Below are positions 1 through 64,000 of a stretch of 64,000 nt of DNA, in pieces. A model generated the notes under the pieces. That model was given only the letters and a program-made list of their open reading frames with translations. It was not told where the DNA came from and searched no databases. Source of the DNA: Candidatus Methylacidiphilum fumarolicum (GTDB lineage Bacteria; Verrucomicrobiota; Verrucomicrobiia; Methylacidiphilales; Methylacidiphilaceae); contig NZ_OX458932.1 of assembly GCF_949774925.1 (NCBI RefSeq), positions 1,674,001 to 1,738,000 of the forward strand. Direction: 5' to 3'. The position numbers were made by a program, and so were the translations under genes. Every line of letters starts with the position of its first letter. Position 1 is the first letter of the stretch.

Positions 1-323
1 AACCTGTTGTTCCCAACCCTTCTTTTGCTATCCAGCTTTATCGAATCGCTCAAGAAGCTGTTAATAACGTGATCAAACACTCAGGGGCCTCGCACATCGA
101 CATCACTTTTGGAGAGACATCTGGAACAATTTTTCTTCAAGTGGAAGACAATGGCATTGGAATGAAAATGAAAGATGGGATAAACAAAGGGTTAGGTTTC
201 AGGTCGATGCTCTATCGTGCGGGAATGATCGGTGCTAATTTGAGTATCGATTCTCTTCCTGGAAAAGGGACAAAAATCATTTGCAGTTTACCTTCTGCCC
301 AAAATACTAAAACCAATGGTTAA
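1..323 (+). CDS. Sensor histidine kinase, C-terminal part (gene runs off the window)
   Basis: This is the ATPase end of a NarL/DegS-type sensor kinase, which would phosphorylate the response regulator encoded next to it. The reading frame is open from base 3 with no start, so the gene begins outside the window. The first codons give LYRIAQEAVNNVIKH, the N box of the HisKA_3/HATPase_c families. It is followed by VEDNGIGM (G1 box) and GLGFRSMLYRAGMIGA (G2-like), and ends with SLPGKGTKIICSLP, the usual last strand. The stop overlaps the regulator start by 8 bases, so the pair is translationally coupled. The sensed signal cannot be inferred because the input domain is missing. Confidence 0.9.
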   Translation, partial: PVVPNPSFAIQLYRIAQEAVNNVIKHSGASHIDITFGETSGTIFLQVEDNGIGMKMKDGINKGLGFRSMLYRAGMIGANLSIDSLPGKGTKIICSLPSAQNTKTNG

Positions 324-1029
324 GAACAATATGATGAAGGAACGATCTACTGAGACGAAAAAAAGAGGGGTGCTCATCGTTGACGATCATGCCGTACTCC
401 GAGAGGGTTTAGCGTATATTATTGGAACAGATCCATCCCTCTGCGTGTGCGGAATGGCTGAAAACGCGCAAAAAGGTTTTGAGCTTGTCGAAAAGTTAAA
501 ACCAGATATTGTTCTAGTTGATATTTCTTTACCAGGCAAAAGCGGTCTGGAACTTGTCAAAGACATTCATGCTATTTACCCTGAAATTCCAATCCTTGTG
601 CTCTCCATGCATGAAGAATCACTGTTTGCTGAAAGGCTGTTAAGAGCTGGTGCTAGAGGCTACTTAATGAAATCGGAAGGCGGTGAAAAGCTGCTTCAAG
701 CTATAAACAGGATTCTGGAGGGCAACATTTTTGTTAGTGATGAAATTTCTTCTAGGATCCTAGAAGGCTTTACAGGGAAAAAAAGCTCACCTTTCAAGGC
801 TAGCCCTTTAGGAAAATTGAGCGACAGGGAACTGGAAGTCTTTCAATTGATCGGCAAAGGACTCAGCTCCAGACAGATTGCCGAACAGCTGCATTTAAGC
901 ATCAAAACTGTCGAGGCTTATAGAGCTAGTATCAAACAAAAATTAAAACTACAGAGTGGAACTGAGCTTGTTCACTATGCCATCTCATGGCATCAAACAA
1001 ATATTTCTTCTGGGCAAACGGACTTTTAA
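316..1029 (+). CDS. LuxR/NarL-family response regulator
   Basis: DNA-binding response regulator partnered with the upstream kinase. The receiver domain occupies about residues 18-135: VLIVDDH carries the acidic pocket, VLVDISLPG holds the phospho-accepting Asp, and VLSMHEE and GYLMKSE carry the switch Ser and the conserved Lys. A LuxR-type helix-turn-helix lies near residues 168-228 (LSDRELEVFQLIGKGLSS, then IAEQLHLSIKTVEAYRAS). The length of 237 residues is slightly longer than usual because of the start chosen at the 8-base overlap. A second in-frame ATG about 30 bases downstream is also possible. Target genes are not evident. Confidence 0.93.
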   Translation: MVKNNMMKERSTETKKRGVLIVDDHAVLREGLAYIIGTDPSLCVCGMAENAQKGFELVEKLKPDIVLVDISLPGKSGLELVKDIHAIYPEIPILVLSMHEESLFAERLLRAGARGYLMKSEGGEKLLQAINRILEGNIFVSDEISSRILEGFTGKKSSPFKASPLGKLSDRELEVFQLIGKGLSSRQIAEQLHLSIKTVEAYRASIKQKLKLQSGTELVHYAISWHQTNISSGQTDF

Positions 1030-1098
1030 CTGTTTTTTGCACATTTCTCCTTTTTTAAGAAACCAAATGATTGCTCGGGTGCTTAAAACTTCTTCTAC

Positions 1099-2619
1099 AT
1101 GAATTCCTCTTACCTCCTACACCCCAGTATTACTCCCTCTTTTTTTGATTCCCAAACTTTAGAGTCTTTTAGTTTCTTTTTAATCCTTCTGGGTTTCTCT
1201 TTGTGTTGGGGAATATTTATAAATTTTTTTCTTCTTGTCCCAAAAATTCTGAAGATTCTCCAACCTTGTTCTCAGAGAAACTACCAGCCACTAAGAAATA
1301 AGCACTACTCTCTGTTATTTTTTTCTTTTGCTTGTCTTTCAGCTGGTTATGTATTTAAGCTGATTGTCAATCCCTCTCCTTTAATTGGACTAGGGATTTT
1401 CTATTTCCTTATAACTTTTTTCTTGCACAGGCTCCTACAGGCTAACCAATCGAGTCTTCCCTCATTCATGGGAATGGCCAGTGGGGTTGTGCTGCTCATC
1501 AGTGAAATTTTATATCTTAGAGGAGTGAAATCCTTCTCCACTTTCGGTTTTCTCACCTCTTTGGAAATAATTTGTTTAGAAATACTTTCTGGTAGTTCTC
1601 TGATTTTTCTTTTGAATATTGTCCCCCTTGTAGAAGGACAAAGTATCAGAAGGGTGTTGAGTTTTTCCCTTGCCAGGTTAGGTAGCCTTCTGGATATTCC
1701 TATGGCGTTATTTTTTTTGAGCCTGCTTTGGCTCTCCTTTGAAAGCTCCCTCTATACCACTAGTCCTTTTTTCCTTTTTACTCCATGGTTTTGCATCCTT
1801 TGTATTCTTTTGCTTTTATTCCGCATTTATCATCAACTTTTGGCAGAGCCACGATTCACTGGGATACTCATGAGATCTTTAGGAGCAAATCATTTCCAGT
1901 TTTCCTTTAGAAAACTCCCATTGCCAAGCATAAAAATAACCTCCTTTTCTCTTCCTAGCTATGTTTTAGAATGCTGGACTTGCTGGATTCTTCTGCTATT
2001 GATGGCTTTCCGAGGCACTTCTCTTTTTTCCTCTGCCCTGCTACCTTTCCAAGAGCATTTTGTCGGTAAAACCGGCATCTTTACCTTCTCTTTCCATCCC
2101 TTTTCCCCTGCTCCTTTCAAACTACAACTTTCTAGTTTTAAAAATAATTCCCTGTCTTCTACACAAAGCCTTGTTCTTATCCTCACTGATAGTTCCAGTC
2201 CGTTTCATGTCATTGCTCCTTCCTTGAAAAAAGAAAAGGAAGGAGCTTATTACTTTTCAGCAAAAAATTTTTCTCATCCAGGAAATTGGCAGATAAAGAT
2301 CTTAACTAAGACAAAAGATGCAAGAGCTTTCCATACTGAAGGATCTTTTGAAATCCATATTCCTTCAGGATGGAATCCTAACCCTTTTCCCCTACGTCTT
2401 TTTGTTGTTTTTATGCTTTTAGCGATCTCCTTTACCATCCTTTTACTCTTTATTTACCTCTATCGATTTAGTGTCTCCTTCGCTACGGAAACAAAAATCT
2501 TGGCCAATGACACTCCTGGAGCTGAAATATTCGTTAACTATTTTGGTCCTAATGTCCGTTCTAAACTTGCCACTTTCTGTTCTGCCTTGATCCTGCTTGG
2601 AATAGCTTTCTTGTTTTAA
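1099..2619 (+). CDS. Polytopic membrane protein, possibly CopD-like
   Basis: Uncharacterised 506-residue protein. Roughly eight hydrophobic segments fill the first 310 residues. Then comes a stretch of about 120 residues that looks extracytoplasmic and beta-rich, and finally two more membrane segments, one near residue 440 and one at the C terminus. The order (membrane domain, extracytoplasmic beta domain with motifs such as HPGNWQIKI, final helix) resembles CopD/YcnJ-type copper proteins with a YtkA-like domain. That is my inference from architecture only. I see no clear copper-ligand cluster. There is no good ribosome binding site before the ATG. It ends 86 bases before a tRNA gene. Confidence 0.7.
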   Translation: MNSSYLLHPSITPSFFDSQTLESFSFFLILLGFSLCWGIFINFFLLVPKILKILQPCSQRNYQPLRNKHYSLLFFSFACLSAGYVFKLIVNPSPLIGLGIFYFLITFFLHRLLQANQSSLPSFMGMASGVVLLISEILYLRGVKSFSTFGFLTSLEIICLEILSGSSLIFLLNIVPLVEGQSIRRVLSFSLARLGSLLDIPMALFFLSLLWLSFESSLYTTSPFFLFTPWFCILCILLLLFRIYHQLLAEPRFTGILMRSLGANHFQFSFRKLPLPSIKITSFSLPSYVLECWTCWILLLLMAFRGTSLFSSALLPFQEHFVGKTGIFTFSFHPFSPAPFKLQLSSFKNNSLSSTQSLVLILTDSSSPFHVIAPSLKKEKEGAYYFSAKNFSHPGNWQIKILTKTKDARAFHTEGSFEIHIPSGWNPNPFPLRLFVVFMLLAISFTILLLFIYLYRFSVSFATETKILANDTPGAEIFVNYFGPNVRSKLATFCSALILLGIAFLF

Positions 2620-2705
2620 GCTTGATTTTTTGTATGATCCAAGTAGCTTCTTTATTTTTCTTGCACCAATATGTTATGTCTGCTTTGCTAAATCTATAAC
2701 TGGTT

Positions 2706-2777
2706 GACCCCATGGTGTAGTGGTCAGCACTCCACCCTTTCACGGTGGCAGCACGGGTTCGAATCCCGTTGGGGTCG
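2706..2777 (+). tRNA. tRNA-Glu (anticodon TTC)
   Basis: Cloverleaf read directly: acceptor GACCCCA pairs with TGGGGTC, D stem GTGT/GCAC, anticodon stem CCACC/GGTGG around loop CTTTCAC (anticodon TTC), and T arm ACGGG-TTCGAAT-CCCGT. The CCA end is not encoded. Confidence 0.97.
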
Positions 2778-2795
2778 CTTTTGGTGCAGCGTTTC

Positions 2796-4043
2796 ATGAA
2801 AAGAAAAACGGCCTATCTTCCTTTGCACTATGGGAAAGCCCCTAGTTATCTTTTTGAAAGGATGGTACGACTGGCCCGGGCTATGACCCAATTGATTGTC
2901 GAAGAGTATGGTCCTGATGAAATGCTCAGAAGGCTTTCTGATCCTTGGTGGTTTCAAGCGTTCGGATGTGTTCTAGGTTTTGATTGGCATTCTTCGGGAC
3001 TGACTACGGTCTGCTGTGGTGCCTTAAAGGAAGCACAAAAGAGATATGGGGATATCGGCATCTTCGTGGCTGGAGGCAAAGGTGGAGAATCAAGGAAGAC
3101 CCCAGAGGAAATCGCCAGGATTGCTGATCGCTTAGCAATTAATGCTGCTGAAAGTCTTATCCGCACCTCTAGGCTTGTCGCAAAAGTAGATTCTGCAGCC
3201 CTTCAAGATGGATTTGCTCTTTATCATCACTGTTTTTTTTTCACCGCTTCTGGTTCCTGGTGTGTCATCCAACAAGGAATGAACGAAACTACTCGCTACG
3301 CACGCCGATATCATTGGTTAGGAGAAAGCACAAAAAACTTTGTTTGTAACCCTCATGCAGCAATTGATGATTTATCTGAAGAAAATGAGGGGCTCCTTTC
3401 TGAATCTGAAATCAACAAAAAGAGGCAAACTCCCGATAAAAGCATCCTTCTGAATATGATTGCTGGAGAAGCAGAGCGATCAAGACAAACTTGTAGCGAA
3501 TTGGCTAGAGAAAAACCTCAAAAAACCTTAAATTTAATTTCTGAAATTCTTTGTGGCCCCACCCTTTTTGCTCCGGCCCGACACACTATTAGCAGCACCG
3601 ATATCCGTTTAATAAACCTCAAAGCTCTTCATAAAGCCATCGTTTCAGCTTACGAAAGAAACCCAAAAGACTTCCAATCACTTCTTGAAACCCCGCATGT
3701 TGGTCCGGCTACAATTCGGAGTCTTGCTCTTGTAGCAGAACTATTGTTTGGAGTCCCGATCTGCAGAAAGGATCCAATTGAAGACTTTCCAAAGCAGATC
3801 AATGGTCGGCGTTGGGCCGATTATGCATTTGCTCATGGAGGCAAAGATGGGATCCCCTATCCTATTGATCGAGTTTCTTATGACCGGAACATTGGGATTC
3901 TAGAAGAAACTATAAGAAGAGCTAAATTAGGATATATAGAAAAAAAAGATGCCTTAAAAAGACTTGCTCATATTGCCCAATCCTCCCTCCATACCCTCTC
4001 TGGCGGCCAGTGCTCCAGCCAGAGCCTTGGACTTGGCTGGTGA
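2796..4043 (+). CDS. DUF763 family protein with altered C-terminal tail
   Basis: Conserved protein of unknown function, found mainly in archaea and thermophilic bacteria. Features visible are the N-terminal LPLHYGKAP, GGKGGESRKTPEEI, a helix-hairpin-helix-like LLETPHVGPATIRSL near residue 310, and the DUF763 hallmark FAHGGKDGIPYPIDR. The HhH element suggests a nucleic-acid role, but nothing catalytic is established. I use the ATG at 2796, because an upstream GTG would start inside tRNA-Glu. The last 15 or so residues (GGQCSSQSLGLGW) are read from the left end of the following insertion sequence, so the native C terminus has been replaced. The conserved domain looks complete. Confidence 0.85.
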   Translation: MKRKTAYLPLHYGKAPSYLFERMVRLARAMTQLIVEEYGPDEMLRRLSDPWWFQAFGCVLGFDWHSSGLTTVCCGALKEAQKRYGDIGIFVAGGKGGESRKTPEEIARIADRLAINAAESLIRTSRLVAKVDSAALQDGFALYHHCFFFTASGSWCVIQQGMNETTRYARRYHWLGESTKNFVCNPHAAIDDLSEENEGLLSESEINKKRQTPDKSILLNMIAGEAERSRQTCSELAREKPQKTLNLISEILCGPTLFAPARHTISSTDIRLINLKALHKAIVSAYERNPKDFQSLLETPHVGPATIRSLALVAELLFGVPICRKDPIEDFPKQINGRRWADYAFAHGGKDGIPYPIDRVSYDRNIGILEETIRRAKLGYIEKKDALKRLAHIAQSSLHTLSGGQCSSQSLGLGW

Positions 4044-4054
4044 TGAAGGCCGCC

Positions 4055-4471
4055 CTATTCCGGCGTTTCTTGCCGTTCGATGTACTGTTTGAGGACGGTT
4101 AATGGGGCGCCCCCGCACGTGATAACGCAGTAGGAACGGCTCCAAAGAACTGCCTTACGATAGAAACGGGCGACCGTTGTGGCAAACTCTCTGCGGAGAA
4201 GCCTGGAAGAAGTTGTCTTGAGATGGTTCAGGAAGCGGCTGAGTCCAAGATTTGGTGGCAACGCAACTAGCAAGTGAACGTGGTCAGATTCTCCGTTGCA
4301 CTCAAGCAGCTGTCCGCCCCATCCATCCCAGCGCATTTCCGCAATAGCACGCAACCGGTCAAGCATGGGGCGGGTGAGCGCCTTGCGGCGGTATTTTGTG
4401 ACAAGAACTAAATGGTAGTGCAGCGCGTAAACGCAGTGATGCAGAAGGTGCAAACGCACTTGACCTGTCAT
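4055..4471 (-). CDS. tnpA: IS200/IS605 transposase TnpA (Y1 HUH)
   Basis: Single-strand transposase of 138 residues, the normal family length. It has the N-terminal signature CVYALHYHLVLVTKYRRKAL, the HUH motif as DHVHLLVALPP, and a C-terminal helix with the candidate catalytic tyrosine in LKQYIERQ. All key residues appear present and the frame is intact, so this copy may be active. It is transcribed away from tnpB, with only about 20 bases between the two starts, so their promoters must overlap the neighbouring gene ends. Confidence 0.93.
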   Translation of the reverse strand: MTGQVRLHLLHHCVYALHYHLVLVTKYRRKALTRPMLDRLRAIAEMRWDGWGGQLLECNGESDHVHLLVALPPNLGLSRFLNHLKTTSSRLLRREFATTVARFYRKAVLWSRSYCVITCGGAPLTVLKQYIERQETPE

Positions 4472-4492
4472 TACACTAAATGATAGACCATA

Positions 4493-5884
4493 TTGCTGGC
4501 CACTGTCCAGCGTCGCCTCATGATGATCGCATCACCCGCTGGTCTTCCCGTTCTGGACCCGGTCGAGCGCAAGGTCACCTACCGGCTCTATCCATCCAAG
4601 ACCGTCCGGGATGAGCTTTTGCGGACTCGGTGGGTCCATTGCTTTCTCTGGAACCTAGCTTTGGAGGAGCGCAGGCGGGCGTGGAAGGAGGAAAAGCGGC
4701 GCATCGGCTTCGCCGAGCAGTGCCGATGGCTAACCGAGCTCCGTTCCCGCAGCGCGCTTCTCGCCTCGATCAACGCTCAATCCGCCCAGGTAACGCTCAA
4801 GAGGTTGGATCTCGCCTTTCAGGCGTTCTTCCGCCGCGTCCGGCAAGGCGAAAATCCGGGATGCCCGCGTTTCAAGCAGGCAGGGCGATTCAGCGGTTTC
4901 GGCTTCAAGCAGCACGAAGGTGACTGGCGGCTGCTCGCCAGAGAGCGAAGCGCTCACCTGAAGCTTCGTCTCTCCGGCATTGGGGAGATCCCGATCCGGG
5001 GCAAGGCCCGGACTCCCGGAGAACCCAGGACATGCGAGATCTTTCTTTCCGGCGGCCGATGGTATGCGTCGGTCACGATGCGCTGCCGGCCGGCGCGGGA
5101 GCATGGCTGTGGAGCCGAGGCTTTCGACCTGGGCACGGAGCGGTTCCTGACCAGCGCCAGGTTGGAGCCTGGAAAGAGCGAGCCGGACGTTTCCGAGGTC
5201 GCCAATCCGCGCCATCTGCGCAAGGCGCTTAAGAAGCTCAGGAAGCTCGGGAGAACGATCTCCCGCAAGATGGAGGCGGCGATCCGCAAGCACGGGAAAC
5301 GGAAGGGATTTCGCATTTCCAAGAGGTTGCGCAAGCAGTACGAGCTGCTCGCCCGGATGCACGCCAAGGTGGCGAATGTCAGGAAGGATTTCCTGCACAA
5401 GCAGAGCGCCGCGATGGTGAGACGCAGCGGACTGTTGATCACGGAGGAGCTGGAGCCGAAAAGGATGACGGCTTCGGCCCGGGGCAGCCAGAAAAAGCCC
5501 GGGAAACGTGTGCGGCAAAAAGCCGGGCTGAATCGAGAGATGTTGGACGCATCGTTCGGAGCTTTCGGGGCGATGGTCGGATACAAAGCGGAAGAGGCTG
5601 GTATCGGATAGCTGGAAGCACAGGCGAGGACGTTGAAGCCAAGCCAGAGATGCCACCGATGCGGCGGCGTCGTGGAAAAGACCCTCGGCGACCGGTGGCA
5701 TGAGTGCGCATGCGGAGCGTCCTGCCATCGGGACGAGAACTCGGCGCTCGGGCTTCTCGACTGGGGCTTGGCGAAGTGGGAGAAGGATCACGGCTTCGCC
5801 TTTCCAAGGCCGAAGGTCGTTGTATACGGAAAGGAATGGACGGGAACCGATCCATGCGTGGAGCGGGAAGCTCTGGCCGGATAG
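4493..5884 (+). pseudogene. tnpB: TnpB RuvC nuclease gene interrupted by an in-frame amber codon
   Basis: RNA-guided nuclease of the IS605 family, ancestor of Cas12. The frame runs from a TTG at 4493 to a TAG at 5609-5611. It then continues in the same frame for 91 more codons with the zinc ribbon (CHRCGG ... CACGAS) and the last RuvC motif RDENSALGLL. RuvC-I (AFDLGTERFLT) and RuvC-II (LLITEELEPKRM) are upstream of the stop. All three acidic residues therefore exist, but on two sides of one nonsense codon. No frameshift is needed, so this is a single recent substitution. Without readthrough the product would lack RuvC-III and should be inactive. Confidence 0.85.
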
Positions 5885-5957
5885 AACCTCGCTGCGGGCT
5901 GGAAGTCCGCGAGCCGAGCATACTCCGGTGAAACTGTCCGCAGGGAAGCGCGAAACT

Positions 5958-5985
5958 CCATCCCAGAGCCCTCAGGCTTGGATGG
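5958..5985 (+). repeat. Right-end hairpin of the IS200/IS605 element
   Basis: CCATCC pairs with GGATGG around an inner AGCC/GGCT stem and a CTCA loop, immediately before the junction with host DNA at about 5990. This is the expected TnpA recognition hairpin. Confidence 0.7.
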
Positions 5986-5990
5986 GTAGT

Positions 5991-7502
5991 TCATTTAAAG
6001 ATCCATTCTTTGAACATAAAAAGAATAGCTACTAATATTGTTGGGACTAATGCCATTATAAAAAGCTTAGTTGAAGCAATCCCATCTGGGAAAAACTTTC
6101 TAAGAAGTGACCAACCCACCAAGTTTGGAGCATTGGCTATAATCGTTAAGCCACCCCCGGATAAAGCACCCCCGATAATTGCTCTTTTTTTCATTTCGTC
6201 TAATTCCGGAACAATTAATGTAGCTAAGTAGGATATAAGGGCATTATCATTAAAAGAACTCAGCATAACAGAAACTACATAGAGAGGCAAAAAAGACAGA
6301 TGGCTTAATAGCCGATTGATCCACCAAGACTGAAGATTTCCAAAGACTTCAAGAGAGGCCAGAAAGAATCCTACCAAAAAAGCTTTTTGCAAAGGAATTT
6401 CTCCTTGATAAGGTTTCGTGGCGTCCACAAAAGACAGAAAAAAAACGAGGATTCCAAACAAAAGTAAAAAATAGTCTTTTATAATGACCGTAGAAACAAG
6501 AAACCCAATATTGCCAATGACTATCCAAATAGGAATTTTTTCTCTCAGAGATTCAGCTGGCCCAGTTTCAGCCAAAAGGCTCAGTCTTTCTTTTTCTAAC
6601 CTTTTAAATTCCTCTTGGAATACAAAATAATACAGGAGATTGGCAAGGACTATGCCACAGGCAAAGACAAATCCAAAATGAATAAGCATATAGAAGCTAT
6701 CCCATTGCCATTTTTGAGAAACCAGAACAACCGGTGGAGCGGCATAATTCGTAAGTGTCCCTCCAATTGAAATATTGAAAAAAAGGAGTCCTATCGTCGC
6801 ATAAGCTAAAGACTGTTTGGGGTTTAAACAGAAAAGCTTTTCTGCTAGCAACAGTGCACTGATCGTTATTGCCGAAGCTTCCGTTATGAAAGACCCAAAA
6901 ATCGGGCCGAGTGTTAATATCAAAAACCACCAACTGGTTACGCTGTCTTTTGTTATTCGAGCAAAACAGCCTATAAGCCTTTGCGATATATAGAGAATTG
7001 GTTGAGCCGAAGAAATAGTCATTAAAACGGCAACAAATAAAGCTTCGGTATATTCCGTTTTCAATTTTAACTTTTCAAGGGTTGCGTCCCAACCAAATCG
7101 CCATAAAGACACTATTAAAAGCGGTAAGAGCCATAATCCAAAAATGATTTCAACCTCTCCTAAATAACGTACTAGAACCCCAAAGAAATAGAGCCAATGG
7201 CTCCTAGTCATTTTTCCACCGCTTGTCTGCCATGCATAATCAATCAACGCTTCTCCCTTGCGAAATAGCACAGGAGAAATCAACGTATGAAACACGGCTA
7301 GAAGAAAAAATCCTGTCGCTATATAATCAAAAGGATCTAAAACCATACTTAACTTAAAAATAAAACAAATTATCCCCAATTTTTTCAAAGGGAATTGATC
7401 CAACCAGATACAGGTATAAAAAAACGGCAAGTGCTTGTTGCCATATCCAACAGTTATTATTGCAGCAGTCCCATAGGGACGATCAGATCTATTAGACTGC
7501 AT
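5991..7502 (-). CDS. Putative Na+/H+ antiporter (PF07399-like)
   Basis: Polytopic inner-membrane protein with about a dozen hydrophobic helices, resembling the putative Na+/H+ antiporter family seen in Chlamydiae and Verrucomicrobia. Motifs include GPIFGSFITEASAITISALLL, GGTLTNYAAPPVV and a late repeat-like GGALSGGGLTIIANAPNLVGW, typical of ion-transporter superfamily re-entrant loops. The start at 7502 is preceded by a strong AAGGAG five bases upstream. The first 50 residues look poorly conserved, and the ATG at 7346 (MVLDPFDYIA) is an alternative. The stop codon touches the right end of the insertion sequence. Role in acid or sodium homeostasis is inferred. Confidence 0.82.
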   Translation of the reverse strand: MQSNRSDRPYGTAAIITVGYGNKHLPFFYTCIWLDQFPLKKLGIICFIFKLSMVLDPFDYIATGFFLLAVFHTLISPVLFRKGEALIDYAWQTSGGKMTRSHWLYFFGVLVRYLGEVEIIFGLWLLPLLIVSLWRFGWDATLEKLKLKTEYTEALFVAVLMTISSAQPILYISQRLIGCFARITKDSVTSWWFLILTLGPIFGSFITEASAITISALLLAEKLFCLNPKQSLAYATIGLLFFNISIGGTLTNYAAPPVVLVSQKWQWDSFYMLIHFGFVFACGIVLANLLYYFVFQEEFKRLEKERLSLLAETGPAESLREKIPIWIVIGNIGFLVSTVIIKDYFLLLFGILVFFLSFVDATKPYQGEIPLQKAFLVGFFLASLEVFGNLQSWWINRLLSHLSFLPLYVVSVMLSSFNDNALISYLATLIVPELDEMKKRAIIGGALSGGGLTIIANAPNLVGWSLLRKFFPDGIASTKLFIMALVPTILVAILFMFKEWIFK

Positions 7503-7738
7503 TAGATCTCCTTAAACCAGTCTAAACAGTTAGTCAGCTGACATTCAGCTTTTCCAAGAAGCCAGGTTGATGCGGCACCTGACAGGTCAAAAGCTTTTTT
7601 GCTACTTAACCCTATGCTAATTTGATCTCTTCCTATTAGATAGTTGAGAACCTATTTAAGCAGTCTTCAATCAAATTGATTGAACCTCTTATTAAATTGT
7701 GTATTTAAGACCAATCCAATAGAAGCACAAATATTCCT

Positions 7739-9133
7739 TTATTTGTCCACAGGTAGGATATCATTGAGAGCTTTATATAAGGCCCATACCATACCTTCTA
7801 TGTCCTCCAATGACGAACAATAGGGGGGAACAAGAATAAGAACATTCTTGATAGGTCGAGTGACAAGACCATAGTCTTTTGCCTTTTCGCTGACTGCCCA
7901 TCCTATATCAAGATTAGAATCGATAAGCCTGTTTTCATTTTTATCTTTGAGGATTTCTACAGCTAACACGGCTCCTTCTACCCTCACATCTCCCACTAAA
8001 GGATGCTGCCAAAAAATAGTGGAAGAAGATTTTAATTGTCTAGAAATCGCCTTTATCCATCCGAGTGTATTTTCTTCCTCGAAAATTTTTAAATTTTCCA
8101 AAGCCGAAGCACAAGCTAGCGGATTAGCCGTATAACTATGTCCATGAAGAAAAGCTTCCTCATAGCCTCCTTTGAAGTCATCAAAGATTTCTTCCCTGAT
8201 AAGGGTTGCGGCTATGGGCAATGTACCTCCCGATAACCCTTTAGCCAAACAGATAAAATCAGCATACACATCTTCTTTATGTGATGCAATCAAGTGGCCT
8301 GTCCTTCCCATGCCACTGAAAACTTCATCGACAATAAAAAAGGCTCCAGCTTCCTTAGTTAACTTAAAGGCTTCTTTTAAATACCCTTCTGGATGCATCC
8401 ACATTCCCGATGCTCCTTGAATTTTAGGTTCTATTATCAGCGCTGCCAGTCTCTTTTTATTTTTTTCGATTGCTTTTTTCAGTGCATCAAGGCATTCCCA
8501 AGAACAAATTTTCGATTCTCTTGCATCGATTCCCCTACTGCTTTTAGCCTTATTCCACGGGCAGTGGAAACAGGATGGGGCAGGTAGGCTTTCCGAATCA
8601 AAAAGTAACTCTTTAAACCGGCTCTGAAATGGGATAGAAGAAACACTCATTGCGCCGACTGTATCTCCATGATAACTGCCTTCTAAACAAAGAAATAAAG
8701 TCCTTTCCTTTTCCTTTCTTTGCTTTAAAGCCTGCCAAGCTATTTTAATTGCTGTTTCTACAGCTGTAGAACCATTATCAGAAAAAAAAACCCTGTATTT
8801 GTTTGCACTACCTTGAGAAATAAGCAAAGAGAGTTTTTGTCCTAGATTAACCGCCCACTGATGGGTATTTCCTAAAAAAGAAACATGATCGATTTTTTCT
8901 AGACACGCTAATATCGCTTTAATAATACGCGGATGACGATGCCCATGCGTAGTAGTCCAGATTGAGGAATTGCCATCCCAAAACCTATTTTTCTTCCTAT
9001 CAAAAAGATAACAACCCTCAGCTTTGTCTATAACAAGAGGTTCATAGGGTGGATCGAACCATTTATTATAGGGAGTAAACGGATGCCAAAGAAATTGTTT
9101 ATCAGCCGCAATGATCGAATTAACTTCAGACAT
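7739..9133 (-). CDS. bioA: Adenosylmethionine-8-amino-7-oxononanoate aminotransferase
   Basis: PLP enzyme that converts 8-amino-7-oxononanoate to 7,8-diaminopelargonate in biotin synthesis. Class-III aminotransferase features are visible: FLWHPFTPYNKW at the N terminus (typical of BioA), GSYHGDTVGAMSVS, IVDEVFSGMGRTG with the PLP Asp, and CLAKGLSGGTLP with the Schiff-base lysine. The length of 464 residues is slightly long because of an insert near residue 200 (CFHCPWNKAKS, cysteine-containing). It is last in an operon with bioF and an amidohydrolase, 18 bases after the bioF stop. Confidence 0.95.
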   Translation of the reverse strand: MSEVNSIIAADKQFLWHPFTPYNKWFDPPYEPLVIDKAEGCYLFDRKKNRFWDGNSSIWTTTHGHRHPRIIKAILACLEKIDHVSFLGNTHQWAVNLGQKLSLLISQGSANKYRVFFSDNGSTAVETAIKIAWQALKQRKEKERTLFLCLEGSYHGDTVGAMSVSSIPFQSRFKELLFDSESLPAPSCFHCPWNKAKSSRGIDARESKICSWECLDALKKAIEKNKKRLAALIIEPKIQGASGMWMHPEGYLKEAFKLTKEAGAFFIVDEVFSGMGRTGHLIASHKEDVYADFICLAKGLSGGTLPIAATLIREEIFDDFKGGYEEAFLHGHSYTANPLACASALENLKIFEEENTLGWIKAISRQLKSSSTIFWQHPLVGDVRVEGAVLAVEILKDKNENRLIDSNLDIGWAVSEKAKDYGLVTRPIKNVLILVPPYCSSLEDIEGMVWALYKALNDILPVDK

Positions 9134-9151
9134 AAGAGCTTTTAGAAGATT

Positions 9152-10330
9152 TTATTGTACCAAACATTTTTTCAGGGCGCCTTTTAAGTAGTCGATTTGT
9201 TCTGTAGAATGGAGTGCTGTCAGCGAGATCCTTAATCTTGCTGTCCCTTTAGGAACAGTGGGATAACGAATAGGAGGAAGATAAATCCCCATTTTTTCTA
9301 GCTCTTGGGATACTTGGATAGCTTTAGCCTCCTCTCCAATTAGTATGGGTATAATGGGAGAAAAAAAAAGACGGCTATTGGGGCTTTCTTCCATAAAATA
9401 AGCAAGGTTGTCTTTTAGTTTCTTTCTTAGCTCTGTGCCACTCTCTGATTTAATGATATTGAGGGCAGAGCAAGCCGCTGCAATGGATGAAGGACTAAGA
9501 GCAGTGGAAAAAATAAACGATCTGCCTTTGTTGATTACCCAATCTATAAGCAGAGCTGTCGAGGCGATATAGCCTCCCTGAGATCCTAACGCTTTAGAAA
9601 AAGTCCCCATTAAGACATCTACCTTATCCATTACCTTCAGGCAACTGGCCAGACCATTGCCCTCTTCCCCTACTATACCTTCAGCATGGGCATCATCTAA
9701 TAAAAGTAACCCTTCATATCTCTCTTTGAGTTCAACAATCTCTGCCAGTGGGGCTATATCCCCATCCATAGAAAAAATAGATTCGCTAATAATCAATATC
9801 TTTTCGTAGCTTGCCGCATATCTATCCAAGATCTGTTTTAAGTTTTGGATATCATTATGCCCAAAGACCCTGATTGTAGCCTGACTTAATCTGGCTCCAT
9901 CCCATAATGAAGCATGACAGAGCTTATCCATTAAAATCAAATCCGATTTGCCGACTAAAGCTGGTATAGTCCCAATGGCTGCACTATATCCTGTTGGGAA
10001 AATCAAGGCCTTTTCTTTCCCTTTCCATTGTGCCAATGCTTTTTCAAGAGGAGAAAAAAGGGGATTGTTTCCTGATATCAACCGGGAAGCCGAACAACTA
10101 GCTCCATATTCCTGGATCGCCTGCTGCGCCTTCTCCTTGACTAATGGATGTCGGGAAAGCCCAAGATAATCGTTTGATGAAAAATTTATGATCTGTTTAC
10201 CTTCGTATTCGGCCCGCATCCCTTCTATCGGCCAAAAATCCTTTAGTCTTCGAAATAGATTTTTATTTTTAAGCTCGTCAAGCCCCTTTGCTAACTTCTG
10301 AACGAATTTTTTTTCGCCTTCAACAATCAT
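9152..10330 (-). CDS. bioF: 8-amino-7-oxononanoate synthase
   Basis: PLP-dependent condensing enzyme that joins pimeloyl-ACP/CoA with alanine, the step before BioA. Alpha-oxoamine synthase motifs are NFSSNDYLGLSRHPLV, SASRLISGNNPLF, LLLDDAHAEGIVGEEGNGL and GTFSKALGSQGGY, which carries the PLP lysine. The length of 392 residues is normal. The start overlaps the stop of the upstream amidohydrolase by 4 bases, and bioA follows, so the three genes are co-transcribed. Confidence 0.95.
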   Translation of the reverse strand: MIVEGEKKFVQKLAKGLDELKNKNLFRRLKDFWPIEGMRAEYEGKQIINFSSNDYLGLSRHPLVKEKAQQAIQEYGASCSASRLISGNNPLFSPLEKALAQWKGKEKALIFPTGYSAAIGTIPALVGKSDLILMDKLCHASLWDGARLSQATIRVFGHNDIQNLKQILDRYAASYEKILIISESIFSMDGDIAPLAEIVELKERYEGLLLLDDAHAEGIVGEEGNGLASCLKVMDKVDVLMGTFSKALGSQGGYIASTALLIDWVINKGRSFIFSTALSPSSIAAACSALNIIKSESGTELRKKLKDNLAYFMEESPNSRLFFSPIIPILIGEEAKAIQVSQELEKMGIYLPPIRYPTVPKGTARLRISLTALHSTEQIDYLKGALKKCLVQ

Positions 10331-11547
10331 AAAGCTTCTGTAGAACGAACAACCTTCCCATTGATAATAACAATCGAAGGCTCTTTTTGCTCATAAAGGA
10401 GAGCTTCCAATGGATCAGAAGAAGAATTAAAAGGGATAGCCACCAGATCAGCATAGGCACCGACAGAAATTTCTCCAAGTTTGCCTTGTAATCCCAAAGC
10501 CTTAGCAGGATTAACTGTAACCATCTTCCACCAATCCACGATGGATATTTCTGGGAATGCTTGTTGAGCCTTCTGTATTTCTTTTCTCATATCCAAAGAG
10601 TCGTTGGAAGCCAGGCTGTCAGTCCCCAAAACGACATTGACTCCTCTAGATAAAAGCTGCCTTAAAGGAAAAGGATCATGACCAAAAAAGGCATGCGATT
10701 TAGGACAATAAACAACATTCCAAGAATTTTTTTTAAACCAATCCCAATCAGTCTCGTCTAGGTAATTAAGATGGACTAAAAAGGCATTTTTAGTCAACAG
10801 CTCATTTTCAGCAAGATAACGAAGTGGTGTGGATTTTTTAAACCTTGCACTCCTTGGCTCTATTCGAGAAATAAAATCGAACAACCCTCCTTTTTTTTGC
10901 GTGAACATCTCATATTCTTCATAAGATTCTGCTACATGAGTCATTAATAACCCATTTTTTTGAAAACACCACCTCTTTGATAACGCGTATAATTCAGGGC
11001 TTGCCGTATAGGGAGAATGCGGAGAGAGTCCAATAGCCGTCGAAGAAGATTGGTTGCTAAAAAAAAGAAGAGAGCCAGCTAATTTTTCATCTGTCCAATA
11101 AGAGCGGTTGACATCGATAAGCTCAAGAAAACTAAAGACCCGTAATGGATAAGGGGATTCAAAAAGAAAAATTTCAGGCATGGATACAACGTCAAGTACA
11201 CAGGTAATGGCTGATTTCAAAAGCAAATCGATACCCATGCTATGGGCTTTGAGATAATCAATTACCGATAATGTCTTTTTAAATCGAATAATAGTCTGCA
11301 GCCAATCCACAAAAGCTCCTTTGGAAGCTGACAATTTATCCTTCAAAAGCGTGTATTCTAAATGACAGTGAGAATTGATAAACCCAGGAAAAATTATAGA
11401 ATTGCCTACTTCAAGGACTTTTTCTCCTTCCAACGCTTCCAAAGAAGTCGCCACCTCGACAATTGTATTTCCTCTGATTCGAATTGCTCCAGGTGATAAT
11501 ATCAACCCCGGTTTACATACAACATGGGAAGCTTTGAGAAGAACCAT
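10327..11547 (-). CDS. Amidohydrolase family protein (TRZ/ATZ/MtaD-like)
   Basis: Metal-dependent deaminase/hydrolase with a composite beta-domain and TIM barrel. Visible metal motifs are FINSHCHLEYTLL, LLMTHVAESYEEYEM, and LGTDSLASNDSLDMRKEI. A C-terminal GAYADLVAIPFNS closes the beta sandwich. The family includes SAH/MTA deaminases, aminofutalosine deaminases and cytosine-like deaminases. I cannot choose between them from sequence. It is the first gene of an operon with bioF and bioA (4-base overlap), which may be only a shared transcript rather than a biotin role. Confidence 0.87.
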   Translation of the reverse strand: MVLLKASHVVCKPGLILSPGAIRIRGNTIVEVATSLEALEGEKVLEVGNSIIFPGFINSHCHLEYTLLKDKLSASKGAFVDWLQTIIRFKKTLSVIDYLKAHSMGIDLLLKSAITCVLDVVSMPEIFLFESPYPLRVFSFLELIDVNRSYWTDEKLAGSLLFFSNQSSSTAIGLSPHSPYTASPELYALSKRWCFQKNGLLMTHVAESYEEYEMFTQKKGGLFDFISRIEPRSARFKKSTPLRYLAENELLTKNAFLVHLNYLDETDWDWFKKNSWNVVYCPKSHAFFGHDPFPLRQLLSRGVNVVLGTDSLASNDSLDMRKEIQKAQQAFPEISIVDWWKMVTVNPAKALGLQGKLGEISVGAYADLVAIPFNSSSDPLEALLYEQKEPSIVIINGKVVRSTEAL

Positions 11548-11666
11548 TCAGTTTGAATTCTATTTGAAGGAAAATAAAAATAAAGGCAAAATTGTATGAA
11601 TAAGACTCCTCATCCATCCAAAGATAAAAAGGCTTTTCCCTTATCTTTTTTTCCTCCAAACATCTA

Positions 11667-11966
11667 CTGTTTCTAAAAACATACTCGGGTCATGCTTACG
11701 CCTGACCCGAGTTCGCCCTTTTCTTCATGGTTTTGTGCCGGGCTGACACAAGATTGCCAGGACAGTTTCGTTCTCCAGGGGAGCGGGATAGAATTAGCAT
11801 GTCATCTTGACAATCAAAGAGGACACCTCCCCTTCCCGCCGTCTTTCGCTACTGCTTGTTGATGCTCCGACCGATCAGAGCTCCAAACTCCTTCGGCGAA
11901 TAGTGGTTGTGCCATGCCTATTCTTAACTAGATTAGCATCGCAATATCGTTAACTATTCATTACTC
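11667..11966. repeat. 300-bp dispersed repeat, copy 1 (MITE-like derivative of a TnpB element)
   Basis: The 583-base gap between the biotin operon and the PAP2 gene holds this non-coding repeat. It starts CTGTTTCTAAAAACA, contains a perfect 10-base palindrome at 11683-11712 (ACTCGGGTCA / TGACCCGAGT around loop TGCTTACGCC), and ends near TTAACTATTCATTACTC. It matches 23699-23999 end to end. It also matches the two outer parts of 48509-50697, where about 1.9 kb with a decayed tnpB lies between the same two halves. I read it as an internally deleted derivative of that element. Confidence 0.8.
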
Positions 11967-12130
11967 TAAAAGGTGAGGGGGCTTATAAAATATATATCTT
12001 CAGCTTACAGAAGACCTATCTTATTGGCTCATAGAGACCTAAAAAGAAGAAAAGAAAAATTACTTGGAAACTATAGGATTGTTAGCCAACCAAAGCCGCA
12101 TGGCCTTCAAAGAAAAATAAAAGAACAAGT

Positions 12131-12790
12131 TTAAGAAAGCTCTTTTTTCCCTTCCTTTTTAATGAAAGGAAGGTTAAGGGGCAAAGTAGGATATTGGGAG
12201 TAGAGTTTTGGAAAACATAAAGGAGCGTATTTCTTCCAAAGCCAATGCAAGCAATAAAGGAATGTGTAGGAATAAATTATGGAGATAATCCAACCAGCAC
12301 AAATATCTGAAGGATAATGCACTCCCATGTATATTCTTGAGTAGCTTACCATGAAAACCCATAACCAGAGCCAAATAGCCGGTAACCCATAAACGGCTGT
12401 AGCCATGACCGCAGCAGCTGTATTATTGGCAGCATGTCCAGAAGGAAAAGATCTTCCCCTTGCCCGCTCTTCTGTCCTCGAAGGATTTGAATAGTATATT
12501 TGATTTGATTTTTCCACAACTCTAACATTGGGAAGCACCTGAAAAGGTCTTGGTCTATGGACCACTTCTTTGATTGTATCAATGATTAACCGATCACCAA
12601 CTAGAACAGAAAAAAGCACTAAAATAACAACCAACCGTTCTCTAAATTTTCCAAAATAAAGGATGGAAATTCCTAGTAACCACAAAGGCAAACGAAAATT
12701 CCCCAAATCAGAAATAAAAGGCATCAACTTATCCAGCCATGGCGTATGCGCTCCATTAATCCAATAAAAGACAAAAAGATCCAGCGACAT
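12131..12790 (-). CDS. PAP2-family membrane phosphatase
   Basis: Integral membrane acid phosphatase of the PAP2 superfamily, likely acting on lipid phosphates such as phosphatidate, phosphatidylglycerophosphate or undecaprenyl pyrophosphate. The three-part signature is complete: KEVVHRPRPF, RSFPSGHAANN and SRIYMGVHYPSD. There are six predicted membrane helices in 219 residues, a normal size. It lies 20 bases downstream of copA on the same strand and could be co-transcribed with it. Substrate is not predictable. Confidence 0.92.
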   Translation of the reverse strand: MSLDLFVFYWINGAHTPWLDKLMPFISDLGNFRLPLWLLGISILYFGKFRERLVVILVLFSVLVGDRLIIDTIKEVVHRPRPFQVLPNVRVVEKSNQIYYSNPSRTEERARGRSFPSGHAANNTAAAVMATAVYGLPAIWLWLWVFMVSYSRIYMGVHYPSDICAGWIISIIYSYTFLYCLHWLWKKYAPLCFPKLYSQYPTLPLNLPFIKKEGKKELS

Positions 12791-12810
12791 CGACGAAGAG
12801 ACAGAAAAGT

Positions 12811-14997
12811 TTATCGTTTATAAAGCCTCAAAGCATTTCCAATAACAAAAAGATCCGATAATCCCATAGCAGCCGCGCAAATCGAAGGAGACATTTTTCC
12901 CATCACCGCAAGAGGAATAGCTAAAGTATTATACAAGAACGCCCAAAAAAGATTTTCTTTTATTGTTTTAAGAGTTTTATCACTGATTTCTAATAGAATT
13001 GGAATAATTTCTATATCCGCATTCAGCAACACAATATCAGCGGATTCCTTAGCAATATCACTGGCATTCAAAACGGCAATTCCCAGATCTGCTTGAGCTA
13101 GAGCTGGAGCGTCATTTATCCCATCTCCAATAAAAGCAATCGATTTACCCTTTTCCTGAAACCGCTTAACGACAGCCGCTTTCTCTTCAGGACGGACTTC
13201 AGCAATTATGTTTTCAGGGGGAATGCCTATTTCTATTCCAAATTTCATGGCAATTTCCTTTTTATCTCCAGAAAGGATGTATACGGTATAGCCTCTAGCT
13301 AAGAGTTTTGCAATGACCGCCTTAGCATGAGGTTTAATAGGGGCATACACAGGATAAAAAGCCAACAGTTTTTCGTCCATAGATAATCCAATTCCTATAG
13401 AGCTATTCATTTGTTGATCCCAACCATTAACACCTAGGCTTTTTAGCCATGAAACAGAACCCAACCTTACTATTCGATCTTCATAAATAGCTTGGATTCC
13501 CGCTCCTGGCTTTTCTTGCCACTGCATCAAAGGAAAAGGTTGAGAACTTTTACACTTTTCTGCCAGCGCACGGCTTATCGGATGAAGACTTGATTTGCAA
13601 AGAGAATAAGCCAGCGCATCTGCAAAGGAAGGATCTTGAAAGAAATAAATTGGATTTCCTATACTTAATACAGGTTCCGTTAAAGTTCCAGTTTTATCGA
13701 AAATAACATCTTTAATTTTTCCACATTTTTCAAGGGCAGATCCGTCCCTGATCAATACTCCTAAAGAAGCCAGTCGATTTGATGCCACCATAATTGCCGC
13801 AGGTGTCGCAAGCCCCATAGCGCATGGACAGGCTACTACGAGAACAGAGGCTGCTCTAATTAGCGCCGTTTCCCATTTGGTCTTTCCTGACATTCCCCAT
13901 CCCAAAGCTGTGATAATGGCTATAGCTATAACCGCAATCACAAAAACACTACTTATCTTGTCCACAAAATTCTGAATGGAAGCCCGACTTTCCTGAGCTT
14001 TCAAAACAACTTCAGCAATATGGGCAAGAACCGTTTTTTCACCCGAAGAAGTCACGCGGATCACAAGCCGAGCATTAAGGTTAAGAGTTCCTGCAAATAC
14101 TTTTTTACCAGGAGCCTTATCAACTGGTCTACTTTCTCCTGTTAGCATGCTTTCATCTACAACTCCTTCTCCATCAATTACCTCCCCATCCACCGGAATC
14201 CGTTCACCCGGTTTCAAAACTACTCTTTGACCGACAGAAAGGGTTTCGACAGGTACTTTTTTTTCTACGTTATTGTCCAACAAAAGATTTGCATAAGGAG
14301 GGGCTAGCTCTAAAAGCTTCTTAAGAGTTCTATTGGCTTTACTTGAGACCCTTGCCTCCAGCCAATGTCCGGCACTTACCAAAGTGATAATGGCCGCTGC
14401 TTCATCAAAGTAGTAGTGTTCTATAATTCCAGGAAAGAGGAGACCCAAAGTGCTTAAAAGAAAAGCTGAAGAACTGCCTAAAGAGACAAGGGTGTCCATG
14501 TCCAATCTACCACTACGAATCTGACGATAGGCTCCTAGATAAAAGGAAGAGCCACTGATTATTTGAACAGGCAGAGCTAGCACAAACAGATAAAGTCCAA
14601 AGAAGAAATTCCAATGCACATACAACGTCGTCATCCACGAAGAGGGTACCGAAAGGCTAAAGAGGAAGTTCCCTAACCAGAAAGGTGGGGATCGCACGGT
14701 AAATTGGCTTATATAAAGGATAGTTGTCAGAAACAAACCCAGAAAAAGAGATCGGGTCCAACGCTTGGAAGCCTCCTCTTCATCTTCTTCTACCATCAAC
14801 TTTGCCTCATAGCCAGCACTCTTAACCGCCTCCACAAGCTGTGTAGGCTGACAGCCTTCTTCAGCATTTACCACCGCCCGAGACGTTTCGAGATCCACAT
14901 GAGCCGATACTACCTTAGGAACTTGTGTGAGTGCGTTTCGAACATGTCTCACACAATTACTACATGTCATACCTTCAATTCGTAACTTTATTTTCAT
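12811..14997 (-). CDS. copA: Copper-translocating P-type ATPase
   Basis: P1B-type ATPase exporting Cu(I) from the cytoplasm. It has one N-terminal heavy-metal domain (GMTCSNCVRHV, CxxC), eight membrane helices, the actuator motif TGES, the membrane ion site ACPCAMGLATP (CPC), the phosphorylated Asp in DKTGTLT, and the hinge GDGINDAPAL. HP in SLHPISRALAE is the P1B nucleotide-binding signature. The length of 728 residues is standard for one-HMA CopA. In a methanotroph that needs much copper for pMMO it likely protects the cytoplasm or supplies periplasmic copper enzymes. Confidence 0.95.
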   Translation of the reverse strand: MKIKLRIEGMTCSNCVRHVRNALTQVPKVVSAHVDLETSRAVVNAEEGCQPTQLVEAVKSAGYEAKLMVEEDEEEASKRWTRSLFLGLFLTTILYISQFTVRSPPFWLGNFLFSLSVPSSWMTTLYVHWNFFFGLYLFVLALPVQIISGSSFYLGAYRQIRSGRLDMDTLVSLGSSSAFLLSTLGLLFPGIIEHYYFDEAAAIITLVSAGHWLEARVSSKANRTLKKLLELAPPYANLLLDNNVEKKVPVETLSVGQRVVLKPGERIPVDGEVIDGEGVVDESMLTGESRPVDKAPGKKVFAGTLNLNARLVIRVTSSGEKTVLAHIAEVVLKAQESRASIQNFVDKISSVFVIAVIAIAIITALGWGMSGKTKWETALIRAASVLVVACPCAMGLATPAAIMVASNRLASLGVLIRDGSALEKCGKIKDVIFDKTGTLTEPVLSIGNPIYFFQDPSFADALAYSLCKSSLHPISRALAEKCKSSQPFPLMQWQEKPGAGIQAIYEDRIVRLGSVSWLKSLGVNGWDQQMNSSIGIGLSMDEKLLAFYPVYAPIKPHAKAVIAKLLARGYTVYILSGDKKEIAMKFGIEIGIPPENIIAEVRPEEKAAVVKRFQEKGKSIAFIGDGINDAPALAQADLGIAVLNASDIAKESADIVLLNADIEIIPILLEISDKTLKTIKENLFWAFLYNTLAIPLAVMGKMSPSICAAAMGLSDLFVIGNALRLYKR

Positions 14998-15263
14998 TCA
15001 AAAAATATATGCATAAGGCTTAACTGTTCCTAAAAAATTCCCTTTTGATTCCCCAAAAACCTATTGAAACTGATCATAAAGAGAGCTTGTCGGAATAAAG
15101 GAGACCAAAAACGATCGAAAACCAACAGAAGCCCACAGCATGGCACAAATTATTAGCCGCTCCGCTTTTGATAACAATTGTAAGCAACAGCAAAGTTGGC
15201 TTTAGCTCCCCACTGGTCAAAGGTCCTCTGTTTAAGAAACAGAGGTAAAACAAAGCACAGCAT

Positions 15264-16259
15264 CTAAAGAAGAGCCTGAAGAATTTGAACGGCATTCCAA
15301 GCTGCTCCTTTCAGCAGTTGGTCTCCACTTAAGAAGAAGGCAATCCCACGGGGATGAGACAGGTCTTCTCTAATTCTTCCCACTAACACGTCTTTTTTTC
15401 CAGAAGCTTTAATTGGCGTAGGAAAATATCCATTCTGAGGATCATCGACGACTAAAACTCCAGGAGCCCTAGAAAGAATATTTCTTGTTTGCTGAGCATC
15501 GAGTTTCTTAGCAGTTTCAATTACCACTGACTCAGAATGCGCTCTAAAAACAGGAACTCGGATGCAAGTAGCACAGATGTTAAGAGTTGGATAATGGAAA
15601 ATTTTCCGAATTTCCTGCATAACCTTATTTTCTTCTCCATTAAACCCGTTTTCGGCAACCGGGCTGTTATGAGAAAAAACATTAAAAGCGATTTGCTCTG
15701 GAAAAACTTCAGGAACAATAGGCTTTCCATAGACAAAATGACGTAGCTGAGTTTCCAACTCCAAAATAGCTTTGGCACCCGCTCCGCTGACCGCTTGGTA
15801 AGTGGAGACAATCACTCGCTCAATCGTCGCCACCTTATGAATTGGCCACAAAGCAACAGAGAGTATGGCCGCCGTACAATTAGGATTGGCAATAATTCCT
15901 TTATGACTTTTTAGGTCTTCTTTATTAACTTCCGGAACAACCAAGGGAACATCGGGTTGGAGTCTAAAAAAAGAGGAATTATCGATAACAATCGCCCCGC
16001 TTTCTTTGGCATTTGAAGCAAATTGTTGTGAAACTGAACTGCCCGCACTAAAAATAACAAAATCAAGACCTTTGAAAGCATGAGAAGATAGTTCTGCAAT
16101 TTGAAGCTCTTCTCCCAAAAACCCAATTGTTTTACCGACTGATCTGGACGATGCGAACAGGCGAAGCTCAGATATTGGCAGGTTGCTCTCTTCCAAAAGC
16201 TTTATCGCTTCTACTCCAACAGCCCCTGTCGCTCCAACTATTCCAATTTTTAATCCCAT
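15264..16259 (-). CDS. asd: Aspartate-semialdehyde dehydrogenase
   Basis: NADP-dependent enzyme making aspartate semialdehyde for lysine, diaminopimelate, threonine and methionine synthesis. It has the Rossmann motif IVGATGAVGVEAIKLLEE, the catalytic cysteine in IANPNCTAAILSVAL, the substrate motif TYQAVSGAGAKA, and the C-terminal histidine region in CIRVPVFRAHSES. The length of 331 residues is typical. It appears monocistronic, with a gap of about 220 bases upstream and 266 bases downstream in which I see no gene. Confidence 0.95.
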   Translation of the reverse strand: MGLKIGIVGATGAVGVEAIKLLEESNLPISELRLFASSRSVGKTIGFLGEELQIAELSSHAFKGLDFVIFSAGSSVSQQFASNAKESGAIVIDNSSFFRLQPDVPLVVPEVNKEDLKSHKGIIANPNCTAAILSVALWPIHKVATIERVIVSTYQAVSGAGAKAILELETQLRHFVYGKPIVPEVFPEQIAFNVFSHNSPVAENGFNGEENKVMQEIRKIFHYPTLNICATCIRVPVFRAHSESVVIETAKKLDAQQTRNILSRAPGVLVVDDPQNGYFPTPIKASGKKDVLVGRIREDLSHPRGIAFFLSGDQLLKGAAWNAVQILQALL

Positions 16260-16483
16260 AGCCTCTATGATTCCTTTTTGTTGACTGTAGAAAAATCTAG
16301 AAGGTTAGTCTTCTGATTTTTTCTGGAGAATAAATACCAATTTTAATAGTAAGATCCTTTATCTATAATACAATACCGCTTTCTTCATTTTCTCAATTTT
16401 TTAATAAAAGAAACGAACAGACCGTTTTCCTCCCATAACTTTTAAGCTTTTCAATAAAATATCAAAGTATATTGACTCAGAAA

Positions 16484-17044
16484 CTATTTTCCAGGGAGCG
16501 GTCTACTTTCTGATTGGACCGATGGCTTCTGTTCGGACGGCTTAGTTACTGGAGAAGGTTTCTGAGAGGAGGTTTCTTGTTGAACCACCGAAGCCTTTTT
16601 GGCCGTAGGTTCATTTTTTGAAGCCGATAGAATCTTAAAGAATGAAGAAAAATTCGGTTTCTCAATACGATCCATCAGAAGGCTTTCTGACTTGCCCACA
16701 AAGATTGCTCCTGGCTCAATCAATAGAGAGGCGGTTTTAATATCGCCAAATACTTTGGAAGTATTGAGTAGTTCTAGCCTTTCTTTTGCAAAAAGGTTTC
16801 CTTCTACTTGTCCTCTGACAATAATTGTTTTTGCTTTTATTTCAGCTTTTACAATTGCAGTAGAACCTATAAGCAAGACTCCATCCTCTGAGTGGATATC
16901 TCCTTCGAGTTTGCCATTAAGTTGTAATTCACCGCTAAAGCCTACGGATCCCTGAAATTCACTGTGTTGATCCAGAATAGTTACTTTTGAGGATTCATCC
17001 ATTGGTTTTTTGGATTCGTCTTTATCTAACTGAGTAAAATTCAC
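16484..17044 (-). CDS. Bactofilin (polymer-forming cytoskeletal protein)
   Basis: Bactofilins form beta-helical filaments that position envelope machinery. The core is GFSGELQLNGKLEGDIHSEDG, then repeated short beta turns such as IIVRGQVEGNLFAKERLELL and KVFGDIKTASLLIEPGAIF, the right-handed beta-helix pattern. A long low-complexity Ser/Pro/Lys tail follows (about residues 135-186). I place the start at the GTG at 17042-17044, because AGAGGAG sits seven bases upstream. A further upstream TTG gives 214 residues without such support. Confidence 0.88.
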   Translation of the reverse strand: MNFTQLDKDESKKPMDESSKVTILDQHSEFQGSVGFSGELQLNGKLEGDIHSEDGVLLIGSTAIVKAEIKAKTIIVRGQVEGNLFAKERLELLNTSKVFGDIKTASLLIEPGAIFVGKSESLLMDRIEKPNFSSFFKILSASKNEPTAKKASVVQQETSSQKPSPVTKPSEQKPSVQSESRPLPGK

Positions 17045-17194
17045 TTTTGCACTCCTCTTTTCTTTCTTCCCTTTTACCTTAATTGATTGCAATACGCAAG
17101 GCTTGGAATTTATGAAAAAAGAAAGCAAAATTTTCTTTTTCTTTTATTACATAACATAAAATGATAAGCCAAAGATAAAAAGGATTTTTTGAAA

Positions 17195-18967
17195 ATGCTA
17201 GGTATAGGAGTCGTTGCAAACAACCATCAAAAAACTCCCTCTCCCAATCAAAGGCTCTTTCTAGAACTGATCTTCAATATCCTCCTATTTACCTCGCTGC
17301 TGATCTCCTTGTTACTGGCAATTGCCTATTATCTCTACCATAATCCTAAGTCCATTCTCCTGAGGATTGCACATCATTATCATCTTCCTCTGCAAGTAGA
17401 AGAGGTCAAATGGGTAACCCCACATAGTCTAAAATTAGAGAAAATAGAAATCGGAGAAATGGCAAAAATAAAAGAGGCTCAGATCGAATGGGATTGGATG
17501 GAGTTGTGTAGCCAACAGGTAATAAAAAAAATGGCGGTGGATTCTCCAGAAATCTGGACAAGTGAATTTATAAAATTTTTGGAGGATAAAATAGGGAGCA
17601 ACGAACCCTTCCAACTTCCCTTACCGCCAACATTGGACTTTTTGCTTTTTAAAATCCAATTCAACCCTATTGTTGAGAAGCTGGAGATAAAAAACGCCAT
17701 TCTCAATATTGATAGAATCCATCCTCAATTGCCACCCATTCCATTGCTTTTGGGTTCCAACGGTAGCCCCTTTGTACTATCCCGCGTCCCTCTTTTGGGA
17801 ATTGTTGCTAATAACGAAATTTTAGAACAAGCTACAGGCAGCGACATTGTCTTATTGTCTCCCTATGATCCACTTAGTAAAATTATCTCTATTGAATCAA
17901 TAAGAGTCAAATTTTCCTGGAGTGGTCTTGTTCATCATCGAGTAGAAGAACTCACCGTATTTCGGCCTACTATATTCATTGGTCCCGATCTTTTCTGGTA
18001 CGTCGACCAATTCCGTGAATTGCAACATCAATTGAAAATAAAAACGAACAAACTCGATACTCTAGAAGATTGGCATATAAAAAAGCTGCACTTAAAGTAT
18101 GGGAATCTCACTGTGACGGCTTTCGGAGAACCTAGTTTTGAACTTCCTTTCATCTTTGAAACAACTGCTCAGGATTTTCCTTTGAATAATTGGAAGGAAG
18201 TGAGTCTCAAGAATGTGCTTCGCATTATCCCTGGAAGAATAGATTATCCTCAGTATGGGCTTTCCATGGAAGTAACTGGAGGAGAAATAGCCTTCAATTT
18301 ACCTCCAGAAAGTAATACAGCTAATAACCTTGTCCACTCCATACGATTTAATGAAATAAATTGGAGAGGTTTTAAGGCAACCAATGGATGGATTTCCGTA
18401 ACGTTCCAAAAAGAAGGAATCTATGGGTTTTATGGTTTTTCTCTTTTTGATGGATATACTCATGGTGGATTCCAAGTAGGCTATGAAAGCGGATTTCCAT
18501 GGGATGGATGGATGACGATTTCTGGAGCCAAATTAAATCCTTTAATAGAAAAGCTTTCTATGGGAAAAAAAGATGTTGTATTCAGAGGGAACATCGATGG
18601 AAGAATGCGAATGAAAGCCTATGGATCCTACATTGAAAACGTTGAAGGTTTTTTTCTACTCTCTGCCCCTGGATATTTGGATATAAAAGATGTAGATATT
18701 CTTCTTAAGAATATTCCTTCATCCTGGAAGGGTACTTCTAGCCAATTTTTTGCACTCCTTGTCGATTCGCTTCGAAATTATCGATATAAAAACGGTTTTA
18801 TTAAATTGACTTATAGTTATCCAGATAGTGATCTACTTATGGGACTCTATGGTCCTCAAGGGAAGAGGAATTTTTCTCTCCACTGGACCCAAGACCCAAA
18901 ATTAGGTCCCCCAATCGGACAAAATTTATTAAATGCGAGTGAAAAAACAATTTCTTTCGAACATTAA
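17195..18967 (+). CDS. YdbH-like intermembrane (AsmA/TamB-type) protein
   Basis: Large envelope protein with one N-terminal membrane anchor (about residues 25-50), then a long beta-rich periplasmic stretch. The end (DIKDV...LLKNIPSSW, then LRNYRYKNGFIKLTYSYPDSDLLMGLYG) resembles the C-terminal domain of E. coli YdbH, a bridge-forming lipid-transport protein of the AsmA-like group. At 590 residues it is shorter than the 880 or so of E. coli YdbH. The neighbour encodes fused YnbE and YdbL domains, the known partners, which makes the identification much stronger than the sequence alone. ATG at 17195 follows an AAGGA. The stop overlaps the next gene by 35 bases. Confidence 0.78.
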   Translation: MLGIGVVANNHQKTPSPNQRLFLELIFNILLFTSLLISLLLAIAYYLYHNPKSILLRIAHHYHLPLQVEEVKWVTPHSLKLEKIEIGEMAKIKEAQIEWDWMELCSQQVIKKMAVDSPEIWTSEFIKFLEDKIGSNEPFQLPLPPTLDFLLFKIQFNPIVEKLEIKNAILNIDRIHPQLPPIPLLLGSNGSPFVLSRVPLLGIVANNEILEQATGSDIVLLSPYDPLSKIISIESIRVKFSWSGLVHHRVEELTVFRPTIFIGPDLFWYVDQFRELQHQLKIKTNKLDTLEDWHIKKLHLKYGNLTVTAFGEPSFELPFIFETTAQDFPLNNWKEVSLKNVLRIIPGRIDYPQYGLSMEVTGGEIAFNLPPESNTANNLVHSIRFNEINWRGFKATNGWISVTFQKEGIYGFYGFSLFDGYTHGGFQVGYESGFPWDGWMTISGAKLNPLIEKLSMGKKDVVFRGNIDGRMRMKAYGSYIENVEGFFLLSAPGYLDIKDVDILLKNIPSSWKGTSSQFFALLVDSLRNYRYKNGFIKLTYSYPDSDLLMGLYGPQGKRNFSLHWTQDPKLGPPIGQNLLNASEKTISFEH

Positions 18968-19454
18968 TTGCTTATTTTTTTTAAAAACCTTAATAAAAAA
19001 GGAAAGGTTATTCTTTCTCTTTTTTTGGCTATTCGGCTGCACACCAACTGTCAAGGTAACCACTCCAGAACCTGTCAAGATTAATGTGAATATGGGTGTT
19101 GTCATTACTGAGAAAGAATCTCCTACTCGGATCCGACTTGATCCCATGATTGCCGATCGTAGAAGACTACGTTCTGGAGAGGTGCAAAGTCTAAAAAATG
19201 CCCGTGTCATCGGAGAAAACCGAGAGGGTTACTTGGAAATAATCAATCCTCCCAAAGAGGAAAACTACAGAAATTGGGCTAAAAAAGTAGTGGCTGAAGA
19301 AAATGAGGACAGAACACAACTCTACTTAACACAAGCTAAGATTCAGGCCAAACCATTAGAAGAAATTGAAAAAGAATATGCCAAAAAATGGCAAGAAATG
19401 AGTTTCCCTGGAGAGTATATTCAACAAGACAATGGAAAATGGATTCAGAAATGA
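18933..19454 (+). CDS. YnbE-YdbL fusion lipoprotein
   Basis: The N terminus is a signal peptide ending in lipobox LFGC. It is followed by TPTVKVTTPEPVKINVNMGV, the short YnbE lipoprotein signature. From about residue 65 the protein continues as a DUF1318/YdbL domain: RSGEVQSLKNARVIGENREG, YLEIINPP, VVAEENEDRTQLYLTQA and GEYIQQDNGKWIQK. In E. coli these are two genes, ynbE and ydbL, in the operon ydbH-ynbE-ydbL. Here they are one 173-residue protein directly after ydbH, in the same order. The fusion would tether YdbL to the outer membrane. It overlaps ydbH by 35 bases and shares ATGA with the next gene. Confidence 0.8.
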   Translation: MRVKKQFLSNINCLFFLKTLIKKERLFFLFFWLFGCTPTVKVTTPEPVKINVNMGVVITEKESPTRIRLDPMIADRRRLRSGEVQSLKNARVIGENREGYLEIINPPKEENYRNWAKKVVAEENEDRTQLYLTQAKIQAKPLEEIEKEYAKKWQEMSFPGEYIQQDNGKWIQK

Positions 19455-20137
19455 GACAAAAGAAAAACACGGTTTTTTTCTTTTTTCTCTTTAGCTTAAC
19501 AAGTTTATCGTTCAGCTTTGCTCAACAACCCTTTTTTTCTCAAGATGCTTCCTCCTCCGAATCTCCATATGACTATCCGCTGCCTTCCAATCCTCAACCG
19601 CAAACACCTTTAAACCCCATACAGTACCATTCCTCCTCTCCTCAGGAAAACCCGATAGGACAGAATCCTTCAAAGCCCCAAGTTTATGGACAACAGCCAG
19701 CTAAAAAAAGCTCCCCCTCCAACAGAGCAGACGTTGAGTTTAGCGAAGAGTTACCTGATCCAACCAACGGCTTAAAACCATTTTTGGATTCTTTAAACGA
19801 AGAGCAAAGAAAAACTATCGAAAAGAAATTTCGTCGAGATGCCATCCATGCTTTCGTTGGAAGAACGGACACCCTGGATAAAAGCTATCTCCTTTTTGCT
19901 GAAAAAACACCCAAAAATAATGAAACCTTAATCCTGGTTTTCATTTCTAAAAAAAATAAAATCCACTATCTTTTTAGCAGTTTTCAACCTTTTTCCATTC
20001 CCCCTCAAATACGGCTCAATCCGTATGATAGGCTTTCCTTATCCTTGTCCGTCATAAGGTTTGAAATGTCACAAACCACCCCTGAAATTTTTACTCAAAC
20101 GGCCGTTCAACAAAAAAAAGAGGCTAAAAAACACTAA
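19451..20137 (+). CDS. Secreted protein of unknown function, third gene of the ydbH-like operon
   Basis: Not recognised. The product has 228 residues: a signal peptide (FFFFLFSLTSLSFSFA, cleavage before QQPFF), a Pro/Ser/Gln-rich linker to about residue 95, and a compact C-terminal domain (about 110-225) containing RRDAIHAFVGRTDTLDKSYL and a beta-rich part. The start shares ATGA with the upstream stop, so it is translationally coupled to the YnbE-YdbL gene and may belong to the same envelope function. It converges on the next gene, overlapping its end by 4 bases. Confidence 0.75.
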   Translation: MRQKKNTVFFFFLFSLTSLSFSFAQQPFFSQDASSSESPYDYPLPSNPQPQTPLNPIQYHSSSPQENPIGQNPSKPQVYGQQPAKKSSPSNRADVEFSEELPDPTNGLKPFLDSLNEEQRKTIEKKFRRDAIHAFVGRTDTLDKSYLLFAEKTPKNNETLILVFISKKNKIHYLFSSFQPFSIPPQIRLNPYDRLSLSLSVIRFEMSQTTPEIFTQTAVQQKKEAKKH

Positions 20138-20601
20138 AATTCCTCTGTCACATCCCCACAAAGAAGCATCGCTGAACCATAGTAGGGGTTCTTGACCTCT
20201 TTATCCGGTTGAATCCAACTAGCTTGAGCCATTGGACAGGTAAGCACAAAATATTTGCCAGTTTTGATTTGTTTTGATCTTAATACACCAATTAACACAT
20301 CACTAATATCTTTAAATGCCAGTCTTGCCGAATCAAGATCTTTGGCTCCAATTAGAGTATCCACTTTACCTAAAAGTCCTTCAGGAAAAAGGGAAGGAGT
20401 ATTATTCTGAACGATGTTCTTCAGAGATTTTGCGGCTTCTGGTACTCCTTTCAAAGAATCGTCGGAAAGTGATTTCCCTATTTTGAAATATTCCTGTAAA
20501 GCTGAATCTAAAGCAGGTGGAACCCCTTGAGCAAATAACCGATAAGTAATTCCAAAACACAGGATAGATAGAAAAAGAGAAAGCGTAATGAATTTTTTCA
20601 T
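20134..20601 (-). CDS. DUF3347-type periplasmic copper-associated protein
   Basis: Secreted 155-residue protein. It has a signal peptide ending LFAQG, a four-helix-like region (ALQEYFKIGKSLSDDSLKGV, AKDLDSARLAFKDISDVLI), then FVLTCPMAQASWIQPDKEVKNPYYGSAMLLCGDV. That last part is the DUF3347 hallmark, with CPM as likely metal ligand. The family commonly accompanies CusB-type efflux and multicopper oxidases. It is the last gene of the copper operon, after a Met/His-rich protein and a multicopper oxidase. Confidence 0.85.
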   Translation of the reverse strand: MKKFITLSLFLSILCFGITYRLFAQGVPPALDSALQEYFKIGKSLSDDSLKGVPEAAKSLKNIVQNNTPSLFPEGLLGKVDTLIGAKDLDSARLAFKDISDVLIGVLRSKQIKTGKYFVLTCPMAQASWIQPDKEVKNPYYGSAMLLCGDVTEEF

Positions 20602-20654
20602 AAATTTATCATTAAATCAATAGCTCAAGCTATTGACTATTGGCTAATTAAAAC

Positions 20655-21053
20655 TCAGGGATTAGTAGATTCAAGTTCTTTTGCATATTTTTCGAGCACT
20701 TCTGCAACTGCCTTCATCAAATCAGCTTTCATTCTTAGCTTTCTTGCCGTTGCTTTCGGGTTTTTTGTTCCTTCAACTTCTTTAAGTAGTTGATCGAAGT
20801 CCTCAGAACTACCACAACAAGCCATTCCTCCTTTACCTCCCATCATACCATGGCCCATGCCTCCCATCATGCCATGATTCATTCCTCCCATTTTGTGCCC
20901 TTCATGTTCCTCTTCCGATTGTTGCTCCATCTCCATTTTCTTATGTTTTTCATGCTGATCATGTTGCGCATAAAGAGGAAAAAGAGACAACGCTCCAGCT
21001 AAAAGAAAAAAGAAAAAAAAGCCAAAACCCTTAGAAAAAATATTCCTAGGCAT
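20655..21053 (-). CDS. Met/His-rich periplasmic protein (probable copper binding)
   Basis: Small secreted protein (132 residues) with a signal peptide ending PLYAQ, followed by a dense run of His and Met: HDQHEKHKKMEMEQQ, then HKMGGMNHGMMGGMGHGMMG, and a CC pair in GGMACCGSS. The C-terminal third is a charged helix. The composition is what periplasmic Cu(I) chaperones or sponges show. ATG at 21053 has AAGGAGG ten bases upstream. It lies between a multicopper oxidase and a DUF3347 gene on one strand, so a role in copper storage or delivery to the oxidase is likely. Confidence 0.83.
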   Translation of the reverse strand: MPRNIFSKGFGFFFFFLLAGALSLFPLYAQHDQHEKHKKMEMEQQSEEEHEGHKMGGMNHGMMGGMGHGMMGGKGGMACCGSSEDFDQLLKEVEGTKNPKATARKLRMKADLMKAVAEVLEKYAKELESTNP

Positions 21054-21095
21054 AAACAATTTTCCTCCTTATAAAAATCAAAAGCAAACTGGTTG

Positions 21096-22751
21096 TTATT
21101 CCACAGAATACATGGTCATCATACCACTATGCAAATGTTCAAGAATATGGCAATGTAACATCCATTTACCTGGATTAGACATTTCTAAAAGGATATCGAC
21201 AACATCTCCAGCGCCTACCATAAAAGTGTCTTTCCAGACATGATTCGTTTCTTCTACATCGTTAACGGCAAGCACAAGAAACCTATTCCCATGAAAATGC
21301 ATTGGGTGTTGCATTGGATGGAGCGAATGAATGTCGTTAATAATCCGTATCTTGACATAATCCCCCTTTTTGTAATTCCAATCCATAATAGCCCCATTAG
21401 TTTTCATAGTGCCAAGATCGGTGATCTGCCATGTAATTTCTTTGGAAGTCGACATCTTGTTTTGCAAATACATATGATCTTCCCATTCAACCTTTGCCCC
21501 TGTTTTTGCAAGCATGGTAATAAGACCAGGGAAAGCTGCGGATTGCGTTGGCGTCGAGCTTCCTGGTTCTGAAAATCTCGAAGCCTCTTTTTTGGAAACC
21601 GCCACCGACAGTCGAATTGTCCTGTCTGGCCTGGCTGATTTATACTTAGCCACCAATGGCTCAATTTCCTGAATAACTTCTTTGTTTTCCCTCAGCTGTT
21701 GGAATTCTTTTTCATAGGAGACCGCTACGGGTTGTTCACCTACTCGAAACTTCGCTAGCTGGTAAGTGCGTGGGCCAACAAGAGGATCCACTGCATGATG
21801 GGTTAGGATGAATTCGCCCGTCGAAGGAAAGAATACCTCTACAATTTGTCTTTCTGAAGGAGCAATAACAACAGCATCAACAAATTGTTCCCTTTCGACT
21901 CTCCCGTTATCTCCTCCCACCAGTTTGATCTTTAATCCAGGAATAAATACCCGGAAAGGCCTCACACTGGAGGTGTTTGTTAGGTAGAAACGGATTACCT
22001 CCCCTTTTTGTACATCAAAAGTAGGTTGAACCTGTCCATTAATGAGAAAGGTATTCCCATAGCGACCCATAAAAACAAAATTGGAATAATCCTGAAAATA
22101 TTCCGGTAGTTTGCCCTCTTTAATTAGAATATCAGTTAATATCAGCGGCATTTCTCTATTAACTGGCCCCCAATAGGTTGGATCTTTAGGAATGACAATA
22201 TAATTGCCATACAATCCAAGCTCTTGAGCATAATCGTCTCTATAATGGGGATGGTACCAATATACCCCCGGATCATCGAATTTAAGCTTATAGGTAAAAC
22301 TTTTGCCATTGGGTACAACCGGTTGGGTTATATCTGGAACTCCGTCATAGCGGTTATCCACCCGCACACCATGATGATGAATAGTAGAGGGCAGACCCGT
22401 TAGATTTTTAAACTCCAGGGTAATCTCATCCCCTTGATTAACATAGATAAAAGGTCCAGGAACCGACCCATTGTAACCAAGCATCTTAATTTCTGCATTG
22501 CCTATTTTAGCCCGAAGTTTTTGGGCAGTTATCGAATAAGTATCCCCATTTTTTAGATGCACATACTGCGTTTCCTTCACCAGTGGATATTGATCCGGAT
22601 CAACGGAAAAATCATATTTTGGCTTAGCTCCTTTAAACCAAAAAAATACCCCCCCTCCAATCAGAACAACTAAAATCAAGACTACAAAATAAGACAACTT
22701 GGTTTTCCCTTTGGTTGTCTGTAAATCTATAAACTTAAAAAATCCATTCAT
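21096..22751 (-). CDS. Multicopper oxidase
   Basis: Laccase/CopA-like oxidase of 551 residues, probably oxidising Cu(I) in the periplasm. One N-terminal membrane anchor (about 20-40) replaces a cleaved signal. All four copper motifs are visible: IHHHGVRVD, GVYWYHPHYRDD, LHPMQHPMHFHGNRF and MLHCHILEHLHSGMM, giving the type 1, 2 and 3 ligands, with Met as a plausible axial ligand of type 1 copper. It is flanked by a PmoD-like gene upstream and by the Met/His-rich and DUF3347 genes downstream, all on the same strand. Confidence 0.93.
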   Translation of the reverse strand: MNGFFKFIDLQTTKGKTKLSYFVVLILVVLIGGGVFFWFKGAKPKYDFSVDPDQYPLVKETQYVHLKNGDTYSITAQKLRAKIGNAEIKMLGYNGSVPGPFIYVNQGDEITLEFKNLTGLPSTIHHHGVRVDNRYDGVPDITQPVVPNGKSFTYKLKFDDPGVYWYHPHYRDDYAQELGLYGNYIVIPKDPTYWGPVNREMPLILTDILIKEGKLPEYFQDYSNFVFMGRYGNTFLINGQVQPTFDVQKGEVIRFYLTNTSSVRPFRVFIPGLKIKLVGGDNGRVEREQFVDAVVIAPSERQIVEVFFPSTGEFILTHHAVDPLVGPRTYQLAKFRVGEQPVAVSYEKEFQQLRENKEVIQEIEPLVAKYKSARPDRTIRLSVAVSKKEASRFSEPGSSTPTQSAAFPGLITMLAKTGAKVEWEDHMYLQNKMSTSKEITWQITDLGTMKTNGAIMDWNYKKGDYVKIRIINDIHSLHPMQHPMHFHGNRFLVLAVNDVEETNHVWKDTFMVGAGDVVDILLEMSNPGKWMLHCHILEHLHSGMMTMYSVE

Positions 22752-22809
22752 ATTTTACTCGATTATTAACACATGATATAACATATATTGCCATTAAAAT
22801 CCTCTTTCT

Positions 22810-23505
22810 TCAAGCTTTACTTGAAGCAATAGAGGAAGCGGCTTCTCTCCTCCTTTTAGAGACAAAGAAGAAGATAAAAGCTCCCACAACAACAATCCCA
22901 AGGACAATACTCCCCATAACTATAGGACTGGTCAAAAAGCTAGTAAGCCCTACATTAATCGGAAACTTAAAGACAATTGGATTGGAGCCATCTCCTTTCA
23001 CTAGGGTAATATGTGTCATATATTTCCCCGTTTTCTCAAAAGTAACATCAATGGAGGCAACTCCAGAAGAATAGAGCTTTGGAGGGACTTCTAATATCGG
23101 TTTACCCGTCGATTCGTCCACAACTTTAACCTCTAAGGGAATGGTTCTCAAATCAGGAGTAATCAAATCAAATACCATGGTCATTTTTCCAGTATTAGGA
23201 ATATTTTGACAATAAGTCTTAAATTGGCCCATCCTCCCATAAACATAGACATCTAGATGAATCGCATATCCGCCCTGAGAAAGAATCCCGCACTCCATTC
23301 CTCCATTATCGCTGCCTCCATGACCAAAGCATAAAAGGGGAAAGCTAAGAAATGCAAAAATAAAAGCGATATTTTTCTTTACATTTTTCGATACCCAACT
23401 CCCAAAACCTGTTCTCTTTTTCTTTATTAAACAAACATCATTGCAATCGGTAGATTCCTTTTGTCTGCACAACCTTTTTAGTGCTAAAGGCAATGTAAAA
23501 ATCAT
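22810..23505 (-). CDS. PmoD-like single-pass copper-site protein
   Basis: Predicted periplasmic domain with one C-terminal membrane helix (about residues 193-215) and a basic cytoplasmic tail (KRRREAA). After a hydrophobic signal (AFIFAFLSFPLLCFG) the mature protein would begin HGGSDNGGMECG. The centre, GGYAIHLDVYVY ... YCQNIPNTGKMTMVFDL, matches the protein encoded at 53213-53905 beside an orphan pmoC. Both may be PmoD-like, inferred from shape (cupredoxin-sized domain plus helix) and pMMO/copper context. The start at 23505 has AAAGGAG. It heads the copper operon. Confidence 0.72.
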   Translation of the reverse strand: MIFTLPLALKRLCRQKESTDCNDVCLIKKKRTGFGSWVSKNVKKNIAFIFAFLSFPLLCFGHGGSDNGGMECGILSQGGYAIHLDVYVYGRMGQFKTYCQNIPNTGKMTMVFDLITPDLRTIPLEVKVVDESTGKPILEVPPKLYSSGVASIDVTFEKTGKYMTHITLVKGDGSNPIVFKFPINVGLTSFLTSPIVMGSIVLGIVVVGAFIFFFVSKRRREAASSIASSKA

Positions 23506-23698
23506 TTATTTCTCCTTTCAAACTTCAATTAATTTGAAAATACTGATTGAAAATTGTTAACTACCCACTATGTAATAAACCTAAAATAGAAAGAAAAAAC
23601 AATTGCAAAATTTCTTTAGCAAAGAAAAAGCCATAATTAAAAGTCAGATTTTATCTCTAGGGAAAAGAATTACTCTATCTACGACTATTCCTGTGGTC

Positions 23699-23999
23699 CT
23701 GTTCCTAAAAACACACTCAGGACATGCTTACGCCTAACCCAAGTTCGTTCTTCTCGCCTTGGTCTTGTGTCAGGATACCCCAGGTTTACCAAGAACGTTT
23801 CGTGCTCCGGAGGAGCAGGCTAGAATTAGCATGTCATCTTAACAATCAAAGAGGAAACCTCCCCTTTCCACCACCTTTCACTACTGCCTATTGACGCTCC
23901 GACCAATCAGAGCTCCAAACCCCTTCGGCGAACAGTGGAGTGTGCCATGCCTATTCCTAACTAGATTGGCATCGCACTATCGTTAACTATTTATTACTC
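23699..23999. repeat. 300-bp dispersed repeat, copy 2 (MITE-like)
   Basis: It fills most of the 503-base gap between the copper operon and the YSC84 gene. It is a full-length match to copy 1, starting CTGTTCCTAAAAACA and ending near TTAACTATTTATTACTC, with the same internal junction (ACCTCCCC then TTTCC). The subterminal palindrome has decayed arms but the identical loop TGCTTACGCC. It is non-coding. The remaining gap bases show nothing I can name. Confidence 0.8.
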
Positions 24000-24008
24000 C
24001 TTTTATGG

Positions 24009-24851
24009 TTATTTTTCTGGTTCTTCTTCTGTTTCATAGGGAGCCTGCAAAGCATCAATAAGAATTTTGGCTCCAGGAGGTGGCTTAATGGCTCCGGAAA
24101 GAATTTCCGAAGGACTGACATCCCTGTGATAATATTCTCTATTGGTATCAGGAGCCTCCACAATTGCTGTTCCTTCTATGGATATGCCTCCAAAGATTCC
24201 TTGACTCTGGCTGTAAGTATAGATAGCAGCCATTGGCATCACTCCAGCTTCAGCCGTTCTTCCAACGGGACCCGCCGTTGCACTGATACTACCTCCAACA
24301 TTAAAATTTCCCCCTTTTGCAAAAGCTTCGACAGCTTCTGGGGTATTCAGGACAAGAATAAATTCTGTTGCATTGACTCCTATCTGGAAACCAAAGCCAA
24401 TCCCTCCCACAGTAATCGCTGAGGGACCAGACCAACCCTTTGGAGTCTTTGCAACTACTAAGCCTGTGCCTCCCCTACCACTAAAAATAAAACCTGCTTT
24501 AATGACTGTTAAAATTGCAAAACCCTTAGCATCTTGAAAAACAGATCGAGGAATCGATTTTTCAGGCATGCTTTTAAACCGCCGAATGATGGAAGCTGCC
24601 TGATTAACTGTTTTTTGCAAATCCCAAGCAAGAGAGGACTGCAAAAGGCATAAAAAACAAATGATAAAGACAAATTCATTTTTATATTTACTCTGATAAG
24701 AAGTTCGAAAGGGAACTTTCTCAGCAGCATTCGCACCAAACTGTCGCCTTTTTCCCAAGCAAAGTAATTTTGCTATGGGGCCTTCAAAAGCAAAATGTTG
24801 AAAAGGAGTCAAAGAGATCTGGCAATACTTAAAAAAATGGGTCATCATCAT
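24009..24851 (-). CDS. YSC84/SYLF-domain lipid-binding protein
   Basis: The SYLF domain binds phosphoinositides or other lipids. The core includes FQDAKGFAILTVIKAGFIFS, GGTGLVVAKTPKGWSGPSAI, GGIGFGFQIGVNATEFILVL and GGISIEGTAIVEAPDTNREYY, all characteristic. A hydrophobic signal ending SSLA/W precedes it at about residues 58-75. The stretch before that (MMMTHFFKYC...) looks unconserved, so the true start is probably later than 24851, but no ATG with a good binding site is in frame. The bacterial role is unknown, probably in the envelope. Confidence 0.85.
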   Translation of the reverse strand: MMMTHFFKYCQISLTPFQHFAFEGPIAKLLCLGKRRQFGANAAEKVPFRTSYQSKYKNEFVFIICFLCLLQSSLAWDLQKTVNQAASIIRRFKSMPEKSIPRSVFQDAKGFAILTVIKAGFIFSGRGGTGLVVAKTPKGWSGPSAITVGGIGFGFQIGVNATEFILVLNTPEAVEAFAKGGNFNVGGSISATAGPVGRTAEAGVMPMAAIYTYSQSQGIFGGISIEGTAIVEAPDTNREYYHRDVSPSEILSGAIKPPPGAKILIDALQAPYETEEEPEK

Positions 24852-24883
24852 CGGCTATAGCCGCCTAAAAGCTTGCAAAGCTT

Positions 24884-26734
24884 CTACGAAGCGACTCCTT
24901 CCAATGTAGTGGCAATTCCTTGATGGAGAGCCATCGATCTAAAAAGACCTTCCTGAGCTAGCAACTCCCCGAAATTCCCTCTCTGTACAATTTCACCTTT
25001 GTCGAGCACAAGAATCTCATCACAATCTGCTAACGTTGAGAGTCTGTGGGCAATAATGAGCACTGTCCGGCCTTTTTCTAACTGATAGATCGCCTGCTGT
25101 ACAACCGATTCACTATGGGAATCAAGACTGGAGGTCGCTTCGTCCAGAATGAGAATTGGACTATTTCGAATAAAGGCTCTAGCTATGGAAAGCCTCTGTC
25201 GTTGCCCCCCAGAAAGTTTCACCCCTCTTTCTCCTATAATCGTGTCATAACCCTGGGGTAGCTTTTCTATGAATTCATGTGCTCCAGCTAGCTTGGCAGC
25301 CTGCTCAATCTCCTCTCGGCTAGCTCCCGATTTCCCAACAGCAATATTTTCAGCAATCGATCGGTTAAAAATGACAACATCTTGACTCACCAACGAGAAC
25401 ATATTTCTAAGATCTTCAATTTTAAGATCCCTTAAATCTTCTCCATCTATCAAAATAGAACCCGAAACAGGATCATAAAACCTAAAAAGAAGACTAGTCA
25501 ATGTCGTTTTGCCCGCACCGCTTCTGCCAGCAATTCCCATTTTTTTCCCTTTGGGAATGATAAAGGAAAGATTTTTAAGTACGGTTTCATGTCCATAATT
25601 GAAGGTCACATTCTGAAACTCTATCTGCTTTTTAAATGCTTTAATGGCTTTGGCATCCGGTTTTTCCTGGACAGTAGAAGGAGTATCTAACAGATCCGTT
25701 AGCCTTTTTGCACTGTATGCTCCTTCTTGGATCTTCACATTTGAATCAGCTAGTCTCTTTATCGGAGCAAAAAACAGGATAGCTCCATTAGCAATAGCAG
25801 CCATGTTCGCTATGCTAATGTTTTGCCAAATAACACATAAAATCAGCAGAGACAATGCAAAGCTAGCCACAACATCGATCATTGGACTAACCATGGTGCC
25901 TGCAATGGACATCTTGGCTGCATGTTTGGCTAATTCATTTGCCTGGTGTCTAAAAGTTTCAACATTTTTCTTTTCTAAACAAAAAGCCTTAATTACCTGA
26001 ATCCCTGATAAGGATTCGAACAATAGATTACTCTGGGCAACTGAATAAGAGATGATTCCCATGGAGGCTTCTCTGGCCTTTTTGGCTAAGGTAACGGCAG
26101 GGACAATACAGCCTGGCACCAAAAGTATGGCAACTATGGTTAGCCGCCAATCGATCAGCGCACAGGAAAAAAGGATAGCTATGATGGTTATGGGATCTTT
26201 AGCAACATCGGTAAAAAGAACACTGACTGAGTCATAAAAGGCTTTCGTATCATTGAGTATTCGAATCGCTAGATCCCCTGTAGTAGATTTATGAAAAAAA
26301 TCCATCGATAGAGAATGCAACTTGGATAGAATGGCTGATTGCAAATCAGCAACGATTTTGGCTGCCGCCAAAGTCATGAAATAAGAATTAAGCAGTCTTA
26401 ACAATCCCCTAAAGATGGCTATCAAGGGTAAGATCAGAATGCCACCACAGATTCTTTTCCAGTCAAGTGGCTCGTTAGCTTTCGGAAGCCATCTACCTAA
26501 CTGTTCCATAACCTTTTGATAAAAATGCTTTTTGGGAATCTTCTCTGTTGCACTGATGACTTGTTGATGACTAGGTGGAGCCGAAAAATTATCAATGGCT
26601 GCTTTTAGAATAAAAAGATAGGCTCCGTTAAAAGCCCCAAAAAGAAAGCCGGAAATCAAACCTGCAAGGATCAAGGGCATCCGCCTTTTTAAAAAAGGCA
26701 TGGAGAAAATGATAATTTTTTTAAGTTCTTGCAT
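24884..26734 (-). CDS. MsbA-like ABC lipid transporter
   Basis: Fused membrane-ATPase ABC exporter of 616 residues. Six helices lie in the first 330 residues, with an unusual insertion after helix 1 (KIPKKHFYQKVMEQLGRWLP). The nucleotide-binding domain has Walker A GRSGAGKTTL, signature LSGGQRQRLSIARAF, Walker B PILILDEATSSLDS, and H-loop IAHRLS. The length and helix pattern fit MsbA, which flips lipid A core across the inner membrane. The neighbours (YSC84, hydrolase) do not fix the substrate. Confidence 0.88.
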   Translation of the reverse strand: MQELKKIIIFSMPFLKRRMPLILAGLISGFLFGAFNGAYLFILKAAIDNFSAPPSHQQVISATEKIPKKHFYQKVMEQLGRWLPKANEPLDWKRICGGILILPLIAIFRGLLRLLNSYFMTLAAAKIVADLQSAILSKLHSLSMDFFHKSTTGDLAIRILNDTKAFYDSVSVLFTDVAKDPITIIAILFSCALIDWRLTIVAILLVPGCIVPAVTLAKKAREASMGIISYSVAQSNLLFESLSGIQVIKAFCLEKKNVETFRHQANELAKHAAKMSIAGTMVSPMIDVVASFALSLLILCVIWQNISIANMAAIANGAILFFAPIKRLADSNVKIQEGAYSAKRLTDLLDTPSTVQEKPDAKAIKAFKKQIEFQNVTFNYGHETVLKNLSFIIPKGKKMGIAGRSGAGKTTLTSLLFRFYDPVSGSILIDGEDLRDLKIEDLRNMFSLVSQDVVIFNRSIAENIAVGKSGASREEIEQAAKLAGAHEFIEKLPQGYDTIIGERGVKLSGGQRQRLSIARAFIRNSPILILDEATSSLDSHSESVVQQAIYQLEKGRTVLIIAHRLSTLADCDEILVLDKGEIVQRGNFGELLAQEGLFRSMALHQGIATTLEGVAS

Positions 26735-26897
26735 GAGTCTTTTGATGTTTTTTAATCCAACAACGGCAGGAATTCAAAAAACCTTCTCCATTCCTTTTCT
26801 GTATACGATGCGACTATAAGCTATAAACAATAGAGAACTTTTATACAACCACAAAGTGCTATGAGATACAACAGCCAAAATTTTTAAATACTATTCC

Positions 26898-27680
26898 CTA
26901 TTTTCTTTCTTTAAGAAAAGGAATCAACACTTCTAGAAATTCTTTTGGCTTTTCAAAATGTACCCAATGACCCGCATCCCTTATTTTTACAAGAGTAGCC
27001 TTGGGAAAATAGAAGGAGAGTTGGTGGATGGAAGATGCTTCAAGATAATTCGATCTTTCTCCAGCAATGAAAAGAGTCCTGCCAGGAAAACAAGCGTGGA
27101 GAGCAGGGAATGCATTGAGTTTTTCAATCGATGCTCTAATCCCCTCTAGGTTTATTCTCCAGACGTACCGTTCCGATTGATATATAAGATTTGTCAAAAG
27201 GAATTGTACTAAGGTTTTATTGTTGATCGTTTTTAACAAAAGCACTTCAGCTTCTTTTCTTTTTTTTAAATCTGCGAGTGGCAAACTTCTCATGGCTTCC
27301 AGCATTTTAAAGTGCTCCTCCACGGCTTCTTTCCCATAATCTACTGGTGCTATGTCCACTACAACAAGACTGCTGACCCATTGTGGAAAAGATAAAGCAA
27401 AAACCATAGCCAGCTTTCCTCCCAACGAATGACCAATGAGATGAACAGGAAAAAGCTCCATTGGTTCAGCCGTTTGACGAATATCCTCTGCCATTAGGAA
27501 ATAATCCATGAAAGAAGAACTTGGGGAATGACCATGGTTCCTTAAGTCAAAAGAAAAGACTTGATAAAATTTGCTTAATGATTGAGCGATGGAAGCCCAA
27601 TTTAAACTGTTCCCATATAAGCCGTGGAATAAAAATACGTTGGGGCCACCCAAACCTACTTGTCTATAAAATAGCTTCAT
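26898..27680 (-). CDS. Alpha/beta hydrolase (YbfF-like esterase)
   Basis: Serine hydrolase of 260 residues. Visible are the oxyanion strand FLFHGLYGNSLNWA, FDLRNHGHS, the nucleophile elbow LIGHSLGGKLAM (Ser), and the catalytic histidine in RDAGHWVHFEKP, with the acid probably in the GERSNYLE region. The order and DLRNHGHS motif match the YbfF/BioH-like esterase group. The natural ester is unknown. It is 33 bases upstream of no obvious partner and downstream of a secreted protein gene on the same strand. Confidence 0.9.
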   Translation of the reverse strand: MKLFYRQVGLGGPNVFLFHGLYGNSLNWASIAQSLSKFYQVFSFDLRNHGHSPSSSFMDYFLMAEDIRQTAEPMELFPVHLIGHSLGGKLAMVFALSFPQWVSSLVVVDIAPVDYGKEAVEEHFKMLEAMRSLPLADLKKRKEAEVLLLKTINNKTLVQFLLTNLIYQSERYVWRINLEGIRASIEKLNAFPALHACFPGRTLFIAGERSNYLEASSIHQLSFYFPKATLVKIRDAGHWVHFEKPKEFLEVLIPFLKERK

Positions 27681-27713
27681 CTTCTACAATGCCTTGGTAA
27701 TAAGAGGGCCGAT

Positions 27714-28520
27714 TCATTCTTTTAATGGACTACTTCTTTCCCTTTGGGATTGTTTTTTACGGTTGCTCTGATTTTTACCTTTCCTTTTTTGCTCACTTTT
27801 ATTAGCTCTCCGTTCCATTTCTCTTTTTTTTATGGCCGAATAGAGAATTGCTTCCTCAAGATACTTTAACCATGGTCCTTGAGGTACTTCTTTTTCATCG
27901 ACGAAGCGCCAGCTGACTTTATCGGATCCATTCAAGCCAAGGTATTCCTTGACTGCGGGAGAAACATCTAAACCCGATTTTGATTTTGGCCTGCATGCAC
28001 CAAAGACATAACAGTAATCATCTGCCACATAGGGGCCCACATCCATCCACTGGGCATAGGCTTCTTTCCCCCACTTATTTTTAATTTCTACCCAATGACC
28101 TTTACATTGAGATACTCCCTTAGGTACTGAAGGATCGAACCAGGGCATCCATTTCCTAGCAATAACGGGATAAGCAATATCGTTAAAAGGGAGGGCTACA
28201 TAGAAGGGATTGAGGGTTGCCGCATGTGTCCCGGGTAGCAATCCAGCTCTAGCTTCCGGACTATCTTCTCCTCCATAGTTCCTAATCCAATGCTCATCCC
28301 ATGAACTTCTAAAAATTCCCTTGGGGCTCCACTTGGTAATGTCTGTCCCTATCCAAAATGTCGTGGTTGGAATATCTTTATGCCAGGACCCTAAGGGAAG
28401 CGGCACTTGACAGCAAGTTCTTACCGATACCTTTTCTTTTGCATCCAAGCAGATCAATTTACCAAACAAAAGAACAGTAGCAAAGCACCACAACAAAAAG
28501 AAACGAACCCAGAGAGCCAT
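27714..28520 (-). CDS. Secreted protein, possibly double-psi beta-barrel (RlpA-like)
   Basis: 268 residues with a signal peptide (FFLLWCFATVLLFGKLICLDA). The core has NPFYVALPFNDIA, CKGHWVEIKNKWGKEAYAQW, MDVGPYVADDYCYVFG and GLDVSPAVKEYLGL ... VSWRFVDE. This resembles the DPBB layout of RlpA-like and expansin-like proteins (G-P-Y/F, then D-hydrophobic-S, then LG). The fold is my inference. The C terminus is a highly basic Lys/Arg/Gln tail. It lies 15 bases downstream of a coiled-coil envelope protein on the same strand. Confidence 0.7.
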   Translation of the reverse strand: MALWVRFFLLWCFATVLLFGKLICLDAKEKVSVRTCCQVPLPLGSWHKDIPTTTFWIGTDITKWSPKGIFRSSWDEHWIRNYGGEDSPEARAGLLPGTHAATLNPFYVALPFNDIAYPVIARKWMPWFDPSVPKGVSQCKGHWVEIKNKWGKEAYAQWMDVGPYVADDYCYVFGACRPKSKSGLDVSPAVKEYLGLNGSDKVSWRFVDEKEVPQGPWLKYLEEAILYSAIKKREMERRANKSEQKRKGKNQSNRKKQSQRERSSPLKE

Positions 28521-28535
28521 TATTGCATCTATATT

Positions 28536-30092
28536 TTATCTAAAAAGAGAAAAGAACTCTCTTTTAACTTTTCTCCATGAATGCACAAGCTCCTCTTCGG
28601 CACTACGGCTGTGGCGAGATCTTTTCTTTTGGACATGTTTCTGAGAAGAAGCGCTTGGAAGCTCATTTTTTTGTTGCCCATAGGACTCTTTTTGATTTTT
28701 CGCCAATTGCTTTTCTTGAGGGGTGGAAGAAAAAGCTTGAGGTTGTTCAACAGATTGGCTAGCGGGTGGAACAGTTGAGACAGCTCGGTTTTGATGGTCT
28801 AGTCCAAGAGATGGACTACTTTGGGTCAGCATTTTGCCTCTTTCTTTGGCTAGCTCCTGCTCTAATTCTTTAACTCTTTTTTGAAGTGTTACATTTTGAT
28901 TGGAAACTGAGCTTAATAATTGTTCTTCCCGCTTACGACTTTGAGCAAGTTCTGCTTCAAGTTTATTAACCCGACTTTTCAATGCTTCCATTTCTGTAGC
29001 ATTTTCCGTAGTTCTGGTCTGGAGTCTTTTGAGTTCTCCTTTCTTAGAAAGTTCAGCCATCTGTTCTTCGATTTTCTGCATGTGTTCTTTTAAATTATTC
29101 AGCTGTTGGTAATCAATGAGAGCGGGATTCAGTTGCGTCAACCGATATTGTTCCTCTCTTGCCTGAGCCAATTCTCCTTCCAGTTTCTGAACCCTTTGCT
29201 CCAAAAGAACAATCTGATTAGCTTTGGCACTCTGTTCAATATTATTTTGAGTAATTCGCAGTTGTTCTTCTTTTGTTCGTTGGAGCGCAGATTCCAAGGA
29301 TTTCACCTTTTCGGATAGCTCCTTCATCTTTGCCACCTCACTTTCAACCTGCTTTGGAGTAGGTTTGAGGGCATTTGCTTTTTTAAGTTCTTCTTCCAGG
29401 ACGCTCAGTTTTTTTTGCAGGTTTAGAACTTCGGTCTCATTCCGATTTTGAGATTTAGCAACTGCTAGCTCTTTCTGTAGAGAAGCTACCTGCGAAGAAA
29501 GAACATTGATTTTTTCTTCTTGAGCTTCCATCTGCTTTTTTCTTGCCATTTTAACTTGAATGAGTTCTTTCTGCAAATTTTGGAAAAGATTTTGCAATTC
29601 TTGGGCCTCTCTATTCTGCTCCGATTCAGAGGCAGGGAGAGATTTCGACTGTTCTAGCTTTGCTAGTTTTGCTTCTATTTCAGCTAACCTGTTTTCCAAC
29701 GCTTTACTTTCAGGGGATTCTTCAAGTGCAGAAGAAGGACTTGTGGAAACAGGCAACCCGGCTAGTCTGTTCTGCACCTCTGATGCCTTTTCCTGGACAT
29801 ACTTTAATCGATAATCCACTAACCTAGGCTCCCATTTGGGATTGGTTTTTCTTAAGTCAAGGAGCTTGCTTTCAGCCTGTTTATATTTCTCAAGAGCCAT
29901 TCTAAAATCTTGCTTTTCAAAACTCCTATCTCCTTCTTGAATCGTCACATAAATGTCTAGAAACAAGTCTTGAGGAACTAGCTTATGGTCTTGATCTCCG
30001 GTCGAAGCAATAGATTTAAAGGCAGGGAATAAAAAAATTGATAAAAAAAATAGTAGGATAAAATAGAGTCTTTTCTTTTTGAATCCATTCAT
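28536..30092 (-). CDS. Secreted coiled-coil protein
   Basis: 518-residue protein with an N-terminal signal or anchor (LYFILLFFLSIFLFPAFKSIA), an 80-residue TPR-like start (DRSFEKQDFRMALEKYKQAE), then a very long heptad-rich coiled coil (about residues 130-420) with repeats such as KLEGELAQAREEQYR and KLEAELAQSRKREEQ. The last 100 residues are Ser/Gln-rich and basic. It is not a known enzyme. The design suggests a structural periplasmic spacer or scaffold. It is probably co-transcribed with the following DPBB-like gene. Confidence 0.75.
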   Translation of the reverse strand: MNGFKKKRLYFILLFFLSIFLFPAFKSIASTGDQDHKLVPQDLFLDIYVTIQEGDRSFEKQDFRMALEKYKQAESKLLDLRKTNPKWEPRLVDYRLKYVQEKASEVQNRLAGLPVSTSPSSALEESPESKALENRLAEIEAKLAKLEQSKSLPASESEQNREAQELQNLFQNLQKELIQVKMARKKQMEAQEEKINVLSSQVASLQKELAVAKSQNRNETEVLNLQKKLSVLEEELKKANALKPTPKQVESEVAKMKELSEKVKSLESALQRTKEEQLRITQNNIEQSAKANQIVLLEQRVQKLEGELAQAREEQYRLTQLNPALIDYQQLNNLKEHMQKIEEQMAELSKKGELKRLQTRTTENATEMEALKSRVNKLEAELAQSRKREEQLLSSVSNQNVTLQKRVKELEQELAKERGKMLTQSSPSLGLDHQNRAVSTVPPASQSVEQPQAFSSTPQEKQLAKNQKESYGQQKNELPSASSQKHVQKKRSRHSRSAEEELVHSWRKVKREFFSLFR

Positions 30093-30166
30093 AACCACGG
30101 AAGGATATAAATAAAGATAAAACTCTCATGCCCTCATGACAATAACGATAAAACAGAAAAATTAAG

Positions 30167-30237
30167 AGCGGGTGAAGGGAATCGAACCCTCGCTTCAGGC
30201 TTGGGAAGCCCGTGTTCTACCATTGAACTACACCCGC
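30167..30237 (-). tRNA. tRNA-Gly (anticodon CCC)
   Basis: On the minus strand: acceptor GCGGGTG/CACCCGC, D arm AGTTCAATGGTAGAA, anticodon stem CGGGC/GCCTG around loop TTCCCAA (anticodon CCC), and T arm GAGGG-TTCGATT-CCCTT. CCA is not encoded. Confidence 0.95.
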
Positions 30238-30359
30238 AGTCCCAGCGATAGCAACCTCCTATTAAGTTTGCCAAAAGCTTGGACTTCTGTCAAAACCGTT
30301 TAAGAGATTATTTCTTTCTATTCTAAGACGATCTTTTTTACCAAAAAATTCAGTGACTC

Positions 30360-30660
30360 TCTTAACCCGCTAAAGCGGGTGAGTTTCTAGCTAGTACGCA
30401 GGGCTTATGGACGGTTCCCGTAGGGAACCCGCCGGCGAACCGGCGGCGCTTGAGGCCGTGCTTCAGCTAGACAACGTTGGCCCGTGTCCGGGCTACTACT
30501 ACTTCCCGACCGCCAGCTATTCATTCCGGTGGTCTGTCTCTTTTCCAAAACTGGGTTGTAGATACGTTTAATATTTAAAACCCCATATCTCAGGGCATCA
30601 CTAATTAGTAATGGCCGCATCAGGACATCAGATCTTATGATGAAGCACACGATGCGGACT
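30360..30660 (-). mobile_element. Relic of a TnpB-type insertion sequence end
   Basis: This GC-rich island lies in the 670-base gap between tRNA-Gly and the TonB receptor. It holds several hairpins: ACCCGC-TAAA-GCGGGT at about 30366, GGTTCCCG-TAG-GGAACC, and CGCCGGCGAACCGGCGGCG. The minus strand has an open stretch with DALRYGVLNIKRIYNP, resembling a degraded TnpB C terminus (RDxNAALNI followed by a basic tail). No transposase remains intact. The rest of the gap (30661-30907) is AT-rich and probably holds the receptor promoter, though I cannot point to a clear one. Confidence 0.5.
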
Positions 30661-30949
30661 TAGTATTAGATTAACTTTTTGTTGTATTCAGTCAATATCT
30701 AGTTTAGCGCTCTCATCCCAATCCCCTAAAGGAGATGGGTATTCTCGTGCCGTTTATAAAAAAGCTCAATATCTGTAGCTCATCTAACCATCCTGTGTGC
30801 TCGACAAACAAGTTGGCATAGCCATTGCTTATTTTATACAAAACAAATGTTATTTATAGTTTACATTTCCAACTTTTTCTATTTCACAATCAATTAAAAA
30901 AATTTTTATGAAACTCTTTCTAACCAAAGAAAATAGGAGCAAAAGTCCA

Positions 30950-33514
30950 ATGTATTCACCATCTTTATTAATTATGATTCTGGTCTTTTTGGGGAGCTTT
31001 TTTTTCTCAGACAGTAGCCTTGCAGAGGATGGAACCACTTCTTCTCAGCCACCTTACTCGACTACTACTAGAGAAAGAGAGAAGTTAATTCCAAAAGAGG
31101 CAAAAAAAACACAGCCCCCGTCCAATCTCAGCACGGATAATGCCAGTTCTAGTTCCTATGTCCTACCGGAACTAACCGTCGTTGGCGTTGGAGCCACCGA
31201 AAGTATGTTGCCTAATGCAAAATCGAACACCTCTGTCTATGCTATCCCCCTAGACGTTATCGATATTCCTCGTAATGTCACTCCTATTTCTCATGGATTG
31301 GCTCAATCAGCAGGCATTGGTCAATTTGGCTACTTGGACCCTCTTTCCACTGCTTATCTTGTGCCTGCGGCTTTGACTCAGATTAACTATGGTATTGCCA
31401 GCGCTCCTACGATACGAGGTCGTAATGGACTGACCCTGATTAATGGCATCGAGGAAACCTTGAATAACAATTCTGAACAAAACATTCCTTGGAACTACAA
31501 CATGGTCGAATCGATGGATATTGTCGAAGGGCCATCCAATGCTGTATTTGGAGCCACTCAAGTCTCTGGTGGATATATCAATTATATTACAAAACAGCCC
31601 TATTTCGACACATTCCATGGTTATGTTTGGGATACGATTGGGATGTATGAAGAATACATGTGGGGAGCCGATATAGGTGGACCAATAGACAAAGAAAAAA
31701 AATTGGCCTACCGATTCAGTTACATGGGACAAGAAAACGGAAGCTATTATCAGTATCAAAGGAATGATCAGCAAAACTTTTATTTTGCCCTTGGCTATCA
31801 TCCTTCGGAGTCTTACTCGATCGATCTCTACTCGGACTTCGGCTCATACGACTTCACGCCGATGTGGGGTATGATCAATAGACCAACTCAAGCACTAATC
31901 GATAACGGTCTTTATTTACCTGGAGCCCTTTCTCCAACCCTTGCAAACACTGGAGTTATTAATAATCCGCCAGCTTCCTCCTACCTTGGAGCTCCTCAAG
32001 GGATCAGTCGAAGAAATGTCCTGCTCAATCCAACAGATGGGGGGTATGGAACGACTGGGTTAACCCAAGTCATCCAGAAGTTCACCCTCAATGAAAATTT
32101 TCAAGTCCTCAACAACACCTTTTTTTGGTACCACAACGATCAATGGATCCTGCATCCTCTCTTTTATGATGAATCCTGCCGAGGGGACTATGAAATAGAC
32201 AACAGAACAGAATGCAGACTGAATTTTGAAACACCCCCACCAGATATTAACAATACCACCACCACTCATCGCTACCCTGCTCTTGGTAGTCTCCTTTTTT
32301 CTCATACAATCGACACAGGAGTCGAATTGCATTACCAAAAAAATCTAGATTACAATTCCGATTCCTTCATTGTTCTTAATAGCTACAGCCTTATAAACCA
32401 GAACCCCCTGCTTTGGAATGCAGAACTCTCCAAATATTTTCAAGCAAGAATCGGAAATCCTAAAGCTCCTTTTGGCGGGGAGTGGCCTATCCCTGGTGCT
32501 CCTCAAGGATATTATTTTGAACCAGCCAATTTAGCAGCTGGGAGTACCGATTGCCATTATGGGGCAGTCTCCCCTTTTTTCTTAGATAATATAAATATTT
32601 CAGATAGATTTTCGGTCATTCTTGGAGCACGGGCTACCAGTTATTTTGTTTCTGCTCAAACCCCACCAGGGACTCCCCCTATTCTCTTCCGCCAACTTTC
32701 TACCACCCAACTGACTCCCCTTGTCGATATCGGTACAGTCTACAAAATTTTTCCATGGCTAAGTGCCTATTTTGATTTCAACTGGGGTTATGTGGTCAAT
32801 GCAGCGGATATGGGTGGGTTTTCTCCGTTTTTCGAGTCCTCACAATTCCGTTTAACAAATGAGCTTTACGAAGGAGGATTTAAGATCGATCTTCTGCACC
32901 ACTCTTTTTTTGCTACTCTCGATGCTTTTTCTCAATACACCTATCTTAATAACCGCACGGGACCAGCAACCCCCTCAACAGTCAATGGATTTGAGACAAG
33001 TCTAAACTACCAACCCAATCGTCATTTTTGGGCTAAATTAGGCTACGCCTATATGCATGGCACAGAAGACTGGACCACTATCGGCCACGGCCCACCGATG
33101 TACCAAACCTATTCAACAGCTCTTGCCTTGCAACAACAATTGCCACTCAATAACAATCAAATGTATCCGATGGGAATCTATAACTTTCTGGGTTTTCCAG
33201 ATCAAATTTTCAGTGGGCTTATTACCTACAGGCATGATAGTGGAGTAGGAATAACCATGGGAGCTTTGCTAATGAGTGAACAGTTCCTTGGATACAACTA
33301 CACGACGCATATCCCCACCCAATTTATTCTGAATGCAACCTTGTTCTATGCAGGTCCTCGGTGGGAAGCAAGACTCTATTTTTATAACTTTACCAATGAA
33401 CCCTATTGGCTTGCCTTTGGCATGGGGGCAAATGGCACCCGTACTTTTAATTTCGAAGACATCGTGCCTGGAATGCCTTTTTGGATCCAAAGCACAGTTG
33501 TCTTTAAATTTTGA
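30950..33514 (+). CDS. TonB-dependent outer-membrane receptor
   Basis: Outer-membrane beta-barrel with an N-terminal plug that imports a scarce ligand using TonB energy. It has a signal peptide (SLLIMILVFLGSFFFSDSSLA), a TonB-box-like LPELTVVGVG near residue 75, plug motifs (TIRGRNGLTLINGIEE, ESMDIVEGPSNAVFGATQVSGG), a 600-residue barrel rich in aromatic strands, and the terminal phenylalanine in STVVFKF. I prefer the ATG at 30950 (AGGAG ten bases upstream, good signal peptide); an ATG at 30908 is also in frame. The ligand is unknown and there are no neighbouring transport genes. Confidence 0.92.
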   Translation: MYSPSLLIMILVFLGSFFFSDSSLAEDGTTSSQPPYSTTTREREKLIPKEAKKTQPPSNLSTDNASSSSYVLPELTVVGVGATESMLPNAKSNTSVYAIPLDVIDIPRNVTPISHGLAQSAGIGQFGYLDPLSTAYLVPAALTQINYGIASAPTIRGRNGLTLINGIEETLNNNSEQNIPWNYNMVESMDIVEGPSNAVFGATQVSGGYINYITKQPYFDTFHGYVWDTIGMYEEYMWGADIGGPIDKEKKLAYRFSYMGQENGSYYQYQRNDQQNFYFALGYHPSESYSIDLYSDFGSYDFTPMWGMINRPTQALIDNGLYLPGALSPTLANTGVINNPPASSYLGAPQGISRRNVLLNPTDGGYGTTGLTQVIQKFTLNENFQVLNNTFFWYHNDQWILHPLFYDESCRGDYEIDNRTECRLNFETPPPDINNTTTTHRYPALGSLLFSHTIDTGVELHYQKNLDYNSDSFIVLNSYSLINQNPLLWNAELSKYFQARIGNPKAPFGGEWPIPGAPQGYYFEPANLAAGSTDCHYGAVSPFFLDNINISDRFSVILGARATSYFVSAQTPPGTPPILFRQLSTTQLTPLVDIGTVYKIFPWLSAYFDFNWGYVVNAADMGGFSPFFESSQFRLTNELYEGGFKIDLLHHSFFATLDAFSQYTYLNNRTGPATPSTVNGFETSLNYQPNRHFWAKLGYAYMHGTEDWTTIGHGPPMYQTYSTALALQQQLPLNNNQMYPMGIYNFLGFPDQIFSGLITYRHDSGVGITMGALLMSEQFLGYNYTTHIPTQFILNATLFYAGPRWEARLYFYNFTNEPYWLAFGMGANGTRTFNFEDIVPGMPFWIQSTVVFKF

Positions 33515-33539
33515 TCTGAAAAACTCGCCGCAAACCTCT

Positions 33540-33987
33540 TCCTGAAGGAAGAGGATAAGGCGCGTCATTCCGGTGTTCTCTGCCCCTCGACATACTGTCT
33601 GATAAAGGACAGCGGAGCCGCTCCCACTGCTCCTGGTGAAATAACCTGGGGAACCAAAGAGGTCCACCTAAGAGCTTTCGGCGAATTTGCCTAAAGTATT
33701 TCTTTCGAATCAGGCGGCTGGCCCCCCTTTTAGACTGTTCATCACCATGTCTATAGCCACTTTGGGTGGATAGATCACCAAAAGGAGCCCGTGTGGTTAT
33801 CTTCTCCATCAACTTCCAACCATTCGGATCCAAAATCTTTATAGACAGAGTCTATAAACTGGCACAGGTCTTTCAAAATCTCTTTGGGGGGACCCTCCGT
33901 GCTGATATTTAGTAACAAAGACCAAATGCACATGAAGGTTATATACGCAATGTGTCGAGCTGTAGGGCTTTCGTTTGACTTTGTCAT
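33540..33987 (-). pseudogene. tnpA: Degenerate IS200 transposase
   Basis: TnpA homology is spread over more than one frame. The start region encodes THCVYNLHVHLVFVTKY, with the frame broken before and after. The middle has EILKDLCQFIDSVYKDFGSE and EVDGEDNHT where the HUH motif should be. The end has LIRKKYFRQIRRKLLGGPLW and GYFTRSSGSGSAVLYQTV. The HUH histidines are lost and at least two frameshifts are needed, so the gene is dead. Confidence 0.8.
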
Positions 33988-34041
33988 AAACCTAGTAAAG
34001 ACTAAAAGTAATTGAAAATTCTCTAGGCATTTCGATTCCGT

Positions 34042-34680
34042 TTGGAACCTATCACCGAACCAGACCTGCGTCTCCCCCGTTACCGGGGAGGGGTGCGGTG
34101 GGTCTGGAACAAAGCGCTGGCCTTGCAAAAGCAGCTGGAGGCCGACTACCTTTTGCTCTCGTATTACGAGCATGCCTGGCTTCTGACACTCTGGAGACAC
34201 AGTGAGGAATATGGTTGTTTATACAACGCCCCTGCGTTCCCTTTACAATGGACGCTCAAGTTCTTGGATCAGGCAATCCAGGCGGTGTTTGACAAGTTCC
34301 CCCCCAGCACGGTTCCAGCGGCGTGAAAAGCAACTGGCTTGGGAAATACGGAAGCTGTCGCAGAAGAAAGGGTTCTTGCACAACTAGCAGATACAGAAGG
34401 CTAGCCTTCAGCCTCTTCAGGTGTCTATCGTGAATGTCCGTTGGGATTTTCTGTATAAGACTTCCACGGACATCAGCAAAACCCACGCGATGGGGTTGGT
34501 GGAGGATTTGTCGATCGAGAAGATGAGCCGGTCAGCAAGGAGACAAGGGAGAATCCAGGGAAGAACGGGTAGGCGAAGAGTGGGTTGAACAAATCGATCC
34601 TGGAACAAGGGAGTGTTATGTTTCTAAGGTTTTTGGGCTACAAGCTCCATTGGTTGGGCGGGTTGGCTGTGGGCCGTACC
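34042..34680 (+). pseudogene. tnpB: Degenerate tnpB fragment
   Basis: N-terminal TnpB homology (GGVRWVWNKALALQKQLEA, then NAPAFPLQWTLKFLDQAIQAVF) runs to about 34320. It then continues in another frame with LAWEIRKLSQKKGF and, after a stop, VSIVNVRWDFLYKTST and MGLVEDLSIEKMSRSARRQG, the RuvC-II region. The RuvC-I segment, zinc ribbon and RuvC-III are missing. Several stops and deletions make this a clear pseudogene. Confidence 0.75.
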
Positions 34681-34816
34681 GGCCCCGTACACGAGCTAGA
34701 ATAAGACCCCTGGTAGCAGGAAAGATCCTCTGCCTTTAGGCGGGGGAGGAGGTCAATTTCTGAGAAGAACTCGTAATCTGAAATAGATTTTAAATGGTTC
34801 CTGAATATATTGTATT

Positions 34817-35353
34817 ATGTATAGAATAAAGCAGTTGTGGATTTATGCTTTGTTTTTAATTCTTCCTGTTAATAGCCTTTTTAGCCTTTCAAACCAAGAA
34901 GAGATCAAGCAAAAAATTGCAGCTATCCTTACTAAGGATCTTTATCCAGAAGCTGGCGAAAAATTGATTATTTTAAACATTGAATTTATCGAAAAAAAAA
35001 GACCCCCTATCGTTTCCGTATCCTGGATAGCCCATCTTGTTGACGATGGACAACATTATAAACCCCTCTTTCACCCTCCTTCAACATTAGATACAGAAGA
35101 AGTCTATGGGTTCGGGCAATTTCAGATAAAGGAAAATCATTCCATTGATTTAAACAGTGCCCTCTCAAAACAAAGTTTGGAGAGATGGCGCAGCAAACTC
35201 ATCGCCATACGAGATCTCATGAGACAGGTGGTCATATTACGATGTATGTATTTTTGCCGACATAATTACGGAAAAAATACAGAATGGGACTTAAACCATG
35301 CTATTGAGCAACTCCATTTTCTTTCTAACAAAGAAAAACCAAAGCTACCTTAA
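34817..35353 (+). CDS. Secreted protein of unknown function
   Basis: 178 residues with a signal peptide (LWIYALFLILPVNSLFSLS). The remainder is soluble, has no family I recognise, and contains a CMYFC pair near residue 143. Codon use and base composition match the host, unlike the transposon relic just upstream. It stands alone, with 253 bases of apparently non-coding DNA before the transhydrogenase operon. Confidence 0.6.
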   Translation: MYRIKQLWIYALFLILPVNSLFSLSNQEEIKQKIAAILTKDLYPEAGEKLIILNIEFIEKKRPPIVSVSWIAHLVDDGQHYKPLFHPPSTLDTEEVYGFGQFQIKENHSIDLNSALSKQSLERWRSKLIAIRDLMRQVVILRCMYFCRHNYGKNTEWDLNHAIEQLHFLSNKEKPKLP

Positions 35354-35606
35354 TGATAGTTTTTTTTCATCCCTTTTATTACCCTAAGAAAACTACCCTC
35401 TTTTTTTATACCAAATAGTTTTTTCTTTTATTTTGAAACAAGATGTATTCTGGAGATACTATAAATTGCATTTTTCATTAGTTAACTGAAGGCAAAAAAG
35501 AAAAGCGGCGTCATAGCATGAAGAGAAAATTAAGTAAAAGCTTCTTGATTTCTTGTCGACAAAAGAATAGTTTCCTATTCTTTCTTTTAGGTATGGAATA
35601 AAAAGT

Positions 35607-36752
35607 ATGGCTACTCTTGGTGTTCTCAAAGAAAAGATCCCGGGCGAAAATCGAGTTGCCATCGTCCCAGAGGTATTACCTTCCCTTGTGAAATATGGAC
35701 TGCAAGTTTGCGTCGAATCTGGGGCTGGTATCAATGCGGGTTACTTCGATGAGATGTACGAAGATAAAGGAGCAAAAATTTTACCTACGGCTCACGAAGT
35801 CCTGAAAAACGCTCACATTGTTTGTCTTATTCATCCTCCAAGAAAGGAAGACATAGCCCATTTTGTTGAAAACTCTATGCTCATTTCCCTCCTCTATCCC
35901 CTATTAAATCTAGACTTAGTCAAAGAGCTTGCAGCCCAAAAGCTCACCGTTTTTTCCCTAGATCTTATTCCAAGAATTAGTAGGGCTCAATCTATGGATC
36001 CTCTGAGTTCTCAAAGTACTGTTTCTGGATACAAGGCTTTAATCATGGCAGCCAATACCCTTCCTAAATTTCTACCCATGCTTACCACACCCGCAGGCAC
36101 CATTCCCCCCTGCAAAGTATTCGTCATTGGTGCAGGGGTTGCTGGTTTGCAAGCTATCGCTACGGCTAGGCGTTTAGGAGCACTCGTTGAAGCCTATGAT
36201 ATTAGACCAGTAGCAAAAGAACAGGTTGAAAGTCTGGGTGCTAAATTTGTCAATTTACCAATAACCGCCCAGGACGTTGAGGACCGATCCGGTTATGCAA
36301 AAGCTCAATCTGAAGAATTTTATTCAAAACAACGCCAACTCATTATCGAACAATGTAAAAAAGCAGACATCGTTATCACCACCGCTCTTGTTCCAGGTGT
36401 TAAAGCTCCAAAGCTTATTGCAAAAGAAGCAGTAGAAATGATGAAACCTGGTTCAGTCATTGTGGATCTGGCTGCAGAACAGGGTGGCAACTGTGAATTG
36501 ACAGTACCTGGAAAAACTGTTGTCCAAAATCATGTGATTATCCATGGGCCACTAAACATAGCTTCGACTATGGCCCCGCAAGCCAGTTTATTTTATTCGA
36601 AAAATATCCAATCCTTTCTTTCCCTTTTCTTTAAAGAAAATAAATTATCTATTCATTGGGAAGATGAAATCATCCAGAAGACGTTGGTTATTCAAGAGGG
36701 GAAAATTATCAATGAAAAAGTTCTTAATGCTTTAAACCAACAACTTTCTTAA
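35607..36752 (+). CDS. pntAA: NAD(P) transhydrogenase subunit alpha part 1
   Basis: NAD(H)-binding domain I of the proton-translocating transhydrogenase. It begins LGVLKEKIPGENRVAIVPEV, the alanine dehydrogenase/PNT N-terminal signature. The Rossmann motif VIGAGVAGLQAIATARRLGA lies near residue 175. SVIVDLAAEQGGNCELT and the RQ-loop-like region (SGYAKAQSEEF) are also present. At 381 residues it is the split form, where the alpha subunit is two proteins. It is the first gene of pntAA-pntAB-pntB. Confidence 0.95.
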   Translation: MATLGVLKEKIPGENRVAIVPEVLPSLVKYGLQVCVESGAGINAGYFDEMYEDKGAKILPTAHEVLKNAHIVCLIHPPRKEDIAHFVENSMLISLLYPLLNLDLVKELAAQKLTVFSLDLIPRISRAQSMDPLSSQSTVSGYKALIMAANTLPKFLPMLTTPAGTIPPCKVFVIGAGVAGLQAIATARRLGALVEAYDIRPVAKEQVESLGAKFVNLPITAQDVEDRSGYAKAQSEEFYSKQRQLIIEQCKKADIVITTALVPGVKAPKLIAKEAVEMMKPGSVIVDLAAEQGGNCELTVPGKTVVQNHVIIHGPLNIASTMAPQASLFYSKNIQSFLSLFFKENKLSIHWEDEIIQKTLVIQEGKIINEKVLNALNQQLS

Positions 36753-36778
36753 ACTTTCCATTTTCTAGGAGGTTCACC

Positions 36779-37066
36779 ATGACACTAAGTGATTGGATTA
36801 CTAATCTGTATGTCTTTGTCTTAGCATCCTTTTTAGGACTAGAATTAATTAGAAACGTTTCACGCTTATTACATACCCCTCTAATGTCCTTGACAAATGC
36901 TATCTCTTCAATCTCTCTGGTTGGTTCTTTAGCCCTTACAGGAGAGGGAGATAAAACATGGGTCATTGTCCTTGGTACCATTGCCATCATCGCCTCCTCC
37001 ATTAACGCGGTCGGAGGCTTTTTAATTACCGATAGAATATTGAAAATGTTCAGGAAAAGTAAATAA
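36779..37066 (+). CDS. pntAB: NAD(P) transhydrogenase subunit alpha part 2
   Basis: Small membrane subunit of 95 residues with about three helices: TNLYVFVLASFLGLELI, then LMSLTNAISSISLVGSLAL and a Gly/Ile-rich segment ending GGFLITDRILKMFRK. It forms the first part of the proton channel. A perfect AGGAGG lies seven bases upstream of its ATG. It is placed between pntAA and pntB. Confidence 0.93.
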   Translation: MTLSDWITNLYVFVLASFLGLELIRNVSRLLHTPLMSLTNAISSISLVGSLALTGEGDKTWVIVLGTIAIIASSINAVGGFLITDRILKMFRKSK

Positions 37067-37087
37067 TTTCTGGGGAAGTACGACTCT

Positions 37088-38464
37088 ATGGAGAACATCA
37101 TTCAATTTGTCTATATTGCTTCAGCTTCTCTCTTCATTCTTTCCTTAAAATGGATGAGTGAAGTCAAAACGTCCAGATGGGGCAATTGGGCGGGAACAGC
37201 AGGTATGGCTCTGGCTATTTTGGCCACACTTCTAAAACCAGAAATTCACAGTTTTCTCTGGATCGCCATTGGTATAGTCATTGGGGCATCTATAGGTACG
37301 CCAATGGCTATGCTGATGCCAATGACAGCCGTGCCGCAACGAACTGCTCTATCTCACGCCTTCGGTGCTTTAGCGGCAGGCATCGTAGGAAGTGCTGAAT
37401 ATTTTCTGCACGGAGCCAATCTTTCCATGCCTCAACTTATTGTTTTATGCGTCGAAGTACTTTTAGGCTTTTTAACTTTTACCGGTAGTCTTCTGGCTTT
37501 CGGTAAACTTCAAGAAATCATTCCAACTAGACCTATTCTTTATCCAGGGAGAAATTTAGTAAGTCTTTCTGTTTTTGTTTTCAGCTTATTTTTAATCGCC
37601 TATTTAGTCATTAAAGGAGGCAGTCATCCTTTTCTTTTCGGTTTTATCGTATGCCTTTCTTTGCTCTTTGGCATTCTTTTAGTCTTGCCGATTGGCGGAG
37701 CTGACATGCCAACGGTTATCTCCATTCTTAACGCTTATGCGGGTCTTTCTTCTTCATTCATGGGCTTTTTGCTCAACAATAAGCTACTGATCATTGCTGG
37801 AGCACTAGATGGAAGTTCTGGACTGATCCTTTCCATTCAGATGTGTAAAGCAATGAACCGTTCCTTTACTAACGTTCTTTTTGGAGGAGTCGGGCAGATC
37901 CTTGAAGTAGCTGATCCATCAAGAGATGGTAAAATCGTTAAAAGCCTATCCCCTAGAGAAGCCTCCATTTTATTTGAAGCAGCTAAAAAAGTTGTGGTAG
38001 TGCCTGGATATGGTATGGCTGCGGCTCAAGCTCAGCATGTGGTAAAAGAACTAACAGATGTTCTAGAGAATAGAAATATCGAAGTAAAATTTGCTATTCA
38101 TCCTGTGGCTGGTAGAATGCCAGGACATATGAATGTGTTGCTAGCAGAAGCTGATGTACCCTACGATAAACTCGTTGAAATGGAAGAGATTAATCCCCTT
38201 TTTCCTGAAACAGACATCGTTTTGGTTGTTGGAGCCAATGATATTACCAACCCAGCCGCTAGGAAAAATCCAGGTTCCCCTTTATACGGCATGCCCATAT
38301 TGGATGTCGATAAGGCCAAACAGATTCTTTTCATCAAACGCAGCATGTCCACAGGATTTGCAGGTATTGATAATGATCTCTTTTATTCGCCAAAGACGAT
38401 CATGCTCTTTGGAGATGCGAAAAAGGTACTCAATGAGCTGGTAATCTCCATTAATTCCAATTAA
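37088..38464 (+). CDS. pntB: NAD(P) transhydrogenase subunit beta
   Basis: Membrane domain II plus NADP(H)-binding domain III, together coupling proton entry to NADPH formation. There are about nine helices in the first 260 residues (GGADMPTVISILNAYAGLSS is a conserved channel helix). Domain III carries VPGYGMAAAQAQHVVKEL, FAIHPVAGRMPGHMNVLLAE, VGANDITNPAA and IKRSMSTGFAG. The length of 458 residues is standard. In an autotrophic methanotroph it would supply NADPH for CO2 fixation and biosynthesis. Confidence 0.96.
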   Translation: MENIIQFVYIASASLFILSLKWMSEVKTSRWGNWAGTAGMALAILATLLKPEIHSFLWIAIGIVIGASIGTPMAMLMPMTAVPQRTALSHAFGALAAGIVGSAEYFLHGANLSMPQLIVLCVEVLLGFLTFTGSLLAFGKLQEIIPTRPILYPGRNLVSLSVFVFSLFLIAYLVIKGGSHPFLFGFIVCLSLLFGILLVLPIGGADMPTVISILNAYAGLSSSFMGFLLNNKLLIIAGALDGSSGLILSIQMCKAMNRSFTNVLFGGVGQILEVADPSRDGKIVKSLSPREASILFEAAKKVVVVPGYGMAAAQAQHVVKELTDVLENRNIEVKFAIHPVAGRMPGHMNVLLAEADVPYDKLVEMEEINPLFPETDIVLVVGANDITNPAARKNPGSPLYGMPILDVDKAKQILFIKRSMSTGFAGIDNDLFYSPKTIMLFGDAKKVLNELVISINSN

Positions 38465-38569
38465 ATCAGGCTTTTCTTTTTGAATAGGATATCTTTAGTT
38501 TTTTCTTAATCTTTTTCCTTGATCGCCTCCCTTCTCTTTTCCTATTCTTCTTACATCCTTCTGCTTCCT

Positions 38570-39151
38570 ATGAAAACAAATATTAAAGAATTGACCCAAA
38601 CAATCATCGACATGATCCCCACCTCTCTAAGATTCAATGCTCATGACGAAGCCGTTTTTCAAAAATTTAAACCTTTTCATGAAAAACTTTCTGAAAAATT
38701 CGTCAAAGGTTTTTACGATATATTGTTTGGCTATCCAACAACTCAAAGCATTTTTAAGCCGGATGAAAGACCTTTGCGAGAGCCCGATCTTCAGCGCTGG
38801 TGGCAAAGAACTATTACTGGACCTTTTGATATAAACTACTGGTCTTGGCAGGCCGCAGTTGGAGTCATTCATATCAAAAGGAAGGTCAAAAATCCCATGA
38901 TGATCTCCATTTGGGGATGGATTCTGCTTACCCTCCAAAAAGAGTTCTCCATGAATTACTCTCTCCAAGACACATTCGAGGCGATGGATTCTTGGCATAG
39001 GCTAGCCATTACAGTTGAGTCCCTTATTGCCGAAAGCTATCTCCATAATTATATCGTTGCATTAGCCCAATCAACTGGCACCGAGTTTGCCCTTCTCGAT
39101 AGACTGGTAGCCATAGAGGTAGCGGACATTGACCCGAAGAACCTGAGCTAA
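38570..39151 (+). CDS. Protoglobin-like single-domain globin
   Basis: 193-residue all-helical protein resembling the protoglobin/globin-sensor family. FYDILFGYPTTQSIFKPDER and LQRWWQRTITGPFDINYWSW precede AVGVIHIKRKVKNPMMISIW, whose histidine is the probable proximal haem ligand, and a final helix LHNYIVALAQSTG. No signalling domain is attached. Globins are known in Methylacidiphilum. The ATG at 38570 lacks an obvious binding site; an upstream TTG at 38519 is possible. It lies about 100 bases after pntB on the same strand, so co-transcription is possible. O2 or NO sensing is inferred. Confidence 0.75.
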   Translation: MKTNIKELTQTIIDMIPTSLRFNAHDEAVFQKFKPFHEKLSEKFVKGFYDILFGYPTTQSIFKPDERPLREPDLQRWWQRTITGPFDINYWSWQAAVGVIHIKRKVKNPMMISIWGWILLTLQKEFSMNYSLQDTFEAMDSWHRLAITVESLIAESYLHNYIVALAQSTGTEFALLDRLVAIEVADIDPKNLS

Positions 39152-39158
39152 TTGGAAC

Positions 39159-39917
39159 TCACGTTTGAATTTTAATATCCCTATACGCAGCGATACCAAT
39201 AAGAGTAAAGGGAATAGATTGTGTAAAAAGGAAAAGAACAACAAGAAGTACTCTAAAAAGAAAGGAAAGTCTTGGAGTTTGTTGATCCAATGACCATATC
39301 AAATAGGAAGAAATTAATCCAATAGCCCTACGATCATCATAGGTTGTTCCTCCAAGAGCAAAATACGCATCCATATCTTTCTTTGCGAGAGTCTCAGCTT
39401 TTGTGATATTTAAATCAAGGATCTTTCCTAAAAAGGGGTGCATAGAAAGGAAGCTTTTTGTGGCATTAGAAACATAAATTGTCGCAACAGTTAACCGGCT
39501 TTGATAGGTTGTGGTCGGAATAATATGAGGATTTGTCCATTCATAGGCTGGTTCAATTCCTAAGTTCCAGACAGCCCTTCTCGCTTGCTCAAAAGTGCGA
39601 TTTTCCCATTCCTCATTCCTAACCAATTCATAACCCCATCTGTTTATCTGATCCCTTCCAGCGGTTTTTGTAAATCCTAGACAGAAAAATGTGCTCACAA
39701 AAATAAAAGTCATTAAAGAGGCTATACCACAAAAGAAATGATGGACCAATTTGACTTTGAATGTCCGATTCCACAGTTGTGTATAGTGACTGGCGAGCCA
39801 CCAGCAGAAACCAGCAAGGAAAAAAGAAAACAGCAAGGTTAACCAAAAATAAAGAGGTCTTTGATAAAGAAACAAAAAAAAGGCTTCCCTTAACAAATTC
39901 AATCCATCTTTGATCAT
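39159..39917 (-). CDS. Membrane protein, paralogue of the 46584-47348 product (tubulin-like locus)
   Basis: Unrecognised 252-residue protein with two N-terminal helices (about 20-45 and 60-80), an extracytoplasmic middle, and one C-terminal helix pair. It shares with the product of 46584-47348 the pattern AS.YT.LWN..F...HH.FCG.A near residue 45-70, W...T (NRTFEQA/DWTLAQS), VA.IY..NA, and IG.AAY.DI...T at the end. The two paralogues form the two ends of a five-gene same-strand cluster with a tubulin-like gene. The function is unknown. It is convergent with the protoglobin gene, 7 bases apart. Confidence 0.72.
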   Translation of the reverse strand: MIKDGLNLLREAFFLFLYQRPLYFWLTLLFSFFLAGFCWWLASHYTQLWNRTFKVKLVHHFFCGIASLMTFIFVSTFFCLGFTKTAGRDQINRWGYELVRNEEWENRTFEQARRAVWNLGIEPAYEWTNPHIIPTTTYQSRLTVATIYVSNATKSFLSMHPFLGKILDLNITKAETLAKKDMDAYFALGGTTYDDRRAIGLISSYLIWSLDQQTPRLSFLFRVLLVVLFLFTQSIPFTLIGIAAYRDIKIQT

Positions 39918-40081
39918 GAACGCATCTGGGATTAATCCATGAAATTATAAAAAGTTTAGACACATCAGCTCTTAAACATTTTTATTTCTTTCCAACTGAC
40001 CTGTCTCTTTTCTCTAGGACAATGGGCTAAAAAGAAACGACCTTAGGCTTCCAAAAGGACACCGAATACTAGAAGCCTCCA

Positions 40082-41647
40082 TCAAGGAAATGGTGGAGGA
40101 GAGGAAGATGGAGGAGGCAAAGGAGGAGCACCAGGAGGAGGCCCATACCCTTCTGCAGGAGGAAAAGATCCAGGAATTTGAGGATAGGAAGGAGAAGATG
40201 CTGGCGGATTGGATGGAAATGGAGGAGGCGGAAGAGGTTGAGAAGAAGCGGTAGGCATATAAGGAGCTGGAGTTTGAGGGGATTGTGAAGACGGATTGAA
40301 TATTGGACTAGCCCCCGATAATGCTAATCTCCTGTTCTCTGCCATTTGTCTTAGTTCTTGTGAATATTGCTCTAATAATCTTTCTTTTTCTTCTCTTGCT
40401 TTTGCAGCAGCTCTTCGGAGTGCTGCGTTATGGGCTGCCACTCTTGCACGCCAAGCTCTTTTCTCCTTCTCATACGAATAATATCCTCCTCCTAACCCAC
40501 CAAGAATTAGTCCTCCCAGAGCTCCCCATCCGGCTCCAGCTCCTCCTCCAGCAAGTCCTCCAATAAGCGCTCCTCCCGCAGCCCCTATCCCCGCCCCTTC
40601 AGCAGCAGTCGTGGGTCCACCAGTTCCAGGCTGCAAATACTTAGGTTTTCGGCCAGGACTAGAAATCTCGGATTTTGCCTCCGCATAGACTTGAGCCACT
40701 TGCTTGTCAATTTCTTTAAGCCGATTGGCTAGATCTGTCCATTGATTGTCTTCTTGACTTAGGGCTGTAGCCAGATCATAAGCTGAATAGAGGACCGTTT
40801 TTTGTGTTCCTGGAATAGTTTGTTCTGGCACCGCCGCCCAAGGAAACTTGTTATCTTCATTCAAAAATTTCCATCCACCATCAGCTTGTTTTATCGCTTT
40901 TAGCTTCCAGTCAAGGGTAATAGGCTGATTAGCCTCAAAAGCAGTTCGTTTCTGGTCCTGATAATAGACCATACCGGGTTCTTGATCCAAGGTAAAGAGA
41001 AGATCTTTAATATGAGATTTTGCCCAAGGTTGAAGATCTTTAGGAACACCTTCCAATCTTTCTTTTCCGGGAAGCACAGGTCCAACAGGTACCCAAAAGA
41101 AAGTAAGCTGGGGTTGAACCGTAACCTCATAATTCAAATTCCACTGGCCATTCTGATCTTTAACAGCGCTCTTTTCTTTAATATCAACAAAAGTAAATCC
41201 CTTAGGAATTTGGGATTTAATAGCTTCTTCTGCCTGAACTAACGATGGTTTAGACTCCAAAACTTTAAAAATTCCCTTTGGACCATTTATCATTCCATTA
41301 AATAAAGGAATAACAAAAAGAAGAATCAAAATGGCGACAATAACGAGTCCAATGCCACCGATCAATGGGAACAAAGAACTAGAACTTCTAGATACATATC
41401 GTGTTACCTCTTCAAGAGGCTTTTTACAACTCTTACAAACAAATTCTACTCCCTCAGGAACTTCAGTGATTTTTCCTGCTTCCTCACATTCCCCAAAATT
41501 AATGCATTTGCCTTTTCTTATCCCTGTAGTTCTTGCCTTCGGAGCTGTCTTCTTTTCGACAAAAGGATCTTCTCCCTCTCTGTCTTCTATCAATCCGTTT
41601 TTGCCCAAGTCCTTAGAAATCTTTTCCTTTTTCAAATCAAATCTCAT
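40082..41647 (-). CDS. Zinc-ribbon, single-pass, glycine-zipper protein with proline-rich tail
   Basis: 521 residues. The N-terminal zinc ribbon (about 48-75) has two cysteine pairs: KCINFGECEE and FVCKSCKKPLEE. One membrane helix follows (about 93-115). An extracytoplasmic domain spans 120-290. Near residue 350 is a glycine zipper (GIGAAGGALIGGLAGGGAGA), followed by a basic Ala/Arg/Glu coiled coil. The last 85 residues are Pro/Ser-rich (PPPSSSPPPFP). The ribbon-plus-helix start is shared with the next upstream gene. This suggests a membrane-anchored partner of the tubulin-like protein, with the glycine zipper perhaps inserting in or oligomerising at a membrane. Confidence 0.78.
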   Translation of the reverse strand: MRFDLKKEKISKDLGKNGLIEDREGEDPFVEKKTAPKARTTGIRKGKCINFGECEEAGKITEVPEGVEFVCKSCKKPLEEVTRYVSRSSSSLFPLIGGIGLVIVAILILLFVIPLFNGMINGPKGIFKVLESKPSLVQAEEAIKSQIPKGFTFVDIKEKSAVKDQNGQWNLNYEVTVQPQLTFFWVPVGPVLPGKERLEGVPKDLQPWAKSHIKDLLFTLDQEPGMVYYQDQKRTAFEANQPITLDWKLKAIKQADGGWKFLNEDNKFPWAAVPEQTIPGTQKTVLYSAYDLATALSQEDNQWTDLANRLKEIDKQVAQVYAEAKSEISSPGRKPKYLQPGTGGPTTAAEGAGIGAAGGALIGGLAGGGAGAGWGALGGLILGGLGGGYYSYEKEKRAWRARVAAHNAALRRAAAKAREEKERLLEQYSQELRQMAENRRLALSGASPIFNPSSQSPQTPAPYMPTASSQPLPPPPFPSNPPASSPSYPQIPGSFPPAEGYGPPPGAPPLPPPSSSPPPFP

Positions 41648-41747
41648 AAAGGAAATTATCTTGTTTTATTGTATTTGAAAATTTAACAAAAGTCACTAAA
41701 AATATTCCCACTAAACCATACTTTTTTCTTTAATATTTTACTAAGCT

Positions 41748-43310
41748 TCAGTACTTTTTAGCACAAAGCCAAACTTCTACCCGTCTGTTTTTTTCCCTTC
41801 CTGCTTCCGTATCGTTCGAAGCAACTGGCATTTCCTCTCCTGCTCCAGCAACACTTACCACTATTATTCCCTCTTTCTTCAACGCATTGGCAACGCTCTG
41901 AGCCCTTTCAAAGGAAAGCCCTAGATTATAGGTGTGGTTTCCAACGTTGTCTGTAAAACCAATCAACAGCACTCCCTTGTCTTTATTGGCTGGTTCCGAA
42001 AGAAATTGTGCAAGTCTTTTGATGTCGACAATCCCTTTGTTATCTAATTCCTTGCTACCAAAACGAAACCGAATGTCAAAAGGCACTCTTTTGGCTCCCG
42101 TTACCAAACTTTTATATCTTTCCGAAGCATTAAGAGGAATGAGATTCCCCTCATCGGCTCCTGTTGTAGGAATCGATCCGCTGTTTGCTTCTTCTATGCC
42201 ACTGCCGACAAAACCCATGGATGAAACACACTTTTGACCTTGAGTGGATAAAACATAATGAATGAATTTTTGTATCCATGAACTATTTTTATCAGTGACA
42301 TACAAGTACAATCTAAAGGCTAATGGATACTCTTCTGTGCCAATGGTAAAGCGGTTTGGTTTGAAAGCCTCGGCTCCTTTCATAAACAAAGAAAGGATCT
42401 TTACATTTTCATTAGCTCCAAAAGGTTGTGAAACAGATGGATAATCTGCAATACCTAAGCTTGTTGGATTATCCGAAACCGCTTTTTTCATTTCTTCGAT
42501 CCCTATTGTTTTGACACGAGTCCTATCAATAGGCATGTGCCGAAAAAAACTGGAAAGAGTTTGATTGCTACAGGATGAGCGTTGATCAGGGACAAAGAGA
42601 ATAATTTCCCCTTGGTAAGGTAGATTTAATTCCTTCCAATGCGTAATATTGCCGGAAAAGATCTTCTCTAATTGTTCTAGGCTTAAGGAATTGAGAGGAT
42701 TCTGATTATTAACCATAACGGTAAGAGCACTCTGACCAATAACGATTTCATGGTCTGGAGCAGTCATATCAAAAGGAAATCTTTTCAATTCCTCAGCTTG
42801 AATTTTCCGACAGGAAATTAACAATTCATCTTTTGCCGATATCAAATGGACAAATCCATCGGTTGTCTTTTGAGTTAGAATATTAATAATGGCTTGCGTT
42901 TTATCTGGCAGGACAAAAGAAAGCTCAGTCGATTGAGGATTTCTTTCTCTCCAACCGATCTCCTGTCCCTTAAGGTCCTCATGTAAAAATCCCAAAACCA
43001 ATGGCCGAACAAGACTCCGAGCTAGACAATCTTCAGTGATGATGCTAAAAAGAAGCTTTGGCTGCAAAGAAGAAGTAAGGCCAGCTTTCTTCTTTACAGC
43101 AGAAGAGTTTTTGAAGAAAGAAAAAACTAACCCGGCAAGTATTACTCCCACCAATCCCAATAAAATAAAGGGAAATGGCAAAAGCAAACGTCTTTTCTTC
43201 CTTGATTGCCATTCCTCAAGAGGAATGAGGCGGTTACCACAATCAGGACAAACAAATTCTTTATCTGATTCAATCTCAATGACTACATGTTGGTCAGCCT
43301 TGAAGGACAA
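41748..43310 (-). CDS. Membrane-anchored PBP-like/OmpA-domain protein
   Basis: 520 residues. A half zinc ribbon (FVCPDCGNRLIPLEEW, only one cysteine pair) is followed by a membrane helix (about 43-65). A periplasmic-binding-protein-like domain of the PstS kind (about 85-360) contains VMVNNQNPLNSLSLEQLEKI and FSGNITHWKELN. The OmpA peptidoglycan-binding domain at the C terminus has FRFGSKELDNKGIVDIKRLA, LIGFTDNVGNHTYNLGLSFE and REKNRRVEVWL. It starts at a TTG and has an upstream stop, so the missing cysteine pair is not a start error. It probably ties the complex to the cell wall. Confidence 0.85.
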   Translation of the reverse strand: MSFKADQHVVIEIESDKEFVCPDCGNRLIPLEEWQSRKKRRLLLPFPFILLGLVGVILAGLVFSFFKNSSAVKKKAGLTSSLQPKLLFSIITEDCLARSLVRPLVLGFLHEDLKGQEIGWRERNPQSTELSFVLPDKTQAIINILTQKTTDGFVHLISAKDELLISCRKIQAEELKRFPFDMTAPDHEIVIGQSALTVMVNNQNPLNSLSLEQLEKIFSGNITHWKELNLPYQGEIILFVPDQRSSCSNQTLSSFFRHMPIDRTRVKTIGIEEMKKAVSDNPTSLGIADYPSVSQPFGANENVKILSLFMKGAEAFKPNRFTIGTEEYPLAFRLYLYVTDKNSSWIQKFIHYVLSTQGQKCVSSMGFVGSGIEEANSGSIPTTGADEGNLIPLNASERYKSLVTGAKRVPFDIRFRFGSKELDNKGIVDIKRLAQFLSEPANKDKGVLLIGFTDNVGNHTYNLGLSFERAQSVANALKKEGIIVVSVAGAGEEMPVASNDTEAGREKNRRVEVWLCAKKY

Positions 43311-43374
43311 TTTCCAAAATTATCGCAAATCCCTTTTCTTGTCATCGAAATGAAAAAATAGGATCACAGGGAGA

Positions 43375-46300
43375 TCATAGTTCGCCACGAACCTTTTTTA
43401 TCGCCAGTTTTCCCCAATCAGCCAATCTTCTTGATTTTAGATCAGTTGGCTTTATTGTTGCTCTCAAATTGTTGACTTTTTTGACAATCTCAGATTCGAT
43501 TTCTTTTCTTTTTGGCTCTAGCTTCATCTCTGGGCTTTTAAGCAATGCCTCAACCTTCTGCTCCAAAAGTATCCCTGCTTCTTCTCTGATATTGGAAAGG
43601 GCTTCAGAAAAATTGTCTCCTCCAAGATAGACAGGTTGATCAAACCCATATTCATCTTTTTGCATAAAGCCTAACTGGATCGCCCCAGTTTCAGTCTCAA
43701 TTTTTTGAAGCATTTCTCTTTCAGTACCATCTTCCTCTTTTTCCTTCAGGACCATTCCTAAAAGAAGAACGGGAGCTAACCTTTCTTCCAATTCTGTTCG
43801 AGTAGGAACAAAAAGCGAAGGAAGGGTTTGGCCATCCCCTTCAATATGCAACTCCATACGGGCTCTTTTCGAATCAGATCCATTAATTCTTTCTAAATAT
43901 TTGGACTTCAGAAAAGACATATGCTGGACAATGCGCAGAGGGAAAAGGTTCGTAATGCTCACAAGGATGATTTCATTGAGCCGAGTATCATTTTCAATAA
44001 ACTCTTTGCTTGGATTGCGAATACATTCAAAAAAGACTTCCTTGAGAACTTTGATGTAATCTTCCATTTCGGGAGCTTTTGGAAGGATAACTGTAAAATT
44101 TGATACAGCTATTTGTGCGGTAGGATTAATGCCTTGTCCAACTCTTCTTTTCTCATCCGAATTAAAGATAAGATAATTGCCTGCAGCCTTAACAACATTG
44201 TCTAAGTAGAGTCGAAGTGATTGCCTATCTGCATACCTCTCTTTTAATTTTTCTATAATACTTACTCCAATAAGCCGATCACTTTCGGTCTGCACTAAAT
44301 TGTTATGCGCAATCTTTGCATTTTCCATGCATTGTCTTTCTAGAGTATCGAGAAACACGGTCTTAGAGATCCTTTCATTTAGAGTTTTAAAATCGAGTTT
44401 TTCTCCAAGCTTCTCAGCAATAGCCGTTCTGACTCTTTGTGTTTGGGTAGTTGCTTCTTTTTGATCTTTAATCAATCTTTTTGTAACATTTTTAACAAGC
44501 TCCGGATCGTAAAAACGGATCACCTGTTTTCTTAAATCGATCATTGCCCCCTGATCTGAACAACGAACAGCTATTTGATCTTCAAATGCTTTAATGGATT
44601 CAGCAATCATCGATGCGGCCTTATCCACATCGGCCTTTAATAAAACGATTTCTTCAATAATCACAGGCAGGAATTTCTTGGCAAATTGCCAACCTTCTAT
44701 TTTTGTCCTCACCGTATAAAGATCTTGCAATACAGTAGAAGCCGCATCAAAAAGCCTTCTCCTTTTCCCAAACATATCCGAAATTACACCCACTTTGGCC
44801 CACTCTTTTTGTTGTTCCGACAATTTTTTGGCCAATTCCTCTTCCTGTGGTTTTAGTTTGGTGATTTCTTCTTCTATACGATCGAATCGAGCTTTTAAAT
44901 GAGGAATTAAAGCTCCAAGAAGAGAGCTGATTTCGTGAGCGGATTTTGTTCCATTAATCCAATCTGAAAAAAGCTCACGCTCCAATTTTTGCCTTATTTC
45001 TCTGGCCCTTTCTCTAGTTGATTGACTTACTGTCTCATAAAAAGCTTTAACTCCTTGTCCTCTGTATTGCTCTTGAAACCTTGTATCCAACAAGTTTTTC
45101 AATCGATCCAACCATTTGTCCGCTGTTTCCTTTCCCTGCACATATTCTTTTAAATTAGTCGTCACATTCATCCAATACCGGCTCACAGGCTGCCATTTTG
45201 AGCCTACCCCATCCGATTCAAGAATCGGAGAAGACAAGATGAAGTGTTCGTCGCTGAGCATCCATCGCTCAAGCTGTTCGGGGCTACTCACATAGCTCAC
45301 CATATCCAGATTACGTGGATCGGATAAAAAGCCATCAGTCTCAGACCAGTTGTTATAGCGAAGCTGCAAAGCCGCTTGTCGAGCAAATTGGAAGGCAATG
45401 TACTCAGAAATTTCCGATTCAGGGACAGAAAGCCTTTTGACACCAAAAGTTAAAAATCTTTTCGAACGAACAGGATCATTCGAACCGGGCAGCGTTTCAG
45501 GATTTCCGTCCCCATTTTCTGCATTCTCAGCCCGTCCGAGCGATTCCCAGTTAATGTTTCTGACTGTCACAATTTTTTGGTAAAGAAAATCAGCTAGAAT
45601 ATTAGGTATATCTTCTGAGATATCCACGGCCAGTCCGTTTTCGTTAAAATTGGTAAAAACATAACACCCATTGAAAGGCGTTTTGAGTTCTTCTAATTTT
45701 CTTCCATCCCCGGCAATGTCACAGGGATAAAACTTACCGATACTCAAAGCATTGAGTTCAAGCAAAGCGGCATAGCCATTGGCATGATAATTTCCTGTAT
45801 TCCAGTTAGGTTTCGGATGCTCTTCGGGCAATAACGTATAAAGGATAATTCGGTATTGAAGTGTATCGGGATAGTTTTTCCTTATTTGACTAACACAATC
45901 AATCAGTATCCCACTGCCTGTTCCACCCGCCAAGCCACAACAAACATGAAAAGTAACATCCTGTTGGCCACCTTTTTGAATTTCGTTTACAAGATGGGTA
46001 AGTCTGCGACAAAATTCGTCAGCATGACTGGCAAAAAGAAATCTTCCAAGCCTCCTTTTCTGCCCTCCGATGGCATCCCCAATAATACTATTGAGGATGT
46101 CTCTCCAAATGGTTTTGTCTCCAATCCAAGGCTGAATGCCAGGATAACTCGGCAGGTCCTCAAGGATTGAAGCCAAATTAGAAGATTTTATTAAAAGTTG
46201 ACTGGTTGGTGGAATTTGAACACTCTGTCCAAGAACTTTCCAACTAGGATCATCAAGACGCATCAGTTCATCGCTTGAATCGACATAAAGGTAAGAGAGC

Positions 46301-46413
46301 CGGACATTGGGAGGATCGATTTTCCTGAATTCTTGAAAGATGGTCTTTCGGAAAGCTCGTATAATTTTTCCTCCCGTTCCCCCCAAACCGATAATGAGAT
46401 GATTTGCATTCAT
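43375..46413 (-). CDS. Large tubulin/FtsZ-like GTPase (Tub_2-type)
   Basis: 1012-residue protein. The N terminus LIIGLGGTGGKIIRAFRKTI and the loop CCGLAGGTGSGILIDCVSQI at about 159-175 match the tubulin/FtsZ nucleotide fold (GGTGSG is the T4 phosphate-contacting signature). YRIILYTLLPEEHPKPNWNT and NGYAALLELNAL follow as in bacterial tubulin-like (PF13809) proteins. From about residue 420 to 720 long charged helices look like coiled coil (EEITKLKPQEEELAKKLSEQ). The rest is alpha/beta of unknown fold. It is three times the size of FtsZ and is clearly not the division FtsZ. It is the second gene of the five-gene cluster. Confidence 0.87.
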   Translation of the reverse strand: MNANHLIIGLGGTGGKIIRAFRKTIFQEFRKIDPPNVRLSYLYVDSSDELMRLDDPSWKVLGQSVQIPPTSQLLIKSSNLASILEDLPSYPGIQPWIGDKTIWRDILNSIIGDAIGGQKRRLGRFLFASHADEFCRRLTHLVNEIQKGGQQDVTFHVCCGLAGGTGSGILIDCVSQIRKNYPDTLQYRIILYTLLPEEHPKPNWNTGNYHANGYAALLELNALSIGKFYPCDIAGDGRKLEELKTPFNGCYVFTNFNENGLAVDISEDIPNILADFLYQKIVTVRNINWESLGRAENAENGDGNPETLPGSNDPVRSKRFLTFGVKRLSVPESEISEYIAFQFARQAALQLRYNNWSETDGFLSDPRNLDMVSYVSSPEQLERWMLSDEHFILSSPILESDGVGSKWQPVSRYWMNVTTNLKEYVQGKETADKWLDRLKNLLDTRFQEQYRGQGVKAFYETVSQSTRERAREIRQKLERELFSDWINGTKSAHEISSLLGALIPHLKARFDRIEEEITKLKPQEEELAKKLSEQQKEWAKVGVISDMFGKRRRLFDAASTVLQDLYTVRTKIEGWQFAKKFLPVIIEEIVLLKADVDKAASMIAESIKAFEDQIAVRCSDQGAMIDLRKQVIRFYDPELVKNVTKRLIKDQKEATTQTQRVRTAIAEKLGEKLDFKTLNERISKTVFLDTLERQCMENAKIAHNNLVQTESDRLIGVSIIEKLKERYADRQSLRLYLDNVVKAAGNYLIFNSDEKRRVGQGINPTAQIAVSNFTVILPKAPEMEDYIKVLKEVFFECIRNPSKEFIENDTRLNEIILVSITNLFPLRIVQHMSFLKSKYLERINGSDSKRARMELHIEGDGQTLPSLFVPTRTELEERLAPVLLLGMVLKEKEEDGTEREMLQKIETETGAIQLGFMQKDEYGFDQPVYLGGDNFSEALSNIREEAGILLEQKVEALLKSPEMKLEPKRKEIESEIVKKVNNLRATIKPTDLKSRRLADWGKLAIKKVRGEL

Positions 46414-46583
46414 TGTTTAGGTTCAATCCTTCTCCCCAAAGATCGAGATGTTTTTAATAGCTTCAAAACCGATGCGACCTTTCCCTTACAAAAAAGCAAA
46501 GATCCTTTCTGTCTTACTGTATTGTGTTAAAATAACCACATTTGTAAACACAGAACTTGTATTTTTTTTGGCTGCTAAAAAAA

Positions 46584-47348
46584 CTATGTCCTGACTCGAA
46601 TGTCCTGATAAGCTGCCCATCCAATCAAGCAAAATGGGATAAGCTGAAAGACAACAAACAGCAGCGCAAGGATTGACCGAGATAAAACAACAAGCCTTCC
46701 CATTTGAGAATCGAGAATCGAAATGAGATAGTAGGTAACGATTTTGAGAGCCCTATCCACAGGATACACTTGAGGGCTACTTTGGAAAAAAGCGTTCATG
46801 TCTTGGAGTAGAGCTCGGCTGGGCACAGAAACATCTGGGTGAATAATCAAAGAAAGCGCGGGATGATTTTTTGAGAAATCGTATGCTGCATTCCTTGCAT
46901 AGATATTGGCCACAATCGCTCTGGAATATGGATCTACCAGTGGAACGAATTGAGCTTGGGGAGGAGGAAGAAACTTTTCTCTTCCACTGACTCGAACAGC
47001 CTCATAAGATTGAGCTAAAGTCCAATCTTCCCAACGAGAATCCTTTAAAATTTTGGCCGCCCAATTAAAAACAATCAGTTTGCCAACCTCCTTAGAATAT
47101 TTCAAAGAAAAAAAGCAGATCACAAAAAGAGTCGTTGCAACGGCCGCTAAGCCACAAAATAGATGATGGATCGGATTGGCCCTAAATTTCTTATTCCAAA
47201 GGAGAGTATAGGTACTGGCAATTATCCAGCACACCGCCCCTAACAACGCTCCAATTGTCAAGGAATGAAAAAAAAGAGGAAGCTCTTTTTTAAGCATATA
47301 AGAAAAAGAAGCAGAAAGAAGCCAAAAGAATATCTTCAAATAAACCAT
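46584..47348 (-). CDS. Membrane protein, paralogue of the 39159-39917 product (first gene of the tubulin-like locus)
   Basis: 254 residues, with the same plan as its paralogue: N-terminal helices around residues 25-50 and 65-85, a 130-residue extracytoplasmic middle, and C-terminal helices (VVLSRSILALLFVVFQLIPF) ending IGWAAYQDIRVRT. Shared residues include AS.YTLLWN, HHLFCGLAA, VANIYARNAAYDF and QDMNAFF. It lies 170 bases upstream of the tubulin-like gene. Two copies in one cluster suggest a hetero-oligomeric membrane component. No family recognised. Confidence 0.72.
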   Translation of the reverse strand: MVYLKIFFWLLSASFSYMLKKELPLFFHSLTIGALLGAVCWIIASTYTLLWNKKFRANPIHHLFCGLAAVATTLFVICFFSLKYSKEVGKLIVFNWAAKILKDSRWEDWTLAQSYEAVRVSGREKFLPPPQAQFVPLVDPYSRAIVANIYARNAAYDFSKNHPALSLIIHPDVSVPSRALLQDMNAFFQSSPQVYPVDRALKIVTYYLISILDSQMGRLVVLSRSILALLFVVFQLIPFCLIGWAAYQDIRVRT

Positions 47349-47437
47349 AATATATACTAAATATAAAACTCTTTGCTTAAGGCTACACCACTATCAGGAG
47401 ATAAGCCCCCCCCTTTCCTATGGCATTCTATAATATG

Positions 47438-47509
47438 AGGCGGGGGTGGGAATCGAACCCACGCATAGGGCTTTTGCAGAGCCCGGCCTTACCACTTGGC
47501 TACCCCGCC
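47438..47509 (-). tRNA. tRNA-Cys (anticodon GCA)
   Basis: On the minus strand: acceptor GGCGGGG/CCCCGCC, D arm AGCCAAGTGGTAAGGC, anticodon stem GGGCT/AGCCC around loop CTGCAAA (anticodon GCA), and T arm TGGG-TTCGATT-CCCA. CCA is not encoded. Confidence 0.96.
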
Positions 47510-47551
47510 CTTACTCCTCTCTTTATATCATCCGTTGATTCAGCCAACAAA

Positions 47552-48289
47552 TTAATTCAATGTTTGTTTTTTGGCAAACAAGGATTCATAGTCAGCAAGA
47601 TACTGACTAAAAGCATCGTTACCATATATGATGCGAGCAGTATCAAGAAAATTTTTTTCATCCGCATATTTTTTTTGAACCCGACACAGAGCAGCCCTAG
47701 CAAAATAATAGCCAGGAGAAGCTTCATCAAAAGCACTTAATTCAGAAAGTAAATTCTCTGCACCTAAAAGCCTTCCTAATCCAATTTCACAATAGATCCT
47801 TTTCAAAAGAATCTCTTTGTTCATAGGATCATGTAATGCTGCTTGTTCGAACCGATATAATGCTTCTTTGAAATCTTTTTTTGCAAAAAAAACCTCTCCT
47901 AAATATTGATAGGCGGGACCATAGTCTGGTTGTATTTTGAAAACCTTGTACAATTCTTTTTCTGCCCTTTCATAATCCTTCTGCTTTAAATAGATCCGGG
48001 CAGCTAAAACGATAGCACGTGGATCATTTGGCCTTAATTCCATAGCCCTAGAAATGGCTTTTTGCGCTTCCTCCAACTTGAGCCTCTTAAAGGCCACCAG
48101 AGCATCCTGATAAGCTTGAAAAAAAACCCTATCCTTTTCTTTTTGATTTTCCAACACCTCACTCCATCCCCAGGCTCCTCCCCAAAAAATAAAAATAGTG
48201 GTAGCTGCCCAAAAAACGTATAAAAGCTCTTCCCTTTTTATCCTAAAAAGTCTAATTGGTCTTTTTTTATTGTTCAATCCTCTGCTCAC
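47552..48289 (-). CDS. Membrane-anchored TPR protein
   Basis: 245 residues: a basic N terminus, one membrane helix (LLYVFWAATTIFIFWGGAWG), then at least four tetratricopeptide repeats (AFKRLKLEEAQKAISRAMEL, AARIYLKQKDYERAEKELYK, YQYLGEVFFAKKDFKEALYR, LLKRIYCEIGLGRLLGAENL). TPR arrays mediate protein-protein contacts. It sits upstream of tRNA-Cys and the tubulin-like cluster on the same strand, but the tRNA between makes a shared role uncertain. Confidence 0.85.
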   Translation of the reverse strand: MSRGLNNKKRPIRLFRIKREELLYVFWAATTIFIFWGGAWGWSEVLENQKEKDRVFFQAYQDALVAFKRLKLEEAQKAISRAMELRPNDPRAIVLAARIYLKQKDYERAEKELYKVFKIQPDYGPAYQYLGEVFFAKKDFKEALYRFEQAALHDPMNKEILLKRIYCEIGLGRLLGAENLLSELSAFDEASPGYYFARAALCRVQKKYADEKNFLDTARIIYGNDAFSQYLADYESLFAKKQTLN

Positions 48290-48508
48290 AAAGATAGATA
48301 AAAAGAATAATTAAAACTTTTTATATTATTCCGAAGCTATATGTATGCGATATGCTATTCAACTATTCAATCTCCTTTTTCAAATTCACTAAAAATAGAG
48401 TGCCAAAATCAAAAAAACTTGTAGCCAATTCCCTTGCTTTTCAAGAAAACCACTTCCATACGACCAGATGACTCAATCTGCCTGATTGAAGACTGCGCAA
48501 ATATTCTA

Positions 48509-50697
48509 CTGTTCCTAAAAACATACTCGGGACTTGCTTACGCCTGACCCAAGTCCGTTCTTTTCGTCTTCGTTTTGGACTGGGAGGCTCTGGGATTCTA
48601 AGACCGTTTCGTTCTCCGGGGAAGCGGAATAGAATTAGCAGGTCATCTTAACAATCAAAGATGACACCTCCCCAGTGCCTAGAGCCATCCACCTCGGGAC
48701 AGTCCCCCTCCTCGGGATTCCAATGGAGCGGTTTCCCGCTCTTACGAGTAAACCTCACAGGAAGGATCGCATGCAGCCGGCTCTGCAGCATCCACAGGCA
48801 TATCTCCCGGTCTCCGATCTTTCCTCTGCGGTTGTATGCGCCAACCCTGTCCCTATAGCTCACATGCCCATCATGCCGGCATACAAACTTCTCCCTCCCT
48901 GCAGTTCTTTGGATGGACCTACACCCACACTGGGGACAGAACCAGAGAGTTATAGGCTGGATTAACCTGCTCTCAAGGAGAAACTCCCGCAAGCGCCAGA
49001 AAATTGATTCGCTCTTGAAGCGCCTAGCTTGCGCATTTGTATACTACGCCTAGTAAGTTCTTTGCTTGGCACTTTCCCATATATAGGTAGATCCTCAAAG
49101 ACACAATGACCGCAAGACTTCGTAGCTTGAAAAGTTTTCGCAAGTTTGTGTTTATCCACCCCTCTATTCCTGTTTGTACCTTGTGTAAACGACCCCATTG
49201 CTTTCTCTTCTCCAGGTTGTGCTTGCAGCTGCGTCTTGCTTTACTCCCCAAACCCTCTCCCCTATTTCTTTCCGTGGTCCTCTGTCAAAACTTCAGAAAG
49301 TCTAGCCTCTATCCCGACCGCTTTTCCTTCTAACCGCTTCGGAACTTTTCGTGGCGCTGCGTAGGGAATGACCGCCTCCTTTTCCTTTCATTCTCCGAAT
49401 CTTCAGATTGCCTGCTAGTAGAATGACAATCCCTTTATCTCGTTCAAGACTCACGAGCGCGACATACTGCCCACCCTTCTCTTCAAAAGTCCGATACATT
49501 TCTTCATCATACAGAATAGATCTAGCTTCCCTCACTCTTAGCAGCCTGCCGATTACCTTTTGTAAGTCCTTTCGTAACCTGAAAAGGATGGCTTCTTGCC
49601 TCTCTTTTGTGAGGTGAAATGTAGAAGCGGGCGGCTTTCTTTTTCCTAACACACAAGCGATCCGCTGCGGAGAATTTAATACCCAGAAAGCCCATCGCTT
49701 TTCTTCTTCTGTCCATTTTTCTTTCTTATAGATTTTTGACCCAATCCTTACCATCAAAGCTACAACCATTTTTGATTGTTTCATAGGCATCCTGGAGGGC
49801 TACCTTCCACATTCTTGCTGACTACCCGCTTAGGCTTTTACATCCAGATGATGTTATCCGATCACGCTCTTTGCGTTCGTGAGAAGCTTTCCGCGAAATG
49901 GTCCAAGTCAGAATAATAGACAAGAAACCGCTCCTTCTCGGCTGCGTAGCGTAGGCCAAGGTCCTCTAGCATCTGGCGCTTTTTCTATTTTAGCAGCAGG
50001 CCCTCCATCTGAATCGTTCGACGCATCGTCTTATCCTGCCTTATCGGCTTTCACCGTGACCTCTTGTCTTTTCTTTTGCGCAACCCGTAAAGAGGGCTTG
50101 AGAAAGCAGGGAAGGATCGAAAGGAGCTCCTTGGTCATCTTTTCCTGCAAAGAGAGGGATTTGCCCGTTCATGACGGGGATTTTGATTCCATGAGACTAG
50201 CACAACTTCTAGGGGCCATCCGAAACCGAACCGGGCCAGCCGGCCCGTGCGAGCCACCATGACCATCGAAGGGCTCACCCTGTACCACCCCTCCATCAGA
50301 GGAGAGGAAATTCTTTCTCTTGTAGTTTAGTCCGCTGCTTGCAATCCCCCAGCCGTTTACCCCCCCTCTTGCTTTGGGTCAGGCAAAACCTTTTTAGCGC
50401 TTCCCACTGATTTTGCAGATCCCCCCCTTCTGCCCGGGGATGGAAACTTTTGTGTAGGCGCTTGTTTGACGCTCTCATCGCCTTTTGGTCAATCCTCCAC
50501 AGATAGTCCTCGTGGGGGTAATGCCGCCAGTTTGTCGGAGTCCGTTTGGGGAGGTAGCACCCCTTCTCGCCGCCTTGCCCTGCTGCCTGCTGAGGCTCTG
50601 ACCGATCAGCACGCCAAACTTCTTGAGCGAATAGATGTTCGCTATGCCTATTTATTGCTAGACTGGCAACGCAATAGCAATAACTATTCTTTACTTT
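48509..50697. mobile_element. Full-length but decayed TnpB-carrying transposon; parent of the 300-bp repeats
   Basis: The first 165 bases (48509-48673) and last 140 bases (50560-50697) match the two halves of the repeats at 11667-11966 and 23699-23999. In between lies 1.9 kb with a broken tnpB on the minus strand, so the right end of the element is at the low coordinate. The tnpB stop falls inside the shared left part, which argues that the long copy is ancestral and the short copies are deletions rather than the reverse. About 49870-50560 is GC-rich, with no gene I can support. Confidence 0.75.
48648..49850 (-). pseudogene. tnpB: Frameshifted tnpB
   Basis: TnpB homology read right to left in several frames: MWKVALQDAYETIKNGC (frame start region), EEMYRTFEEKGGQYVALVSL, then LEGKAVGIEARLSEVLTEDH, where the RuvC-I Asp is replaced by Glu. 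VFEDLPIYGKVPSK follows with the RuvC-II Glu. The last open part, 48648-48992, carries the zinc ribbon WFCPQCGCRS / FVCRHDGHVS and YRDRVGAYN, the RuvC-III end. At least two frameshifts and stops plus the Asp-to-Glu change make it inactive. Confidence 0.82.
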
Positions 50698-50767
50698 CTA
50701 CTCTGTGGCGATAGGAAAAGAAAGTAAGTTGCCGAACCAACCGTGAAGAGAAGAGCTGGATTGGCTG

Positions 50768-51445
50768 CTAAGCCTTAAGCCAAATTAACTTTTTGTTTTT
50801 GGCTATGACCTTTCCAGCAGGAATTTCAGGAGACGCAGACAGTACCTTTTCAATGATTGGTTGTTTTTTATTACCAGACACCAAAAACCAGATCTGATGT
50901 GCCATATTTATTAAAGGAAAAGTAAAGGTAAGTCGGATTTGTCCGCTAGAAGGCTGAAGCGAAAGAGCGGTATAGTGTTCTTTTTCTTCTAAAGCCTTAG
51001 AATCAGGGAAAAGAGAGGCGGTATGACCATCTTCCCCAATGCCCAATAGGATCAAGTCAAAAACGGGAGGATTTCCTACCTTCTCAAGCAGCATTTTTTC
51101 ATAGAGTGCTGCTGCTTGAGAAGGCTCTTCAGAGAGATGCCAGCCATAAAATTGGAATTCCTTATTCGTAGCCCCCAAAGTTCTGCGAATCATTCCTTCA
51201 TTACTCTGAGGATCTTCGCTTGGAACCCAGCGCTCATCACCAAGCCAAAAGCAGATCTTTTCCCAGGGTAATGCTTCTGTGCACAACCGCTCATAAAAAG
51301 GAACTGGCGTACTACCTCCTGATAAAGCCACATGACATATTGGTTTATGAGATAATGAAGTTTTTACTATTTCTTTAAAAGATAAAGTAAGATACACAAG
51401 CCACTCTTCTAATCTTTCAAAAGAGATCACATCCATCCGATTCAT
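50768..51445 (-). CDS. pgl: 6-phosphogluconolactonase
   Basis: Hydrolyses 6-phosphogluconolactone, the second step of the oxidative pentose phosphate pathway. DevB/SOL-type motifs: HVALSGGSTPVPFYERL, FWLGDERWVPSEDPQSN, LILLGIGEDGHTASLFPDS and the end EIPAGKVI. The length is 225 residues. The frame is open upstream into zwf, but homology starts at the ATG I use (51445), 16 bases after the zwf stop, so it is the second gene of a zwf-pgl operon. Confidence 0.92.
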   Translation of the reverse strand: MNRMDVISFERLEEWLVYLTLSFKEIVKTSLSHKPICHVALSGGSTPVPFYERLCTEALPWEKICFWLGDERWVPSEDPQSNEGMIRRTLGATNKEFQFYGWHLSEEPSQAAALYEKMLLEKVGNPPVFDLILLGIGEDGHTASLFPDSKALEEKEHYTALSLQPSSGQIRLTFTFPLINMAHQIWFLVSGNKKQPIIEKVLSASPEIPAGKVIAKNKKLIWLKA

Positions 51446-51461
51446 AGTTTTTTCATACCAT

Positions 51462-53030
51462 TCAACTTTCCGCTTCCTGTATTTCTTCTTCTTCCTTTGG
51501 AGGAGGTCCCCAATAGCGGCCGTCCCTTCGCAACAATTCATCTGCTTCGACAGGTCCCATAGAGCCTGGAGCATAAAGAGGAATAGAATCAACTTCTTCC
51601 TCACTCCATGCATTTCTTAAAGCATCGATAACTCTCCACGCATACTCTACTTCATCCGATCGGGTAAAAAGGGTTGATTCTCCATTCAGGGCATCCAACA
51701 GTAATCTTTCATAGGCTTCTGGGAAATAATGATCTCCATATCTCCTGTAATAAAAATCCATTTTTGCCTCCTGCAGAGCAGGTAGATTGGGTACTTTGGT
51801 ATTAAAAAGAAGATGAATCCCTTCGTTGGGTTGAATACGAATTTTCAACCAGTTTCTTGCCACTTTTTTGGTGCTGTTTGCAAACAGGACGCAGGGAGGT
51901 CGATTGAAAACGATACAAATTTCGCTGAACTGTTTAGCCAACGCCTTTCCAGTTCTTAAATAAAAAGGGACACCACTCCACCTCCAGTTATCGATCTCAA
52001 GTTTCACACACACATAGGTTTCTGTAAGAGAATTCTTAGAGACCTTATCTTCTTCCCTATAGGCTTTAATTGTTTTCCCTCCTAAAATCCCAGGTCCATA
52101 CTGAGCACGGACGCTATTGTGCAGCCATTCTTCGGAAGATGGGATAGGCACTGACTTTAAAACTTTCACTTTTTCATCCCTAATTGACTCAGCTTCAAGA
52201 GAAGCTGGTGGCTCCATGGCAATCAGACTGAAAAGCTGCATTAAATGGTTTTGTAGCATATCCCGTGAAGCTCCAGTTGCATCATAGTATTCTCCGCGAC
52301 TCCCAATGGTTTGCGTCTCAGCAACAGTAATTTGTACATGATCGATATATTTTCTGTCCCAAAGAGGCTCAAATATCGAATTACCAAACCTAAAATAAAG
52401 GAGATTTTGAACTGTTTCTTTACCCAGATAATGATCTATTCTAAAAATACTTTTTTCAGGAAAATATTTTTGCAGAATGGAATTTAGCTCTCTGGCCGAT
52501 TTTAAATCTATACCAAAAGGCTTTTCTACAATTAGCCGTCTTTGTCCAGAGATTCCAGGCTGGGGATTTAAGCCAGCTTTTGCCAAATTTTCCGAAACAA
52601 TAGGAAAATATTTTGGAGCAGTTGCTAAGTAAAAAAGATGATTATCCTTATAATATTTGGATTCAGGCAAAGAGTTGAGGAGATGGGCAAGTTTCACATA
52701 ATCTTCAGAATTTGCTAAATCCCCTTGCAAATAAAAGATTCTTTCCTCGAGCCATTGCCAAATCTCTGGATCTATAGGATGCGTATGAGAATAATCCTCG
52801 AGGGATTGTTTTAAAAGCGCCCTAAATTCTTTTTCTCCATACGGTCTACGCGCAAAGCCAACAATGACGAAATGATCGGGTAACCGCCCATGCTTACGAA
52901 GGTGATAAAAAGCAGGAATAATCTTTCTTTGGGTTAAATCACCGGTAGCTCCAAAAATAACAACCGCTGTTGGATCAATTTTTGTGGGATAAATAGATGT
53001 GGTCGACCGATGAGCTTTATAACTTTGCAT
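51462..53030 (-). CDS. zwf: Glucose-6-phosphate 1-dehydrogenase
   Basis: NADP-dependent first step of the oxidative pentose phosphate pathway. Motifs: VVIFGATGDLTQRKIIPAFY (nucleotide binding), IVEKPFG, and the active-site FRIDHYLGKETVQNLLYFRF with the catalytic His. RTGKALAKQFSEICIVF follows, and EAYERLLLDALNGESTLFTR near the end. The start at 53030 follows AAGAGGG; the 20 residues upstream of it look unconserved. The length of 522 residues is normal. Confidence 0.95.
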   Translation of the reverse strand: MQSYKAHRSTTSIYPTKIDPTAVVIFGATGDLTQRKIIPAFYHLRKHGRLPDHFVIVGFARRPYGEKEFRALLKQSLEDYSHTHPIDPEIWQWLEERIFYLQGDLANSEDYVKLAHLLNSLPESKYYKDNHLFYLATAPKYFPIVSENLAKAGLNPQPGISGQRRLIVEKPFGIDLKSARELNSILQKYFPEKSIFRIDHYLGKETVQNLLYFRFGNSIFEPLWDRKYIDHVQITVAETQTIGSRGEYYDATGASRDMLQNHLMQLFSLIAMEPPASLEAESIRDEKVKVLKSVPIPSSEEWLHNSVRAQYGPGILGGKTIKAYREEDKVSKNSLTETYVCVKLEIDNWRWSGVPFYLRTGKALAKQFSEICIVFNRPPCVLFANSTKKVARNWLKIRIQPNEGIHLLFNTKVPNLPALQEAKMDFYYRRYGDHYFPEAYERLLLDALNGESTLFTRSDEVEYAWRVIDALRNAWSEEEVDSIPLYAPGSMGPVEADELLRRDGRYWGPPPKEEEEIQEAES

Positions 53031-53194
53031 AAAAAAAGCCCTCTTTTTGGAAGACAATCTTTTGAAAAGAGTAAAAACTCTTTTGAACAAGAGGTTGTTA
53101 AAAAAATCAATTCAACAACAAAGATTCTAAGGTTTATATATAATAAAGATGTTTAGTGAATCTGAGGAAAACAAAAGTTATTTCTAATGGCCAA

Positions 53195-53226
53195 AAATAA
53201 AGGGTCATTTTTTTATTCTGACCCTT
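53195..53226 (-). terminator. Terminator overlapping the end of the PmoD-like gene
   Basis: On the minus strand AAGGGTCA and TGACCCTT form an 8-base stem separated by an A-rich loop and followed by TATTTTT. The upstream arm overlaps the last codons of the PmoD-like gene. It ends the orphan pmoC transcript before zwf. Confidence 0.65.
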
Positions 53227-53905
53227 CTTCTTCGGCCATTTTTCTCATTTTCCATTTAACGTAAAAAGACCGTTCATCATAGAGAATGAAGCTCAGAACA
53301 AAAGTAGTAAAAAGAATCCCCATCGCCCATGTAGCAACCCATCCTAAAGTATATTTTTGCATACCAACGGCAAGAGGAAATACAAAGTCCACATCCTGAG
53401 CAACCTGAGCTTGGCTAATCGAATCAACCTTATTCAGCAACTCTTCAGAAGCGGATTTTGGCACATGCAACACAATCTTATAATGACCAGGATGATTGAA
53501 ATTCACAGGAATTTTTGCAATGCCATTAGCATAAATGGTTGGAGGAATAGAAGCTATGGTCCGATGTAATGGCTCTTCAATCACTTCAATGCGAACAGGG
53601 GTATGATTAAGAACATTCTGAACACTGTAAAGATCAAATACAAGTGTCATATTGCCAGTAAAAGGCACTTCATGACAATAAACAGTCCCACATTTTTCTA
53701 GAGCTGTAAGTTTAGAATGTGGGAAAACATCCATATGAATAGCAAAATCGCCTTTTTGCTGAATGGGACATAAAGGTTTAGCAGGAACTAATCGGCCGTG
53801 CGCAAACAGGGAAGAAAGAGAGAAAAATGGAGAAAAAAGGAGCACACACAAAATAGCCAATATTTTTATTTGTATTTTCTTATTGCTTTTCGGAGATTTT
53901 TTCAT
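53213..53905 (-). CDS. PmoD-like copper-site protein downstream of the orphan pmoC
   Basis: 230 residues with a signal peptide (VLLFSPFFSLSSLFA), predicted cleavage leaving His as first mature residue (HGRLVPAKPLC). The periplasmic domain includes GDFAIHMDVFPHSKL, then CGTVYCHEVPFTGNMTLVFDL with a CxxxxC pair. One C-terminal helix (about 190-210) and a basic tail close it. Home beside pmoC and similarity to the protein heading the copper operon (22810-23505) suggest PmoD, a pMMO-associated copper protein. This is inference, since PmoD proteins diverge strongly. ATG follows GGGAG. Confidence 0.72.
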   Translation of the reverse strand: MKKSPKSNKKIQIKILAILCVLLFSPFFSLSSLFAHGRLVPAKPLCPIQQKGDFAIHMDVFPHSKLTALEKCGTVYCHEVPFTGNMTLVFDLYSVQNVLNHTPVRIEVIEEPLHRTIASIPPTIYANGIAKIPVNFNHPGHYKIVLHVPKSASEELLNKVDSISQAQVAQDVDFVFPLAVGMQKYTLGWVATWAMGILFTTFVLSFILYDERSFYVKWKMRKMAEEEGSE

Positions 53906-53939
53906 TTGAATACTCCCGATAATTCTTTTTTAGGCTTGA

Positions 53940-53974
53940 GCGGGAAACCTTGCCAATAATTATAGGTTTCCCGC
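53940..53974. other. Intercistronic hairpin after the orphan pmoC
   Basis: GCGGGAAACC and GGTTTCCCGC form a perfect 10-base stem in the 82-base gap between pmoC and the PmoD-like gene. A run of eight T follows only on the plus strand, so for the minus-strand transcript it is a stem without U tail, more like a processing or stability element than a terminator. Confidence 0.7.
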
Positions 53975-53987
53975 CTTTTTTTTCAAC

Positions 53988-54818
53988 TTATATTTCGCAC
54001 AATTCCATTTTTGTTGTTCTCTCTGGGTCGTTTAACACAACCGCAGGTGGCGTAGCCGGCTTGCCATAGTAGACCTGTTTGATCAGCTCCAGAACTCTTG
54101 GGCAAGCTTGAAGCCATGTGCCAAGAATTCCCAGAGCCCCCCACCCAAACATGACGAATCCCCAATGGAGCGGAGCCACAAACAGCTCTTCCATAAACCA
54201 ACGGGTATGACCAAATTCGTTCAAACCCACGTTGGGGAAGATCATCAAGGGAGAGCCAACCAGCACCGCATAGGGTACAGAGAAAGCTCTCGCATAGGCG
54301 GGAAGTCTTGTCATGGCATACACCATCGATCCTACCCCAGCTATGATATAGATAGGATAGCTCTGATAGAACTCGATGATGTGGCTTGGTGTGAAGTCGG
54401 TATCCCTAATCACCGTCTGATGCCACGTGCCGTCTTGCTCCGTATAATAGCTTGCTCCCCAGTAGAGTAGAACGGTATAGACCACGACAAATAGTCCAAG
54501 GTTCCAATACCGCCTTAACTCCTCTGCAGGGGCAAGGTTTTCCATCGCACGATCTCTGGTTACCCACAACCAAGAGCAGAGCGCGATGAGTGTCGTCGGC
54601 TCAAGAATCAGCTCGGTGTAAAGGATACTCATCCAGTAGGTCTGATAGTCCGGAGTGAAGTAGTCCAACCCCTTGGCAAACGCAAAGGTTCGCTCATAGA
54701 CATTCACAGCAATTTCAAAGACTGTGATGATGGCTAGAGCAATCCAGAGGTTTTTCCAAGAGAAGGCTGACTTGTCCGGTATAGATATCGAGACCGTTTG
54801 CGTTGTCGCTTGTGCCAT
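53988..54818 (-). CDS. pmoC: Particulate methane monooxygenase subunit C, orphan copy
   Basis: 276-residue membrane subunit of pMMO without adjoining pmoA or pmoB. The conserved metal-site region RDTDFTPSHIIEFYQSYPIY is intact, as are FPNVGLNEFGHTRWFMEELF and HWGFVMFGWGALG. It is nearly identical to the product of 59532-60362, differing in small clusters (for example WLQACPRV where that copy has VLQICPRI). The ribosome binding site is AAGGAGG. It is followed by a hairpin and a PmoD-like gene. An extra pmoC is common in methanotrophs; the specific role of this copy is unknown. Confidence 0.95.
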   Translation of the reverse strand: MAQATTQTVSISIPDKSAFSWKNLWIALAIITVFEIAVNVYERTFAFAKGLDYFTPDYQTYWMSILYTELILEPTTLIALCSWLWVTRDRAMENLAPAEELRRYWNLGLFVVVYTVLLYWGASYYTEQDGTWHQTVIRDTDFTPSHIIEFYQSYPIYIIAGVGSMVYAMTRLPAYARAFSVPYAVLVGSPLMIFPNVGLNEFGHTRWFMEELFVAPLHWGFVMFGWGALGILGTWLQACPRVLELIKQVYYGKPATPPAVVLNDPERTTKMELCEI

Positions 54819-55251
54819 ATATCAACCTCCTTTAATCCATTATCGTCTCCACGTCTAATGGAGACTAACTATAATCAATTAATCTTTTTTAGGGTTTCAA
54901 ACAGACATTTCTTGTATTTGATATTAGGATAATCCTGGTATAATTACTAGGATTAAAAATCTAATATTGTTTTTGATTATTTTATCTATTTATTTTCAAT
55001 ATATTTTAAATAATATTTAAATTATTAATATAACGTAATATTAGTATATCTTATAGAAACTGTTTATTTTTTAGCTACTCTATAAAAAATATTTTGTTTT
55101 CTGCCTTATTAATAACAAGTTATGACTCCTAATGTTGTTATCTCATTGAATCATTATACATTAGCCAGTGGTGGATAGATTTTTCTTAGCCCATGTTTGG
55201 TGAAAATTTCGTAAGTTATTGATTATCAATGATACTTTTTTCAATGTGTCA
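54819..55251. other. AT-rich leader/intergenic region upstream of orphan pmoC
   Basis: 433 bases without a gene. A 7-base palindrome GTCTCCA/TGGAGAC at 54845-54865 sits about 27 bases before the pmoC ATG. The rest, 54870-55250, is extremely AT-rich and gives no unique promoter. The homology with the other pmoC upstream region stops just past the ribosome binding site, so this copy has its own regulation. The GCAACCGTAA motif found before the two complete operons is absent here. Confidence 0.6.
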
Positions 55252-55845
55252 TTATGTGGGGGTTTTAGAGGTTCTTTTTTTGGGTTTCCAAGGCTCTAAG
55301 AAGCTGATTTTCAGGGCGGAAAGGATCTGACGCGCCTGTCGGTTTCCTGCCGTGACCCCGCGGTGTTTGGTGCCTCCAACATCTGCCTCGACGACGTGAA
55401 CGGTACGGAGGAGAGTCAAGGCCTCTTCGGTGGAAAAAGGGAGCTTGGCTAACTTTAGCTTTTTCTCCAAGAGTCGGTCGAGCAAGAAGGCCAAGGCGGC
55501 AACAAAGACATGGACCTGGACCCGCTGGGGATCATGGTGATAGATCGGACGCATCTCTAGGACATCCCTTAGCTTCCGAAAGGCCTGTTCCACTTGGCTA
55601 AACTCCTTGTAGGCACATACGGCCTCCACCGCCGAGAGATGTTTTTCTTCTGTCATCGTCTTCCGCGGCTCCCCCTTTAAAAGCTCCACGAGCTGGTCCA
55701 CATGCGGAGCCAAAAGCTTCCTCCGCCTAAGATTGGCAATCGTCTGCTGCTTAATCTTCCCTCGATTGTAGTAGCTCTCCACCAGCCGAACATAGTGGAC
55801 CTTCTTCTTGCTTGGTCGCCGAATCGGCACAATCCGCAAAAACAT
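55252..55845 (-). pseudogene. Internally deleted IS1634/IS4-like transposase
   Basis: One open frame of 197 residues joins a transposase N terminus (IVPIRRPSKKKVHYVRLVES, YYNRGKIKQQTIANL) directly to a C-terminal part (CAYKEFSQVEQAFRKLRDVL, EMRPIYHHDPQRVQVHVFV). The central catalytic DDE region, several hundred residues in intact relatives, is missing without loss of frame. It cannot transpose itself. It separates the orphan pmoC from the complete pmoCAB operons and may mark the breakpoint of the pmoC duplication. Confidence 0.75.
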
Positions 55846-57300
55846 GAAGAGACATTATTTCTAAATGCCAACACATGCAAGGTTAATCGAGTAATAACTT
55901 AAGAAAATCTATTCACAGTGTAGCACTATGTTTTTGCAAAAATCGCTTCCTCTCCTCTGGCGCACCCCCAAAATCAGCCCATTTTCACCAACATGGGTTA
56001 GGAAATAGCCCATGCAATTTTTTAACTCTGGGACCAATTCTTTGATTTATGAATGCATACATATATTGCTCTTCTTTTTAAAATGGAGTGGGGAAGGAGC
56101 ATAAGGGATGAACCAATAGCATTAAAGTCTATCTAGCCCCACTTCTGAGATGATCGGAAAATAGAAGACAGGGTGATTACCAAACGCTTTGATTTGGCAA
56201 AATTGCATCCAGAGTTGTTTCGTGTCGCGGATAGGACGGACCGTCGGACGATTGACTATTTACGTCTTTTTAAGCCTCGAACTAAAAAAGAATTTGGAGT
56301 GGATAAAAATTAAAATTAAGTTTTGAGACTATTTATACAGGGGTGAGTTGTAAGCATGACGGAACGAAAAGAGAGCAATCTCAGTTATTTTTTGAATCCT
56401 TAATTCTTTCGTTTCTTCAGAGCTATGGAAAATCTTTTCTTACAGGAAATAGGAACAAGCACAGGCATACTCATTTACTTCTAGAAATTAGAGCTAATGC
56501 GATTTTTGGCTTGTCATTCCTGTATGTATTGACACATATACTTCTATCGATACGAACTTCCTACTGTCCAAACATAGTAGGTTTGCTTCTAATGCTACTT
56601 ACCTTCACATATCTTTTTGATTTTGGGAAATTCTTCCGGCATTTTTTCGATGCCTATCCCTCGAGCAACCCCCCTGGTGGTGTTTTATGGTTCTTCCTGA
56701 GCAGTACTGAAAGGAAACAAAGCCCATAATTGATATTCTTTTCTCGTGCTATCAAGTTCCATTTGAGTTGGATACAATATTTTGAATTTAGTATACACCT
56801 TCCTAATCCGCTCTACTTGCCAGATAACCTTTTGGATCGATATGGATTTTCAAAATCCATGCATATAAAATAGTTTGAAATTGAGATGGTGTCTTCAGCA
56901 AGTTTTTTTATTCATGTAAATTGAAAAACAAAAAAGGAAGGTTGCGGATATACACCTATTCTCTAAAGGAAATTCTTAGGCGATTACAAGCGGCCTTCAT
57001 TTGCACTAGACAAAGGATATAGAAATTCTATCAGAGTTGAAACGCTGTGTAGAATATATGCATCTTCGATTTAGAGGAAAAAAAACAACCATGGCTCAAA
57101 TAAAATAATTTCTGAAACCACTAGAACTAACTATTTTGTTTTGCTCTCCCAAAGCATTCAATATGTTTTCAATTAACTTCGGTATGGTTGACCAGAGATA
57201 ATTGCAAGGCAAGACACACTAGGAAAAACATGTTTCTCCTCTAATGTGGCATTACAGGCTATAAGTCTGGAAAAAAAGGATAAAGTTTATCACCATTAAC
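55846..57300. other. 1.45-kb region without a supportable gene
   Basis: The DNA between the transposase relic and the pmoB terminator is mostly AT-rich. At 56173-56313 (plus) a short open stretch encodes VITKRFDLAKLHPELFRVAD followed by TIDYLRLFKPRTKKE and a stop. Its more GC-rich codons look like the C-terminal remnant of a lost gene, which I cannot identify. A 128-codon open frame at 56343-56729 is low-complexity and probably not real. Confidence 0.5.
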
Positions 57301-57338
57301 AACAAGCCCTCTTCCAGAATCCTGGAGGAGGGCTTGTT
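57301..57338 (-). terminator. Terminator after pmoB (57367-58656 copy)
   Basis: AACAAGCCCTC...GAGGGCTTGTT forms a long stem that continues into CTTCCAG/CTGGAGG with a short loop. Both flanks are A/T-rich, with TTGTTGTTAA after the stem on the minus strand. It lies 29 bases beyond the pmoB stop. Confidence 0.8.
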
Positions 57339-57366
57339 TCTATTTAAATACCGCTTGTTTATGTAA

Positions 57367-58656
57367 TTACATACCACCGCCCATGGTAGCACCGAATTTC
57401 GGAATGACGATTTGATCAGCAATAGCAAAGACTTGACGTGTTCCAGAAGTATCCGTAAAGAACAGAAGTCCTCCAAATCGGTTTGTTGACTCATGATACA
57501 TTGTGAGTCTTTGATTTTCCCATTCTGCACTCTGCATGGAGACTTCTAATGTCTTTGTTTCTCCCGGATTGATTGGCTCCGATGGGGTTACCCTCATAGG
57601 ACCACCATTTACTTCAGGATTGTTTTCATTCCAAGTATTTCCAGGGACATCGGGATTTAAAAACCTGACGTTTGCAGTTAAAAACTCTTTTAAAACGACA
57701 GGTTTATCACCGATATTTTTAACCTGCAAATGGAATGACAAAGTCCGGCCTGGAACATCGTAAGTCGCATCAGTTACTTCAGCTTGAATTAAAGCTGGTT
57801 CTGGAGGCAGAGGTTTGATATAGTATTTTGTTTCCTGAATCGGTATCGTTATTGGATACTGAGCTTTGGTTATCATTGCTGCTGCTGCTACCAATACGAT
57901 TGTTCCGATGGTAAACAGGAAACAGACCTGTCTATCCATAGGGCTGAATAGATCCTCTTTTCTTCCAGCTGCCACTAATCCAAGCCTTCTTGTGAATGGC
58001 TTAGAGCACCAATATACAAGCCAGACTACCGCAATGGCAGAGGTTAGTAGCGTCCAAGCTATCATTCGACCTTCACCATAATTTTCTAGATCGATTGTAT
58101 TCCCTAACAAGGTCTTTACTGGATTGGTAAAACCAGCACCAGAGCCTTCAATCGTCAAGAATTCTTCAGGTCCGATGAACGGTCCAGCTTCTTCCATACT
58201 AACCATAGGACCAACAGGCCATATTCCGGGTGTCCTGGCTTGATTAACCATTTTATATTCGTAAACTCCTCCTTTTTCCAACACCACAGAATTAAATTGG
58301 AAGTATTTTTCATTAACAAAAATAGCCTTCCGCAACACCTGTGGCCCAGGAACGAAGAAGTTAAAGAAGGATATTCCTGAAAAAGGAATTTCTTGGGGCC
58401 ATGTTGGCATGAGCATCACTTTACCCGTGCAGGTAAATTCGTCTCCGACTTTCACCCTATTGTTTGGAGTAAAGGAAAATCGGGTATCGAAAAAGGTAAC
58501 GGTACGCATTCTCAAGAAGGCCTCTTGAGATTTTGCCCCCATTCCCTGCACAGCAAAAAGAGATGACATAGGAGCCAGCATTAGCCCAGAGAGCAAAAGC
58601 GCTCCTCCTACTCTGACTATTTTTTTCATCCCAATTTCGCAGTTGAATGTTTTCAC
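57367..58656 (-). CDS. pmoB: Particulate methane monooxygenase subunit B
   Basis: 429 residues with a signal peptide ending SSLFA, two cupredoxin domains and two membrane helices between them (about 205-225 and 240-262). Conserved PmoB elements are KSQEAFLRMRTVTFFDT, GKVMLMPTWP, FFNFFVPGPQVL and GPFIGPEEFLTIEG. Against the proteobacterial enzyme, the N-terminal His before GxKSQ is Met (GMGAKSQ), and the HxH of the copper site is Pro-Val-Gly (WPVGPM). Start is a GTG with AAGGAG. It is the last gene of pmoC-pmoA-pmoB, followed by a terminator. Confidence 0.96.
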   Translation of the reverse strand: MKTFNCEIGMKKIVRVGGALLLSGLMLAPMSSLFAVQGMGAKSQEAFLRMRTVTFFDTRFSFTPNNRVKVGDEFTCTGKVMLMPTWPQEIPFSGISFFNFFVPGPQVLRKAIFVNEKYFQFNSVVLEKGGVYEYKMVNQARTPGIWPVGPMVSMEEAGPFIGPEEFLTIEGSGAGFTNPVKTLLGNTIDLENYGEGRMIAWTLLTSAIAVVWLVYWCSKPFTRRLGLVAAGRKEDLFSPMDRQVCFLFTIGTIVLVAAAAMITKAQYPITIPIQETKYYIKPLPPEPALIQAEVTDATYDVPGRTLSFHLQVKNIGDKPVVLKEFLTANVRFLNPDVPGNTWNENNPEVNGGPMRVTPSEPINPGETKTLEVSMQSAEWENQRLTMYHESTNRFGGLLFFTDTSGTRQVFAIADQIVIPKFGATMGGGM

Positions 58657-58678
58657 TTCGTTTTCTCCTTTTGTGTTT

Positions 58679-58706
58679 GAGGGGAAGATTATTCCATCCT
58701 CCCCTC
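58679..58706. other. Hairpin in the pmoA-pmoB gap
   Basis: GAGGGG and CCCCTC form a 6-base stem around an AT-rich loop in the 63-base gap. It has no long T run. A segmental mRNA-stability element is possible. The other operon has only 11 bases here and no such hairpin. Confidence 0.45.
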
Positions 58707-58719
58707 TTCCTTACATACT

Positions 58720-59457
58720 TTATACCTTCGAATGTTTTATAAATTTTGTCCACCCGAAGAAATATCCGAAGTACCACCATATAAAGTACATAATGACCGA
58801 ACAGAATCCTGAGAAAAATGCCGAGACGCCAAGCACGCCTCCAGCAAAGCTTCTCATTGTACCTGTTTCGACCATTCGGATGTACTCAGGAGTGGATGTT
58901 CGGATGTACTGATATTGAATCAGGTCAGCAACACTCATGAGCTGTCCATAGTATTCCACAGGGACATGGTATGGAGCAATCATGGGCCAATTCGAAGGAT
59001 AAAAGAGCCATCCCCACAGCTCTCCTCCGATTAGCGCAGTCACCACAAAGTTATTGGTGATCATTAAAACGCCATCGAGGACAATCGCTTGCGGAAGAAG
59101 CGTTTCAGGGAAAACGAAATTCAAAGGGTAGTGTGCCCAACCCCAGAAATTCCAATACCTGTTCATCCACTGACCAAAAAACAATCCGGCACAGCTAAAG
59201 GTTGCTCCTATAGGCGCTTTAAACTTTGTCCACAGGATAGCCTGGCAAGCTGCTGGGAAAGTTATATCCATGATAGGGGCAACCACTGGCCACCACATTC
59301 TATCTTTCCAGTCGATCCAGAAGGACCAGTCCCCGGCTGTCAGCATCTGATGGATGTGAAAGCCAGAAAGGATAGCAAGAAACATCGATACAAGAACGAC
59401 AATATCGAACTTTCTTTCGAGTGCCCTTGCTTCGGCTTCTGCAGCTACTTGTTGCAT
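58720..59457 (-). CDS. pmoA: Particulate methane monooxygenase subunit A
   Basis: 245-residue membrane subunit, about seven helices. Hallmarks are DWKDRMWWPVVAPIMDITFP, GATFSCAGLFFGQWMNRYWN, FWGWAHYPLNFVFPETLLPQ and GELWGWLFYPSNWPMIAPYH, with VEYYGQLMSVADLIQYQYIR and TSTPEYIRMVETGTMRSFAG after. It starts at an ATG with AGGAGG seven bases upstream, after pmoC and a hairpin. It closely resembles the product of 62222-62959, differing mainly at the termini. Confidence 0.97.
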   Translation of the reverse strand: MQQVAAEAEARALERKFDIVVLVSMFLAILSGFHIHQMLTAGDWSFWIDWKDRMWWPVVAPIMDITFPAACQAILWTKFKAPIGATFSCAGLFFGQWMNRYWNFWGWAHYPLNFVFPETLLPQAIVLDGVLMITNNFVVTALIGGELWGWLFYPSNWPMIAPYHVPVEYYGQLMSVADLIQYQYIRTSTPEYIRMVETGTMRSFAGGVLGVSAFFSGFCSVIMYFIWWYFGYFFGWTKFIKHSKV

Positions 59458-59476
59458 ATTTTTCCTCCTTTTCTTT

Positions 59477-59509
59477 TGGAATGGCGAGTGAAATCAACCC
59501 GCCATTCCA
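59477..59509. other. Intercistronic hairpin between pmoC and pmoA
   Basis: TGGAATGGCG and CGCCATTCCA form a perfect 10-base stem in the 74-base gap, directly after pmoC. It has no T tail on the coding strand. The position corresponds to the hairpins at 53940-53974 and 62984-63009, while the sequences differ. Confidence 0.7.
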
Positions 59510-59531
59510 TCGAATCCTTGATATCGTAGTA

Positions 59532-60362
59532 TCAAACTTCACATAAAGCCGGATCCGTAGCTTTTTCTGGGTCGTTCAACACAACCGCAGGTGGCGTAGC
59601 CGGCTTGCCATAGTAGACCTGTTTGATCAGCTCCAGGATTCTTGGACAAATCTGAAGAACTGTGCCAAGAATTGCCAAAGCCCCCCACCCAAACATGACG
59701 AATCCCCAATGGAGCGGAGCCACAAACAGCTCTTCCATAAACCAACGGGTATGACCAAATTCGTTCAAACCCACGTTGGGGAAGATCATCAAGGGAGAGC
59801 CAACCAGCACCGCATAGGGTACTGAAAATGCTTTCGCATATTGAGGCAACCTTGTCATGGCATACACCATCGATCCTACCCCAGCCACAATATAGATAGG
59901 ATAGCTCTGATAGAACTCGATGATGTGGCTTGGTGTGAAGTCGGTATCCCTAATCACCGTCTGATGCCACGTGCCGTCTTGCTCCGTATAATAGCTTGCT
60001 CCCCAGTAGAGTAAAGTGGTATAGACCACGAGGTATAGTCCAAGGTTCCAATACCGCCTTAACTCCTCTGCAGGGGCAAGGTTTTCCATCGCACGATCTC
60101 TGGTTACCCACAACCAAGAGCAGAGCGCGATGAGTGTCGTCGGCTCAAGAATCAGCTCGGTGTAAAGGATACTCATCCAGTAGGTCTGATAGTCCGGAGT
60201 GAAGTAGTCCAACCCCTTGGCAAACGCAAAGGTTCGCTCATAGACATTCACAGCAATTTCAAAGGCTGTGATGATAGCTAGAGCAATCCAGAGGTTTTTC
60301 CAAGAGAAGGCTGACTTGTCCGGTATCGATATCGAGACCGTTTGCGTTGTCGCTTGTGCCAT
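59532..60362 (-). CDS. pmoC: Particulate methane monooxygenase subunit C
   Basis: 276 residues, first gene of the middle pmoCAB operon. It shares with the orphan pmoC the first 32 residues, the motif RDTDFTPSHIIEFYQSYPIY and long stretches of identical DNA, up to the AACCTCCTT ribosome binding site (plus-strand view) just before the start. Differences are clustered (VLQICPRI, QYAKAFS, NLGLYLVVYTTL). It should contribute the CuC/CuD site of the pMMO alpha-beta-gamma trimer. Confidence 0.97.
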   Translation of the reverse strand: MAQATTQTVSISIPDKSAFSWKNLWIALAIITAFEIAVNVYERTFAFAKGLDYFTPDYQTYWMSILYTELILEPTTLIALCSWLWVTRDRAMENLAPAEELRRYWNLGLYLVVYTTLLYWGASYYTEQDGTWHQTVIRDTDFTPSHIIEFYQSYPIYIVAGVGSMVYAMTRLPQYAKAFSVPYAVLVGSPLMIFPNVGLNEFGHTRWFMEELFVAPLHWGFVMFGWGALAILGTVLQICPRILELIKQVYYGKPATPPAVVLNDPEKATDPALCEV

Positions 60363-60820
60363 ATATCAACCTCCTTTTACCGATTAGTCTCTATTTTTTT
60401 TATTGAATAGAAGATGAGGTTTTTACTCGTATAGCATAGCCTTCCATTTCTCCCTTTAGGCTATGCTTTTCCCCATCCTTTTAACATTACAAGTTACGGT
60501 TCGCTAACTCGAATGTTCATGGCAACCGTAACTCATCCTTCTTGCCCATGACAATTAGATCATATTCTGTATTCTATCTAAGGCATTACCCGTATGTATC
60601 CTAAGAATATATCTTATGTTCTTACAGACATATAAAAATAAAATAATTAATAAAAATAATACAGTATTTGTGTAGGTAGAATTATGTATATTATGTATCT
60701 CATCATTTTCTTTAATATATTATCTCGTAGAGGATAAAAGAGGCTCGAAGGAATGCATATCACCGAAACGGAAAGACAAGGCCTTCGTAATTATGGAGTT
60801 TTATAACCTATTATTTTCAC
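60363..60820. promoter_or_regulatory. Leader and upstream region of the middle pmoCAB operon
   Basis: 458 bases. At 60433-60467 a hairpin (AGCATAGCC/GGCTATGCT) lies about 70 bases before the ATG. At 60492-60533 is a long inverted repeat (AGTTACGGTT...AACCGTAACT). It contains GCAACCGTAA at 60522-60531, a 10-mer repeated upstream of the last pmoC of the window (63983-63992). These are candidate regulatory sites. I cannot place a -35/-10 pair with confidence. 60600-60820 is AT-rich with the upstream operon's terminator at its end. Confidence 0.55.
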
Positions 60821-60858
60821 AAAAAAAACCCTTCCCCGCCATGGACGAGAAAGGGTTT
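60821..60858 (-). terminator. Rho-independent terminator after pmoB (60900-62210 copy)
   Basis: On the minus strand AAACCCTT pairs with AAGGGTTT around a GC-rich loop and is followed by a run of eight T. It lies about 40 bases past the pmoB stop, separating the two pmoCAB operons. Confidence 0.88.
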
Positions 60859-60899
60859 ATAATTTCTAGTTTTTAGTTTTTCTGATAATGCCTCTTCCC

Positions 60900-62210
60900 T
60901 TACATGCCTCCGCCTATTGCCGCTCCAAATTTAGGAATAACAATCTGATCAGCAATGGCATAAATCTGCCTGGTCCCACTGGGATCGGTAAAGAAAAGCA
61001 GACCCCCAAAGCGATTCGTCGTCTCGTTATACATGGTTAATCTTTGATTTTCCCATTCAGCGCTTTGCATTGAAACTTCTATCGTTTTGGTCTCTCCAGG
61101 ATTAATCGGCTCAGATGGGCTTACTTTCATTGGTCCACCATTGACTTCAGGAAAGGAAGGATTCCATGTATTCCCCGGGATATCTGGATTCAAGAAGCGG
61201 ACATTCGCCGTCAGAAATTCTTTCAACACTACGGGCTTATCCCCAACATTTTTGACTTGGATGTGAAAGGAAAGAGTTCTGCCAGGTACGTCGTAGGTCG
61301 CATCTGTAACTTCTGCCTGAATGAGTGTTGGCTCAGGAGGAAGGGGTTTTATATAATACTTCGTCTCCTGGATAGGGATTGTTACTGGATATTGTGCCTT
61401 TGTTATTAACGCTGCGGCAGCGACTATTACAATTGTTCCAACTGTAAAAAGGAAGCAAACTTGTCTATCCAGAGGATTAAACAATTCTTCCTTTCTTCCA
61501 GCAGCAACTAATCCTAACCTTCTTGTAAATGGCTTTGCAAGCCAATATCCTAACCATACTACACCGATAAGCGTTGTGAATATTGTCCAGGTAATTACTC
61601 GCGCCGTGCCATAATTTTCCAGATCAACAGTATTTCCTAACAAGGTCTTTACAGGATTAGCAAAACTTCCCTTCGTTCCCTCGATAGTCAAGAATTCTTC
61701 CGGACCAATAAAAGGGCCTGCCCCTTCCATACTCAGCATTGGACCCATCGGAAAGATTCCAGGATTTCTTGCCTGCAACACCATTTTGTAAGCATAAGTT
61801 CCCCCTTTTTCAAGCACCACAGAATTAAACTGAAAATACTTTTCGTTTACCCAGATTGCTTTCCGTAAAACCTGAGGTCCAGGAACAAAGAAGTTAAAAA
61901 AGGAAATTCCGGTAAAAGGAATTTCCTCTGGCCATGTTGGCATCAACATGACTTTGCCTGTACAACTAAACTCCTCGCCGACTTTCACCCTATTGGTAGG
62001 AGCAAACGAAAACTGAGTATCATAAAACACAACTGTTCGCATCCGTAAGAATGCCTCCTGAGATTTTGCCCCCATCCCCTGTACCGCATAGCTTGGTGAG
62101 GGCAACCAACTCATTGCAAGCCCTAGAGATAGCAAAGAAAGCAGAATTTTTTTCGTCTTAGCTTCTACATGTTCTATTATTTGTTTCACAGCTTTTCTCC
62201 TTGTCTTCAT
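60900..62210 (-). CDS. pmoB: Particulate methane monooxygenase subunit B
   Basis: 436 residues, with the same architecture as the other PmoB: signal peptide ending PSPSYA, cupredoxin, two helices, cupredoxin. Motifs GMGAKSQEAFLRMRTVVFYD, GKVMLMPTWPEEIPF and GPFIGPEEFLTIEG are present. The copper-site HxH of proteobacterial PmoB is FPMGPM here, and the N-terminal His is again Met. Its N terminus is longer and more basic (KTRRKAVKQIIEHVEAKTKK) than in the other copy. It lies 11 bases after pmoA and is followed by a strong terminator. Confidence 0.96.
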   Translation of the reverse strand: MKTRRKAVKQIIEHVEAKTKKILLSLLSLGLAMSWLPSPSYAVQGMGAKSQEAFLRMRTVVFYDTQFSFAPTNRVKVGEEFSCTGKVMLMPTWPEEIPFTGISFFNFFVPGPQVLRKAIWVNEKYFQFNSVVLEKGGTYAYKMVLQARNPGIFPMGPMLSMEGAGPFIGPEEFLTIEGTKGSFANPVKTLLGNTVDLENYGTARVITWTIFTTLIGVVWLGYWLAKPFTRRLGLVAAGRKEELFNPLDRQVCFLFTVGTIVIVAAAALITKAQYPVTIPIQETKYYIKPLPPEPTLIQAEVTDATYDVPGRTLSFHIQVKNVGDKPVVLKEFLTANVRFLNPDIPGNTWNPSFPEVNGGPMKVSPSEPINPGETKTIEVSMQSAEWENQRLTMYNETTNRFGGLLFFTDPSGTRQIYAIADQIVIPKFGAAIGGGM

Positions 62211-62221
62211 TTTTTAAACCC

Positions 62222-62959
62222 TTAGACGGTTGAATGCCTGACAAACTTTGTCGAACCGAAAAATTTCCCAAAGAACCACCACAAAAAGTACATACAGGCT
62301 GATACAAAACCGGAGAAGAATGCGGAAACGCCAAGCACTCCCCCTGCAAAACTTCTCATCGTTCCGGTTTCCACCATGCGTATATACTCAGGGGTAGAAG
62401 TCCGGATGTATTCATACTGGATGAGATCGGCCATACTCATCAGCTGTCCATAGTATTCCACTGGCACATGATAGGGAGCAATCATGGGCCAATTTGTTGG
62501 ATAAAAAAGCCATCCCCAAAGCTCTCCGCCTACAAGCGCAGTAACGACAAAATTATTTGAAATCATTAATACCCCATCGAGAACAACCGCTTGAGGAATC
62601 AAGGTCTCTGGAAAAACGAAGTTCAGAGGATAAGTGCCCCAACCCCAGAAGTTCCAATACCTATTCATCCACTGGCCAAAGAAAAGACCAACAGTGCAAA
62701 AGGTTGCTCCTATAGGCATCTTGAATTTTGTCCAAAGAATAGATTGAACAGCCGCTGGAAATGCTATGTCTGCAATTGGCGCAACAACTGGCCACCACAT
62801 CCGATCTTTCCAATCGGTCCAAAATGACCAATCCCCAGCCAATAGCATCTGATGAATATGATAGCCTCCAACAAAGGCAAAAAACATGGAAACAATAACA
62901 ACAATATCAAATTTTCTTTCAAGAATTCTTGCTTCTGCATTCGCTTGTGCAAGTTGCAT
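62222..62959 (-). CDS. pmoA: Particulate methane monooxygenase subunit A
   Basis: 245 residues, same length as the other PmoA. Conserved blocks DWKDRMWWPVVAPIADIAFP, GATFCTVGLFFGQWMNRYWN, FWGWGTYPLNFVFPETLIPQ and GELWGWLFYPTNWPMIAPYH are present. The frame is open further upstream, but the ATG at 62959 has GGAGG at good distance, aligns with the other PmoA start, and leaves the upstream hairpin outside the gene. Confidence 0.97.
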   Translation of the reverse strand: MQLAQANAEARILERKFDIVVIVSMFFAFVGGYHIHQMLLAGDWSFWTDWKDRMWWPVVAPIADIAFPAAVQSILWTKFKMPIGATFCTVGLFFGQWMNRYWNFWGWGTYPLNFVFPETLIPQAVVLDGVLMISNNFVVTALVGGELWGWLFYPTNWPMIAPYHVPVEYYGQLMSMADLIQYEYIRTSTPEYIRMVETGTMRSFAGGVLGVSAFFSGFVSACMYFLWWFFGKFFGSTKFVRHSTV

Positions 62960-62983
62960 GTGTCCTCCAATCTGTTTATATTC

Positions 62984-63009
62984 GGGGCGGTGGATGAGTA
63001 AACCGCCCC
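62984..63009. other. Intercistronic hairpin between pmoC and pmoA
   Basis: GGGGCGGT pairs with ACCGCCCC (8 bases) in the gap after pmoC. Third example of a hairpin in this position in the window, with unrelated sequence but the same placement. TTTTT occurs after it only on the plus strand. Confidence 0.7.
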
Positions 63010-63054
63010 TTTTTGGAATCATTTTTTTGATTTTGATTTTTTTCGATTCCCCTC

Positions 63055-63882
63055 TTAGACTTCGCAGTACGCAGGATCAACCGATTTTTCGGGTTCCTCC
63101 ATTACTTTTACTGGCGAAGTTGCTGTTTTTCCTAAATAAACCTGCTTGATCAACTCATAGACCCTAGGACATGCTTGGAGCCAAACCCCCATGATCGCTA
63201 ATGCGCCCCATCCAAAGGCTACAAAACCCCAGTGGAGTGGCGCCACAAAAAGCTCCTCCATAAACCAGCGGGTATGACCGAATTCGTTCAATCCCACATT
63301 AGGAAAGATCATCAGCGGGGAACCAACAAGTACGGCATAGGGAATAGAAAAAGACCTAGCAAACATAGGCAGCCTGGTTATGGCATACATGAAGGACCCT
63401 ACTCCCAGTATTATGTATATAGGATAGCTTTGATAGAACTCGATGATATGACTTGGAGTAAAATCCGTATCACGAATCACCGTTTGATGCCATGTCCCAT
63501 CTTGCTCAGTAAAGTAACTGGCTCCCCAGTAAAGTCCTACAGTATAGACCACAATAAACAGCCCGAGATTCCAGTACCTTCTGAGCTCTTCGACAGGAGA
63601 AATATTTTCTAAATTTCTATCCCTAGTCACCCATAGCCAGGTGCATACGGCAATGAAAGACAGCGCCTCCAAAGCCAGTTCTGCTAAAAGCAGATTCATC
63701 CAATAGGTCTGATACTCAGGGGAGGTATAATCCAGTCCTTTTGTAAAAGCAAATGCTCTTTCATATAGATTGACAAGAATATACCAACCGCTAAGTAGAC
63801 CAATGCCCAACCACATTCGATTCCATGAAAAAAGCGATCTTTCAGGAATCGCAATAGTCGTAGCAGTTGTTGCTTGTGCCAT
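63055..63882 (-). CDS. pmoC: Particulate methane monooxygenase subunit C
   Basis: 275 residues, first gene of the last pmoCAB operon. It keeps RDTDFTPSHIIEFYQSYPIY and FPNVGLNEFGHTRWFMEELF, but elsewhere diverges from the other two (IPERSLFSWNRMWLGIGLLS at the N terminus). At several positions where the other two disagree, it matches the orphan copy (WLQACPRV). The ATG at 63882 has AGGAGG; the in-frame extension to 63969 is not conserved. Confidence 0.96.
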   Translation of the reverse strand: MAQATTATTIAIPERSLFSWNRMWLGIGLLSGWYILVNLYERAFAFTKGLDYTSPEYQTYWMNLLLAELALEALSFIAVCTWLWVTRDRNLENISPVEELRRYWNLGLFIVVYTVGLYWGASYFTEQDGTWHQTVIRDTDFTPSHIIEFYQSYPIYIILGVGSFMYAITRLPMFARSFSIPYAVLVGSPLMIFPNVGLNEFGHTRWFMEELFVAPLHWGFVAFGWGALAIMGVWLQACPRVYELIKQVYLGKTATSPVKVMEEPEKSVDPAYCEV

Positions 63883-63952
63883 AGAATTCCTCCTATTTAG
63901 TTGTTCATACCAAACGGCTTTCATTTTTATATTGCAAACAAAAGCCAATAAT

Positions 63953-63992
63953 TGAAGCCGGTATGCCAACCGGACTTCATTTGCAACCGTAA
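63953..63992. promoter_or_regulatory. Leader hairpin and shared 10-mer upstream of the last pmoC
   Basis: TGAAGCCGGT and ACCGG-A-CTTCA (one bulged base) form a hairpin about 72 bases before the pmoC start, followed at 63983-63992 by GCAACCGTAA, the 10-mer also found upstream of the middle pmoCAB operon. The region continues past the window edge. Confidence 0.5.
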
Positions 63993-64000
63993 TATCTATA

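Follow-up and report, generated by a model that had tools for sequence, protein, structure and literature searches.

A five-gene envelope locus around an FtsZl1-type tubulin-like protein in Candidatus Methylacidiphilum fumarolicum

What might a second tubulin-like protein, encoded among membrane proteins, do in a bacterium that also has FtsZ? The question is raised by five consecutive minus-strand genes in the window, a 64,000-nucleotide stretch of the Candidatus Methylacidiphilum fumarolicum genome. An earlier note had placed them at 39159-47348, and an ORF check of the window finds all five there.

The tubulin-like protein and its locus

The central gene, D (43375..46413, minus strand), encodes 1012 residues. 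Residues 6-347 match the Pfam family PF13809 (Tubulin_2; E = 1.7e-60, 205.6 bits, cut-off 27), which is the search that the earlier note had called for and which bears out its reading of D as a tubulin/FtsZ-like protein with a GGTGSG loop. The match to PF00091 has an E-value of 2.3e-4, and no other protein in the 2.48 Mb genome matches PF13809. The GGTGSG loop (T4) lies at residues 163-168 and fits the signature GGTG(S/T)G of FtsZl1; a T1-like GLGGTGG starts at residue 9. By sequence, D is a clear member of Tubulin_2, i.e. of the family that Makarova & Koonin named FtsZl1 in 2010, with Methylacidiphilum infernorum in its tree (PMC2875224). A 2023 phylogeny places Tubulin_2 proteins apart from FtsZ and tubulin proper (PMC9871819).

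The main text of the 2010 paper describes FtsZl1 proteins as having a central coiled coil and a mostly helical C-terminal domain, with T6-T7 not recognisable, unlike in FtsZ (PMC2875224). The FtsZ T7 motif NxDxxD is not found in D between residues 181 and 420, and in the last two thirds of the protein Pfam detects neither a tubulin nor an FtsZ C-terminal domain. Coiled-coil-type Pfam matches of D are weak. An AlphaFold2 model built from seven sequences contains long helices, but at a pLDDT of only 39.5, and a profile search against the PDB returns tubulin matches no better than E = 0.014, confined to the T4 region. D may bind and hydrolyse GTP and polymerise; polymerisation is doubtful because T7 is absent where it would be expected. 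Our literature search, which covered few subscription journals, found no experiment on any FtsZl1 protein.

The canonical FtsZ is encoded by a separate gene (G000:C1:1628611-1629081; PF00091, E = 2.4e-19), and a separate FtsZ is also present in G002, a congener without D. We therefore reject D as the cell-division FtsZ of this genome.

The gene upstream of D, A2 (46584..47348), encodes a three-TM membrane protein. A1 (39159..39917), its paralogue as the earlier note had proposed, ends the set; the two are 35-37% identical. Between D and A1 lie C (41748..43345), in which a zinc ribbon and a TM segment are followed by a PstS-like domain and an OmpA domain, and B (40082..41647), in which a zinc ribbon and a TM segment are followed by a domain of unknown family, a glycine-zipper-like stretch, and a proline-rich tail. 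The zinc-ribbon and three-TM calls come from simple patterns and a hydropathy window rather than a trained predictor. The AlphaFold2 model of A1 is all-helical (pLDDT 87). Foldseek with the A model finds nothing in the PDB below E = 0.38, the weak TolQ rows at E = 2-3 not being evidence, and A as a TolQ/ExbB relative was rejected after comparison.

The set is flanked by a protoglobin gene (38519-39151) and, upstream, by a TPR gene (47552-48289). Neither is counted as a member, since both are also found in G002, the congener without A, D, and C. The window TPR protein is unlike the TPR protein that adjoins D in Paraburkholderia. Pfam finds no VWA, TRAFAC GTPase, or GAP1 match in the five genes and three neighbours, and promoter and terminator scans of the locus give nothing above chance.

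The zinc-ribbon proteins

C matches PBP_like_2 (E = 8e-19) and OmpA (PF00691, E = 7e-19) in Pfam, and phosphate-binding proteins (PDB 4jwo, E = 1.4e-20) and OmpA-family domains in PDB profile searches. The OmpA match supports a possible link to peptidoglycan, as the earlier note had supposed. Basic residues stand N-terminal of the TM segment of C, a position that would fit a cytoplasmic zinc ribbon.

The zinc ribbon of C is damaged in the window. In the congeneric locus L013 the protein reads CDNFGNCPSKAD. Compared with L013, the window lacks one C base near 43302 (TTCCAAGG in L013 versus TTCAAGG in the window), so the ATG at 43345, which is that of the congeners, runs into a stop. The surviving reading frame starts with TTG, spans 41748-43310, and retains two of the four zinc-ribbon cysteines. 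Either the deletion is a sequencing error, or C would be translated from the TTG without a complete zinc ribbon. Of the architecture that the earlier note gave for C, the PstS-like and OmpA domains thus stand, and only half of the window's zinc ribbon does.

A Pseudoalteromonas protein annotated as 'phosphate ABC transporter substrate-binding/OmpA family protein' has the same PstS/OmpA architecture (31% identity over 83% of C), but differs in having no zinc ribbon and no tubulin-like gene among its annotated neighbours. It carries GSNTIG, which we take to be the phosphate loop of PstS, where the window has TEDCLA and the sister genus GSRILG. Because GSNTIG is replaced by TEDCLA, the PstS-like domain of C has probably lost phosphate binding. 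B has a weak glycine-zipper match (E = 0.03) and no Pfam family over the cut-off, and its profile has no PDB match at E = 1.

To ask how general the zinc ribbon is, we searched D loci for two pairs of cysteines ahead of a TM segment. Of 29 loci, 15 have the pattern in the gene right after D, compared with 5 of 401 other ORFs, counts to be read with the facts that it was picked after some sequences were seen and that related loci are not independent. Three of the five background ORFs are B genes of Methylacidiphilaceae. The arrangement spans Methylacidiphilaceae, f11 (a family of the same class), and a betaproteobacterium, Paraburkholderia, which supports the earlier idea of zinc-ribbon membrane anchors. 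There are two exceptions: in six loci of the f11 genus g17 the protein at the C position has no zinc ribbon and begins with a TM segment or a lipoprotein-like signal, and in vWA-type loci the pattern is missing beside D. Given the six g17 loci, a zinc ribbon at the C position is, as far as these sequences go, not obligatory.

Conservation of the A-D-C core

D is present in about 11 of 13 to 12 of 14 Methylacidiphilaceae genomes, the window's included; G002 and G005 are those without it among G001-G012. Three congeners have the identical five-gene order between the protoglobin and TPR genes. Methylacidimicrobium-type genomes keep the order D-C-B with one A gene divergent upstream (some contigs end before B or A), with two B genes in one sister-genus genome. 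In G002 the flanks are the same and enclose B, but A1, C, D, and A2 are all missing from the syntenic site, where tblastn finds no remnants of the four. Block loss is the simplest reading of this gap and lends support to A, D, and C forming one functional unit. B survives there without D, so it can evidently exist apart from A, D, and C and may have another role. Relative to L013, dN/dS is 0.049 for D, 0.08 for A1 and A2, 0.13 for B, and 0.17 for C, against 0.09 and 0.11 for the flanking genes. The five-gene set is under purifying selection, strongest on D.

PF13809 matches occur in 16 of 388 genomes of the phylum (11 over the cut-off) and, over the cut-off, in 24 of 244 genomes of f11. In six f11 loci (L089, L090, L091, L093, L094, and L098) A-D-C is followed first by a three-TM protein whose tail is long and coiled, and next by a one-TM protein. 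The C protein of f11 consists of a zinc ribbon, a TM segment, a coiled stretch, a PstS-like domain, and an OmpA domain (over the Pfam cut-off in L098), and aligns with window C; across families, homology of C has an E-value of 1.1e-13 for L048, with end-to-end alignment for six loci. Homology of A between the two families appears in profile-profile comparison (E = 3.1e-6), which aligns the soluble domain and the final TM segment; comparison of the A profile with single f11 proteins did not recover it. L086, another f11 locus, matches the A profile with E = 1e-45. By a hand count, about 22 of 29 D loci have a gene of A-like topology in front of D. By these comparisons the A-D-C core has been kept in the two Methylacidiphilaceae genera where it occurs, and also in f11, a distant family within that class; this is the recurrent co-location that the earlier note had asked a neighbourhood survey to find. 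A special link to methanotroph internal membranes, which the note had entertained, is not supported, since a distant Verrucomicrobiae family has the same core. Our literature search returned nothing usable on a link to Akkermansia mucin uptake (the 'mucinosome').

The closest D proteins outside Methylacidiphilaceae are those of Paraburkholderia (34% identity over 86%) and of the f11 loci L086 and L087; with five rows of the window's family they form a clade of eight with 100/100 support. In Paraburkholderia the gene after D encodes a zinc ribbon, a TM segment, and TPRs. In L086 and L087, D is followed by a zinc-ribbon-TM protein, which in L087 also bears a vWA domain, and then by an ABC ATPase and an FtsX-type permease. 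The vWA/PKD-type loci L045, L046, L047, and L088 have no A-type gene before D and fall outside the clade of eight, on long branches whose placing is unsure.

The f11 three-TM and one-TM proteins recall ion-driven pairs. The best matches to the models of the Zorya proteins ZorA and ZorB are those of the three-TM protein of L098 to ZorA2 (E = 1.2e-6) and of the one-TM protein of L090 to ZorB1 (E = 3.1e-6), scores that are inflated by coiled coils, as MotA-type scores are. MotA_ExbB matches in 1 of 10 cases (E = 0.003). In the one-TM proteins W-P-x-x-x-D is invariant where the TM segment begins, and the last two TM segments of the three-TM proteins share a G-T-x-x-x-V/I and A-L-x-x-T pattern. A profile of the MotA core finds no MotA/TolQ match in the PDB, and hhalign comparisons with E. 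coli ExbB and MotA are weak, with ExbB aligned at the expected TM segments. The likeness to MotA/ZorA and MotB/ZorB is a weak lead, not proof.

Candidate roles of the locus

The earlier note knew of no described system with this set, and so overlooked two. In the first, the main text of the 2010 paper names as FtsZl1 neighbours vWA proteins, present in most genomes, OmpA-family proteins, present in several, and also GTPases and kinases (PMC2875224). The window locus shares with it D, an OmpA-domain neighbour, and membrane-protein neighbours but, unlike the FtsZl1-vWA operon type, lacks genes for a vWA protein, a kinase, or a P-loop GTPase. In the 2010 tree M. infernorum and Polaromonas lie outside the main bacterial FtsZl1 branch (PMC2875224), much as the window D groups with Paraburkholderia. 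Judged by gene content, the locus is a vWA-less FtsZl1 variant with the recurrent core A, D, and C. The recurrent three-TM A, the zinc-ribbon-TM bridge, and the MotA/MotB-like or ABC/FtsX partners of relatives are not in the main text of that paper.

The second comprises tubulin-vWA-GTPase neighbourhoods, predicted to be conflict systems by Kaur et al. 2020 (PMC7159879). The GAP1-N2/DO-GTPase systems described there likewise combine a tubulin homologue with partners that cross the membrane and reach the wall, and carry zinc ribbons on their GTPases; L086 weakly matches their families. They differ in their GTPase, GAP1, FNIII, and vWA genes, which the window set lacks. Zorya ZorA/ZorB and Tol-Pal/MotAB share with the window the OmpA domain of C, and with its relatives only, tentatively, a MotA/TolQ-like and MotB-like pair with an invariant TM aspartate. 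The window locus differs from Zorya in having no ZorA or TolQ homologue and none of the other Zorya genes: ZorA, ZorC, ZorD, and ZorE models match none of the five proteins, and ZorB models match the OmpA domain of C only.

The reading that we favour, with a probability of about 0.45, is that the locus encodes a wall-tethered, GTP-dependent scaffold that organises or deforms the envelope away from the division septum. D, a cytoplasmic protein predicted to bind GTP, would assemble on the inner face of the cytoplasmic membrane, where A1 and A2 would hold it. On the cytoplasmic side, D or A may serve as the docking site for the zinc ribbons at the N-termini of B and C, and C would span the membrane and bind peptidoglycan in vivo through its OmpA domain. 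The envelope would then be organised or deformed elsewhere than at the septum; cell division is set aside because the genome has a separate FtsZ. In 2010 FtsZl1 was predicted to lie at the heart of a machine for membrane remodelling (PMC2875224).

Defence, sensing, and a static tether are the alternatives to membrane remodelling. An anti-phage or anti-invader conflict system strikes us as improbable; in it D would be a platform that multimerises at the expense of NTP, while injection or damage would be sensed by the envelope parts, as by ZorAB in Zorya. A conflict system is what Kaur et al. predict for GAP1-N2 neighbourhoods with tubulin (PMC7159879), and it would suit the weak DO-GTPase2 and GAP1-N2 matches beside L086, the ZorA and ZorB matches of relatives' MotA/MotB-like partners, the patchy occurrence of D in the phylum, and the block absence in G002. 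However, D is in most Methylacidiphilaceae genomes, occupies a single location with constant flanking genes in the genus, and evolves more slowly than these. The locus has no recognisable effector, and PADLOC finds no match for A or D and a weak LeoBC match for B. D relatives are found in no viral contig or phage record, and in one plasmid record only, a 1.09 Mb replicon.

Somewhat less probable still is an envelope sensing or uptake apparatus, in which the PstS-like domain of C would bind an oxyanion or other ligand and D would be the structural hub of a transport or signalling complex. A transport or signalling role for FtsZl1 was G. Jekely's suggestion in a 2010 review printed with the paper (PMC2875224); the match of C to phosphate-binding proteins and the ABC/FtsX genes adjoining close D relatives point the same way. 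Against it are the altered loop of C and, by ORFs and Pfam, the lack of any permease or ABC gene in the window locus. Least likely is a static membrane-wall tether with D as a GTP-regulated adaptor that forms no filament, which the missing T7 motif and C-terminal domain would favour and the 2010 authors left open, but by those authors' account every superfamily member studied up to that time forms filaments (PMC2875224).

The divisome works with Tol-Pal and FtsEX, and the ion-driven or ABC/FtsX partners of D relatives resemble this arrangement by analogy. MotA/MotB-like or ABC/FtsX pairs beside the core in relatives suggest that the structure receives an input of force or energy. We consider it unlikely, yet worth stating, that these loci encode a second, non-division 'Z-ring-like' trans-envelope machine, in which a tubulin-family polymer would be tied to the wall by zinc-ribbon-TM-OmpA bridges and served by exchangeable energisers, a MotA/MotB-like ion-driven pair or an FtsEX/MacB-like ABC pair according to lineage. 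The Methylacidiphilum locus itself has neither kind of gene. If the coupling is real, it would link a tubulin cytoskeleton to an envelope motor.

One objection published alongside the 2010 paper was topological and concerned the joining of a cytoplasmic tubulin to peptidoglycan (PMC2875224). A zinc-ribbon-TM-OmpA bridge could make this connection and is thus a concrete, testable answer to that objection, and the recurrent A-D-C core would be the minimal set for reconstitution.

Gene C and the flanking protoglobin gene

Relative to its congeners, gene C (zinc ribbon, transmembrane segment, PstS-like and OmpA domains) has one base deleted at window position 43302, minus strand. The reading frame from the ATG at 43345 runs into a stop codon, and the surviving ORF has a TTG start and is without half of the zinc ribbon. 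The deletion is either a sequencing error or recent damage. A protoglobin gene (window 38519-39151) immediately adjoins the locus on the strand opposite to the locus genes; it also lies next to the locus in the three syntenic congeners and in the congener G002.

B in G002, and relatives of B and A at other sites

G002 carries a full-length B with an intact zinc ribbon (L103:7792-9324), and A, C, and D are absent. Several Methylacidiphilaceae, among them G005, which is without A and D, have B-like paralogues that lack the zinc ribbon at a second site on the chromosome (G000:C1:924541-925506, L104:8152-9495, in the window's own genome; L105, L108, and L109). In Methylacidimicrobium-type genomes, A-family paralogues are located apart from the tubulin locus (L106:8912-9850 and L107:9054-9833).

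Related arrangements in distant genomes

A Pseudoalteromonas PstS/OmpA fusion (L085:6560-8257), whose phosphate-loop sequence looks intact, differs in having neither a zinc ribbon nor a tubulin-like neighbour. In one genus of f11, a distant family of the same class, three to four consecutive MotA-like ORFs lie downstream of the tubulin-like and C-position genes (L096:3-4676 and L100:14532-18873). Another f11 locus, in genome G602, contains at least two tubulin-like ORFs in tandem (L102:8419-13344).
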